Source: Deltaproteobacteria bacterium
GTDB lineage: Bacteria; Desulfobacterota; Syntrophia; Syntrophales; Smithellaceae
Direction: 5' to 3'
Assembly: GCA_022703375.1 (NCBI GenBank)
Contig: JAKLDS010000017.1
Location: forward strand, 1-44,139
DNA: 44,139 bases
The notes under the pieces are model-generated. The model ran no database searches. It saw nothing but the letters and a program-made list of their open reading frames with translations, and was not told the origin of the DNA. The position numbers and the translations under genes were made by a program. Below, in pieces: positions 1-44,139 of the stretch (its first letter is position 1; each line of letters begins with the position of its first letter).

Positions 1-1
1 A

Positions 2-733
2 ATTCTGCTGATAAGCTTTGCCGCGCCTGTTTCCACACTGCGGATTATGGATCAGGATGTGGATATATCCGACAGAAAGATTGCCGCCGGGCTGGCGGCA
101 ATTCTTGCCATGTCGCAGGCAAACGCTACTTTTCCCCTGGCTGTCTTTGGTCTGAATCTTCCTTTTACCATGCTGACTTCCCTTGTGGGCGGGTTGCTCG
201 CTAGTTTTTTAACGTATAAAATATTCGCCCGCCATCTGGTAGACAGTGTCGAAAAAAGTGCCGCTGTCGAAATAAAAAAGGAAGAGGATAAGGGAAAAAC
301 CGTTCAGATTATTATGACTGGTGCGGAAGAGGGATTTCAACTGGTGCTGAAAGCCGTTCCGCTGTTTGTTCTGGCCGTGTTTTTGGTGAATATTTTAAAA
401 ACCGCCGGCGCAATAGCTCTTTTAGAAAAAATATTTGCTCCGGTTCTTTCTCTGGCAGGAATATCCGGCGCGGCAGTATTGTCAATCGTGACCAAGTATA
501 TTGCCGGTGGAACGGCAATGATGGGCGCGACAATTCCCCTTATTCAGGAAAAGGCTATGACTGCGGTTGAACTCAATAAGATCGCGGGCTTTACTATTAA
601 TCCGCTTGATGCCGTGGGAGTTGCCGTTTTGGCGGCCTCAGGCAAGCGAATTGCAGCATTTGTCATGCCTGCCGTTAAAGGAGCTCTGATTGCAGTTTTG
701 TTTAGAGGAATAATCCACCTTATTGTTTTCTGA
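2..733 (+). CDS. Nucleoside-recognition (Gate) domain membrane protein, 5' end cut by the window
   Basis: The reading frame is open from base 2, so the gene starts outside the window; the first ATG at 47 is internal. The visible 243 residues are strongly hydrophobic, with about six membrane segments separated by a charged linker near residues 80-100 (EIKKEEDKGK). The second half has the glycine/alanine-rich pattern of the nucleoside-recognition (Gate) family, including GGTAMMGATIPL and NPLDAVGVAVLAASG. This family contains nucleoside transporters and SpmA/SpmB-like proteins; the substrate of this member cannot be told from sequence. The next gene lies in the same direction 178 bases on, after a small hairpin. 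The family call is fairly secure, the function is not. Confidence 0.65.
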   Translation: MLLISFAAPVSTLRIMDQDVDISDRKIAAGLAAILAMSQANATFPLAVFGLNLPFTMLTSLVGGLLASFLTYKIFARHLVDSVEKSAAVEIKKEEDKGKTVQIIMTGAEEGFQLVLKAVPLFVLAVFLVNILKTAGAIALLEKIFAPVLSLAGISGAAVLSIVTKYIAGGTAMMGATIPLIQEKAMTAVELNKIAGFTINPLDAVGVAVLAASGKRIAAFVMPAVKGALIAVLFRGIIHLIVF

Positions 734-749
734 TTTATTAGAGAGGCTC

Positions 750-772
750 CAATTCCGCTAATAGCGGAATTG
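750..772. terminator. Perfect 10-bp hairpin after the Gate-domain gene (possible terminator)
   Basis: CAATTCCGCT and AGCGGAATTG flank a three-base loop and pair perfectly. It begins 17 bases after the stop codon at 733. There is no T-tract on either side, so it is not a standard intrinsic terminator; it may protect a 3' end or work with Rho. The rest of 734-910 holds no gene and no convincing promoter that I can see. Confidence 0.35.
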
Positions 773-910
773 CTTCATGGTATATACCTGTAATTTGTTT
801 TCGCGCAAGCTGCCTCAGCACAATGCTTAGTCCAGCTGATGATTACCGGGCGAATGCTTTAAATTACGGTGGCTGTTCATTATCCTGTATTTTTTACCCC
901 AAGGTCTGAC

Positions 911-2137
911 ATGCTTTCCCATTTGAATAAAAAAGATAAAAGAAATTATTTACTGATTCTCGTCGGGACCGCATTTCATTTTGGTTCCATTTCTTATATG
1001 TTTCTGTTGCCGCGGTTCATCAGACATATCGGCGGCAATGAAAACCATATCGGTTTCATCTTTGGCATAGCAATTATTCCCTCTCTGCTTGTTTCACCTT
1101 TAGGCGGCTATCTTTCCGATAAGATGTCGGGGAAAAAACTGGCAATAATGGGTTCAGCCATTACGATTTTAAGCACGCTGTCATTTCTTTTTGTCAGTGA
1201 TCTGTCGCAACTTATATACATTTTGCGAATATTACAGGGTTCAGGGCACGCTTTGTTTTTTGCAGTTGTTTTCAGTATCCTTTCACATATCATTCCGGAA
1301 AAGAACAGGGCGGAAGGAATCGCCTATTTTGCCGTGTGCGCCCAAATAGGTAATTCCATTGGCGCTTTTCTTGCCGAACAAATCATCAACAACCTCGGCT
1401 ACAATTGCTATTTTATCGGTTCATTCGCCATGGGATTAATGACTATCGGTATGCTGAGTTTGGTGGCAGTTTCCCGTCAGGAAAGTGATGCGGGCATACC
1501 GGCGGAAGAAACAAAAATAACTGCAGAGAACGATGGCTACTTTAGTGCGATACTAAAAAGGAATTATGTCAGCGGTTTTTTATTGATCCTAGTCCTCGGA
1601 GGCGGATATGGAACAGTTATCCAATTTGTCACTCCCTATCTTGATTATCTTTACAGATCATCCCTGTCAGTGCAACAAATCCCCGCCTCTCTTTTTATTC
1701 CTCCGGCGCTGATTACAGTGGCAATTTCCCGGCTGCTCTTATCAAAAATCACCGATCACTGGGGCAGAAATAAAATAATATTGGCAAATTTTCCTTTATT
1801 TGCTCTGACGATATTTTTTATTACAATAATCCGCAGTGAATATGCGGCGCTGGCAACAGCCATTTTTTTTGGTCTCAGCTATGGATTTCTTTTTCCGGCG
1901 CTCAATGCCGTAATATTGAGCAGGGCGGAAGTGCGTCACCGGGGTAAGATTGCGGGTATTCTGGTAATGCTTTTTGATTCCTCTTTTTACGGATTTGCTT
2001 TTATTATGGGGCCGCTGGCTTATCGTATCGGCTATTTCAAGATGTTCTATGTTCTGGCGGCAATAATGCTGGCCGGTTTATTGATTTATATTATCATCGA
2101 AAAAGTAAAAAATTCTCCGGCAAGGAATAGTAATTAA
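911..2137 (+). CDS. Major facilitator superfamily transporter
   Basis: A 408-residue protein with about twelve hydrophobic segments, the usual MFS size. The loop between segments 2 and 3 has the family's motif A (GGYLSDKMSGKK), and a weaker copy (SKITDHWGRNK) lies at the matching place in the second half, which supports the two-fold 6+6 layout. A hydrophilic central loop with several Glu/Asp residues falls around residues 190-210. The substrate is unknown; drug or sugar efflux types look alike at this level. A longer GTG start at 869 is possible, but the ATG at 911 has AAGG at 901-904 at good spacing and leads straight into a typical cytoplasmic N-terminus (MLSHLNKKDK), so I prefer it. It converges with the GspE-like gene. 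Confidence 0.8.
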   Translation: MLSHLNKKDKRNYLLILVGTAFHFGSISYMFLLPRFIRHIGGNENHIGFIFGIAIIPSLLVSPLGGYLSDKMSGKKLAIMGSAITILSTLSFLFVSDLSQLIYILRILQGSGHALFFAVVFSILSHIIPEKNRAEGIAYFAVCAQIGNSIGAFLAEQIINNLGYNCYFIGSFAMGLMTIGMLSLVAVSRQESDAGIPAEETKITAENDGYFSAILKRNYVSGFLLILVLGGGYGTVIQFVTPYLDYLYRSSLSVQQIPASLFIPPALITVAISRLLLSKITDHWGRNKIILANFPLFALTIFFITIIRSEYAALATAIFFGLSYGFLFPALNAVILSRAEVRHRGKIAGILVMLFDSSFYGFAFIMGPLAYRIGYFKMFYVLAAIMLAGLLIYIIIEKVKNSPARNSN

Positions 2138-2166
2138 GATTGGAATTAATAAGGCATTGGAAACAA

Positions 2167-2196
2167 AAACAGCCCATTTTCGGTCATGGGCTGTTT
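2167..2196. terminator. Bidirectional intrinsic terminator between convergent genes
   Basis: AAACAGCCCAT (2167-2177) pairs perfectly with ATGGGCTGTTT (2186-2196) across an eight-base loop. Runs of A on the left and T on the right give a short U-tract on both strands. It lies between the MFS stop at 2137 and the convergent ATPase stop at 2236, so it can end both transcripts. Confidence 0.72.
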
Positions 2197-2235
2197 AAAA
2201 TGTATAATTGAAATGTTGCTGGCGAGGCCAATCAA

Positions 2236-4542
2236 CTATTTAATACAGACGCGGCGGACCTGTTTGAAATCAGTAAAACCCTTGAGCGATTTAATTATTC
2301 CGTCCTGCAAAAGAGTGGTCATACCTTCTTTTATTGCCTGCTCACGCAGAACTTCAACAGAGGCGTGTTTCTGGACAAGCCTTTTAATATCGTCAGTACC
2401 GACGAGCAGTTCATGAATGCCCATTCTTCCCTTGTAGCCGGTTTTGTCGCAGGCATCACAGCCTTTCGGACGGGAGAGCATGAGATTGTCGTTGTAAGGA
2501 ATGTTGAGTTTGGCAAACATTTCCGGACCATAGCTTTCCACTATTTCATTGTATTCTTCCTGCGTCGGATGATACTGCTCCTTGCATTTTTTGCACAGGG
2601 TGCGCACCAGTCGTTGGGCAAGTATCGCCAGGAGGGCGTCGGCAAAGTTTAAGGGATCAATACCCATATCCAGTAAGCGGGTAATTGTTTCGGGCGCGCT
2701 GTTGGTATGCAGTGTGCTGAAAACAAGGTGACCGGTGAGAGAAGCCTCGACGCCAGTTTTGGCGGTTTCAAAATCGCGCATTTCACCAACCATAATGACG
2801 TCGGGATCAGCGCGCAGGAAGGAACGCATGGCGGCGGCGAAATCAAAACCGATTTTTGACTGTACCTGCACCTGACGCAATCCGTACTGAGTTATTTCAA
2901 CGGGGTCTTCGGCCGTCCATATTTTTCTGTCCGGTTTATTGATATGTCCTAAAGCGGCATGCAGGGTAGTTGTTTTACCGGATCCTGTGGGTCCCACAAC
3001 CAGAATCATACCATAAGGTTTGGTAATGGCGCCGATAAGTTCTCGTAAATTGCGCTCTTCTATCCCCATGTTTGTCAGCGGCAATGTTTCGCCGCCTTTG
3101 GCCAGAATACGCATGACAACGTCTTCCACGGCGCCCTGCGTGGGAATTGTCGCCACACGCAACTCAATTTCATCGCCCGTCGAGCGGCGGAATTTTATTT
3201 TACCATCCTGCGGCAGCCTTTTTACCGTGATATCCAGATTGCACATAATCTTGATACGGGAAATCAGAGCCGACCGGTAGCTGAACGGCACTGTCTGATA
3301 AAGGGCGCAATCGCCATCCACCCGGAAACGGATTTCCACATTTTTCTTGCCGACATTGGGTTCGATGTGAATATCGGAAGCGCGCCGTGTATAGGCATCG
3401 TTTATTATTTTATTGACCAGTTGCATGATGACGCTGTCGGATTCGGTAACACCATCGGCGCCTTCTTCTTCTTCCGCAGCAGCGTCCTCATCTTCCATTT
3501 TACCCAGCAACTCAGTGAAGGAATGCTCGTCTTCCGGAGAATGATAAAACAAATTAATGTATTTGATTATATCTTCGGGCAGGGCAATGTCATATTTCAC
3601 CAGCTTGGTTTTCAACAGGCTTTCGATATTATCTCTTTTTAAAATATTATTAGGGTCATCAATAATAACATGAATGTTCCCGTCAATTCTTTCCAGCGGT
3701 ACCCATAACTCGCGCCGGAGATATTCTTTTTTCAGGTTTCTAATCAGGTCGCCGGGGATGACCGTTTTATCGTTGTAGGTAAGAAAACGACATTTATAAA
3801 ATTCCTCATAGGCACGACCGATGTCTTCTTTGGATATTTTATATTTGCTCATCAGGAAGGTTTCCATTGTTTCTTTTTTCTCTTTGGATTCCTCCCAGGC
3901 GGCCTCCAGCTCTTCTTCTTTAATCATATCGTGGCTGATTAAATAATCGAAACGTGTTTTCCGGCGGCGGGATAAGCGCTGCTGGTTGTAAAAGGCCACG
4001 CCCAGCACCTCGGCGATTTCATTGGCCAGGCCTTCTTCTTCATCGGTAAACTTGCCGATGCCGACTTTTCTGTTGAGAATCTGAATGACGCCCATGAGCT
4101 GATTATTGTTGAAAATAGGCGCCGCCAGAATCTGCTTTGTCCGGAAACCTGATTTTTTATCCCAACTGTCGTCGAAGGATAGTTCCTTATCAATATTTTT
4201 CAGTTCGATTGTATTATAGGGATCGGAAATATTGACTGATTTACCGGTATTGGCGACATAGCCGGCAATGCTTTTGTTGCTTATCGGCACCCGGATTTCA
4301 TTGAGTTTCGAACCGCCCGCCAGAAACATGGAATAAATTTCATTGCGCGATTTATCCACAACATAGATGGTTATGGAATGAGCGTTAAAAAGATTAAGAA
4401 TTCCGTCTTTTAAATCAACCAGAATTTGCTTGATGTTCGGCGCCGCGTGAATGCGGTTGGTTATATCCTGCAGAGCCTTGCGAACGCGAAGTTTTTCGTC
4501 AATATTTGTTGTTAAAGGTTGGCTTGCCAATTGTCCATTCAT
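2236..4542 (-). CDS. GAF domain plus GspE/PulE/PilB-type secretion ATPase
   Basis: A 768-residue hexameric-ATPase homologue of the kind that powers type II secretion or type IV pilus assembly at the inner membrane. Residues about 20-185 look like a GAF sensor domain, followed by a GspE/MshE N-terminal-like domain (about 200-330) and a very acidic linker (about 345-365). The ATPase core follows: Walker A GPTGSGKTTT near 515-524, Walker B LRADPDVIMVGE near 577-590, a His box TGHLVFSTLHTN, and a zinc site made of two CxxC pairs near 648 and 693. All motifs look intact. No other pilus or secretion gene lies in the window, so it is an orphan ATPase here. GspE, PilB and MshE cannot be separated on these motifs. 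The GAF fusion suggests that assembly is gated by a small ligand (inference). Confidence 0.88.
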   Translation of the reverse strand: MNGQLASQPLTTNIDEKLRVRKALQDITNRIHAAPNIKQILVDLKDGILNLFNAHSITIYVVDKSRNEIYSMFLAGGSKLNEIRVPISNKSIAGYVANTGKSVNISDPYNTIELKNIDKELSFDDSWDKKSGFRTKQILAAPIFNNNQLMGVIQILNRKVGIGKFTDEEEGLANEIAEVLGVAFYNQQRLSRRRKTRFDYLISHDMIKEEELEAAWEESKEKKETMETFLMSKYKISKEDIGRAYEEFYKCRFLTYNDKTVIPGDLIRNLKKEYLRRELWVPLERIDGNIHVIIDDPNNILKRDNIESLLKTKLVKYDIALPEDIIKYINLFYHSPEDEHSFTELLGKMEDEDAAAEEEEGADGVTESDSVIMQLVNKIINDAYTRRASDIHIEPNVGKKNVEIRFRVDGDCALYQTVPFSYRSALISRIKIMCNLDITVKRLPQDGKIKFRRSTGDEIELRVATIPTQGAVEDVVMRILAKGGETLPLTNMGIEERNLRELIGAITKPYGMILVVGPTGSGKTTTLHAALGHINKPDRKIWTAEDPVEITQYGLRQVQVQSKIGFDFAAAMRSFLRADPDVIMVGEMRDFETAKTGVEASLTGHLVFSTLHTNSAPETITRLLDMGIDPLNFADALLAILAQRLVRTLCKKCKEQYHPTQEEYNEIVESYGPEMFAKLNIPYNDNLMLSRPKGCDACDKTGYKGRMGIHELLVGTDDIKRLVQKHASVEVLREQAIKEGMTTLLQDGIIKSLKGFTDFKQVRRVCIK

Positions 4543-4582
4543 CTAGCGACCTCTCCCGAAGATAAAACTGAAAAGTGTATTT

Positions 4583-4611
4583 ATTCTAGCAGGGGTTCAC
4601 GGCATTGTCAA
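4583..4611 (-). promoter_or_regulatory. Sigma70-type promoter of the GAF-GspE gene
   Basis: On the minus strand TTGACA (4606-4611), a 17-base spacer and TAGAAT (4583-4588) form a near-consensus promoter. The predicted start is near 4576, giving a leader of about 34 bases with a GGGAGAGG ribosome site before the ATG at 4542. A 13-base palindrome GCATTGTCAATGC (4602-4614) covers the -35 box. Confidence 0.72.
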
Positions 4612-4662
4612 TGCTGCGAATAGAACAGCAAATCAAGTAACTGTGAGTTTTATATCCAATAA

Positions 4663-6735
4663 TTAACCGGCTGTGACTATTTTCGAAAAATCGGCGATTT
4701 TATGAAATAAAGCTGATATTTCGGCCAGAAGCGACAGGCGGTTGAACTTAATCTTTTCGTTCTTATCCATGACCATAACGCCGTCAAAAAAGGCGTCAAC
4801 GGGAGGCCGCAGACGGGCCAGCTCTTTTAATGCCAGATTATAATCATTTCCGGCGATGCCTTCTTCCACCGCTTTTTTAATTATACCGAAGGAGTCGGAT
4901 AAATTCTTTTCCACATCCGCAATAAAAAGGGTTGGATCAATCCGGGGATTGCCGAAATCCTTCAAAATGTTATCCACGCGTTTGAAAGCGATGGAAACCG
5001 GCTCGAATTCCGGATTTTCCCGGAAAGCCTGAAGAGCCTTGATTTTTTCCAGCGACAAAACGACATCGGAGAGGCCTGTTGCCAGGACCGCCTCTACGGT
5101 ATCATACGCATAACCCTGAGCAATCAACTGATTGGCAAAACGGCCGGCAAAGAATTCCAGCACGTCTTTTTTGATTTCCGGGACGGATTTTTTCAAAACA
5201 GACGCCAATCCGTTCAAGCTCTCATCAATGAGAAAATCAAGTGTCAGAGGATAGCGCTTGTCCAGGAGAATATTGATAACGCCCAGCGCCTGCCGGCGCA
5301 GCGCGTAGGGATCGGCGGTTCCGCTGGGCGGAAGACCGACACCGAAGAAGCCGGCAATAGAATCAATTTTATCGGCAATGCCGACAATCGCTCCTTCATC
5401 TGTCTGCGGCAACTCGCCGCCGGCGGCCGTCGGCAGATAGTGTTCATAAATTGCCCTGGCGATAACCGGATTTTCTCCGGCCAGCAGCGCATACTGACTG
5501 CCCATAACCCCCTGCAATTCCGAGAACTCTCCGACCATTTGTGTTTCCAGATCCGCTTTAGCGAGGAGAGCCACGCGGTCAACCGATGCTTTAATGGCCG
5601 GATTTATTTTATCCGCAATTATCCGGGCGAGTCCGCGAAAGCGCATAACCTTTTCGTAAGATGTCCCCAATAGCCGGTGAAAAATAACTTTCTTGAGTGC
5701 TTCGAGACGCTTTTCCAGCGGCACTTTGCAGTCTTCTGCAAAGAAAAATTGAGCATCCGCCAGACGGGCCTGGAGAACTTTTTCATTACCACGCGCCACT
5801 ACATCCATATCCCTGGCCTGAGTATTGCTCACCGCAATGAAATAAGGCAGCAGCGAGCCTGCGTCATCAATAACAGGGAAATATTTCTGGTGGGAAATCA
5901 TGGTAGTGGTCAGCACTTCCTTGGGAACGCGCAGAAACTCCTTGTCGAATCCGCCGCGGATGACAACAGGATATTCCACGATAAACGTTATATTATCCAA
6001 CAGATCTTCGTTGTAGAATATTTTGCCGCCCACTGCGGCAGCGGCGCTCCTCGCTCCTGCCAGAATGAGTTTCTTTCTTTCCGCGGGATCAACAATGACA
6101 AAATTATCCCGCAATTTGCCGAGATAGTCGGTAAAATCCGCAACAGCAAACGGGGCGGGGCTTAAAAAGCGATGGCCGCGCGAACAATCGGAACTTTGCA
6201 CTGTTTCCAGTTTTACTGGAACAATATCTTTCCCGTACAAAGCAAGCAGCCAGTGGATGGGTCGGGCAAAGCGCGTTTCATAATTCGCCCAGCGCATGGA
6301 CTTGCGGAAGGAAATTGCCGTGACAAGCTTTGTCAGAGTATCAGGCAGGATAGCCAGCGTCGCTTCACCTTTGATTGTTTTACGGGCCGCCAGATATTCG
6401 CCTTTATCGGTTTGTATGGTTTCCAGTTGTGAGAACTCCAGTCCCTGGCCTCTGGCAAAACCCAGCGCCGCTTTGGAAGGATTGCCTTTTTCATCCAGCG
6501 CCGCTTTTTTGGCCGGGCCAATTTTTTCCACGCTCTGGTCTTCCTGCTTATCGGCCAGCTCGGCTATATGGAGAACAAGACGGCGCGGCGTGGCCAAAGC
6601 CCTGACCCCCGCAAAAGGAATTCTTTTTTCCTGAAGAGATTTTTTGATTATTTCTTCCATGTCGCTGATGGCGCGGGGCAGAAACGCAGCGGGAATTTCT
6701 TCCGTGCCTATTTCAAAAAGCAATTCTTTGTTCAT
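4663..6735 (-). CDS. glyS: Glycyl-tRNA synthetase beta subunit
   Basis: The 690-residue tRNA-binding subunit of the bacterial alpha2-beta2 glycyl-tRNA synthetase. It opens with the family signature LLFEIGTEEIPAAFLP and carries the hallmark block with TDPYALRRQALGV around residue 475-490, which belongs to the HD-like region of GlyS. A DALR-type C-terminal anticodon-binding region ends near residue 690. Length is normal and nothing looks broken. It follows glyQ by 41 bases in the same direction and has its own GGGAGA ribosome site. It is needed with GlyQ for charging tRNA-Gly. Confidence 0.96.
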   Translation of the reverse strand: MNKELLFEIGTEEIPAAFLPRAISDMEEIIKKSLQEKRIPFAGVRALATPRRLVLHIAELADKQEDQSVEKIGPAKKAALDEKGNPSKAALGFARGQGLEFSQLETIQTDKGEYLAARKTIKGEATLAILPDTLTKLVTAISFRKSMRWANYETRFARPIHWLLALYGKDIVPVKLETVQSSDCSRGHRFLSPAPFAVADFTDYLGKLRDNFVIVDPAERKKLILAGARSAAAAVGGKIFYNEDLLDNITFIVEYPVVIRGGFDKEFLRVPKEVLTTTMISHQKYFPVIDDAGSLLPYFIAVSNTQARDMDVVARGNEKVLQARLADAQFFFAEDCKVPLEKRLEALKKVIFHRLLGTSYEKVMRFRGLARIIADKINPAIKASVDRVALLAKADLETQMVGEFSELQGVMGSQYALLAGENPVIARAIYEHYLPTAAGGELPQTDEGAIVGIADKIDSIAGFFGVGLPPSGTADPYALRRQALGVINILLDKRYPLTLDFLIDESLNGLASVLKKSVPEIKKDVLEFFAGRFANQLIAQGYAYDTVEAVLATGLSDVVLSLEKIKALQAFRENPEFEPVSIAFKRVDNILKDFGNPRIDPTLFIADVEKNLSDSFGIIKKAVEEGIAGNDYNLALKELARLRPPVDAFFDGVMVMDKNEKIKFNRLSLLAEISALFHKIADFSKIVTAG

Positions 6736-6776
6736 TTTATTCTCCCAAATATATTACGAGACGCGTTGGCGAAGTT

Positions 6777-7649
6777 TTATGCCTTATTTAACAGCGGATA
6801 CCCCATTGACTCACGCTGTTTGACGTAAAGCTCGGCGCTCAGGCGCGCCAGGTTCCGGACGCGGCCGATATAATTGGTGCGCTCATTGACGCTGATTGCG
6901 CCGCGGGCGTTGAGCAGGTTAAAAACATGCGAACATTTCAGGCAGTAATCGTAGGCGGGCAGCACCAGTTTTTTCTCCGCGATGTACAGAGCCTCCTGCT
7001 CGTACATGTCGAAAAGTTTTCTCAGCATCTCGATGTCGGCAATTTCAAAATTATAGGTGGAAAATTCCACTTCGCCCTGATGATGAACATCGCCGTATTT
7101 TACCTGATTATTCCATTGCAAATCATAAACGCTTTTCACCCCCTGAATGTACGTGGCGATGCGTTCGATGCCGTAAGTAATTTCGGCGCAGACCGGGTGC
7201 AGATCGAAGCCGCCGACCTGCTGAAAATAAGTGAATTGGGTAATTTCCATACCGTCGAGCCATACTTCCCATCCCAGTCCCCAGGCGCCCAGTGTCGGCG
7301 ATTCCCAGTCATCCTCAACAAAACGGATATCGTGATCGAGCGGATCAATGCCGAAACTCTTCAAAGATTCGAGGTAAAGCTCCTGAATGTTGGCGGGAGA
7401 TGGTTTCATGATTACCTGGTACTGGTAGTAGTGCTGCAGGCGGTTCGGATTTTCCCCGTAACGGCCGTCAGTGGGACGCCGCGACGGCTGAACATAAGCC
7501 ACATTCCAGGGCTCCGGCCCCAGAGCGCGCAGGCAGGTGGCGGGATGAAAGGTTCCCGCGCCCACTTCCATGTCGTAAGGCTGCTGAATAACGCACCCCT
7601 GGGAGTGCCAGTATTTTTCCAGAGCAAAAATCAATTCCTGAAAGGTCAC
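6777..7649 (-). CDS. glyQ: Glycyl-tRNA synthetase alpha subunit
   Basis: The 290-residue catalytic class II subunit that forms glycyl-adenylate. Signature segments include [31 protein letters not shown], and [19 protein letters not shown] near the N-terminus, then a typical C-terminus ending at MGYPLLNKA. An ATG 60 bases upstream gives a longer frame, but the GTG at 7649 is preceded at five bases by a strong AAGGAGG and yields the usual family N-terminus (xTFQELI), so I place the start there. The ribosome site overlaps the stop codon of the upstream mog gene, which suggests translational coupling. Confidence 0.96.
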
Positions 7650-7654
7650 AAATT

Positions 7655-7661
7655 CCTCCTT
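7655..7661 (-). promoter_or_regulatory. glyQ ribosome-binding site overlapping the mog stop codon
   Basis: The minus strand reads TAAGGAGG, in which TAA is the stop of the mog/moaB-type gene (7660-7662) and AAGGAGG is the Shine-Dalgarno of glyQ. It fixes the glyQ start at the GTG at 7649 and implies that ribosomes ending on the first gene can restart on the second. Confidence 0.8.
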
Positions 7662-8151
7662 ATGGTGTACCGCATTCTCTGTCATCCCCTTTAATCTTGG
7701 CCACGGCATGTTGCAGGGCCGGCAGGATAACTGCCAGATTTTCTCTGACTGCCTTGGGGCTGCCGGGCAGGTTGATAATGAGGCAGCGGCCGCGGATTCC
7801 GGCCACGGCGCGGGAAATCATGGCGAAGGGGGTGACGGCCATGCTGTGAGCGCGCATGGCTTCGGCAAAGCCTGGCACTTCTTTCTCGATTATTTCCAGA
7901 GTCGCCTCCGGCGTAACATCGCGCGGACTGACGCCGGTGCCGCCGGTGGTTAAAACAAGATCAAGCTTTTCCTCGTCGGCATATCTGGCCATTGCGGCGG
8001 CGAGCGGCTCTATTTCATCGGGAACAATACAGCTCTGACATACCATCAGACCCAGTTCGCTTAGCATGGCGGCAATTGCCGGGCCGCTTCTGTCTTCGCG
8101 AATACCCTGCGAACTCCGGTCGCTGACCGTTATTACTCCCGCTCGAATCAT
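7660..8151 (-). CDS. mog: Molybdopterin-binding protein, Mog/MoaB family
   Basis: A 163-residue protein of the MoCF-biosynthesis (MogA/MoaB) family, which adenylylates molybdopterin before metal insertion. It shows VITVSDR at the start, the nucleotide/pterin loop [17 protein letters not shown] at about 68-84, and [12 protein letters not shown] near 135-146. The preferred start is the ATG at 8151, four bases after the fusA stop; an upstream in-frame start inside fusA would add twelve residues with no family support. Mog and MoaB are hard to separate by motif alone. Its place between an elongation factor and glyQ is operon company rather than pathway company. Confidence 0.88.
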
Positions 8152-8155
8152 GAAA

Positions 8156-10237
8156 TTATTCTTCTTTGTTCTTTTTGAACTCGGCAATAATTTTTTCCGC
8201 GATATAAGAAGGAACTTCTTCGTAGTGCGACTCAGTGTACGTGAAGTTTCCTCTGCCGCTGGTCATCGAACGTAAATCGGGAGCGTATTTTAAAATTTCC
8301 GCGAGCGGCACCTGCCCCTTGATAATCTGCAGGGAACCGTTGGCGTCCATTCCCATAACACGGCCGCGCCGGCTGTTTAAATCGCCGATAACGTCGCCCA
8401 TATATTCTTCGGGAATTTCAATGCTGATATTGACAATCGGTTCCAGAAGAATCGGCTGGCAATCCATAACGCCTTTTTGAAAAGCCATGGAGCCCGCAAT
8501 TTTAAAGGCCATTTCCGAAGAATCCACCGTATGATAAGAACCATCCGTCAGGGATATTTTGAAATCAACCACAGGATAACCGGCCAGCACTCCTTTTGCC
8601 GCTGCTTCCACTATGCCCTTTTCCACAGCCGGACGGTATTGGCCGGGGATTACGCCGCCGACGATTTTATCTTCGAATTTGAACCCGGAGCCGCGGGGCA
8701 ACGGTTCAATATCAATCCAGCAATCGCCGAACTGGCCGCGTCCGCCGGATTGTTTTTTGTATCTGCCCTGAATGTTTGTCTTACCCTTGATTGTTTCCTT
8801 ATAAGGGATTTTCGGCGTATTGAGATTGACTTCCACGCCGAATTTTCTTTTCATCTTATCAATATTGACTTCAATGTGCACCTGTCCCATGCCGGATAAA
8901 ATCATTTCCTTCGTTTCCACATTACGGGTGAAAACGATTGTCGGATCTTCTTCCGTCAGACGATGAATGGAGGAGGCAATCTTATCTTCGTCGCCGCGGG
9001 TCTTCGGCTCAATGGCAAAGGACATAATCGGCGGGGGCACGGCAACCTTGTCAAAAATAACCGGCGCTTTCTCGAAGCAGAGGGTATCGCCGGTGACGGT
9101 TTCCTTGAGTTTGGCAACGACGCCGATATCTCCGGGAATCAGAATGTCAGTCTGTTTTTGTGTCTTTCCTTCCGGTAAAAATATATGACCGAATTTTTCC
9201 GTTATTTTTTTCGATGCGTTATAGACGTTGGAATCGGCGCTCAGTTTGCCCGAATAGACGCGGAACATGGTAAGCCTGCCCGCGTAGGGATCGGCAATTG
9301 TTTTAAAAACTATGGCGGAGAAAGGCGCATCTTCCAGCGGTTTTCTTTCTTCCGCTTCGCCGGTCTGCGGTTTCTTACCCTGCATTGGTTCGCGGTCGGC
9401 AGGTGAGCGCAGCGAACCGACAATCAAATCCAGCAGGGGGGAAATGCCGATATTTTTTATGGCGGAACCGCACAGGACGGGAACAAGAGCGCCCGCTGCG
9501 ATTCCCTTTTTTAATCCCGTCTTTAATTCTTCCAGCGAAAGCTCGCCGGTTTCCAGGTACTTGTTCATCAGCTCGTCGTCAGCTTCTGCGATGTCCTCAA
9601 CCATCGTTTCACGGCAGCTTTTGACTTCATCCATCAGGGCGGCGGGTATTTCTGTTGTCCTGGCCGGTCCCTTTCCCTCGGAAGCCAGATAGGCCTTCAT
9701 GCCGATTAAATCAACAACGCCGGTAAATTTGTCTTCCGCTCCGATGGGCAGGAAAACGGCGGTTGTTTTTTGCTTGAATTTACTTTTGATGCTGGCCAGG
9801 GCAGTCTGAAAATTAGCCCGTTCCCGATCCATTCTGTTGACAAAGATGATACGGGGCAGGTTGTATTCGTCGGCGATTTCCCATACTTTCTGTGTTTGAA
9901 ATTCCACGCCGCCCACCGCGTCAACAACAATTAAAGTATTATCCACAACACTCATGGAACATTTGATATCAAAGGCGAAATTGGAGTCGCCCGGTGTGTC
10001 AATAATAGTAATCTTATTTTTATCCCATTCGGTAAAGGTTGCCGCCGAAGTGATGGAGATGCGCCGTTTTTGCTCTTCCGGCTCAAAGTCGAGCGATGAT
10101 GATCCGTCGTCAACCTTGCCTAAACGCTCGGTTTTGCCGGAAACAAATAAAAGTGATTCGCAAAGAGAGGTCTTACCGGTTCCGCCATGTCCGACTACTG
10201 CCAGATTTCTCAGAGATTTTGTTTCATACTTTGCCAT
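8156..10237 (-). CDS. fusA: Elongation factor G-like GTPase (FusA2-type paralogue)
   Basis: A 693-residue translational GTPase with the full EF-G domain set: G domain, domain II, and domains III-V with the GRGQFGD-like segment in domain IV. G1 is GHGGTGKT (residues 16-23), G2 falls in RRISITS (58-64), and G4 is NRMD (134-137). G3 is DTPGD (80-84) rather than the usual DTPGH, so the histidine that activates GTP hydrolysis in classical EF-G is an aspartate here. Together with the non-standard G1 this marks an EF-G-like paralogue, probably not the main translocase, though no second copy is in the window. The start is the ATG at 10237, with AAAGGAG six bases upstream; the frame also allows 10252. 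Followed closely by mog, glyQ and glyS. Confidence 0.88.
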   Translation of the reverse strand: MAKYETKSLRNLAVVGHGGTGKTSLCESLLFVSGKTERLGKVDDGSSSLDFEPEEQKRRISITSAATFTEWDKNKITIIDTPGDSNFAFDIKCSMSVVDNTLIVVDAVGGVEFQTQKVWEIADEYNLPRIIFVNRMDRERANFQTALASIKSKFKQKTTAVFLPIGAEDKFTGVVDLIGMKAYLASEGKGPARTTEIPAALMDEVKSCRETMVEDIAEADDELMNKYLETGELSLEELKTGLKKGIAAGALVPVLCGSAIKNIGISPLLDLIVGSLRSPADREPMQGKKPQTGEAEERKPLEDAPFSAIVFKTIADPYAGRLTMFRVYSGKLSADSNVYNASKKITEKFGHIFLPEGKTQKQTDILIPGDIGVVAKLKETVTGDTLCFEKAPVIFDKVAVPPPIMSFAIEPKTRGDEDKIASSIHRLTEEDPTIVFTRNVETKEMILSGMGQVHIEVNIDKMKRKFGVEVNLNTPKIPYKETIKGKTNIQGRYKKQSGGRGQFGDCWIDIEPLPRGSGFKFEDKIVGGVIPGQYRPAVEKGIVEAAAKGVLAGYPVVDFKISLTDGSYHTVDSSEMAFKIAGSMAFQKGVMDCQPILLEPIVNISIEIPEEYMGDVIGDLNSRRGRVMGMDANGSLQIIKGQVPLAEILKYAPDLRSMTSGRGNFTYTESHYEEVPSYIAEKIIAEFKKNKEE

Positions 10238-10361
10238 GAAAGCTCCTTTCAATATCTCAGTAATATCGCAATACAGCCGTATGTTCGAAGCGCGTTTTTA
10301 ACTTATCATGAAGGTAAAATCAAGACAATTTTCTGCGGCGGCTGACGACAGATTGTTCAAT

Positions 10362-12056
10362 TTATTCGATGGACAGTCTGCGTTCACCGATAATCATCGG
10401 ATACAAGGTGGCCGCAAGGCAAAGTAAAAAAGCGAGAGTAAAAGAAATGACGAGCCAGGCCATCTGCCAGAGAGTCAAAGTTCTACCCCGGATGTCGGAC
10501 ATAAATACATAATAGACAGGACCTGCTTCCAGAATGATAACCGCAGCTATCAGGCCGAAACAGAAAAGCATGAAAAGCAGACCGCCGAAGCTGGTGACGG
10601 CCTGCGCCGGATTTTCCGACTGGAAATTCGGATAGGATGCGCCCAGGCCGATGGCCAGGGCAACAACGGGCGGAACAAGACAAAACATCGTGACTGCCGA
10701 CAGGACCATTATGAAAGGTGTAACCGACAAGAGCAGGTTGGAGGCTATGATGAGAATTTCCGCCAGAATAGTGAGAGGCAGGCAATAAAGAAAAAACTTT
10801 ATCCAGAGAAATGTTCTCAATGACACCGGAGCCGCCTGAACAATCCAGAAAGCCCGCCCTTCCATGCTCACTGCCGGAAAGACAAAACGGGCGGCCAGCG
10901 CCGCCAGCACAAAAGCGGCCAAACCCATATTCAGAAAGGAAAATAAATTCTGCAGATAAACTGTCCTGATGGGCGATTTGTCCAGCGGCAGAACGGAGAA
11001 ATTGTAAAGATAAATGGCAATCAAAGCGGCCATCAAAAAAAGCTGCGGCCATTGCGTGGAATCACGGAAAAAAGTCCTTACTTCCTTGACGGCGAAAGCC
11101 CTGGCTGCGCGGGGGAGCAAATTGAATAAACTTTCCCAGCTGAAACCTTTGTAAGAAAAAGGCTTGAAAAGGCGCTGCGGTGTCGTCTGCGCCCGGGAAA
11201 AACCCTGAAAATAGGAAACCCGGGCGATAATATCATTGATGAAAATCATCGTAAAAGCAAAGCTGCCGGCGAGCGCAATATGGAAAAGGGAATTTTTTAT
11301 TTCGCCTTGCAGCGCCGTCCGGAGCGCATCGGTAATCCACGTGGTGGGTAAAAAGGCGAAATCGGCAGTCTGCATGGAGTTCAGATAGAGGACAACGGTG
11401 GCGAAGCTGTCGGGATTGACCAGCTGTTCGGGTCTGATCAAACGCAGCGCCAGGACAAGCAGCAGAACCAGAAAAAATCCCAGCATGACAAGAATGGTCC
11501 GGATTCTGCCGGCGGGCAGTATGGCGGCGCCCAGCAAAACGACCGCACTGCTGAGCGCTGCGGCGATCACGCACAGGAAAGCAATGGCCAGAAGAACCAC
11601 TGCATAATATAGAGGCCCGGCATGATAAATCAGGCCGTAGGACAGGAATGCGGGCAGACTGAAGGCCACAACCATCCAGGAGCTGTCGAAGGTGCTGATG
11701 AGCCAGCGGGAGAAAAAAACAGTGGCGGCGTCAACAGGCAGTGAATGAATGAACGGCAGATCCTGACTCAAATAAAGATGGGAAAGGCAATTAATAATGT
11801 TGCTGAAAATCAGCAAAGCAAAGAAAGTCATTACCACCATGGCCAAAAGCTTCATGGCCAGAATATCGCCGAATTCCTGTACGCTCTGGAAATAGGATAA
11901 AACACGGTAAAAAACAACGAAGATGCCTATCCAGAAAACAATTCCCAGAACAGCGAACATCAGAACGCGAATCCAGCTGTTTTTTTTATTGTCCGGTCTC
12001 AGGCTGTTGATTGCGGAAAGCAGCCGCGGCCGGATGAGCGAAAAAGCATCCATCAT
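10362..12056 (-). CDS. ABC transporter permease, large multi-span type
   Basis: A 564-residue integral membrane protein with about twelve hydrophobic segments and a cytoplasmic middle stretch (about residues 285-330) containing PQRLFKPFSYKGFSW. The size and the split into two hydrophobic halves resemble the putative ABC permeases of the ABC_tran_2 kind that pair with a single ATPase and act as exporters. It overlaps the upstream ATPase gene by 4 bases (ATGA), so the two almost certainly form one transporter. The substrate is unknown. It is the last gene of the five-gene operon starting at 16702. No clear terminator is visible in 10253-10361. Confidence 0.8.
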   Translation of the reverse strand: MMDAFSLIRPRLLSAINSLRPDNKKNSWIRVLMFAVLGIVFWIGIFVVFYRVLSYFQSVQEFGDILAMKLLAMVVMTFFALLIFSNIINCLSHLYLSQDLPFIHSLPVDAATVFFSRWLISTFDSSWMVVAFSLPAFLSYGLIYHAGPLYYAVVLLAIAFLCVIAAALSSAVVLLGAAILPAGRIRTILVMLGFFLVLLLVLALRLIRPEQLVNPDSFATVVLYLNSMQTADFAFLPTTWITDALRTALQGEIKNSLFHIALAGSFAFTMIFINDIIARVSYFQGFSRAQTTPQRLFKPFSYKGFSWESLFNLLPRAARAFAVKEVRTFFRDSTQWPQLFLMAALIAIYLYNFSVLPLDKSPIRTVYLQNLFSFLNMGLAAFVLAALAARFVFPAVSMEGRAFWIVQAAPVSLRTFLWIKFFLYCLPLTILAEILIIASNLLLSVTPFIMVLSAVTMFCLVPPVVALAIGLGASYPNFQSENPAQAVTSFGGLLFMLFCFGLIAAVIILEAGPVYYVFMSDIRGRTLTLWQMAWLVISFTLAFLLCLAATLYPMIIGERRLSIE

Positions 12057-12787
12057 AAGAAAGTGTCTTCCTTTGTTATGGTTAAGAAGACCTCTTCCAG
12101 CCTTGCTTCCCCGAGGTTCGCTACATGTTTTAATTCCTGCACGGTACCCTCCGCGAGAAGGGATCCTTTATGAATAACTCCGATGCGATGACACAAATCT
12201 TCCGCGATGCTCAGGGTATGGGTAGAAACAAATACGGTGGTGTTTTTTGCCGCCAGCTCCTGCAAAATATCCTTGACCATCCTTACGGCAGCCGGATCCA
12301 GTCCGACCATCGGCTCATCAATAATCAATATCTGCGGTTCATGTAAAAGCGCGCAGGCGATAATCAGGCGTTGCTTCATGCCGTGGGAATAGGCCTCGAT
12401 AATTTCTCCGGACCAATCCCAGAGGGCGAACTGCCGCAGCAACCTTTCCGCCTTTTCGAAAAAAGAATCGGGCTGAACATTGTATAAATCAGCGGAGAAA
12501 CGGAGAAACTCCATGCCGGTAAGTTTTTCGTAGAGAAACGGGCGGTCGGGGACAAATCCTATTTTCATTTTGGCTGCCGCCGGATCTTTGGCCATATCCA
12601 CCGATCCGATTAAGACGCTGCCCGCGGTAGGAGCGAGAATGCCGCCCATCATGCGAATTGTGGTAGTCTTGCCGGCGCCGTTGGGGCCGATAAATCCGTA
12701 AATTTCCCCGGCCCGGACATGCAGATTGAGCCGGTTTACCGCGATCGTCGTTCCATAGTCCTTGGTCAGCCCCTTGAGTTCAATCAT
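12053..12787 (-). CDS. ABC transporter ATP-binding protein
   Basis: A 244-residue nucleotide-binding subunit with Walker A GPNGAGKTT (about 35-43), a signature YSHGMKQRL in place of the textbook LSGGQ, and Walker B ILIIDEPMVGLDP followed by the switch His in FVSTHTLS. The degenerate signature is common among export-type (CcmA/NatA-like) ATPases. It overlaps its permease (12053-12056) and the transglutaminase-like gene (12784-12787) by 4 bases each, so expression of all three is coupled. Confidence 0.93.
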   Translation of the reverse strand: MIELKGLTKDYGTTIAVNRLNLHVRAGEIYGFIGPNGAGKTTTIRMMGGILAPTAGSVLIGSVDMAKDPAAAKMKIGFVPDRPFLYEKLTGMEFLRFSADLYNVQPDSFFEKAERLLRQFALWDWSGEIIEAYSHGMKQRLIIACALLHEPQILIIDEPMVGLDPAAVRMVKDILQELAAKNTTVFVSTHTLSIAEDLCHRIGVIHKGSLLAEGTVQELKHVANLGEARLEEVFLTITKEDTFL

Positions 12788-14250
12788 TTTACCTGCTCCA
12801 GTATCTCGATGTTTAATTTACCAATCACTCCCAGCAAATCCAGTTGTTCGGCGCCGTCTCCGCGCACCATCCGGATATGGGTGACATCGGCGGGCAACTG
12901 ATTAAAAACCGTATCGGCGGTAACCCAGCCGTCCAGATAAGCGATATTCCAGGCATGATAATAGAATTTTCCCCGCAAATAAACAACGCCTGTTTCAATC
13001 TGTGCCGGAATGCCTGCGGCGCGCAGGAGCGCAGCCGTTAGAACGGCGTGTTCATTGCAATCACCGGCTTTGTTTTTCAGGGTTTCCAGAGCGCTGGGAA
13101 CGGACAGGACTGGTTTTTTCTCAATGTTACGAAAAACCCACTCGATAATTCTGACAGCTTTTTGCTTCGGTGTATCGGTGGATTGAACAATCTTTCGCAG
13201 TTGTGCCGTTATCTCCGGATGGCTGGATTGAATAAGCCCGGTCGGTTTCAGAAAAGCGGCGAAGTTTTCCGGTAAATTGCCGGTTCCGGCCGACTGCGTG
13301 TCGAAAGATTCTCTGGTAATGGTCAGGATATCCTTCTGGCGGCTCTGTCTGCCGCCGTGCAGAAAAAGCGGTTGTCGGTCAATGCCGCTGATTTTCACCC
13401 GGAGGGCTTTAAGCTGCGCCGGTTCCGCTATCTTAGCGGCGACGGAAATGGCGGCGATTTCCGTGAAATCAATAGCCCCCTCTCTCATTATTCCTGCCCG
13501 GGCTTTTTCCGGGCTTGACTTTTCCAGAGACAGACCGATGATTCCTTTTTCCTTCAGGACATCTCCTTCTTTATTCAGCCAGGCGCAATTTTCGGCGCCC
13601 ATGAAATCGGCGCAGTATTTCTGCGTCATTACGCGTTTTCCCATTATCGGGATGATTTCATCAGCTTTTCTGGCAACCCTGACGGATCGCATTCCCAGAG
13701 TCGAGGGATCGAAAATATTAAAGAGGCGGACTTCGTCAACAGACATTTTACCGGAGAAGGCAGCATCGTAAATTCCTCCGCTCAGATGGGGAATTTCTTT
13801 AAGCGGAATTTCGTTTTTCTGCAGGGAGCCTTGCTTTCCTGTATAAAGCACCAGTTTATTTTTGGCGACAATACCGCGAACATTAAAACGAAAAAGACTG
13901 GATTGCAGTTCAAAGTTAAAGGAAGATATGGTCATGTCCGGATTGAGATCTCCCTCTGTCGTCAGGGAAAGAGCCTGCGTTACGCCCATTGTGTTAATCT
14001 GCAGCACGGCTTGTTCTTGGAAATGGAAACCCCCGGCGCGCTCGGTAAAAGTCCTGTGCACATAACCTATCTTGTTTGTTTTCTGGTAGATGCTCATCCA
14101 GGTGTCCTGAGGCATTTTGGTGCCCGTTGCCGTAACGGCCGCTGTTGGTTCCGGCCGTTTTTCAAAAAATTCCAGGCGGATCAGCAGCAGGACAATAAAG
14201 GTAACCGAGATAAAGATGCCCCAGACAATGCGTCCTTTATTCTTGATCAT
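12784..14250 (-). CDS. Membrane-anchored transglutaminase-like protein
   Basis: A 488-residue protein with one N-terminal membrane segment (about residues 8-27) and an extracytoplasmic body. The C-terminal third is a transglutaminase/protease-like core with the full triad: Cys in AGDCNEHA (about 397), His in YYHAWN (about 431) and Asp in VTADTVFNQ (about 446). The region 30-340 has no domain I can name. It contains beta-rich stretches reminiscent of domains found ahead of bacterial transglutaminases. Such proteins may crosslink, cleave or process peptides in the periplasm; which one is not readable here. Both ends overlap neighbours by 4 bases, tying it to the ABC exporter downstream and the adenylate cyclase upstream. 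Confidence 0.8.
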   Translation of the reverse strand: MIKNKGRIVWGIFISVTFIVLLLIRLEFFEKRPEPTAAVTATGTKMPQDTWMSIYQKTNKIGYVHRTFTERAGGFHFQEQAVLQINTMGVTQALSLTTEGDLNPDMTISSFNFELQSSLFRFNVRGIVAKNKLVLYTGKQGSLQKNEIPLKEIPHLSGGIYDAAFSGKMSVDEVRLFNIFDPSTLGMRSVRVARKADEIIPIMGKRVMTQKYCADFMGAENCAWLNKEGDVLKEKGIIGLSLEKSSPEKARAGIMREGAIDFTEIAAISVAAKIAEPAQLKALRVKISGIDRQPLFLHGGRQSRQKDILTITRESFDTQSAGTGNLPENFAAFLKPTGLIQSSHPEITAQLRKIVQSTDTPKQKAVRIIEWVFRNIEKKPVLSVPSALETLKNKAGDCNEHAVLTAALLRAAGIPAQIETGVVYLRGKFYYHAWNIAYLDGWVTADTVFNQLPADVTHIRMVRGDGAEQLDLLGVIGKLNIEILEQVK

Positions 14251-15527
14251 AAATTATCATCCTTGTCTGCGGCTACACCAAAGACCCGGACACGTCCCGT
14301 TCGTCCCTTGATCTGATGTTCTCCCAGATTCCGCAGCTGATAGATGTGCTGCACCTGCCGGGCCAGGTCTTCGGAAATAAGCAGTGTCTCTCCCAGAGGA
14401 ACGCAGAGGCTCTGGATTCGCGAGGCCAGGTTGACGGTGTCGCCGATGACGGTATAATCCTTGCGCAGGGTGGATCCGATGTTGCCCAGCACCACATCTC
14501 CCGTGTGGAGGCTTACGCCGATTTGCGTTGACTGACCGTCGGGCCTCGGAATCAGGCATGCGGCTTCCAGCATGTTGCGGGCGGCCAGCATGGCGTTGAC
14601 GGTATGATAGGGATCATTCTGGGGAGCGCCGAACACGGCCAAAAGCCCGTCACCGATGAACTTGTTAACCATGCCGCCGTTGCGGCCGATGACGTCGCAC
14701 ATGCTGCCGAAATAACTGTTCAGGTAAGCGACAATCTGTTCGGGATTCACTTTATAGGAAAGATCGGTAAAGCCGCGAATATCGGCGAAGAGCACCGTCA
14801 CGACGCGGCGTTCCCCCTGCAGGGAAATGCCTTCGCTTAAGACATGCGAGAGGGCTTCCGGGGCTATGTATTCGCCGAAAAGATGGCGAATGCGTTCCTT
14901 TTCAATAACCTGCCTGGCTATTCTGCTGATTGTATAACGGGCTACGTGCGCGACAAGCATGGCGACAAGACCCGCGCACAGGATATAGATGCTGTGATTA
15001 ACGGCGAAAGCAAGGGAAAAGGTCGGTTCATTGACGATATTTTGCGGCAGACCCGGAGAAATTATGAAATACAGGGCCATATATTCGATGGCGCCCAGGC
15101 AACCGGCGCTGACGGCCAGACAGTAGGAAAAGCGCAGACCGGAAGCCATCACGGCAATAAAAGTCAGATAAGGGGGTGTTGAAGTGAGAGCGTAGAAACT
15201 TCCCATAAAGTGGGCGTCAAGTAAAATCACCAGCGTCGGCAGACTAACTTCGATAGTGACGTTGATGATGCGAATGACAATGATATGCCGGCGGAGCTTT
15301 TCCCGCCATCTTAACAGGATAACATGGTAAAGGCCGAAAGCCAGTGAAACTGAAGATATGATCATGCCCAGCGTCGCCTGGAAATTGGCGGTTATTGTCA
15401 GGGAAAGAAGGAAGGAAGCTGCGGCGATGGCGATGGCGATTTTAGAAATTAGATGCTCGCTTTCTGCGGCGAGTGCGCTGAATTCCTGAGAAATCAGGCG
15501 TAAGGGCGAGGGCTCTGCCTGCTTCAA
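14247..15527 (-). CDS. Membrane-bound class III adenylate cyclase
   Basis: A 426-residue protein with about six transmembrane segments in residues 25-200 and a class III cyclase domain from about 225 to 415. The two metal Asp residues lie in LFADIRGFT (about 245-253) and FIGDG (about 287-291). The Lys just before the second (NKFIGDG) and the Asp in VIGDTVNLASR fit ATP as substrate, and the transition-state Asn/Arg pair is in the latter segment. It should be catalytically active. The start is a TTG at 15527, with AGGAGG five bases upstream; it overlaps the diguanylate cyclase stop (TTGA). The membrane part may sense a ligand or redox state, but no named sensor domain is recognised. Confidence 0.9.
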   Translation of the reverse strand: MKQAEPSPLRLISQEFSALAAESEHLISKIAIAIAAASFLLSLTITANFQATLGMIISSVSLAFGLYHVILLRWREKLRRHIIVIRIINVTIEVSLPTLVILLDAHFMGSFYALTSTPPYLTFIAVMASGLRFSYCLAVSAGCLGAIEYMALYFIISPGLPQNIVNEPTFSLAFAVNHSIYILCAGLVAMLVAHVARYTISRIARQVIEKERIRHLFGEYIAPEALSHVLSEGISLQGERRVVTVLFADIRGFTDLSYKVNPEQIVAYLNSYFGSMCDVIGRNGGMVNKFIGDGLLAVFGAPQNDPYHTVNAMLAARNMLEAACLIPRPDGQSTQIGVSLHTGDVVLGNIGSTLRKDYTVIGDTVNLASRIQSLCVPLGETLLISEDLARQVQHIYQLRNLGEHQIKGRTGRVRVFGVAADKDDNL

Positions 15528-16702
15528 GAAGGCCTCCTGTTCCGGTCATGATAATAAACACATTTATTCTTGCCTGTTTTTTTAGCAAGGTAAAGAGCCT
15601 TGTCGGCTTCCCTGACAACCCTGTCTATCAAGACAGCAGCGCCGGAAGGACTGGGGTAGCAGGAGATGCCGATGGATACGGTGATTCTGATTTTTTTTCT
15701 TCTATAAAGGAAAATTGTATTTTCTATCTTTTTTCTGACCTTCTCGGACGCCATTACGGCTCCCGCGGCATCGGTTTCAAACATGGCCACAATAAATTCC
15801 TCGCCGCCGTAACTGGCCAGCAAATCGGAAACGCGCAGAGTTTTGCGCAGGATCCGCGCTAATTTTACCAGAACATAGTCGCCGCAGTCGTGGCCATAGG
15901 TGTCATTGATGAATTTAAAATCATCAATATCTATCATCATGACAAAAACACGTTTGTCGTATCTTTTGCATTTTTCCACTTCGAGGACGATATGTTCATC
16001 AAAATATCTTCTGTTTCTGATGCCGGTCAGGCTGTCGGTAATGCTCAGTTCTTCCAGTCTCTGTTTTTGTTTTTCCAGTTTCCGGTTGGCTTTTTCCAGT
16101 TCCCGCAGGGCAATCTGCAAGTCACGGTGCAGAAAGCTGTTTTTAATCGCACCGGATATATGTTCGACGAAAAGACGGATTGTTGCAATATCACCGGCGG
16201 AGAAATTGAGATTTCTCCGATAGGCCGACATAATCATTACACCGACCACTTCCTTATCAATGGCCAGGGGCATGACCAATGCGCTTTTAATTCCCCCGGT
16301 TTTGATAACGGCTTCCCGGTTGACCCGGCTGGCTATTTTTTCGGGATCAACATTCTCAAAGTACATGTCTTTATTTTGCAGGAAGGCCGAGGCGACGCGC
16401 CCGCCTTCCTCAATGTTCAGGGGTATTTTCCGGGTGGCCATTTTTTTGATTTCTTCTTCGGAAAAATTGGGGATGACCAGTTTCAGTGTCAGGAGAAACT
16501 CCTTTTTTTCATCCGCCAGCAGGATGGCAAATCCTTCAAAATAAAATATTTTTTTCAGTTCATTGATTGTAACATCGAGAACTTCATCCAGGTCCAGTGA
16601 AGAGCTGATTTTTCTGGTGACGACATCAAGCCTTTCCAGAATTTCTCTGCGCTTGCTGGTTTTGTTTTTCCGGTTTGCCGCAGCGGGGTATTTTTTCATC
16701 AT
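15524..16702 (-). CDS. GAF-GGDEF diguanylate cyclase
   Basis: A 392-residue cytoplasmic protein: a GAF domain at about 25-190, a short coiled coil (about 195-225), and a GGDEF domain (about 226-385) that makes c-di-GMP from two GTP. The active-site loop is GGEEF (about 298-303), a fully active variant, and the metal site is in MIDIDDFKFINDTYGH. An RxxD product-inhibition site (RVSD) lies exactly five residues upstream, so feedback by c-di-GMP is expected. The residue just before YGGEEF is Ser instead of the more usual Arg. It is the first gene of a five-gene overlapping operon. Two ATGs stand in tandem at 16702 and 16699, with no Shine-Dalgarno upstream, and the predicted transcription start falls on the first. 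Confidence 0.93.
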   Translation of the reverse strand: MMKKYPAAANRKNKTSKRREILERLDVVTRKISSSLDLDEVLDVTINELKKIFYFEGFAILLADEKKEFLLTLKLVIPNFSEEEIKKMATRKIPLNIEEGGRVASAFLQNKDMYFENVDPEKIASRVNREAVIKTGGIKSALVMPLAIDKEVVGVMIMSAYRRNLNFSAGDIATIRLFVEHISGAIKNSFLHRDLQIALRELEKANRKLEKQKQRLEELSITDSLTGIRNRRYFDEHIVLEVEKCKRYDKRVFVMMIDIDDFKFINDTYGHDCGDYVLVKLARILRKTLRVSDLLASYGGEEFIVAMFETDAAGAVMASEKVRKKIENTIFLYRRKKIRITVSIGISCYPSPSGAAVLIDRVVREADKALYLAKKTGKNKCVYYHDRNRRPS

Positions 16703-16708
16703 TTGTGA

Positions 16709-16737
16709 AATATAGGAAAGTTGCGTTTTTATGTCAA
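16709..16737 (-). promoter_or_regulatory. Promoter of the cyclase/transglutaminase/ABC operon, probably giving a leaderless mRNA
   Basis: Minus strand TTGACA (16732-16737), a 17-base spacer and TATATT (16709-16714). The standard -7 distance puts +1 at 16702, the A of the first ATG. No ribosome-binding sequence fits between. An imperfect inverted repeat TCAAT-GATA-ATTGA (16734-16747) overlaps the -35 box and could be an operator. Confidence 0.7.
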
Positions 16738-16780
16738 TGATAATTGATGTCCCCGGATAAACCGGCTAGCACCGGATTTT

Positions 16781-16983
16781 GGACTGCTTCGTAAAAAGTT
16801 CCGCAGATAAGGAGCGCATGGTTCGCAGTTCGACAAGCTCACTGTGACATGGCTCACCATGACAAGTAATTAGCATCCCAGCTTGTCCTGAGCCCGCCAA
16901 AGGGCCGCAATAAGCCTGCCCCGGCGCAGACCGGGGAAGGGCGCGGCGCAACACAGTATCCGGAAACTTTACGAGGTCGTCAT
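16781..16983. repeat. Short interspersed element with imperfect terminal inverted repeats
   Basis: The 23 bases at 16781-16803 and the 23 at 16961-16983 form an imperfect inverted pair sharing the core TCGTAAA...GTTCCG / CGGAAAC...TTTACGA. Inside are a TTCGACAAGCTCAC-type segment (16829-16842) and an inverted cousin around 16881-16893 (GCTTGTCCTGAGC). Such motifs are typical of dispersed non-coding repeats in many environmental bacterial genomes. It fills the space between the two divergent promoters and codes for nothing credible; a 62-codon frame through it is chance. It explains most of the 347-base gap between genes. Confidence 0.6.
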
Positions 16984-16993
16984 AATTATAAAA

Positions 16994-17022
16994 TTGACAG
17001 TTATGGTTATTTTTCCTATATA
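16994..17022 (+). promoter_or_regulatory. Promoter of the ABC-F to rel gene run
   Basis: TTGACA (16994-16999), a 17-base spacer and TATATA (17017-17022). The predicted start is near 17029, leaving a 21-base leader with AGGGGG before the TTG start at 17050. This is one of the strongest-looking promoters in the window. Confidence 0.75.
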
Positions 17023-17049
17023 TCCCGCTGTTTATATTTAGGGGGCCAA

Positions 17050-18999
17050 TTGATTTACTTAAGAAATGTCAGCTTGTCTTTTCTGGATAAAAAGCTGTTT
17101 GAAAATATTAACTGGACAATTCATCCGAAAAGCCGCATCGGCCTCATCGGCGACAACGGAACCGGCAAGACAACGCTGTTGCGGGCTATTCTGGATCAGG
17201 TGCATTTGGATACAGGCATCATTGATATTCCCAACAGAAAAAATAAAACCATCGGCTATCTTCCGCAGGATTTAGTGGAACTGGAAGCCGTTAACCTGAT
17301 TGATTATTTAAAGAATAAAAGCGGCATGGCCGAGTTGGAAAAATCAATCAGGGATTTGGAGGGACAGATATCGGAGACCAGGCCGCCGTCAGTGGAATAC
17401 AACCGCCTGGCCAGAGCGTATGCCGATGCCACGGCGAATTTCAGTGCGCGGGACGGCTATGCTTTTGAAGCTAATGCCAAACAGGTGCTCAAGGGATTCG
17501 GTTTTAAGGAAGAGGATTTCACGAAGAACTGTGCCTTGTTTTCCGGCGGCTGGAAAATGCGGATATTGCTGGCTTCAATACTGCTCGCCCGGCCGGAAAT
17601 CATGCTGCTGGATGAACCGACCAACCATCTGGACACGGAAAGCATGGAATGGCTGGAGAGTTACCTGAAAGATTATTCCGGAACAATCATTGTCATTTCG
17701 CACGACCGTTTCTTTCTGGATAAGATTGTTTCCCAGACAGCCGAGCTGGCCTTCTGTAAAATCAATATTTTCAAGGGGAATTATTCGTTCTATTTAAAAC
17801 AGAAAGAAAAACGTCTCGCCGCATTAAAGAAGGAACAGGAACTGCAGAAAGCGCAGATAAAAAAAATCGAGACTTTTATCGAGCGCTTTCGCTACAAAGC
17901 CACGAAAGCAAGCCAGGTGCAAAGTCGTGTTAAGCTGCTGGAAAAATTTGCGGCCGTCCGGGTTGATGCAGGAAGTAAAAGTGTGGCCATGACATTTCCG
18001 GAAGGAAAGAAAAGCGTGCGGGAAGTTGTTAAAGTAGCCGGGCTTTCCCATAATTATGGCAGCAATCAGGTATTCAGCGACGTCAACTTTACGCTTTTTC
18101 GCGGCGATAAAGTTGCTTTTGTCGGTCTCAACGGTTCCGGAAAATCCACCTTATCGAGACTGCTTTCCCGGACGGAAGAGCCCGCTGACGGTTTTGTTCA
18201 TTATGGCGACAATGTGAATATGGCATTTTTTTCTCAGGAAAGCTCGCAGAATTTAAATTACGACAGGACTATCTGGGAAGAAGTAAGCCTGGTTCCTTCC
18301 TCAGCCGACGATCAGCAAAGGCGCAATCTGCTGGGATCTTTTCTTTTTTCCGGGGATGATATCTACAAGACGGTATCCGTTCTTTCCGGCGGCGAAAAAT
18401 CACGCCTGGCTCTTTTGAAATTAATGCTGCTCGACACTAATTTTCTGATTCTGGATGAACCGACCAATCATCTTGATTTGCGGACGAAAGATATCTTTCA
18501 GGAAGCGCTGATTAATTATTCAGGAACGGTGGCGATTGTTTCTCATGACCGTTATTTTCTGGATTTGCTGGTCAATAAAATTTTTGAGTTGAAAGACGGT
18601 AAAATTCAGGAATACCATGGCAATTACTCCTATTTTATTGAAAAACGCACAGAACTGACGGGAGAACCGACTAAAGCCGGCAAGTCCAATTCTCAGGCGG
18701 GTGAGCGGCCGGGCAAAAGCAAAGAGGCCAAAAGGCTGGCCGCGGAAGAAAGAAACAAACTGGCCAGAATCAGAAATGTCTGCAAAAAAGAACTGGCGTC
18801 TGTCGAAGAAAAAATTGCCGTTCTGGAAAAAGAAAAATCAGCCGGGGAGGCTGCCTTGTGCAATCCGCAAGTCCACAAAGATTCGGCAAAGGTTATTGCC
18901 CTCCACAGAGATTTAAAAAAAATAACGGCGGAACTGGAGCATTCCTACAGCCGCTGGACGGAACTTAGTTTGCAACTAGATGAAATGGCAATGACTTAA
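17050..18999 (+). CDS. ABC-F family ATPase (ribosome-associated, Uup/YheS-like)
   Basis: A 649-residue protein with two ABC domains in one chain and no membrane segment, the ABC-F layout. Walker A motifs are GDNGTGKTT (about 35-43) and GLNGSGKST (about 360-368). Signatures are FSGGWKMRI and LSGGEKSRL, and both Walker B motifs end in DEPTNHLD. The linker between domains is charged and helical, as in factors that reach the ribosomal P site. A Lys/Glu-rich C-terminal coiled coil (about 560-645) resembles Uup or YheS more than EttA. Start is a TTG at 17050 preceded by AGGGGG. The role is probably rescue of stalled ribosomes; the exact subfamily is uncertain. It heads a ten-gene same-strand run. 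Confidence 0.93.
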   Translation: MIYLRNVSLSFLDKKLFENINWTIHPKSRIGLIGDNGTGKTTLLRAILDQVHLDTGIIDIPNRKNKTIGYLPQDLVELEAVNLIDYLKNKSGMAELEKSIRDLEGQISETRPPSVEYNRLARAYADATANFSARDGYAFEANAKQVLKGFGFKEEDFTKNCALFSGGWKMRILLASILLARPEIMLLDEPTNHLDTESMEWLESYLKDYSGTIIVISHDRFFLDKIVSQTAELAFCKINIFKGNYSFYLKQKEKRLAALKKEQELQKAQIKKIETFIERFRYKATKASQVQSRVKLLEKFAAVRVDAGSKSVAMTFPEGKKSVREVVKVAGLSHNYGSNQVFSDVNFTLFRGDKVAFVGLNGSGKSTLSRLLSRTEEPADGFVHYGDNVNMAFFSQESSQNLNYDRTIWEEVSLVPSSADDQQRRNLLGSFLFSGDDIYKTVSVLSGGEKSRLALLKLMLLDTNFLILDEPTNHLDLRTKDIFQEALINYSGTVAIVSHDRYFLDLLVNKIFELKDGKIQEYHGNYSYFIEKRTELTGEPTKAGKSNSQAGERPGKSKEAKRLAAEERNKLARIRNVCKKELASVEEKIAVLEKEKSAGEAALCNPQVHKDSAKVIALHRDLKKITAELEHSYSRWTELSLQLDEMAMT

Positions 19000-19062
19000 A
19001 GATTGACAAGGCAACTTAATTATAATATCAAAAAGCCCAACTTAAGGAAGATAAAACTCTTT

Positions 19063-19704
19063 ATGAAACACGACAGTATTATTGCTCAGGAAGGCTATCC
19101 CTTTATTGTCTTATCTATCGTTGCTGCCGTTTTTATTGCATTTTTAGGCATCAAGTGGCTGACCATATTATTTGTCCTTATCACTTTTTTCGTTGTCTGG
19201 TTTTTTCGCAATCCCGAGAGATTTTTCGCCGAAGAAGAAAAAGTCATTATCGCGCCTGCCGATGGCAGGGTTATTAAAATTGAAGATTTGGCAATAAACG
19301 GCACTATTTCCGGAAAATTCAAAAAAATCAGCATCTTCATGAATATTTTCAACGTTCATGTCAACCGCGCTCCCGTCAGCGGGAAAATCGAGGCAATCAA
19401 CTACCATGAAGGCAAGTTTGTCTCGGCGAATCTGGATAAAGCCTCTAGTGATAATGAACGCAACGAAGTTATGTTTCGCACTGCGGATGGTCGTGTTGTC
19501 TGGGCGGTGCAGATTGCCGGTCTGATTGCCAGACGGATTGTCTGCTGGGTTCAGGTGGGCTCGTCTGTCGGCAAGGGGGAACGTTTCGGTTTAATCCGAT
19601 TTGGCTCAAGAGTGGATGTTTATCTGCCGCCGGATAGTGCAGTTTCCGTAAAAACAGGCCAGAAAGTCAGGGCGGGCGAAACGCCCCTGGGGTATCTGTC
19701 ATGA
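19063..19704 (+). CDS. psd: Phosphatidylserine decarboxylase proenzyme (short type)
   Basis: A 213-residue enzyme of the short Psd class, which converts phosphatidylserine to phosphatidylethanolamine at the inner membrane. Two hydrophobic stretches lie near residues 14-45. The self-cleavage site is the Gly-Ser in RFGLIRFGSRVD (near residue 180), where Ser becomes the pyruvoyl cofactor. Other family blocks are PADGRV and FMNIFNVHVNRAPVSG. A TTG at 19003 would extend the frame by 20 residues, but the ATG at 19063 gives the usual N-terminus (MKHDSIIAQEGYPF). Overlaps pssA by 4 bases, so the two steps of phosphatidylethanolamine synthesis are coupled. Confidence 0.93.
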   Translation: MKHDSIIAQEGYPFIVLSIVAAVFIAFLGIKWLTILFVLITFFVVWFFRNPERFFAEEEKVIIAPADGRVIKIEDLAINGTISGKFKKISIFMNIFNVHVNRAPVSGKIEAINYHEGKFVSANLDKASSDNERNEVMFRTADGRVVWAVQIAGLIARRIVCWVQVGSSVGKGERFGLIRFGSRVDVYLPPDSAVSVKTGQKVRAGETPLGYLS

Positions 19705-20462
19705 ATAAGGAACGTGGCTTTCGAAGAATCAAGATAAAAAACGGCATTTATCTGTTGCCGAATCTTTTTACCACGGCCAGTCTGTTTGCCGGTTTTTATT
19801 CCATTATTGCTTCGATCCAGGAAAAATTCTTTATTGCCGCGCTGGCCATTATGGCTTCGATTGTTTTTGACGGACTCGATGGCCGCATTGCCCGGATGAC
19901 CAATACGACAAGTAAATTCGGCGCGGAATACGATTCACTCGCGGATTTAGTAGCCTTTGGCGTGGCGCCGGCGCTGCTGGCTTACCTCTGGACAATGTTT
20001 TTTTACGGCAAACTGGGTTGGCTTGCCGGATTTCTGTTTGTGCTCTGCGGTGCATTAAGACTGGCGCGTTACAACATTCAAATCGGCATCATTGAAAGCC
20101 GGGTTTTCAACGGCCTGCCTATTCCCGCCGCCGCCGCGGTTGTCGCCGCCACAGTCATATTTTTCGATGAAATGGGAGTGGAAGGGCAATTTCACGAACC
20201 ATACCTGCTTGTTATTGTCGTGCTGCTGGCACTGCTGATGGTCAGTAACATCAAATATTACAGCGGTAAGGACATGAAGCTGTTCACCCGCATGCCTTTC
20301 ATGTCTTTTTTAATAGTGGTTGGATTGTTATTGCTGATTGTCCACTCGCCGGAAGTAATGGTTTTTGTAATCATGGTGGCTTACGCCATCCATGGCCCCA
20401 TCTGGTGGCTGATTAAATTCATCCGGGAAACCAGGGAAAAGAAAAGTGTTCAAGATAAATGA
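19701..20462 (+). CDS. pssA: CDP-diacylglycerol-serine O-phosphatidyltransferase
   Basis: A 253-residue integral membrane enzyme with about six to eight membrane segments. It makes phosphatidylserine from CDP-diacylglycerol and serine, feeding the Psd encoded just upstream. The CDP-alcohol phosphotransferase motif is complete: DGLDGRIAR followed by SKFGAEYDSLAD (about residues 53-80), holding all the metal-binding Asp residues. The context with psd makes serine the expected acceptor. Confidence 0.94.
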   Translation: MNKERGFRRIKIKNGIYLLPNLFTTASLFAGFYSIIASIQEKFFIAALAIMASIVFDGLDGRIARMTNTTSKFGAEYDSLADLVAFGVAPALLAYLWTMFFYGKLGWLAGFLFVLCGALRLARYNIQIGIIESRVFNGLPIPAAAAVVAATVIFFDEMGVEGQFHEPYLLVIVVLLALLMVSNIKYYSGKDMKLFTRMPFMSFLIVVGLLLLIVHSPEVMVFVIMVAYAIHGPIWWLIKFIRETREKKSVQDK

Positions 20463-20507
20463 TTTTACCGGCCGGCGGATAAAAACAAACTTTTGTTCCG
20501 GGTGCTT

Positions 20508-21065
20508 ATGAGAATTACCGGCGGCGAGGCCAGAGGAAGAACTATCAATTTTCCTTCCGGATCAAAAGAAAGGCCGACTTCCGATTTTCTGCGGGAAACG
20601 CTTTTTAATCTGCTGGGTACCGTGCAGGAAAAGTCGTTTCTTGATATTTTCGCGGGTTCCGGTAGTGTGGGAATGGAAGCGTTGAGCCGCGGGGCTAAGC
20701 AGGCCTTTTTTATCGAAAAAAATAAAAAGATTGCCGCCGTTTTACAGAAGAATGCCAATGAATGCGGCTATGCTTCCCGATGCTCAGTGATGGGGCTGGA
20801 TGTTGCGGCGGGTTTGCGCAGACTGAGTGACGCCGGCACAACTTTTGACATTGTTTTTGCCGATCCTCCCTATAATCGGGGGCTGGTCGCGCAGACGATA
20901 AAATTACTGAGAAAAAACAGTGTTTTTCATGAAAACAGCGTCATTGTAATTCAGCATTCGATAAGGGAAAATATCACATCGCCGGAAGGCGAAATAAATA
21001 TTATTCGAGATCAGAGAAGATATGGCGATAACGCCCTGACTTTTTTACAAATGGAGCGCTCATGA
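20508..21065 (+). CDS. rsmD: 16S rRNA (guanine966-N2)-methyltransferase
   Basis: A 185-residue SAM-dependent methyltransferase of the RsmD family, which modifies G966 of 16S rRNA. It has the SAM-binding block LDIFAGSGSVGMEALSRGA (about 43-61) and the catalytic FADPPYN (about 121-127). The ATG at 20508 gives the typical MRITGGEARGR start; a TTG five codons earlier is unlikely. Its stop overlaps the coaD start (ATGA at 21062-21065), a pairing of rsmD and coaD seen in many bacteria. Confidence 0.94.
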   Translation: MRITGGEARGRTINFPSGSKERPTSDFLRETLFNLLGTVQEKSFLDIFAGSGSVGMEALSRGAKQAFFIEKNKKIAAVLQKNANECGYASRCSVMGLDVAAGLRRLSDAGTTFDIVFADPPYNRGLVAQTIKLLRKNSVFHENSVIVIQHSIRENITSPEGEINIIRDQRRYGDNALTFLQMERS

Positions 21066-21571
21066 CACAGGATAAATTTGCCAGCAGAGTTGCCGTATAT
21101 CCCGGTTCCTTTGACCCGATTACCAACGGGCATGTGGATATTATCAAAAGGGGAATCCGGATATTCGACGAAATTATTGTTCTTGTCGCTTACAACGTCA
21201 ATAAAGAGACGCTGTTTTCCGTGGAAGAACGCATACAGCTGATTCAGGAGAACATGAAAGAAATAAGAGGTGTGAAAGTCGATTGCCACAGCGGTCTGCT
21301 GGTTGATTATTTGAAAAGCTCCGGCGCCAGCATTATTCTGCGCGGCATGCGCGCCCTTTCCGATTTTGAATATGAATTCCAGATGGCCCTGATGAACCGC
21401 CGCCAGACGAGGGAAATCGAAACAGTCTTTCTCATGAGCGGCTTTAAATGGTTTTATACAAGTTCCAAACTTATTAAAGAAGTCGCCAGTATCGGCGGTT
21501 CAGTAAAAGGCCTGGTGCCGGATAATGTCCATCAGCGTTTAATCGAAAAATATAATAATATCAGGAGGTAG
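21062..21571 (+). CDS. coaD: Phosphopantetheine adenylyltransferase
   Basis: A 169-residue nucleotidyltransferase that makes dephospho-CoA from 4'-phosphopantetheine and ATP, the penultimate step of CoA synthesis. The nucleotide motif YPGSFDPITNGH (about 13-24), RGMRALSDFEYE (about 94-105) and the C-terminal TSSKLIKEVAS are all present. The length is normal. The last two sense codons, AGG AGG, also serve as the ribosome-binding site of aspC. Confidence 0.95.
   Translation: MTQDKFASRVAVYPGSFDPITNGHVDIIKRGIRIFDEIIVLVAYNVNKETLFSVEERIQLIQENMKEIRGVKVDCHSGLLVDYLKSSGASIILRGMRALSDFEYEFQMALMNRRQTREIETVFLMSGFKWFYTSSKLIKEVASIGGSVKGLVPDNVHQRLIEKYNNIRR
21563..21568 (+). promoter_or_regulatory. aspC ribosome-binding site made of the last two coaD codons
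   Basis: AGGAGG at 21563-21568 encodes the terminal Arg-Arg of CoaD, is followed at once by the TAG stop, and sits six bases before the GTG start of aspC at 21575. The same bases serve as coding sequence and as ribosome site. Confidence 0.75.
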
Positions 21572-21574
21572 TTT

Positions 21575-22768
21575 GTGAAGTTATCAGCAAGGGCAGCACA
21601 GGTGAAGCCGTCGGAAACCCTCGCCATTACCGCCAAGGCCAATGCGCTCAGGGCAGAAGGCCGCGATGTTATCGGCTTTGGCGCCGGAGAGCCGGATTTT
21701 GACACTCCCGCCCATATCAAAGCGGCGGCAGCGCAAGCCATCGAAGCCGGTTTTACCAAATATACGCCGGTTGGCGGCACGGATGAACTGAAAGACGCCA
21801 TTATCGCCAAATTGAAACGCGATAATAATCTGGAATACAAGCGTACGGAAGTTGTCGTCTCCTGCGGCGCCAAACATTCCTTATACAATATCGCTCAGGC
21901 TCTGTTGAATGAAGGCGATGAAGTTATTATTCCTGCTCCTTACTGGGTTTCTTATCCCGATATCACAGTGCTGGCGGGAGGAAAGCCTGTCATTTTGCCA
22001 ACCGCGGAAGCAGACGGCTTCAAAATGAAGCCGGAGCAACTGCGTGCGGCAATTACCGGCCGCACCCGCGCCGTTATTGTCAACAGCCCTTCCAATCCCA
22101 CAGGAGCAGCTTACTCTCCTGATGAACTCAAAGCTCTTGCCGGGGTACTGGCCGACAAGGATATTATTGTTATTTCCGATGATATTTACGAAAAAATAAT
22201 TTATGCCGGCTTTTCTTTTGCCAATATTGCGACCGTCGCACCGGAATTGCGGGACAGAACAATTGTTGTTAACGGTGTATCCAAGGCCTACGCGATGACC
22301 GGGTGGCGCATCGGTTATGCCGCAGGTTCAGCTGATGTCATCGCTGCAATGGGCAAACTGCAGGGACAGAACACCTCTAATCCGGCTTCCATTTCCCAGA
22401 AAGCCGCCGTGGCGGCTCTTAACGGGGATCAGCAGGTGGTGAGCGCCATGGCTGCCGAGTTCAAAAAGAGAAGGGATGTCATTGTCGCGCTGCTCAATGA
22501 TATCAACGGTGTTAAATGCCTGCTGCCGGAAGGCGCTTTTTATGTGTTTCCCAATGTTTCCGCCCTTTACGGACGCTCTTTTAAAGGTTCAAAAATAAAC
22601 AATTCGACGGATTTCATCAATTATCTGCTTGATGAAGCCAATGTGGCCATTGTGCCCGGCGCCGCTTTTGGCAGCGACGCGCACATCCGCCTGTCTTACG
22701 CGACCTCGATGAAAAATATTGAAGAAGGATTGAAAAGAATCAAAAACGCAATTGCCAGATTGGATTAA
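21575..22768 (+). CDS. aspC: Aspartate/aromatic-type aminotransferase, class I (PLP)
   Basis: A 397-residue fold-type I aminotransferase of the Ib aspartate-aminotransferase group. Visible motifs are VNSPSNPTGA (about 169-178) with the Asn that contacts PLP, SDDIYEKI with the pyridine-nitrogen Asp and Tyr, and the Schiff-base Lys in NGVSKAYAMTGWRIGY (about 228-243). A C-terminal Arg for the substrate carboxylate lies in HIRLSYATS. The GTG start has a strong AGGAGG. The amino donor could be aspartate, glutamate or an aromatic acid; the symbol is by best family match. Confidence 0.87.
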   Translation: MKLSARAAQVKPSETLAITAKANALRAEGRDVIGFGAGEPDFDTPAHIKAAAAQAIEAGFTKYTPVGGTDELKDAIIAKLKRDNNLEYKRTEVVVSCGAKHSLYNIAQALLNEGDEVIIPAPYWVSYPDITVLAGGKPVILPTAEADGFKMKPEQLRAAITGRTRAVIVNSPSNPTGAAYSPDELKALAGVLADKDIIVISDDIYEKIIYAGFSFANIATVAPELRDRTIVVNGVSKAYAMTGWRIGYAAGSADVIAAMGKLQGQNTSNPASISQKAAVAALNGDQQVVSAMAAEFKKRRDVIVALLNDINGVKCLLPEGAFYVFPNVSALYGRSFKGSKINNSTDFINYLLDEANVAIVPGAAFGSDAHIRLSYATSMKNIEEGLKRIKNAIARLD

Positions 22769-22783
22769 CGGGAAGGAATAATA

Positions 22784-24190
22784 ATGGGCGGGTTGTTTGG
22801 CGTAGTAGCTGAGGAAAATTGTGTCCAGACTTTATTTTATGGTACTGATTATCATTCCCATCTGGGCACGGAAAACGGCGGAATGGCTGTGCTGGGCAAT
22901 AAAGGTTTTTATAACGCGATTCACAATATTTCCCAGGCGCAGTTCAAATCGCGTTTTGTGGACGGCTACAAGAAAATGGAAGGCTTTGCCGGCATCGGCG
23001 CCATTGATGACGAATCGCCGCAGCCCTTGATCATCCGCTCCAAATTCGGTGTTTACGCCGTGGCGGCCACAGGTCTCATTTCCAATAAAGAAAGCCTGAC
23101 CGCGGAACTGCTTAACGGCGGCGCATCATTCGGCGAAATGGCCGGCGGTGGCGTCAATAATATTGAAATAGTCACCCGCCTGATTAATCGCGCCGATAAT
23201 ATTGTGGAAGGAATCGCCTCCATGCGCGGCGTAATCGAAGGCTCAATTTGCGCGCTGGTTCTGACGGCCGAAGGCCTCTATGCCGCCCGCGATAAACTGG
23301 GCAGGTTTCCTCTCGCCCTCGGACGAAAGAAAGACCACAGCATTAAAGCATATGTTGTAGCAACTGAAGCCAGTTCCTTTGAAAATCTGGGATATGAACT
23401 TGTGAGGTTTCTCGGTCCCGGAGAAATCGTTCTCATAACGCCGGACGGCGTAAAACAGCTCAAACCCGAAGGCAGCGCCAAGAAAATATGCTCATTTTTG
23501 TGGATATATACTGGTTATCCGTCGTCCTCTTATGACGGTATAGGCGTAGAGATTGCGCGCGAACGCTGCGGCCGGTTCCTGGCCAGGCGTGATAACATTG
23601 CGGCTGATTTTGTCGCCGGTATTCCTGATTCCGGCGTGGGCCACGCGATAGGTTACGCCATGGAATCGGGCATTCCGTTTCGCCGTCCGCTGGTTAAATA
23701 CACGCCGGGATACGGACGCAGTTACACGCCGCCTTCCCAGGATATCCGGGACCTTGTCGCCACAATGAAATTGAGCGCGGTCCGCGATGTTATCAGCGGC
23801 AACCGCATGATTATCTGCGATGATTCGATTGTCCGGGGCACGCAGCTTAAAAATTATACGGTTAAAAAACTCTGGGATAACGGCGCCCGGGAAATTCATG
23901 TGCGGCCGGCCTGTCCGCCTTTGATGTTCCCGTGCATTTATGCCTCCTCGACGCGGACCAACGCCGAACTGGCCTGCCGGAAGGCGATTCGCGCCATTGC
24001 CGGCGGTTCCGTTGATAATGTTGAAGAATATCTGGAGACTGATTCCCCCGCTTACGGAAAAATGATTGAATGGATTCGCAAGGATTTGAATGTAACTTCA
24101 CTGAAGTATCTGGCAATTGACGACATGATTGCCGCGATTGGCCTGCCCGCGGAGCAACTGTGTCTGCATTGCTGGCGGGGCAGACAGTAA
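22784..24190 (+). CDS. PurF-like phosphoribosyltransferase lacking the catalytic N-terminal Cys
   Basis: A 468-residue homologue of glutamine PRPP amidotransferase: an Ntn-type glutaminase fold at 1-235 and a phosphoribosyltransferase domain after it. The PRPP loop is intact as MIICDDSIVRGTQ (about 342-354), and a PurF-like segment GRSYTPPSQDIRDL precedes it. The chain begins M-G-G-L-F-G, whereas active PurF begins M-C-G-x-F-G and uses the Cys, exposed by Met removal, to hydrolyse glutamine. That Cys is Gly here, so glutaminase activity should be absent. The enzyme could use free ammonia, depend on another glutaminase, or have another substrate. The C-terminal CLHCW echoes the CxxC of metal-cluster PurF enzymes. 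No other purine gene is nearby. Confidence 0.8.
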   Translation: MGGLFGVVAEENCVQTLFYGTDYHSHLGTENGGMAVLGNKGFYNAIHNISQAQFKSRFVDGYKKMEGFAGIGAIDDESPQPLIIRSKFGVYAVAATGLISNKESLTAELLNGGASFGEMAGGGVNNIEIVTRLINRADNIVEGIASMRGVIEGSICALVLTAEGLYAARDKLGRFPLALGRKKDHSIKAYVVATEASSFENLGYELVRFLGPGEIVLITPDGVKQLKPEGSAKKICSFLWIYTGYPSSSYDGIGVEIARERCGRFLARRDNIAADFVAGIPDSGVGHAIGYAMESGIPFRRPLVKYTPGYGRSYTPPSQDIRDLVATMKLSAVRDVISGNRMIICDDSIVRGTQLKNYTVKKLWDNGAREIHVRPACPPLMFPCIYASSTRTNAELACRKAIRAIAGGSVDNVEEYLETDSPAYGKMIEWIRKDLNVTSLKYLAIDDMIAAIGLPAEQLCLHCWRGRQ

Positions 24191-24220
24191 TTTAAACTAA
24201 ATCGCGAAAGGATGATTTCC

Positions 24221-25303
24221 ATGCAGGAGAAAATCTCGATTAACAGAAGAAAATCAAGAAGAATAAATCTCGGCGGCGTGCCGATCGGCGGCGATGCTCC
24301 GATTACCGTGCAATCAATGACCAACACCGACACCCGCGATGTCAAGGCCACCGTCTCGCAAATAAAGGAACTCGAAGAACTCGGTTGTGAAATCATTCGC
24401 GTGGCGGCGCCCGTTGAAGAAGCGGTGGACGCGATTCCGGAAATCAAGAAAAAAATAAAAATACCTTTGATTGCTGATATTCATTTTCACTATCAACTGG
24501 CTATCTCCGCCATCGAGAAGGGCGCCGACGGCATTCGGATTAATCCCGGCAATCTGAGCAAAGATAAGATTCGGGAAATTATCAAGGTTGCCAAAGAAAG
24601 GGAAACAGTTATTCGCATCGGCGTCAATGCCGGTTCGCTGCAGAAGGATCTGGTGCTGGAATACGGCGGCGTCAATGCGGAAGCCCTTTATATCAGCGCT
24701 ATGAGAAATATTGAAATTTTTGAAGATATGGGATTTACCGCGCTTAAATTATCGCTGAAATCATCCGATGTTCATACAATGCTTGAGGCCTACCGGGCGA
24801 TAGCGGCCAAAACCGATTATCCGCTGCACGTCGGCGTTACCGAAGCAGGCACGCTTACGGATGCGGCAATCAAATCAGCGCTGGGCATCGGCATGCTCCT
24901 CAATGAAGGTATCGGCGATACCATCCGGGTATCGGTAACCGGCAATCCGGCTCTGGAGATTCCCGTGGCTTATGGAATCCTGCGTTCGCTGAAAATCCGG
25001 AAAGTGGGGCCGGAAATTATTTCCTGTCCGACCTGTGGACGCTGCGAAATTGATTTGCTGGATTTGGTTGATAAAGCGCAAAAGGCGCTGGCTTCCCGCA
25101 AAGAATATATCAAAGTCGCCCTGATGGGATGTGTTGTCAACGGGCCCGGTGAGGCGGCGGATGCGGATATCGGGATTGCCGGAGGCAAGGGCTTCGGCAT
25201 GCTTTTCAAGAAGGGTGTTGCGCATAAAAGGGTTGATGAAAAGGATTTCATACCGGTCCTGCTCGAAGAAATAGATTCCATGGATAAGGAGAAGAAACAG
25301 TAA
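24221..25303 (+). CDS. ispG: 4-hydroxy-3-methylbut-2-enyl-diphosphate synthase
   Basis: A 360-residue iron-sulfur enzyme of the MEP isoprenoid pathway that reduces MEcPP to HMBPP. The TIM-barrel N-terminal part includes VQSMTNTDTRDV and ADIHFHY. The C-terminal 4Fe-4S ligands are in CPTCGRC (about 269-275) and MGCVVNGPGE, both complete. The ATG at 24221 has AAAGGA eight bases upstream; the in-frame ATG at 24212 would sit right on that ribosome site. It overlaps proS by one base (TAATG). Confidence 0.95.
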   Translation: MQEKISINRRKSRRINLGGVPIGGDAPITVQSMTNTDTRDVKATVSQIKELEELGCEIIRVAAPVEEAVDAIPEIKKKIKIPLIADIHFHYQLAISAIEKGADGIRINPGNLSKDKIREIIKVAKERETVIRIGVNAGSLQKDLVLEYGGVNAEALYISAMRNIEIFEDMGFTALKLSLKSSDVHTMLEAYRAIAAKTDYPLHVGVTEAGTLTDAAIKSALGIGMLLNEGIGDTIRVSVTGNPALEIPVAYGILRSLKIRKVGPEIISCPTCGRCEIDLLDLVDKAQKALASRKEYIKVALMGCVVNGPGEAADADIGIAGGKGFGMLFKKGVAHKRVDEKDFIPVLLEEIDSMDKEKKQ

Positions 25304-27036
25304 TGCGTTATTCCCAAATGTTTCTGCCCACCGGCAGGGAAATTCCAGCCGATGCGGAAATCATCAGCCATCAGCTCATGATCAGGGCTGGCCTGATTAG
25401 AAAGCTGACCAGCGGCATTTATTCTTATCTGCCTCTGGGCTATCGTGTCATCAGAAATGTGGAGAGGATTATCCGCGAAGAAATGAATAAAGCGGGGGCG
25501 CAGGAAGTTCATCTGCCGATGGTGCAGCCCATTGAGCTCTGGCAGGAATCAGGACGCTCTGAACATTACGGGACGCTGCTTTTGAAATTTCTCGACCGCA
25601 ACAAGCATCAATACTGCCTGGGGCCGACGCATGAGGAAGTAATAACCGATCTGGTGCGCAATGATGTTAAAACGTACCGTCAGCTGCCGCTCAATTTGTA
25701 TCAGATTCAGACGAAATTCCGCGATGAGCTGCGGCCGCGGTTCGGCCTGATGCGGTGCCGGGAATTCGGAATGAAAGACGCCTACAGCTTCGATGTTGAT
25801 GAGGCGGGAGCGGAAAAAAGTTATGCCAGGATGTTTGCCGCCTACAAAAATATTTTCCGCCGGTGCGGTTTGCGCTTCCGGCCGGTGGAAGCCGATTCCG
25901 GCAGTATCGGGGGAAAATATTCGCATGAATTTTTAGTGATGGCTGATGCGGGTGAAGACGCGATGGTTTTCTGCGATAAATGCGATTATGCCGCCAATCT
26001 GGAGAAGGCGGAGGTTGCTGCTCCGGAGAAGAAAAATATCGTTGGGGAGTCTTTCCTTCCCCTGGAAAGTGTTCATACACCGGATGTGCGGACGATTGAG
26101 GAAGTCTGTTCATTTTTACAGATACAGCCGCAGCAGATAGTCAAAACACTGATTTTTGCTGCGGACGGCCAGGCCATAGCCGTGTTGATTCGGGGCGATC
26201 AGGAAGTGAACGAAATTAAAGTTAAGAACTATCTGGGCGTAAGCGAAATTGCACTCGCCGATGATGATATGATTTTCAAGGCCACCGGCGCGCCGCGTGG
26301 CTTTGCCGGAGCGGTAAAAATCAAATGTCGCGTTTTAGCTGATTATTCAGTCATGAATATGATAAATTTTGTCACCGGCGCCAATCAGGAAGATTACCAT
26401 CTGAAAAATGTCAATATCGGCAGGGATTGTTCAGTGGAATCATTTGCCGATTTGCGGGTAGTGGAAGAAAATGATGTCTGCCCGCGCTGCGGCGGCGCCA
26501 TTCAATTCGCCCGCGGAATTGAAGTCGGTCATGTATTTAAGCTTGGTACGAAATACAGCAAAGCGATGAAAGCTTTGTATCTGGATCGCGACGGCAGGGA
26601 AAAAATCATGATTATGGGCTGCTACGGCATCGGCATCGGCCGGACAGCTGCGGCTTCAGTCGAACAGAATCATGATGAAAACGGCATTATCTGGCCCATG
26701 CCGCTGGCGCCTTATCAGGTCATTATTACTCCTGTCAATGTCAACGAACAATCCGTCATGGCGGCGGCGGACAATATCTATCAATCTCTTTCGGCCCTAA
26801 ATATTGACGTTATTCTGGATGACCGCGACGAAAGGGCTGGTGTGAAATTCAAAGACGCCGACCTTATCGGGATACCTGTAAGAATTACCGTGGGACAGAA
26901 GAATCTGGCCTCCGGCAATGTCGAAATACGCATCCGGAAAACAGCGGTAACATCACTTTGTGCCCTGGACAAAGTTGCGGCAGAAGTTCATCAGATAATC
27001 AAAGAAGAACTGGATGCGGCATCCGGGCAGGATTAA
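25303..27036 (+). CDS. proS: Prolyl-tRNA synthetase (bacterial type with editing domain)
   Basis: A 577-residue class II synthetase. Motif 2 is in FRDELRPRFGLMRCREFGMKDAYSF-like sequence near residues 139-163. Residues about 230-390 form the YbaK-like insertion that deacylates Ala-tRNA(Pro), and a C-terminal anticodon-binding domain follows (about 470-570). Two CxxC pairs flank the insertion, as in many bacterial ProS. Its ATG shares a base with the ispG stop. A tRNA-Pro gene lies about 4.3 kb downstream on the same strand, at the end of the next transcript. Confidence 0.96.
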   Translation: MRYSQMFLPTGREIPADAEIISHQLMIRAGLIRKLTSGIYSYLPLGYRVIRNVERIIREEMNKAGAQEVHLPMVQPIELWQESGRSEHYGTLLLKFLDRNKHQYCLGPTHEEVITDLVRNDVKTYRQLPLNLYQIQTKFRDELRPRFGLMRCREFGMKDAYSFDVDEAGAEKSYARMFAAYKNIFRRCGLRFRPVEADSGSIGGKYSHEFLVMADAGEDAMVFCDKCDYAANLEKAEVAAPEKKNIVGESFLPLESVHTPDVRTIEEVCSFLQIQPQQIVKTLIFAADGQAIAVLIRGDQEVNEIKVKNYLGVSEIALADDDMIFKATGAPRGFAGAVKIKCRVLADYSVMNMINFVTGANQEDYHLKNVNIGRDCSVESFADLRVVEENDVCPRCGGAIQFARGIEVGHVFKLGTKYSKAMKALYLDRDGREKIMIMGCYGIGIGRTAAASVEQNHDENGIIWPMPLAPYQVIITPVNVNEQSVMAAADNIYQSLSALNIDVILDDRDERAGVKFKDADLIGIPVRITVGQKNLASGNVEIRIRKTAVTSLCALDKVAAEVHQIIKEELDAASGQD

Positions 27037-27057
27037 TCAGTTAACGCAGGATAGATC

Positions 27058-29220
27058 ATGATACGCATTACCGATATTCTGGATAATACTCAGTCCTATT
27101 TATCTGCGGATGAACTGGAAATGATCCAGAAGGCCTACATCTATTCCGCAACGGTTCATCAGGGTCAGGTGCGCCTGTCCGGCGAACCGTATCTTACCCA
27201 TCCCATGGAAGTAGCGGGCATTCTGGTCGATTTAAAGCTGGATGCCGCCACCATCATCAGCGGTTTGCTGCACGACACGGTCGAAGATACCCTGGCCACT
27301 CTCGAACAGATTGAAAAAGAATTCGGCAAAGACGTTGCGTTTCTCGTTGACGGTTTGACGAAAATCAGCAAGATATCCTTCGCCTCGCAGGAGGAAAGGC
27401 AGGCGGAAAACTTTCGCAAGATGATTCTGGCCATGTCCGCTGATATTCGCATTCTGCTGGTGCGGCTGGCCGACCGCATGCATAACATGAGAACTCTGCG
27501 CTTTCAGACTCCGGAAAAAAGCGTGTATATCGCCAAAGAAACCATGGATATCTATGCGCCGCTGGCCAACCGTCTCGGCATTAACTGGATGAAGATGGAA
27601 CTGGAGGACTTGTCTTTTCAGTATATTGCTCCTGACGATTATAACGAGCTTTCCAAACGTGTCGCGAAAACAAATGAATCGCGGCACCGTTATACGGAAG
27701 AGGTCAAAAGCATCATCCGTGCGGAAATGAATAAGTTTGCCATTAAAGGCGAAGTGGAGGGACGCGCCAAACATCTTTACGGAATTTATAACAAGATGCG
27801 GGAACAGAAAATTGATTTTGACGAAGTTTATGACTTGATTGCTTTTCGCATCATTCTGGATACCGATAAGGATAAGAGCTGCTATGAGGCGCTCAGCATG
27901 GTTCATGCTCTCTGGAAGCCGGTTCCCGGAAGGTTCAAGGATTATATTGCAATGCCCAAAGCCAATAATTATCAATCACTGCATACTGCTGTTATCGGTC
28001 CTTACGGCGAAAGGGTGGAAATTCAGATCAGGACAAAACCGATGCACGAATGGGCGGAAAAGGGGATTGCCGCCCACTGGCGGTACAAGGAAGGGCGCGC
28101 CTACAAGGGTACTGAAGAAAATCAGATAAAAAAACTCAGGGAAGCCCTGGAAACACAGTACGAGATAAAAGATCCGAAGGAGTTCATGTCCAATCTGAAA
28201 TTGGCGCTGTTTCCCGAGGATGTCTACGTTTTTACGCCTAACGGGGATGTAAAATCTTTTCCCAAAGGAGCCACCCCGCTTGATTTTGCCTACAGCATTC
28301 ATACTGATGTGGGCAACAAATGTATCGGCGCCAAGGTAAACAGAAACATTGTTCCTCTTAAATATGAGTTGAAAAACGGTGATAGGGTGGAAATCATTAC
28401 ACAGGCCGGCCACCATCCCAGTAAGGATTGGCTGAAATATGTAGTTACGACGAGAGCGATTTCCAAAATCCGCAACTGGATTAATGTTGAAGAAAAGAAA
28501 AGCTCTCTGGCCCTGGGGAGGGAACTGCTGGATAAAGAATTTAAAAGGAACAATTTGAAACTCGGTAACCTAATCAAGTCGGGAGAGATAAAGAAAGCGC
28601 TGGATGATTTGAAGCAGGCTTCCCTCGACGACCTGATTTCCCAGGTTGGCTTCGGCCGGCTATCGCCGCGGCAGGTAGTAAATCTTTTCCTGGCCGTTGA
28701 TGAAGAGAAAAAAGAAGAGACGATAACCGAGAAGGCTAAAAAGAAGACGGATCAGACCTCTCCCATGGGTATCTCTCTCACCGGCATTGATGATGTAATG
28801 GTTAAATTCGCCAAGTGCTGCAATCCCATACCGGGCGATCAGATAGCCGGATATATTTCACGAGGCCGCGGCATTACGGTGCATGACATCCACTGCCCGC
28901 ACATCAAAAAAATGGATGGTGAACGGGTTGTTGATGTCCAGTGGAGTGTCCAGGAAAAGAATACCTATCCCGTTCATATCAAGGTTATTTGTGACGACCG
29001 CAAGGGTGTATTGACGGAAGTTAGCTCCGTAATTTCTTCGGTAGACATCAATATCAGCCATGCGCAAGTTGATACCAAGGACATGATTGCAACCTGCCAT
29101 TTTGTCATCGAAGTCAGGGATATCAAACAGCTCAATAAGATAATCTCATCAATTAAACAGCTGAAATTTGTGAAGTCCATTGAAAGAGTCTCCAAATATC
29201 AGGCGAGTCAGGAGATATAG
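27058..29220 (+). CDS. rel: Bifunctional (p)ppGpp synthetase/hydrolase (Rel/SpoT type)
   Basis: A 720-residue RSH enzyme controlling the stringent response. The hydrolase domain is intact, with the metal-binding LLHDTVEDT near 70-78. The synthetase has YDLIAFRI near 257 and the key loop RFKD near 291. An RxKD loop is the mark of bifunctional Rel/SpoT, in contrast to ExDD in RelA-only enzymes, so both activities are expected. A TGS domain (about 389-460), a Cys-containing conserved region with KCCNPIPGD (about 582) and a C-terminal ACT domain (about 640-715) complete the chain. It ends the run that starts with the ABC-F gene. Confidence 0.95.
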   Translation: MIRITDILDNTQSYLSADELEMIQKAYIYSATVHQGQVRLSGEPYLTHPMEVAGILVDLKLDAATIISGLLHDTVEDTLATLEQIEKEFGKDVAFLVDGLTKISKISFASQEERQAENFRKMILAMSADIRILLVRLADRMHNMRTLRFQTPEKSVYIAKETMDIYAPLANRLGINWMKMELEDLSFQYIAPDDYNELSKRVAKTNESRHRYTEEVKSIIRAEMNKFAIKGEVEGRAKHLYGIYNKMREQKIDFDEVYDLIAFRIILDTDKDKSCYEALSMVHALWKPVPGRFKDYIAMPKANNYQSLHTAVIGPYGERVEIQIRTKPMHEWAEKGIAAHWRYKEGRAYKGTEENQIKKLREALETQYEIKDPKEFMSNLKLALFPEDVYVFTPNGDVKSFPKGATPLDFAYSIHTDVGNKCIGAKVNRNIVPLKYELKNGDRVEIITQAGHHPSKDWLKYVVTTRAISKIRNWINVEEKKSSLALGRELLDKEFKRNNLKLGNLIKSGEIKKALDDLKQASLDDLISQVGFGRLSPRQVVNLFLAVDEEKKEETITEKAKKKTDQTSPMGISLTGIDDVMVKFAKCCNPIPGDQIAGYISRGRGITVHDIHCPHIKKMDGERVVDVQWSVQEKNTYPVHIKVICDDRKGVLTEVSSVISSVDINISHAQVDTKDMIATCHFVIEVRDIKQLNKIISSIKQLKFVKSIERVSKYQASQEI

Positions 29221-29271
29221 CCGGCGGCCTTACACATCATTATAACCGTTCCTGATTCCGGCTTTTGATTG

Positions 29272-29299
29272 TTGACAAAAAAAGAAAGTCTGCTATAAG
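29272..29299 (+). promoter_or_regulatory. Promoter of amidase-rph-rdgB-tRNA-Pro
   Basis: TTGACA (29272-29277), a 16-base spacer and TATAAG (29294-29299), with a predicted start near 29306. An AAGGGG ribosome site lies just before the ATG at 29335. It lies 51 bases after the rel stop, so the genes that follow are likely a separate transcript. Confidence 0.72.
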
Positions 29300-29334
29300 C
29301 AAGCGCAAAATACTGGCTTTCCACAAGGGGAAAA

Positions 29335-30000
29335 ATGTTACGTAATATAAAAATATTGCTGGCTGTCATCACGATTATTTTAATGGCTCTCGACGCCGCA
29401 GCCGCGGGCGGCAGGCAGTTGGTTATTATTGATCCCGCCCACGGGGGAGATGATGCCGGAGTGAAAATAACCGATAAACTGGGTGAAAAAGAAATTACGC
29501 TGGCGATTGCCCTTGCCCTGCAGAAAGAACTGGGCAAGGATGGAAAAATCGAAGTTATCCTGACCCGGGATTCAGACAGTAATGTCAGTATTGAAGAGCG
29601 AAAAAAAAAGGTGGAAAAAGCGAAACCGGATATGTTCCTGAGTTTGCATATCAACGCCGGATTTGGCAAAAGTGTCTCCGGATTTGAAATTTATTATCCG
29701 GGATTTATGGAAAACCGTGAACGAAAAAAATCAGCCGCCAAAAACCTGCAAGCCAGATATCTCAATGAGAGCGTAAAACTCGCCAAACTCATTGAGAAAA
29801 ATCTGAACACTATATTTCCCCGCCAAAGCCGCGGTCTCAGGGAAGCTGATACTCCCATTCTGGAAGAGCTGACTGTGCCGGCTCTTGTCGTGGAACTGGC
29901 TTTTGCGACCAATCCCGAGGATAGAAAGAAGATTCAATCGCCAAAAATACAGGCGGAGATTGCCCGGGCATTGGCAAAAAGCATTAAGTCGTTTTTCTAG
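29335..30000 (+). CDS. Secreted N-acetylmuramoyl-L-alanine amidase (Amidase_3)
   Basis: A 221-residue periplasmic zinc amidase that cuts the bond between MurNAc and the stem peptide of peptidoglycan. A signal peptide covers about residues 1-24 (hydrophobic core [17 protein letters not shown]). Zinc ligands and catalytic residues appear in [11 protein letters not shown] (His), SLHINA (His) and [12 protein letters not shown] (Glu). There is no AMIN or LysM targeting domain, so it is a minimal form related to AmiA/B/C and CwlD. Its stop precedes the rph start by 7 bases. Confidence 0.9.
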
Positions 30001-30007
30001 GTGTAAA

Positions 30008-30736
30008 GTGCTAAAAAGAAATCTGGCAAGAAAATGGAATGAGCTGCGTCCGATAAAAATTACCGGCAATTATCTGAAACATGCTGCTTCCGTACTCGTG
30101 GAATTTGGTAGTACAAAGGTTATTTGCACGGCGGCTGTTGATGATAAACCCGCGCCGTTTCTGAAAGGCACCGGCAGGGGATGGTTGACGGCCGAATATT
30201 CAATGCTGCCGATGGCCACCCCGACAAGAAACGCCAGAGAAGCGGTACGCGGCCGTCTGGGCGGCCGGACGCATGAAATTCAGCGTTTAATCGGGCGCTC
30301 GTTGCGCGCCGTGACCGATTTAAGCGACTTCGGCGAAAAAACGATTTACATTGATTGTGATGTCCTGCAGGCTGACGGCGGAACAAGGACGGCGTCAATC
30401 ACCGGAGGATTTGTCGCCCTGATTGATTTATTTAAAAAAATGCAGCAGGAAGAATTAATCAAGACAATTCCGGTCAGCGACTATGTATCGGCAATCAGTG
30501 TCGGCATTCTGGATAATCAGGTATTGCTGGACCTGGAATATGAGGAAGACGCAAGAGCGGCTGTAGATATGAATTTCGTCATGACCGGCAGCGGCCTTTT
30601 TATCGAAGTTCAGGGCACTGCCGAACATAACCCGTTTGGCAGAAAGCAACTCGATGAAATGATGGAACTGGCATCACAGGGTATTCGAAAAATTATTTCC
30701 CGGCAGAAAGAAGCGCTCGGCGATTGGCGTCCATGA
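30008..30736 (+). CDS. rph: Ribonuclease PH
   Basis: A 242-residue phosphorolytic exoribonuclease that trims tRNA 3' ends. Family blocks are [61 protein letters not shown] and the C-terminal [13 protein letters not shown]. The frame is open further upstream, but the GTG at 30008 gives a typical N-terminus ([15 protein letters not shown]) with normal length. Its start region reads RKWNELRP where many homologues have DGR..ELRP. It overlaps rdgB by 4 bases and lies in the same transcript as a tRNA gene. Confidence 0.94.
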
Positions 30737-31326
30737 AAATAATCTTTGCTTCTAAAAATGAGGGAAAAGTAAGAGAAATCCGGCAAATGCTGGAGTCAAC
30801 AGGCATTGATTTAGTTTCTTTAAACAGATTCAGTGCCGTGCCGGAAATAATCGAAGATGGCCGGAGCTTTCTGGAAAACGCTCTGAAAAAAGCCCGGACT
30901 ATTGCGGAATATACCGGTGAAAATGTTCTGGCGGATGATTCCGGCCTGGAGGTGGATATCCTGCAAGGCGAGCCGGGAATTCATTCAGCGCGTTATGCAG
31001 GAGCCGGTGCGACGGATGCGGAAAACAATGCCAGACTGCTGGAGAAACTGCGCAATATGCCGCCGGAAAAAAGATGCGCATCTTTTCACTGTGAACTGGT
31101 TTTTTACAAAAGAGACGGCTCTTATCAATCGTTTACCGGAAAGTGGCAGGGGCGAATAATTGATGAGCCCCGGGGCTCCAATGGCTTCGGCTATGATCCG
31201 ATATTTTTTTTGCCTCAACTGGGAAAAACGGCTGCCGAGTTGCCGCCGGCAATCAAAAATAAATTGAGCCATCGCGGTCAGGCATTTGCACAATTGCAGA
31301 AAGTTCTGGGAAAAAAAGATATTTAA
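30733..31326 (+). CDS. rdgB: Non-canonical purine NTP pyrophosphatase (ITPase)
   Basis: A 197-residue house-cleaning enzyme that hydrolyses dITP and XTP to monophosphates. It starts with [12 protein letters not shown], the family's ATxNxGKxxE loop. The catalytic ADDSGLEVD lies near 67-75 and [12 protein letters not shown] near 149-160. The ATG at 30733 overlaps the rph stop (ATGA); a TTG three codons earlier is less likely. rph-rdgB is a common bacterial pair. The stop lies 8 bases before tRNA-Pro. Confidence 0.94.
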
Positions 31327-31334
31327 TGTTTAAG

Positions 31335-31411
31335 CGGGGCGTAGCGCAGCCTGGTAGCGCGCTTGCTTTGGGAGCAAGATGTCGCAGGTTCAAATCCTGC
31401 CGCCCCGACCA
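31335..31411 (+). tRNA. tRNA-Pro (anticodon TGG)
   Basis: A 77-base cloverleaf with encoded CCA. Acceptor CGGGGCG pairs with CGCCCCG (31401-31407). The D stem is GCGC/GCGC. The anticodon stem is CTTGC/GCAAG with loop TTTGGGA, anticodon TGG at 31369-31371. The T stem is GCAGG/CCTGC with loop TTCAAAT. It lies 8 bases after rdgB and its last base is one base from the end of the convergent mutase gene. Confidence 0.97.
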
Positions 31412-31412
31412 T

Positions 31413-32756
31413 TCAGCAGCTTTTATTCAGCAGGCCTTCCACTTCTTCTTTAATCGCTTGTAATCTTTCCGGGGACTGGGCCTCAAAGCGCAGGACGATT
31501 ACCGGCTGCGTGTTGGACGAGCGCACCAGCGCCCAACCGTCGGGAAATACAATACGCACACCGTCAATATCAATTATTTTGCGTTTTCCCCGATAATGTT
31601 TTTTAATCTTGTCAACAACGGCCGCTTTTTTATTATCGTCGCAATCCATTCTTATTTCCGGTGTGGCGTATGTTTTGGGAACATCCGCGAGCAGCTCGCT
31701 CAATTTTTTGCCCGTCCGGGAAAGGATTTCCAGCAGCCGCAATGCCGCATAAATAGCGTCATCATAACCGAAGTAACGGTCGGCAAAGAATAAATGGCCG
31801 CTCATTTCCCCGCCTAACACGGCTTTTTCTTCTTTCATTTTCGCTTTTATCAGCGAGTGTCCGGCCTTCCACATAATCGGTTTGCCGCCGTGCTTTTTGA
31901 TATCATCGTATAAAACCTGCGAACACTTGACTTCGCCGATGATGGTGGCGCCCGGATTATCTTTCAGAATATAGCGGGAAAACAACAAAAGCAGCTTGTC
32001 GCCCCAGATTATTTCACCGTTGTCGCTAATAACACCCAGCCGGTCGGCATCGCCGTCAAAGGCGATTCCCAGATCGGCTTTTTTTTCCCGTACCAGCCTG
32101 ATGATGTCTTTCAGGTTATCTTCCACGGTAGGATCGGGAAAATGATTGGGGAAGTTGCCGTCCGGTTCGCAGTAAATATCGGTTACCGCGCAGCCGAAGC
32201 GCCGCAATAACGGTAAGGCAAAGTTGCCGCCGACGCCGTTGCCGGCGTCAACTATCACATTTATTTTGCTTTTAACTTTAATATTGGTAAAAAGATAATT
32301 TTCGTAAGCGTCAGTCACCGGGATTGCCTGTGCCTCGCCTTTGCCCGCCGGATATTTGCCGCCTTCCATTATTTTTCTCAGTTCCTGAATTTGTTTGCCG
32401 TAAATGGTGGAAAGGCCGATGCATATTTTAAAGCCGTTGAAATCCGGTGGATTGTGGCTGCCGGTTACCATAACGCCGCCTTCACATTGGAAATGGCGGA
32501 TGGAAAAATACAACATGGGAGTGGCGCAAAGGCCGATGTCTATGGTATTGACCCCGGCGTCATTAAGTCCCTTGATGATAAAATTATGATAGCCGTCGGA
32601 ACTGAGCCGGCAGTCCCGGCCGACGGCCATTGTTTTCACCCGGTGATGAAACGCATAAGCGCCGATAGCGCGCCCTAAATCGTAAACAAAATCATCATTC
32701 AAGTCTTTACCGACAATACCCCGGACATCATATTCGCGAAAAACATTGGGATTCAT
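31413..32756 (-). CDS. algC: Phosphomannomutase/phosphoglucomutase
   Basis: A 447-residue alpha-D-phosphohexomutase interconverting 1- and 6-phosphosugars for cell-surface polysaccharides. The phosphoserine loop TGSHNPP lies near residue 98-104. The magnesium loop is [10 protein letters not shown], the sugar-binding loop is GEMSGHLFF, and the phosphate-binding loop is RSSNTQP near the C-terminus. Start is placed at 32756 ([13 protein letters not shown], the usual family N-terminus) rather than six codons upstream. It follows the CoA-transferase gene by 23 bases, probably in one transcript. Mannose versus glucose preference is not readable. Confidence 0.9.
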
Positions 32757-32779
32757 TAACTGACAACTCCGCAAGAGAA

Positions 32780-34675
32780 TTATTCTTTGAACATCAGCAT
32801 TAAATCGTAAACTCCGCCGTCGCTCTTTTTCTTCATGTCAAACCCGCCCTTTTCAAAAACATGAAGCATGGGTTGATTATCAGACAGGACTTCCGCTGTA
32901 AAGCCCAGCAGACCCTGTCTTCTGGCGAGATAGGTCAGATATTTGAGAAGTTCATAGCCGATGCCCTGGTTTTGCTGATCATCGCGCACGGCGAAAGCCA
33001 CTTCCGCAGTGTGCGTTCTTTCATCAACTCCGTACTGTCCGACTGCGGCAATAAAATTGTTTTCCTGATCTCCTACGACAACGACCAGAACAACTTCCTT
33101 TGTGTAATCAATAACAACAAAATCCTGCAGCCGTTCATGAGGCATGTCCTTGCGGTAGGAAAGAAAACGACGGTGCAGGCTGATATCGGACAACGAATAG
33201 AAAAAATCCTTCAGCAGCGGCTCATCGCTTATTTTTACCGGACGGATAAAAATTGACAACTGTGTTTTGGTTGTCCGGTATGTTTCCAGCTCGACGGGAT
33301 ATTCACCGCGTTTGCCCGGGATAAAGGCCTGATCGCGGAAAATGAGGCCGCGCTTCTTGGCTTCATCAATCAGCCAGGGGCGGAATTTGGGATGGGCAAT
33401 CGAAATCAGTTCCATGGCGCGTTCGCGGATATTTTTTCCATGGAGATACGCAATGCCGTATTCCGTGACTACATAACGCACATCACCGCGGTTTAAAGTT
33501 ACGCCGGCCTGTTCCTTGAGAGCGGGAACGATGCGGGATATTTCGTCGTCATGAGAGGTCGCTTTAACTGCGAGGATAGTTTTACCGTTTTTGGAAAGCA
33601 GTGAACCGCGCATGAAATCCTGATGGCCGCCGATGCCGCTGTAGAAAACTCCGCCGATGGATTCGGAAGTCGCCTGTCCGGTCAAATCAATTTCCAGCGC
33701 GCTGTTAATAGCCACCATGTTGTCAATCTGGGCAATGACCAGAGGATCGTTAGTATAGTCAATAGTCCGAAAAACAACGGAAGGATTATCATGGAGAAAA
33801 TCGTATGTTTTTTTCCGCCCCATGCTGAAGGAGGCTACCGATTTACCACGGTCAATTGTTTTCCGGGAGTTGTCAATTACTCCCGCATTAATCAAATCAA
33901 CAAGCCCGTCGCTTAAAAGCTCCGTATGAACGCCGAGATTCTTTTTGCTGTAGAGATTAGTCATGATAGCATTGGGCAGGCTGCCGTAGCCGACTTGGAT
34001 GGTATCTCCATCCTGGACGAGGCTGGCCACATAATTGCCGATTTTTTGAATATCTTCGCTGATGGGAGCTCCGGCTACTTCCAGCAGCGGCTCGTCATAG
34101 GGTATGATAAAATCAACATCCTTGATATTAAGGAAGCCGTCACCGTGAATACGGGGCATATTGGCGTTGATTTGGGCGATAACAATGTGAGACATTTCCG
34201 TTGCCGCCTTGACGATATCCACGCTGACGCCGAGACTTAGAAAACCATGATCGTCCGGCAGCGAAGTCTGGATAAGTGCGACGTCCAGATGCACAACATC
34301 ACGATAAAGAAGAGAAGGGACATTGGAAAGTGAAATAGGCGTGTAATCGGAGAGACCTTTATTAATGGAATCGCGGGTATTTTCTCCGATGAAAAAGGAA
34401 TTATGGCGAAAATTGGATTTGTATTTGGCATCGGTATAGGGAGAAACGCCCAGCGAATATACATGAATGATTTCCGTGTCAAAAAAAGCTTTGGGATTGG
34501 ATTCGACGTAACGCGTCATCGCCTGAACAAGATACTGCGGCTCCCCGCAACCGGAAGCCACGAATATTTGATTGCCACGGCGGATATGGCTGAATATTTC
34601 ATCTTCGGAAACAAACTTTTCCGGGTACAATTCCCGGAAAGTCTGCATATTACTTTTGTTTTTCTCTGAATACAT
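32780..34675 (-). CDS. Acetyl-CoA hydrolase/CoA-transferase fused to a GNAT acetyltransferase domain
   Basis: A 631-residue two-domain protein. Residues 1 to about 465 match the acetyl-CoA hydrolase/4-hydroxybutyrate CoA-transferase family, with the likely thioester-forming Glu in NSALEIDLTGQ (about 326) and downstream YSGIGGHQDF and VTEYGIAYLHGK. Residues about 472-630 are a GNAT domain, with the acetyl-CoA loop in RDDQQNQGIGYELL. Such a chain could move CoA between acetate and another acid, while the GNAT part acetylates a protein or small molecule; the coupling of the two is inference. Its AAGG ribosome site overlaps the chemoreceptor stop, 8 bases upstream, so it is translationally tied to that gene. 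Confidence 0.88.
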   Translation of the reverse strand: MYSEKNKSNMQTFRELYPEKFVSEDEIFSHIRRGNQIFVASGCGEPQYLVQAMTRYVESNPKAFFDTEIIHVYSLGVSPYTDAKYKSNFRHNSFFIGENTRDSINKGLSDYTPISLSNVPSLLYRDVVHLDVALIQTSLPDDHGFLSLGVSVDIVKAATEMSHIVIAQINANMPRIHGDGFLNIKDVDFIIPYDEPLLEVAGAPISEDIQKIGNYVASLVQDGDTIQVGYGSLPNAIMTNLYSKKNLGVHTELLSDGLVDLINAGVIDNSRKTIDRGKSVASFSMGRKKTYDFLHDNPSVVFRTIDYTNDPLVIAQIDNMVAINSALEIDLTGQATSESIGGVFYSGIGGHQDFMRGSLLSKNGKTILAVKATSHDDEISRIVPALKEQAGVTLNRGDVRYVVTEYGIAYLHGKNIRERAMELISIAHPKFRPWLIDEAKKRGLIFRDQAFIPGKRGEYPVELETYRTTKTQLSIFIRPVKISDEPLLKDFFYSLSDISLHRRFLSYRKDMPHERLQDFVVIDYTKEVVLVVVVGDQENNFIAAVGQYGVDERTHTAEVAFAVRDDQQNQGIGYELLKYLTYLARRQGLLGFTAEVLSDNQPMLHVFEKGGFDMKKKSDGGVYDLMLMFKE

Positions 34676-34683
34676 AATTACCT

Positions 34684-36234
34684 TCAGCGGGAAGGCAGCG
34701 CTTTTTGCTGCTTTTTCTCAGTCGCAAATATTTTCTTGGGTCTGCTTCCGACTGATTGCCTTGTTCTGAAGGTGGCCATCGAAGCCGCCAACTCCTCGGC
34801 GCTGCCCGCATTCTGCTGCGTTACTATATTCATCTGCTGAACGGCTTTATTAATCTGATCAATGCCCTGTGTCTGCTCCTGAGAAGCTGTGGTAATGTGT
34901 TCCATCAGACCGACCACTGTATTAGTGCTGGTTAATACCTGCTCGAAAACCTCGCTTGTAGTATTAACCATTTCATTGCCCTGCTTTATACTGGTAACAA
35001 TATCGGTAATCAGGCCGGCTGTATTCTTGGCCGATTCGGTGGCGCGCATTGCCAGGTTTCTGACTTCGTCGGCAACTACGGCAAAACCGGCACCGGCTTC
35101 GCCGGCGCGGGCGGCTTCCACTGCCGCGTTGAGCGCCAGCAGGTTGGTCTGGAAGGCAATTTCATCAATATTTTTGACAATTTTCTGGGCGCGTTCACTG
35201 GCGGCGGCGATTTCATTCATGGAAGAAGTAAGATTCTTCATCTGATTATTCGCGTTTTGAATTTCTTTTTCGGCCTGGGACATCAAACCGTTTACTTCGG
35301 ATGTGTTTTTGGCATTAAGGCCAATCATATTGGAGATTTCACTTAAGGAGGCTGACGTTTCTTCAATGGAAGCCGCGCCCTCCGAAGATGATTCTGCCAG
35401 TTTCCCGGCAATTAAAGACGCCTGGCCTACGGCATCTTCCATTTTCGTGCGCATGGTTTCCACCGAATTGGCCAGCTGGCCAATCTCATCGCTGGAAGTA
35501 ACGCTGATTGCCACGGTTAAATCACCTTCTTCAGCTACTCTGCTGACTGCCGACATGGTTTTGTTAATCTCGGATGTCGCCAATCGCGCAATTAAGAAAT
35601 TGGTGATAATTGTCAGAACGATAGCCAGGGTAGCAATTATCAAAAATAATATTAAGACAAATTTAAAGTTTTTCGCGGAAAAATCATATTTTTCCCGGCT
35701 CATTTTATCTTCAATCAACATTAAATCAAATATCGCTTTCTCCAACACCTTGTACTTGTTTTCCAAAAGATCCATGACCATTGTAGCGGCATTTACATCA
35801 GCGGTAATCATATTTCCCAGGTCAAAGGAAACAGCTTTATATTCTTTGAGTTTTTCCAATGCCGCCGAAAAAAATTTTTTTTCTTCCGCCGTTAATACCG
35901 GATTTTTTGTAGACTGTTCCAAGGATTTAAGGCTGTTTTCTATTAGAGCCATATGTTCCTTAATTTGTTCATTTATCCTATCGGCGGCATAATCAGCTCT
36001 GGCGAAACTGATCGCTTTGTAAATCAGTGTATTGGCGGAAATTATATCGCTTTTGATTTTCAGAGAATCAACGGACATTTTATAGCGGATATTAAAAATG
36101 TCCTCCAGGGAGTTGTTTTGACTCTTTAAGCCGTAATATGCCCAGAGAGACAATGCCAGCATAAAAATCAACGTTATCAGCGGTGAAACTAGCATTTTCT
36201 TGGCCAAGCTTAAATTATTGATCAGTTTTTTCAT
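34684..36234 (-). CDS. Methyl-accepting chemotaxis protein
   Basis: A 516-residue transmembrane receptor. The first membrane segment is at about residues 14-35 and the second near 187-212, enclosing a periplasmic helical domain like 4HB_MCP. A HAMP domain follows (about 212-265). The signalling hairpin tip is in [23 protein letters not shown]-like sequence, the CheA/CheW-binding region, near 370. Possible methylation sites lie in the flanking helices, and the tail ends in a basic Lys-rich stretch with no CheR-tethering pentapeptide. ATG 36234 has GGAG at 7 bases. No che genes are nearby. The ligand is unknown. Confidence 0.94.
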
Positions 36235-36275
36235 TATTTTTCTCCACAAAATATCTGATTAATTTGTTTGTCTTA

Positions 36276-36304
36276 ATTATAGACTAAAAAATAAAAAAAA
36301 CAAA
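36276..36304 (-). promoter_or_regulatory. Probable promoter of the chemoreceptor gene
   Basis: A perfect minus-strand TATAAT (36276-36281) lies about 42 bases before the ATG. The -35 box at 17 bases is weak (TTTGTT, 36299-36304) and sits in an A/T-rich tract that could act as an UP-like element. No FliA (sigma28) motif of the usual chemotaxis type is visible. Confidence 0.45.
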
Positions 36305-36426
36305 CATATTCTTGTAGATTCGGACATGATAAATCAGTGCTTGAGTAATACAAAAATGAAATATTTTAAAACCATTACGGTGGCATTGGTCCTGCTGGAA
36401 GAAGTTTTTTTCTGTTTTGATAACTT

Positions 36427-36461
36427 TTAAGGAATCTCCGATTTTAGCGGAGATTCCTTAA
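36427..36461. terminator. Perfect 14-bp hairpin downstream of the Cache gene
   Basis: TTAAGGAATCTCCG (36427-36440) pairs perfectly with CGGAGATTCCTTAA (36448-36461) across a seven-base loop. It lies 78 bases past the stop of the Cache-domain gene on the minus strand. Neither flank has a real T-run, so it may be a Rho-assisted or mRNA-stabilising structure. The remainder of 36235-36538 holds the promoter listed above and nothing else I can support. Confidence 0.5.
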
Positions 36462-36538
36462 TATAGTAAATCTAAAATATATGTAACTGTTTAATTCAGC
36501 GGTTTTTATATATCTGCCTGGAACAAATCAGCGCCGGC

Positions 36539-36997
36539 CTATTTTTTATAATATCCAGCCTGAATGATTATATCGTCTACCCGGACAAAATATGCCGCTT
36601 TGGGCTCAACCTTTTTGGAGACTGGGTTTGTCCAGTGATATTCTATCCAGCCTGATGCTCCCGGTTTGTCGGCTTTTTGGACAAACTCACGCATGAATTG
36701 CTTGCCCTTGCTGTCTTTCAGGTCTAACAAAACTTTGCCGATCAGGGTTGCATTGGTGCCGTGGCCGACAACCGATCCATCCAGACCGTAAATGGAAAGA
36801 TAATCTTCACCATCCACAAACATCGTGGAAGGAGCGCTGAAATCTTTGAGCGCCTGCGCTTTTCCTACTTTATTGTAGTGTTCAACCGCTTTTTTCACTA
36901 ATGTCTGGCAGCTTTCTCTGGTTGCTACCTTTTGTGCGTAGGCAAAACCAACAAACAAAAATAATCCGACGAGTGTGAATGCCAATAGCTTTTTCAT
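36539..36997 (-). CDS. Secreted single-Cache-domain protein
   Basis: A 152-residue exported protein. A signal peptide covers residues 1-21 with a likely cut after AYA. The rest matches the small stand-alone sCache_2 pattern: a long N-terminal helix (ATRESCQTLVKKAVEHYNK), then FVDGEDYLSIYGLDGSVVGHG and a C-terminal YHWTNPVSKKVEPKAAYFVRVDD. Cache domains bind small molecules in the periplasm, usually as part of receptors. Here there is no membrane anchor or output domain, so it may act as a binding protein that hands a ligand to a receptor, perhaps the chemoreceptor encoded next (inference). It has a strong GGAGG ribosome site. Confidence 0.8.
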   Translation of the reverse strand: MKKLLAFTLVGLFLFVGFAYAQKVATRESCQTLVKKAVEHYNKVGKAQALKDFSAPSTMFVDGEDYLSIYGLDGSVVGHGTNATLIGKVLLDLKDSKGKQFMREFVQKADKPGASGWIEYHWTNPVSKKVEPKAAYFVRVDDIIIQAGYYKK

Positions 36998-37036
36998 TTT
37001 TTCCTCCTTAATTTTAGTTTTTTTTAATTCCGTTTT

Positions 37037-37067
37037 TACAGTAAAAGTAAAAAGAACATACAGTAAA
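37037..37067. promoter_or_regulatory. Two direct 9-base repeats upstream of the Cache gene
   Basis: TACAGTAAA occurs at 37037-37045 and again at 37059-37067, 22 bases apart (about two helical turns), 40-70 bases before the minus-strand ATG at 36997. It fits a site for a dimeric or tandem regulator. The promoter itself is not clear in this A/T-rich stretch. Confidence 0.35.
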
Positions 37068-37147
37068 CGCCAATACCTTTATGTAAATCGGAAAAAAAAA
37101 GAAAATACTTGAGGGGATTTTTATAGCTTCAAAATTAATATTTGGTA

Positions 37148-38455
37148 TTAGTAACATAGCCATTCAGTCAGCGAATCCAAGGCTCTCCGGGAGTAAAGGG
37201 AAGGTCTGTCTTTTTTGGAAATTCTGCCGGTAAGCCTTGGCAATAAACCGAAATTGACATTCATAGGCTGGAAGTTATCAGGTTTCAGAGGGGATGTGAT
37301 GTAATTGACAAGTGAACCAATGGCCGTATCGGCGGGCGGCGGCAGTAATGTTCCGCCGGAGAGCTGCGCCGAGGCATTCAGGCCTGCCCAAAGCCCCATG
37401 GCGGCCGATTCTACATAGCCTTCCACGCCGGTTATCTGCCCGGCGAGCATGATGTTTTTTCTTGTTTTCAGGCTAAGTGAAGGCAGCAGGAGGGAAGGGG
37501 AATGGATATAAGTGTTGCGGTGAATACTGCCGAAACGGGCGAATTCGGCATTTTCGAGGCCGGGAATCAGGTGGAAGATTCTTTTTTGTTCAGGCCAGGT
37601 CAGTTTGGTTTGGAATCCCACCATGTTGAAAAGAGTGCCTTCGTTATTTTCTTTCCTTAACTGAATTACGGCATGAGGAATGGCGCCGGTTCGGGGATTA
37701 ACAAGACCAACGGGTTTCAGCGGCCCGTAAGCCAGGCTCTCTTTGCCGCGGGCGGCCAGAACTTCCACCGGCAGGCAGCCTTCAAAATGGCGGATTTCTT
37801 CAAAGGAATGCAGGGCGACTTTTTCACCGGATAGTAATTCCTGCCGCAATTTTTCATACTCTTCGTGATTCAGCGGACAATTGAGATAGTCCGGCGTGCC
37901 TTTATCATAGCGGGAAGCCTGGAAAACCTTATCCATGTTGATGGAATCAGCTTCGATAATCGGCGCGATGGCGTCATAAAAATATAACTGAGCGCCGCCC
38001 AGCAGATTTTTCAGCGTTCCGGACATGGCCTCCGAGGTCAGCGGCCCCGTGGCAATGATTGTCAGAGCGTCCGCCGGCAGTTCCTTTATCTCCTGACGGA
38101 TTAACGTAAACAATTTGTGTTCCAGCAGTTTTTCTTCCACAGCCCGGGCGAATTTCAGACGATCCACCGCCAGCGCCGTGCCGGCCGCCACCGGGCATTG
38201 CTCCGCGCAGGATATTATCAGGGAATCAAGGCGCCGCATTTCTTCTTTGAGCAGGCCGTGGGCGTTATCCAGAGAATTGGATTTGAGGGAGTTGCTGCAG
38301 ACTAATTCCGCCAGATGGGGGAGCTTGTGCGCCGGAGAAAACTTCTGCGGTTTCATCTCGTAGAGAGTAACCGCATGACCGCGCTGCAACAGCTGCCAGG
38401 CAGCCTCACAACCGGCCAGTCCGCCGCCGATTATGATGACAGGAGATGACGTCAT
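37148..38455 (-). CDS. trmFO: Folate-dependent tRNA uracil-54 C5-methyltransferase
   Basis: A 435-residue flavoprotein that methylates U54 in tRNA T-loops using methylene-tetrahydrofolate. The FAD-binding VIIIGGGLAGCEAAW starts at residue 6. A conserved Cys is at position 53 (LVCSNS) and another near 225 (FEGCLPVE), matching the two catalytic Cys of characterised TrmFO. Start is the ATG at 38455, which overlaps the topA stop (ATGA); the longer frame would run inside topA. The topA-trmFO pair is common in bacteria. No terminator is visible after it. Confidence 0.95.
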   Translation of the reverse strand: MTSSPVIIIGGGLAGCEAAWQLLQRGHAVTLYEMKPQKFSPAHKLPHLAELVCSNSLKSNSLDNAHGLLKEEMRRLDSLIISCAEQCPVAAGTALAVDRLKFARAVEEKLLEHKLFTLIRQEIKELPADALTIIATGPLTSEAMSGTLKNLLGGAQLYFYDAIAPIIEADSINMDKVFQASRYDKGTPDYLNCPLNHEEYEKLRQELLSGEKVALHSFEEIRHFEGCLPVEVLAARGKESLAYGPLKPVGLVNPRTGAIPHAVIQLRKENNEGTLFNMVGFQTKLTWPEQKRIFHLIPGLENAEFARFGSIHRNTYIHSPSLLLPSLSLKTRKNIMLAGQITGVEGYVESAAMGLWAGLNASAQLSGGTLLPPPADTAIGSLVNYITSPLKPDNFQPMNVNFGLLPRLTGRISKKDRPSLYSRRALDSLTEWLCY

Positions 38456-40785
38456 TCCCCGGATTTTATTTTCGACATTTTCTTGATATTTTTGCATTCG
38501 GGATAGCCGGTGCAACCGAGAAACTGGCCATAGCGGCCGCGTTTGACGGCCATTGGTTTACCGCATTTCTCGCAAACTTCATCGCTGAGTACGGTTTCCT
38601 GAATCACCGCCTTTATCTGGCCGTCTTTTCCCAGCTTCTTGATGTTTTTGCATTCGGGATAACCGGAGCATCCCAGGAACTGGCCGTAACGGCCCCGTTT
38701 GACAAGCATTGGCTTGCCGCATAACTCACAAACGGCATCAGTCGCCTGCTCCTGGGCCTGGACTATCTCGCCATTTTCGTTTTTAGCCGCGTTCATGGTA
38801 TTTTTACATTCCGGGTAACCCGAACAGGCGAGAAATTGTCCGAAGCGGCCTTCCTTGACAACCATGTTTTTACCGCATTTATTGCATTTGATTTCCGTTG
38901 TTTGTGTTTCCACGTGTTTTACCTTCCCTTCTTCGTCATGGGTGAAGTTCATAGTGTTTTTGCACTGCGGATAATTGGAACAGGCGAGGAACCGCCCGTT
39001 TTTTCCCCATTTGATTACCATCGGCGCATTGCATTTTTTACAAACCAGATCGGTGGGAGTTTCTTCCCGCTTAACGTCGCGCATTTCATCTTTGGCTTTG
39101 TTTAATTCCTGCACAAAAAGCTGATAGAAATTCTGCAGCGTTTCGACTCGTTTATTGGTGCCGTTCTCTATGGTGTCCAGTTTGTTTTCCATATCCGCAG
39201 TAAAGGCAATATCCAGCACTGTCGGGAAACTTTTTACCAGCAATTCGGTGACGATAAGACCCAATTCGGTGGGGAAAAATCTTGCTTTTTCCAGCCGCAC
39301 ATATTCCCTGTCCTGGATGGTGGAGAGAATTGCCGCATAGGTGCTGGGACGGCCAATGCCCTTTTCTTCCAATTCACGAACCAGTGAGGCTTCCGAAAAG
39401 CGCGGCGGCGGTTGCGTGAATTTTTGTTCGGTATTGAGGGAAGTCAGTTTTACCTTCTCTTTTTCCCTGACATCCGGCAGCAGTTTTTCCAGGCCGTTTC
39501 CCTCTTCTTTTTCGTCCTTGCCTTCCGTATAGACAATGGTGAATCCCGGAAACTTCAGGATTGAGCCCTGAGCCCGGAAAATACAGTTGGCCCCGGCGAT
39601 ATCTATCGTAGTCTGGTCAAAAACAGCCGGATTCATCTGGCTCGCGATGAACCGGTTCCAGATGAGCGAATAGAGTTTGAATTGATCCGGGGAAAGGGAT
39701 TCCTTTATCTCCAGGGGTTTATAGGCAAGCGAAGAAGGCCTGATGGCTTCGTGGGCATCCTGTGCATTTTGCGAACTTTTATAAACCTGCGGTTTGGCGG
39801 GCAGATAACCGGGCGCATAATTTTCCGCGATGTATTTCCGCGCTTCCTGCAGCGCTTCATCGGCAATGCGGAAGGAGTCCGTCCTCATATAAGTAATCAA
39901 ACCAACCGAACCTTCTTTCCCCAGTTCAATGCCTTCATACAATTTCTGTGCGACGCTCATGGTCTTTTTTGCGGAAAAGCGCAGCCAGCGTGATGCTTCC
40001 TGCTGTAGTTTGCTCGTGGTGAAAGGCGGTAGCGGCGATCTTTTCAGTTCTTTTTTCTCCAGCCGCTCGACTGTGAAGGTTGATTTTTTCAGTTTTTCCA
40101 CCAGGGCGGCCGCCTGTGCGCCATTGCTGACCTTTGCCTTTTTACCGTCAAGTTTTAAAAGCTTGGCATCAAAAGGCGGGGGATTGCCTGCCGCGAACTG
40201 CGCCACCAGATTCCAGTATTCTTCGGGAATGAATTTATTTATTTCCGCTTCCCGCTCGCAAATCAGCCGCACGGCCACCGATTGCACGCGTCCGGCGCTC
40301 AGCCCTCTTTTTACCTTATCCCACAAAACAGGGCTGATTTGATAGCCGACCAGCCGGTCCAGAATGCGCCTGGTCTGCTGGGCTTCGTATTTGTTAAAAT
40401 CCAGCTGCGATGGATTGCCGATGGCTTCGAGAACGGTTTTTTTCGTGAGATCGTTGAACAAGACACGGTAAACGTTTTTATTTTTCGTGTTGATTACTTC
40501 AGCTATATGCCAGGCGATTGCTTCTCCTTCGCGGTCAGGGTCGGGGGCGAGATAAATATTCCGGGCGACCTTTGCGGCTTTTTTGAGTTCATCAATGGTT
40601 TTTTTCTTGGCGTCAATATTGATGTAGGTGGGTTCGAAATCCCTGGCGAGATCAATGCCCAGTTCTTTTTTGGGCAGGTCTTTGATATGACCCATTGAAG
40701 CAACCACATTAAAATCAGCTCCGAGAAATTTCTTGATGGTCTTGACTTTTGTCGGTGATTCGACCACAACCAGTGAACTTGCCAT
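38452..40785 (-). CDS. topA: DNA topoisomerase I
   Basis: A 777-residue type IA topoisomerase that relaxes negative supercoils. The Toprim domain includes DPDREGEAIAWH. The active-site Tyr is in GLITYMRTDS (about 298). The C-terminus carries four zinc ribbons of the CxxC...CxnC kind between about 590 and 770; the last two are nearly the same, both containing VKRGRYGQFLGC followed by GYPECKNIKK. ATG 40785 follows AAAGGAG at good spacing. It has its own promoter, though dprA lies 159 bases upstream on the same strand. Confidence 0.97.
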   Translation of the reverse strand: MASSLVVVESPTKVKTIKKFLGADFNVVASMGHIKDLPKKELGIDLARDFEPTYINIDAKKKTIDELKKAAKVARNIYLAPDPDREGEAIAWHIAEVINTKNKNVYRVLFNDLTKKTVLEAIGNPSQLDFNKYEAQQTRRILDRLVGYQISPVLWDKVKRGLSAGRVQSVAVRLICEREAEINKFIPEEYWNLVAQFAAGNPPPFDAKLLKLDGKKAKVSNGAQAAALVEKLKKSTFTVERLEKKELKRSPLPPFTTSKLQQEASRWLRFSAKKTMSVAQKLYEGIELGKEGSVGLITYMRTDSFRIADEALQEARKYIAENYAPGYLPAKPQVYKSSQNAQDAHEAIRPSSLAYKPLEIKESLSPDQFKLYSLIWNRFIASQMNPAVFDQTTIDIAGANCIFRAQGSILKFPGFTIVYTEGKDEKEEGNGLEKLLPDVREKEKVKLTSLNTEQKFTQPPPRFSEASLVRELEEKGIGRPSTYAAILSTIQDREYVRLEKARFFPTELGLIVTELLVKSFPTVLDIAFTADMENKLDTIENGTNKRVETLQNFYQLFVQELNKAKDEMRDVKREETPTDLVCKKCNAPMVIKWGKNGRFLACSNYPQCKNTMNFTHDEEGKVKHVETQTTEIKCNKCGKNMVVKEGRFGQFLACSGYPECKNTMNAAKNENGEIVQAQEQATDAVCELCGKPMLVKRGRYGQFLGCSGYPECKNIKKLGKDGQIKAVIQETVLSDEVCEKCGKPMAVKRGRYGQFLGCTGYPECKNIKKMSKIKSGE

Positions 40786-40858
40786 ATCTGCTCCTTTAAA
40801 AATAAACCGGCGGAAAAAGGCCGTATCCGCAGCACTTGATGCTGTATTTTTGCCGCTC

Positions 40859-40887
40859 CCTATAAATGGTGGAAGGGAATTTGTAAA
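40859..40887 (-). promoter_or_regulatory. Promoter of topA-trmFO
   Basis: Minus strand TTTACA (40882-40887), a 17-base spacer and TATAGG (40859-40864). The predicted start is near 40852, giving a leader of about 67 bases that contains a small CAGCA/TGCTG hairpin (40830-40844). Confidence 0.6.
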
Positions 40888-40944
40888 GACTTATTTATCA
40901 GTGGTTCCGCAGAGAATAAAAAAAATAATTATTTTTCCGGCTAT

Positions 40945-42072
40945 TTAGCAGTCCATCTTCAGGGAAAAATGCTTGCCGGGATGCTGGGTGATAATTTCTT
41001 TTAATTCCATGGCCAGCAGGATGCTTTGCAGTTCGCCCGGTTCAATGCCGCAGGCGGCGATTAAATCGTCAATATGAAGACGTCCGGCGGAGAGATAATT
41101 GAAGATAATCTTCTCCGGGGCGCTGAGATTGCCGGCCGCCTTATTTTCGCCTTTCCCGGTTTCCTGCGGCGCTGCGGGCGGCTCCTGATATTTTTCCAGC
41201 TGCGGCATAATATCTTCCAGAATATCATCGGTATTTTCCACCAGCTTCGCGCCCTGTTTAATCAGCTTATTAGTTCCCCGCGAACCGGCGCTGTCAATGC
41301 TGCCGGGAATGGCGAAAACTTCCCGACCCTGTTCGAGAGCCAGCCTGGCGGTAATCAGCGAGCCGCTTTTTTCGCCGGCTTCCACCACAACAATGCCGTA
41401 AGACATGCCGCTGATAATGCGATTTCTGGCCGGAAAATGAGCAGGCCGCGGCGGTGTTCCTAACGGATACTCCGAGACAACGGCTCCCCGCTTCGCAATT
41501 TCCGCGAATAGTTTTTTATTTTCCCGAGGGTAAATGATATCAAGGCCGCTCCCCAGCACGGCGATAGTTCTTCCGCCCGCGGCCAGTGCTCCACGGTGCG
41601 CTGCCGAATCAATGCCTCGAGCCAGCCCGCTGACAATAGTGATGCCTTTTTGCGCCAGGCTCCGGCTGATTCTTTCCGTGGTGAAGTTGCCGTAGGTGCT
41701 GGCCTGCCTTGATCCGACAATGGCAATATTAATATCGGCGGAACTTAAACTGCCCTTCACGTAAAGAAGGACGGGGCGGTCGTAAACATTGAGCAGGTTT
41801 GCCGGGTATCGCTCATCCCGGCAGGTAATAACGCTGATGCCGGATTGCTCGAGCAGCGCAAGAGAAGCGGATATTTTATCCCAGGCGTTGAAACGGACGA
41901 TATTCTCGGCTGTTTTTTTATTTATTGTGCGGATATGAGTTAGTTCGGAAACGGCGGCGGCAAAAATGGCGGGTACTGAGCCGAAAGCGGCCAGTAATTC
42001 CAGAAAGGCCACATTGCCCACTCCCGCCGCTTCTTTCAAGGCCAGCCAGTATTTCAAATCCTGACGGTTCAT
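40945..42072 (-). CDS. dprA: DNA-processing protein DprA (Smf)
   Basis: A 375-residue protein that binds incoming single-stranded DNA in natural transformation and loads RecA. The Rossmann-like core shows VGSRQASTYG (about 119-128), SGLARGIDSAAH, GSGLDIIYPREN and VVEAGEKSGSLITA. A helix-hairpin-helix-like N-terminus precedes it and a winged-helix DML1-like domain follows (about 315-372). An ATG at 42072 with GGGGAGG fixes the start. Presence alone does not prove competence; no com genes are in the window. Confidence 0.94.
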   Translation of the reverse strand: MNRQDLKYWLALKEAAGVGNVAFLELLAAFGSVPAIFAAAVSELTHIRTINKKTAENIVRFNAWDKISASLALLEQSGISVITCRDERYPANLLNVYDRPVLLYVKGSLSSADINIAIVGSRQASTYGNFTTERISRSLAQKGITIVSGLARGIDSAAHRGALAAGGRTIAVLGSGLDIIYPRENKKLFAEIAKRGAVVSEYPLGTPPRPAHFPARNRIISGMSYGIVVVEAGEKSGSLITARLALEQGREVFAIPGSIDSAGSRGTNKLIKQGAKLVENTDDILEDIMPQLEKYQEPPAAPQETGKGENKAAGNLSAPEKIIFNYLSAGRLHIDDLIAACGIEPGELQSILLAMELKEIITQHPGKHFSLKMDC

Positions 42073-42094
42073 GATGCCTCCCCGAAATAAGCGA

Positions 42095-42124
42095 AAGCTA
42101 CAATTAGTTCTGATTATCTGTCAA
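42095..42124 (-). promoter_or_regulatory. Possible dprA promoter
   Basis: A perfect minus-strand -35 box TTGACA (42119-42124) is followed after 18 bases by a weak -10 box TAGCTT (42095-42100). A promoter for the divergent secreted-protein gene must lie in the same 119 bases, but I cannot choose one. Confidence 0.4.
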
Positions 42125-42191
42125 GTTGAAAAATGTTGCGTTAATTTTATCTTTGCGCTAGTAAATCGCCAGATATTTTAAAGGAGTTGTT

Positions 42192-43925
42192 ATGTTGCGA
42201 CGGAAATATCCGTTAATAATGTTAATTATTGCTTTAATCATCTTACCGGCTGTTATTTTTGCGGAAAACGCCAAAACGCCGAATCCGGCCGGCGGTGCAA
42301 AAATCATTGTGGAAAAAAAATCCGGCAGCGCCGATTACAAAGAGCCCCTGCCGCCGGTACTGGCAATTACGCCGCGGGAAATAGATTTGGGAATGATCGG
42401 TCCCGATGAAAAAGTATCGGGAATGTTCAGCTTTAAAAACAGGGGCTCCGGCATTATGCGCTGGTCCACAAAAGGCCCCGAAGGCTGGCTGGCCGTTGAA
42501 CAGCAAAGCATCTCCGGCAAAATCGAAGACGAACCTGATTCACTGCGGATAGAAATTCATTACCTGCCGCAGGAAAATCAGCCCGAAGACGTTAAACCGA
42601 AAGGCTTTGCCGGAACAATGGAAATGAAGCTGGAAGCTGATGGAGAGGTAATGATATGCCGTAAAGAAATGAAGGCGGGAATGCACAGGGATGCCATTAA
42701 AGTATCTTCCGGTGGCGGCCAGCGAACTATTTTTCTTGCATACAAGATAGTATCCGGTCAGGAATCCGCCCGCCTGCATCTGAATCCGCTGCGCATTGAC
42801 GCAGGATCGCATCCGGCCGGCAAAACATTTTCCAAAACGATTCGTCTGACCAATTCCGGCAAGGAAATGCTCAAATGGCGCGTGGCTCAGCAGAAAACCA
42901 AAGCAATGGAAACAAGTATCAGCGCCCGGAAGGGAAGATACGTTTCTTTTGTCAATGAGGAAATCAGGGGCAGCGGTAATTACGCCGTTTCCGGCAATCT
43001 GAAAGAAACAATGGAATTGACCGGCAACTGGTCAGAGCAAAACGGTTATCCCCTGAGCCCCGGCGGCGGCAATGCCGTTAAATACCATTTCAACGGGACG
43101 GGAATAATAATTTATTTTACTACATATCCCGATGAGGGAAACCTCGCCATTTACATTGATGAGCGTCCTGTTAATTCCCACGAATGGGTTTCCGAACAAA
43201 CCGAAAAAGGAGAGCTGCCGGGCGCGGAAGAGCTGGAAGATGGTCCGCATACCCTGACCATAGTGAACAAAGAAGGGCGGATTGAACTCGAGGGAGTGAA
43301 AATAACCGGACGCGATATAATGAAGGGCAATCCCGGCTGGGTAACCATAACGCCTCATTCCGGAACAACCACACAGGAAATTGACTACATCAATATTGCA
43401 TTGAATACCGCCGGTCTGGCTCCCGGTTATTACATGGATAATGTTGTTTTTACTTCCAACGGCGGCGATGCGACAGTGGAAGTATTTGTAGAAATACTGT
43501 CTGACAGTCAGCCGAAGATTGTTGATGTGTATCGCTTTGTTAAAGAGTTTGATTATCTGATGACCGCCAATCCTCAGGCTGAGACAAAAAAGCTGACGCA
43601 GAACGGTTATGCCAAGGAAGGAATTGCTTTCCGGCTGTTTGCGCCCGATACGCCGGGCACGACGAGCTTTTACCGGTGGTACAATCCGCAGCTGAAAGAT
43701 CATTATTATCATCATGACCCCAAAGGCGGTGGTAAATCACTGCAGGGTTATGTTTTTGAGGGGGCAATAGGGAATATCGCCACATCCAGGCTGACCAACA
43801 CAAAGCCGCTTTACCGCTGGTATCGTGCCAGGAGCGGGCATAATTTTTACACAACCGACCCGAAAGGCGAAGCGGCGGCGAAAAAAGGATACTTGTTTGA
43901 CGGTATTACCGGTTATGTTAAATAG
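42192..43925 (+). CDS. Secreted multidomain protein: BACON/Ig-like sandwiches, jelly-roll insert, DUF5648-like repeats
   Basis: A 577-residue exported protein. A signal peptide covers residues 1-24 (cut before ENAK). A first beta-sandwich (about 55-190) has the pattern ITPREIDLG ... MRWSTKGPEGWLAV, like BACON or choice-of-anchor Ig-like domains. A second starts near 198 (LNPLRIDAG ... LKWRV) but its expected continuation appears only at about 378-436 (PGWVTITPHSG ... VFTSNGG). Between them, about 249-370 looks like a separate carbohydrate-binding jelly roll. The C-terminus (about 475-577) has two repeats with YRWYNPQLKDHYYHHDP and YRWYRARSGHNFYTTDP, matching DUF5648-type repeats. A surface or carbohydrate-binding role is likely; there is no catalytic motif. 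ATG 42192 has AAAGGAG. Confidence 0.72.
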   Translation: MLRRKYPLIMLIIALIILPAVIFAENAKTPNPAGGAKIIVEKKSGSADYKEPLPPVLAITPREIDLGMIGPDEKVSGMFSFKNRGSGIMRWSTKGPEGWLAVEQQSISGKIEDEPDSLRIEIHYLPQENQPEDVKPKGFAGTMEMKLEADGEVMICRKEMKAGMHRDAIKVSSGGGQRTIFLAYKIVSGQESARLHLNPLRIDAGSHPAGKTFSKTIRLTNSGKEMLKWRVAQQKTKAMETSISARKGRYVSFVNEEIRGSGNYAVSGNLKETMELTGNWSEQNGYPLSPGGGNAVKYHFNGTGIIIYFTTYPDEGNLAIYIDERPVNSHEWVSEQTEKGELPGAEELEDGPHTLTIVNKEGRIELEGVKITGRDIMKGNPGWVTITPHSGTTTQEIDYINIALNTAGLAPGYYMDNVVFTSNGGDATVEVFVEILSDSQPKIVDVYRFVKEFDYLMTANPQAETKKLTQNGYAKEGIAFRLFAPDTPGTTSFYRWYNPQLKDHYYHHDPKGGGKSLQGYVFEGAIGNIATSRLTNTKPLYRWYRARSGHNFYTTDPKGEAAAKKGYLFDGITGYVK

Positions 43926-43949
43926 GGATATTTTTTGCAGGATTTAACC

Positions 43950-43978
43950 TTGACAAAACGGTGAAGAGAGGATATTAC
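43950..43978 (+). promoter_or_regulatory. Promoter of the tRNA-Arg/tRNA-His cluster
   Basis: TTGACA (43950-43955), a 17-base spacer and TATTAC (43973-43978). The predicted start is near 43985, 29 bases before tRNA-Arg. It begins 25 bases after the stop of the secreted-protein gene. Confidence 0.72.
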
Positions 43979-44013
43979 GCAAACTCTTTTTTTCGGTACA
44001 GGTTTAACTGTTT

Positions 44014-44090
<77 letters not shown>

Positions 44091-44100
44091 AGGCGAAAAT

Positions 44101-44139
44101 GGTGGGTGTAGCTCAATTGGTCAGAGTGCCGGGTTGTGG
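44101..44139 (+). tRNA. tRNA-His (anticodon GTG), 3' part beyond the window
   Basis: The 5' half of a tRNA: acceptor GTGGGTG (44102-44108), D stem GCTC with the TAGCTCA context, anticodon stem CCGGG (44129-44133) and the start of the loop TTGTGG, giving anticodon GTG at 44136-44138. The base before the acceptor is G (44101), the extra G-1 expected for tRNA-His. It starts 11 bases after tRNA-Arg, so the two are probably one transcript. Confidence 0.9.

Follow-up and report, generated by a model that had tools for sequence, protein, structure and literature searches.

The window analysed here, the whole 44,139-nucleotide stretch of contig JAKLDS010000017.1 from a Deltaproteobacteria bacterium of the family Smithellaceae, includes a run of five genes on the minus strand (positions 10362-16702), read in the order GAF-GGDEF protein, class III cyclase, transglutaminase-like protein (TG), ABC ATPase and ABC permease (Table 1). 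ORF coordinates confirm the first-pass annotation in that all five genes point in one direction and each of the four junctions is a stop/start overlap of 4 bases. Its domain assignments agree with Pfam, the 12 spans of the permease being supported by a model of moderate confidence, and the catalytic residues that it had noted for both cyclases and for the Cys-His-Asp triad of TG were found in place by a residue check and in a 46-row TG alignment. The G+C content of the locus has no abrupt step.

Table 1. Features of the five-gene locus and its surroundings (positions in the window).
Feature	Position	Strand	Evidence and remarks
GAF-GGDEF diguanylate cyclase (predicted), 392 aa	15524..16702	-	Pfam GGDEF/GAF, motifs intact; lineage-specific, outside the conserved unit
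Membrane class III cyclase, 426 aa	14247..15527	-	Pfam Guanylate_cyc, motifs intact; lineage-specific, outside the conserved unit
TG, 488 aa: N-terminal membrane anchor, EipB/DUF3108-like beta-spiral, C-terminal transglutaminase-like domain	12784..14250	-	Pfam, alignment, model
ABC ATPase, conserved trio, 244 aa	12053..12787	-	Pfam ABC_tran, Walker A and signature motifs; trails TG in 69/71 loci
ABC permease PF16949, conserved trio, 564 aa, ~12 helices	10362..12056	-	Pfam, model
Promoter-like site TTGACA-17-TATATT	16709..16737	-	6 nt before the GGDEF start; consensus match only
Dispersed repeat with imperfect terminal inverted repeats, between the GGDEF and ABC-F genes	16765..16995	.	24 full or partial matches in own genome
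ABC-F ATPase, relocated beside psd in this lineage (context)	17050..18999	+	In relatives, at other sites and among other neighbours
EF-G-like GTPase downstream of the permease (context)	8156..10252	-	Likely ATG start near 10237; often trails the trio in the family

The first gene codes for a protein with a GAF and a GGDEF domain (Pfam, 3e-44 for the latter). It has the GGEEF motif (299-303), the guanine-site residues N266 and D275 and the I-site R290-D293; by these intact substrate-site and inhibition-site residues the product is a predicted diguanylate cyclase. A hybrid cGAMP-type GGDEF enzyme is argued against by the canonical Asp D275, on the criterion that we take to separate this type. 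The GAF part matches GAF domains only, with roughly 20-35% identity, and a search of 58 relatives at E 1e-60 gave no orthologue of the whole protein. First-look counts show GGDEF genes to be numerous in these genomes.

The second gene has a TTG start with a good AGGAGG ahead of it and encodes a class III cyclase (Guanylate_cyc, 7e-25) with about six predicted membrane spans. Its residues are those of a class III adenylate cyclase: D249 and D293 are presumably the metal-binding aspartates, K289/T359 the Lys/Thr-type purine pair and N366/R370 the transition-state pair, going by what is generally known of the family. The catalytic domain has ordinary relatives, mostly about 27-41% identical. The membrane domain had no match in any other of 155 genomes of the class or in 395 genomes sampled over the phylum, nor in any GTDB contig according to a pattern scan whose reach is close relatives only. 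Receivers for cAMP may exist in this genome, as eight matches to the cNMP-binding domain were found in it, none of them in TG, the ATPase or the permease. A 924-residue open frame on another contig of the genome (C31, 16326-18692) apparently combines class III cyclase and cNMP-binding domains, and could possibly be a cAMP feedback protein.

Many members of the transglutaminase-like superfamily (PF01841) are proteases or amidases. TG belongs to this superfamily by its Transglut_core match (1e-19, 71.2 bits against a cut-off of 23), and its triad C398-H432-D446 is invariant in the alignment. The first-pass annotation had suggested a crosslinking or peptide-processing enzyme; the transglutaminase-like domain with its triad stands, and crosslinking is at most a candidate activity of TG. 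In the AlphaFold model (pLDDT 88) the membrane anchor is followed by an antiparallel beta-spiral, which Foldseek matched to EipB (6NTR) at about 1e-7 and more weakly to ependymin-like and YmcC-like proteins. Among the 46 TG members, 22 match the DUF6134 model and nine match DUF3108; none matches the Pfam model of the EipB family, DUF1849, at E 1. As far as the model goes, the likeness of the N-terminal domain to EipB is therefore one of fold only.

The ATPase (ABC_tran, 7e-28) has Walker A and signature motifs and lies next to a permease that matches ABC_tran_2 (PF16949) at 4e-106, with 356 bits against a cut-off of 25.7, which identifies the two as an ABC transporter of the PF16949 type. About 12 membrane helices are seen in the permease model, whose confidence is moderate (pLDDT 72); its best fold match, over most of the permease length, is the mycobacterial efflux pump 8k1p (8e-4). 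Family and fold suggest export as the direction of transport. In TG, the ATPase and the permease, Pfam found neither a PilZ nor a cNMP-binding nor any other receiver domain, and the trio has no linked gene for a substrate.

Of the 34 relatives within the family, 31 have TG; over all 58 relatives the count is 43, and 119 of 395 genomes sampled over the phylum have a TG match. No TG relative was found on plasmids. The ATPase gene comes after TG at each of the 28 fetched loci of the family, and the permease gene is next wherever the contig allows. All 22 loci fetched from outside the family have the TG-ATPase order, 21 of them with the permease as well. We also compared 80 named public loci (Smithellaceae, other Syntrophales, Desulfobacterales and others); where there was room on the contig, 69 of 71 had the ATPase gene after TG and 68 of 71 had the permease gene. 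An overlap of exactly 4 nt joins the TG and ATPase genes in 33 of 70 relatives and the ATPase and permease genes in 31 of 62. Since these overlaps are common in relatives, they are inherited and uninformative about the cyclases.

Co-occurrence of the five genes in related genomes, set beforehand as the test of a five-gene system, was not observed. Neither cyclase lies beside the trio at any of the 28 family loci or the 22 more distant ones. Of the 70 named loci that have room upstream, one (L178) has a GGDEF domain next door to the trio. That domain closes an unrelated hybrid kinase of 1283 aa, so that this locus is not a second case. The transglutaminase-ABC pair, which the first-pass annotation had proposed to compare with and without cyclases, is kept without them across the family, the order and the sampled phylum. 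By this distribution, TG-ATPase-permease is an old unit conserved across Smithellaceae, Syntrophales and the sampled relatives in the phylum, and the cyclase pair is a later addition in one lineage. Of the single system proposed for the five genes, the three-gene unit holds and the cyclases are not part of it.

In most fetched family members psd-pss is divergent from TG-ATPase-permease, and EF-G and mog frequently lie downstream of the trio. Both ancestral halves are intact in the genome studied here but are split by the cyclase pair, the dispersed repeat and the ABC-F gene; only in this genome does the cyclase pair lie between TG and psd. The genus is represented by this single MAG, a draft in 120 contigs, and the insertion is known from one genome. 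The repeat has inverted arms at 16782-16795 and 16968-16981 and is possibly a small mobile element. The ABC-F gene has a single strong match per genome in relatives, located elsewhere and with other neighbours, which argues against its having moved in with the cyclases as a block known from relatives. Its position directly before psd is peculiar to this genome; relatives often have it beside a small ferritin/rubrerythrin-like gene. Two other observations concern the neighbourhood. In one genus of the family (L073, L074, L075, L079) an EF-G paralogue, about 35% identical, replaces psd opposite TG, and the usual EF-G is still found after the permease. Within the window, 32780-34675 encodes an acetyl-CoA hydrolase/transferase fused to a GNAT acetyltransferase domain, a ~35% relative of which lies directly before TG at L078 and L139.

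A repeat with this many copies in a draft of this many contigs could have joined unrelated contigs in the assembly. We consider such a chimera most improbable, because the repeat is flanked by both ancestral halves (psd-pss on one side, TG-ATPase-permease-EF-G on the other), a pairing that chance joining would not re-create, and because the gene junctions cyclase/TG and ABC-F/psd are clean and lie away from the repeat.

In most relatives a promoter-like sequence, TTGACT-17-TATAAT, precedes TG by 31-49 nt. A score of 10/12 or more is reached by 17 of 27 upstream regions (1.4 are expected from shuffled sequences), and the same scan gave no clear TG promoter in the other 10. In the genome studied here, the stretch before TG is cyclase coding sequence with a best match of 8/12 within 150 nt, and the nearest upstream candidate on the TG strand is a weak one (9/12 at 14956-14929). 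Judged by these scores, this genome has lost the TG promoter of its relatives. A strong promoter-like match precedes the GGDEF gene, so close to its start that it would give a nearly leaderless message. Its flanks have no visible match to the flanks in relatives, which speaks against its being the former TG promoter retained at its site. Since the TG promoter is lost, the trio is probably read from the GGDEF promoter, co-transcribed with the cyclases and coupled to them in translation via the overlaps. The single transcript assumed by the first-pass annotation is thus favoured by the overlaps, the site before GGDEF and the loss of the TG promoter, and has the standing of a prediction. The trio would then depend on the cyclase transcript, though not necessarily on the cyclase products.

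Taken together, these data probably describe a conserved three-gene envelope module, an ABC exporter with a periplasmic binding and processing protein, that has come to lie behind a lineage-specific cyclase pair and is co-transcribed with it from the GGDEF promoter. Fold and gene order suggest that the ATPase and the permease would form an exporter that extracts an amphiphilic substrate from the inner membrane. TG, held in the membrane by its anchor, could take up the exported substrate on its EipB/LolA-like beta-spiral, and its Cys-His-Asp site could cleave or transfer an amide bond on the substrate or on a partner. In this genome the trio would be made along with the cyclases; an action of c-di-GMP or cAMP on the trio is not needed to explain the arrangement, which can be either a lineage-specific regulatory capture or an accident.

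The accident in its simplest form, in which repeat-linked rearrangement landed the pair before TG, the trio has a promoter of its own inside the cyclase gene and there is no regulatory link, is a possibility that we take seriously but doubt. It fits an arrangement seen in a single lineage, an interval to which the ABC-F gene has relocated and which also contains the dispersed repeat, and the abundance of GGDEF genes in these genomes, but the promoter-like matches before TG do not exceed 8/12 within 150 nt and the nearest candidate farther upstream is only weak. A dedicated five-gene system, with the GAF-GGDEF protein and the membrane cyclase setting local c-di-GMP and cAMP levels that control an enzyme and an exporter of the same transcript, is in our opinion unlikely. 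The four overlaps, the intact catalytic residues, the lost trio promoter with a probable single transcript and the possible cAMP receivers all suit it; against it, the cyclases are absent at every other trio locus examined and the trio proteins have no receiver domain. As the trio works without the pair in relatives, the pair cannot be needed in general. Less likely still is a cassette for maturation and export of a ribosomal peptide, with TG as a leader peptidase similar to lasso-peptide B2 proteins and the ABC genes exporting the product. The catalytic domain of TG does weakly resemble the B2 model NF033537 (1.8e-4), but its 21.8 bits are below the curated cut-off of 33, which led us to reject a lasso-peptide role; the N-terminal anchor also predicts a periplasmic domain, and no gene for a precursor or cyclase partner was seen in the neighbourhoods examined, where short ORFs were not systematically covered.

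The preferred reading, the conserved module behind an added cyclase pair, tells a gene arrangement of a single lineage apart from a three-gene unit worth attention. The fusion of a beta-spiral with a transglutaminase-like domain, nearly always accompanied by an ABC transporter, is a candidate route of envelope transport or processing in syntrophic and sulfate-reducing bacteria, and the loss of the trio promoter behind inserted cyclases offers a natural case of possible regulatory capture. In the searchable open literature, which excludes most subscription papers, we found no description of PF16949 or of a transglutaminase/ABC trio. The farthest-reaching version of this reading, which we think improbable, would make the trio an undescribed, widely conserved envelope export machine, with a membrane-anchored EipB-like carrier fused to a transglutaminase-like enzyme, placed here under a cyclase-led promoter so that export follows c-di-GMP and cAMP.

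Several known systems resemble parts of this locus. In Shewanella putrefaciens, c-di-GMP and cAMP both act on one process, and the cross-talk is reported to run through effector proteins (PMC8938473), whereas here there is only gene adjacency in one genome. The mycobacterial ABC efflux pump (8k1m-8k1p) has the fold closest to that of the permease, with a TM score of about 0.45 and without a significant sequence match. The transglutaminase-like cysteine protease 3isr of Cytophaga shares the catalytic domain and the Cys-His-Asp triad with TG; the membrane anchor, the beta-spiral and the ABC partner are features of TG, none of them known for 3isr within the present analysis. EipB (DUF1849) of Brucella has neither a transglutaminase-like domain nor a linked ABC transporter and is only about 11% identical, but its periplasmic beta-spiral (6NTR) matches TG residues about 49-245 with a TM score of about 0.6 on the target. 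It is a periplasmic envelope-integrity protein whose architecture has been compared with that of LolA and LolB (PMC10787603).
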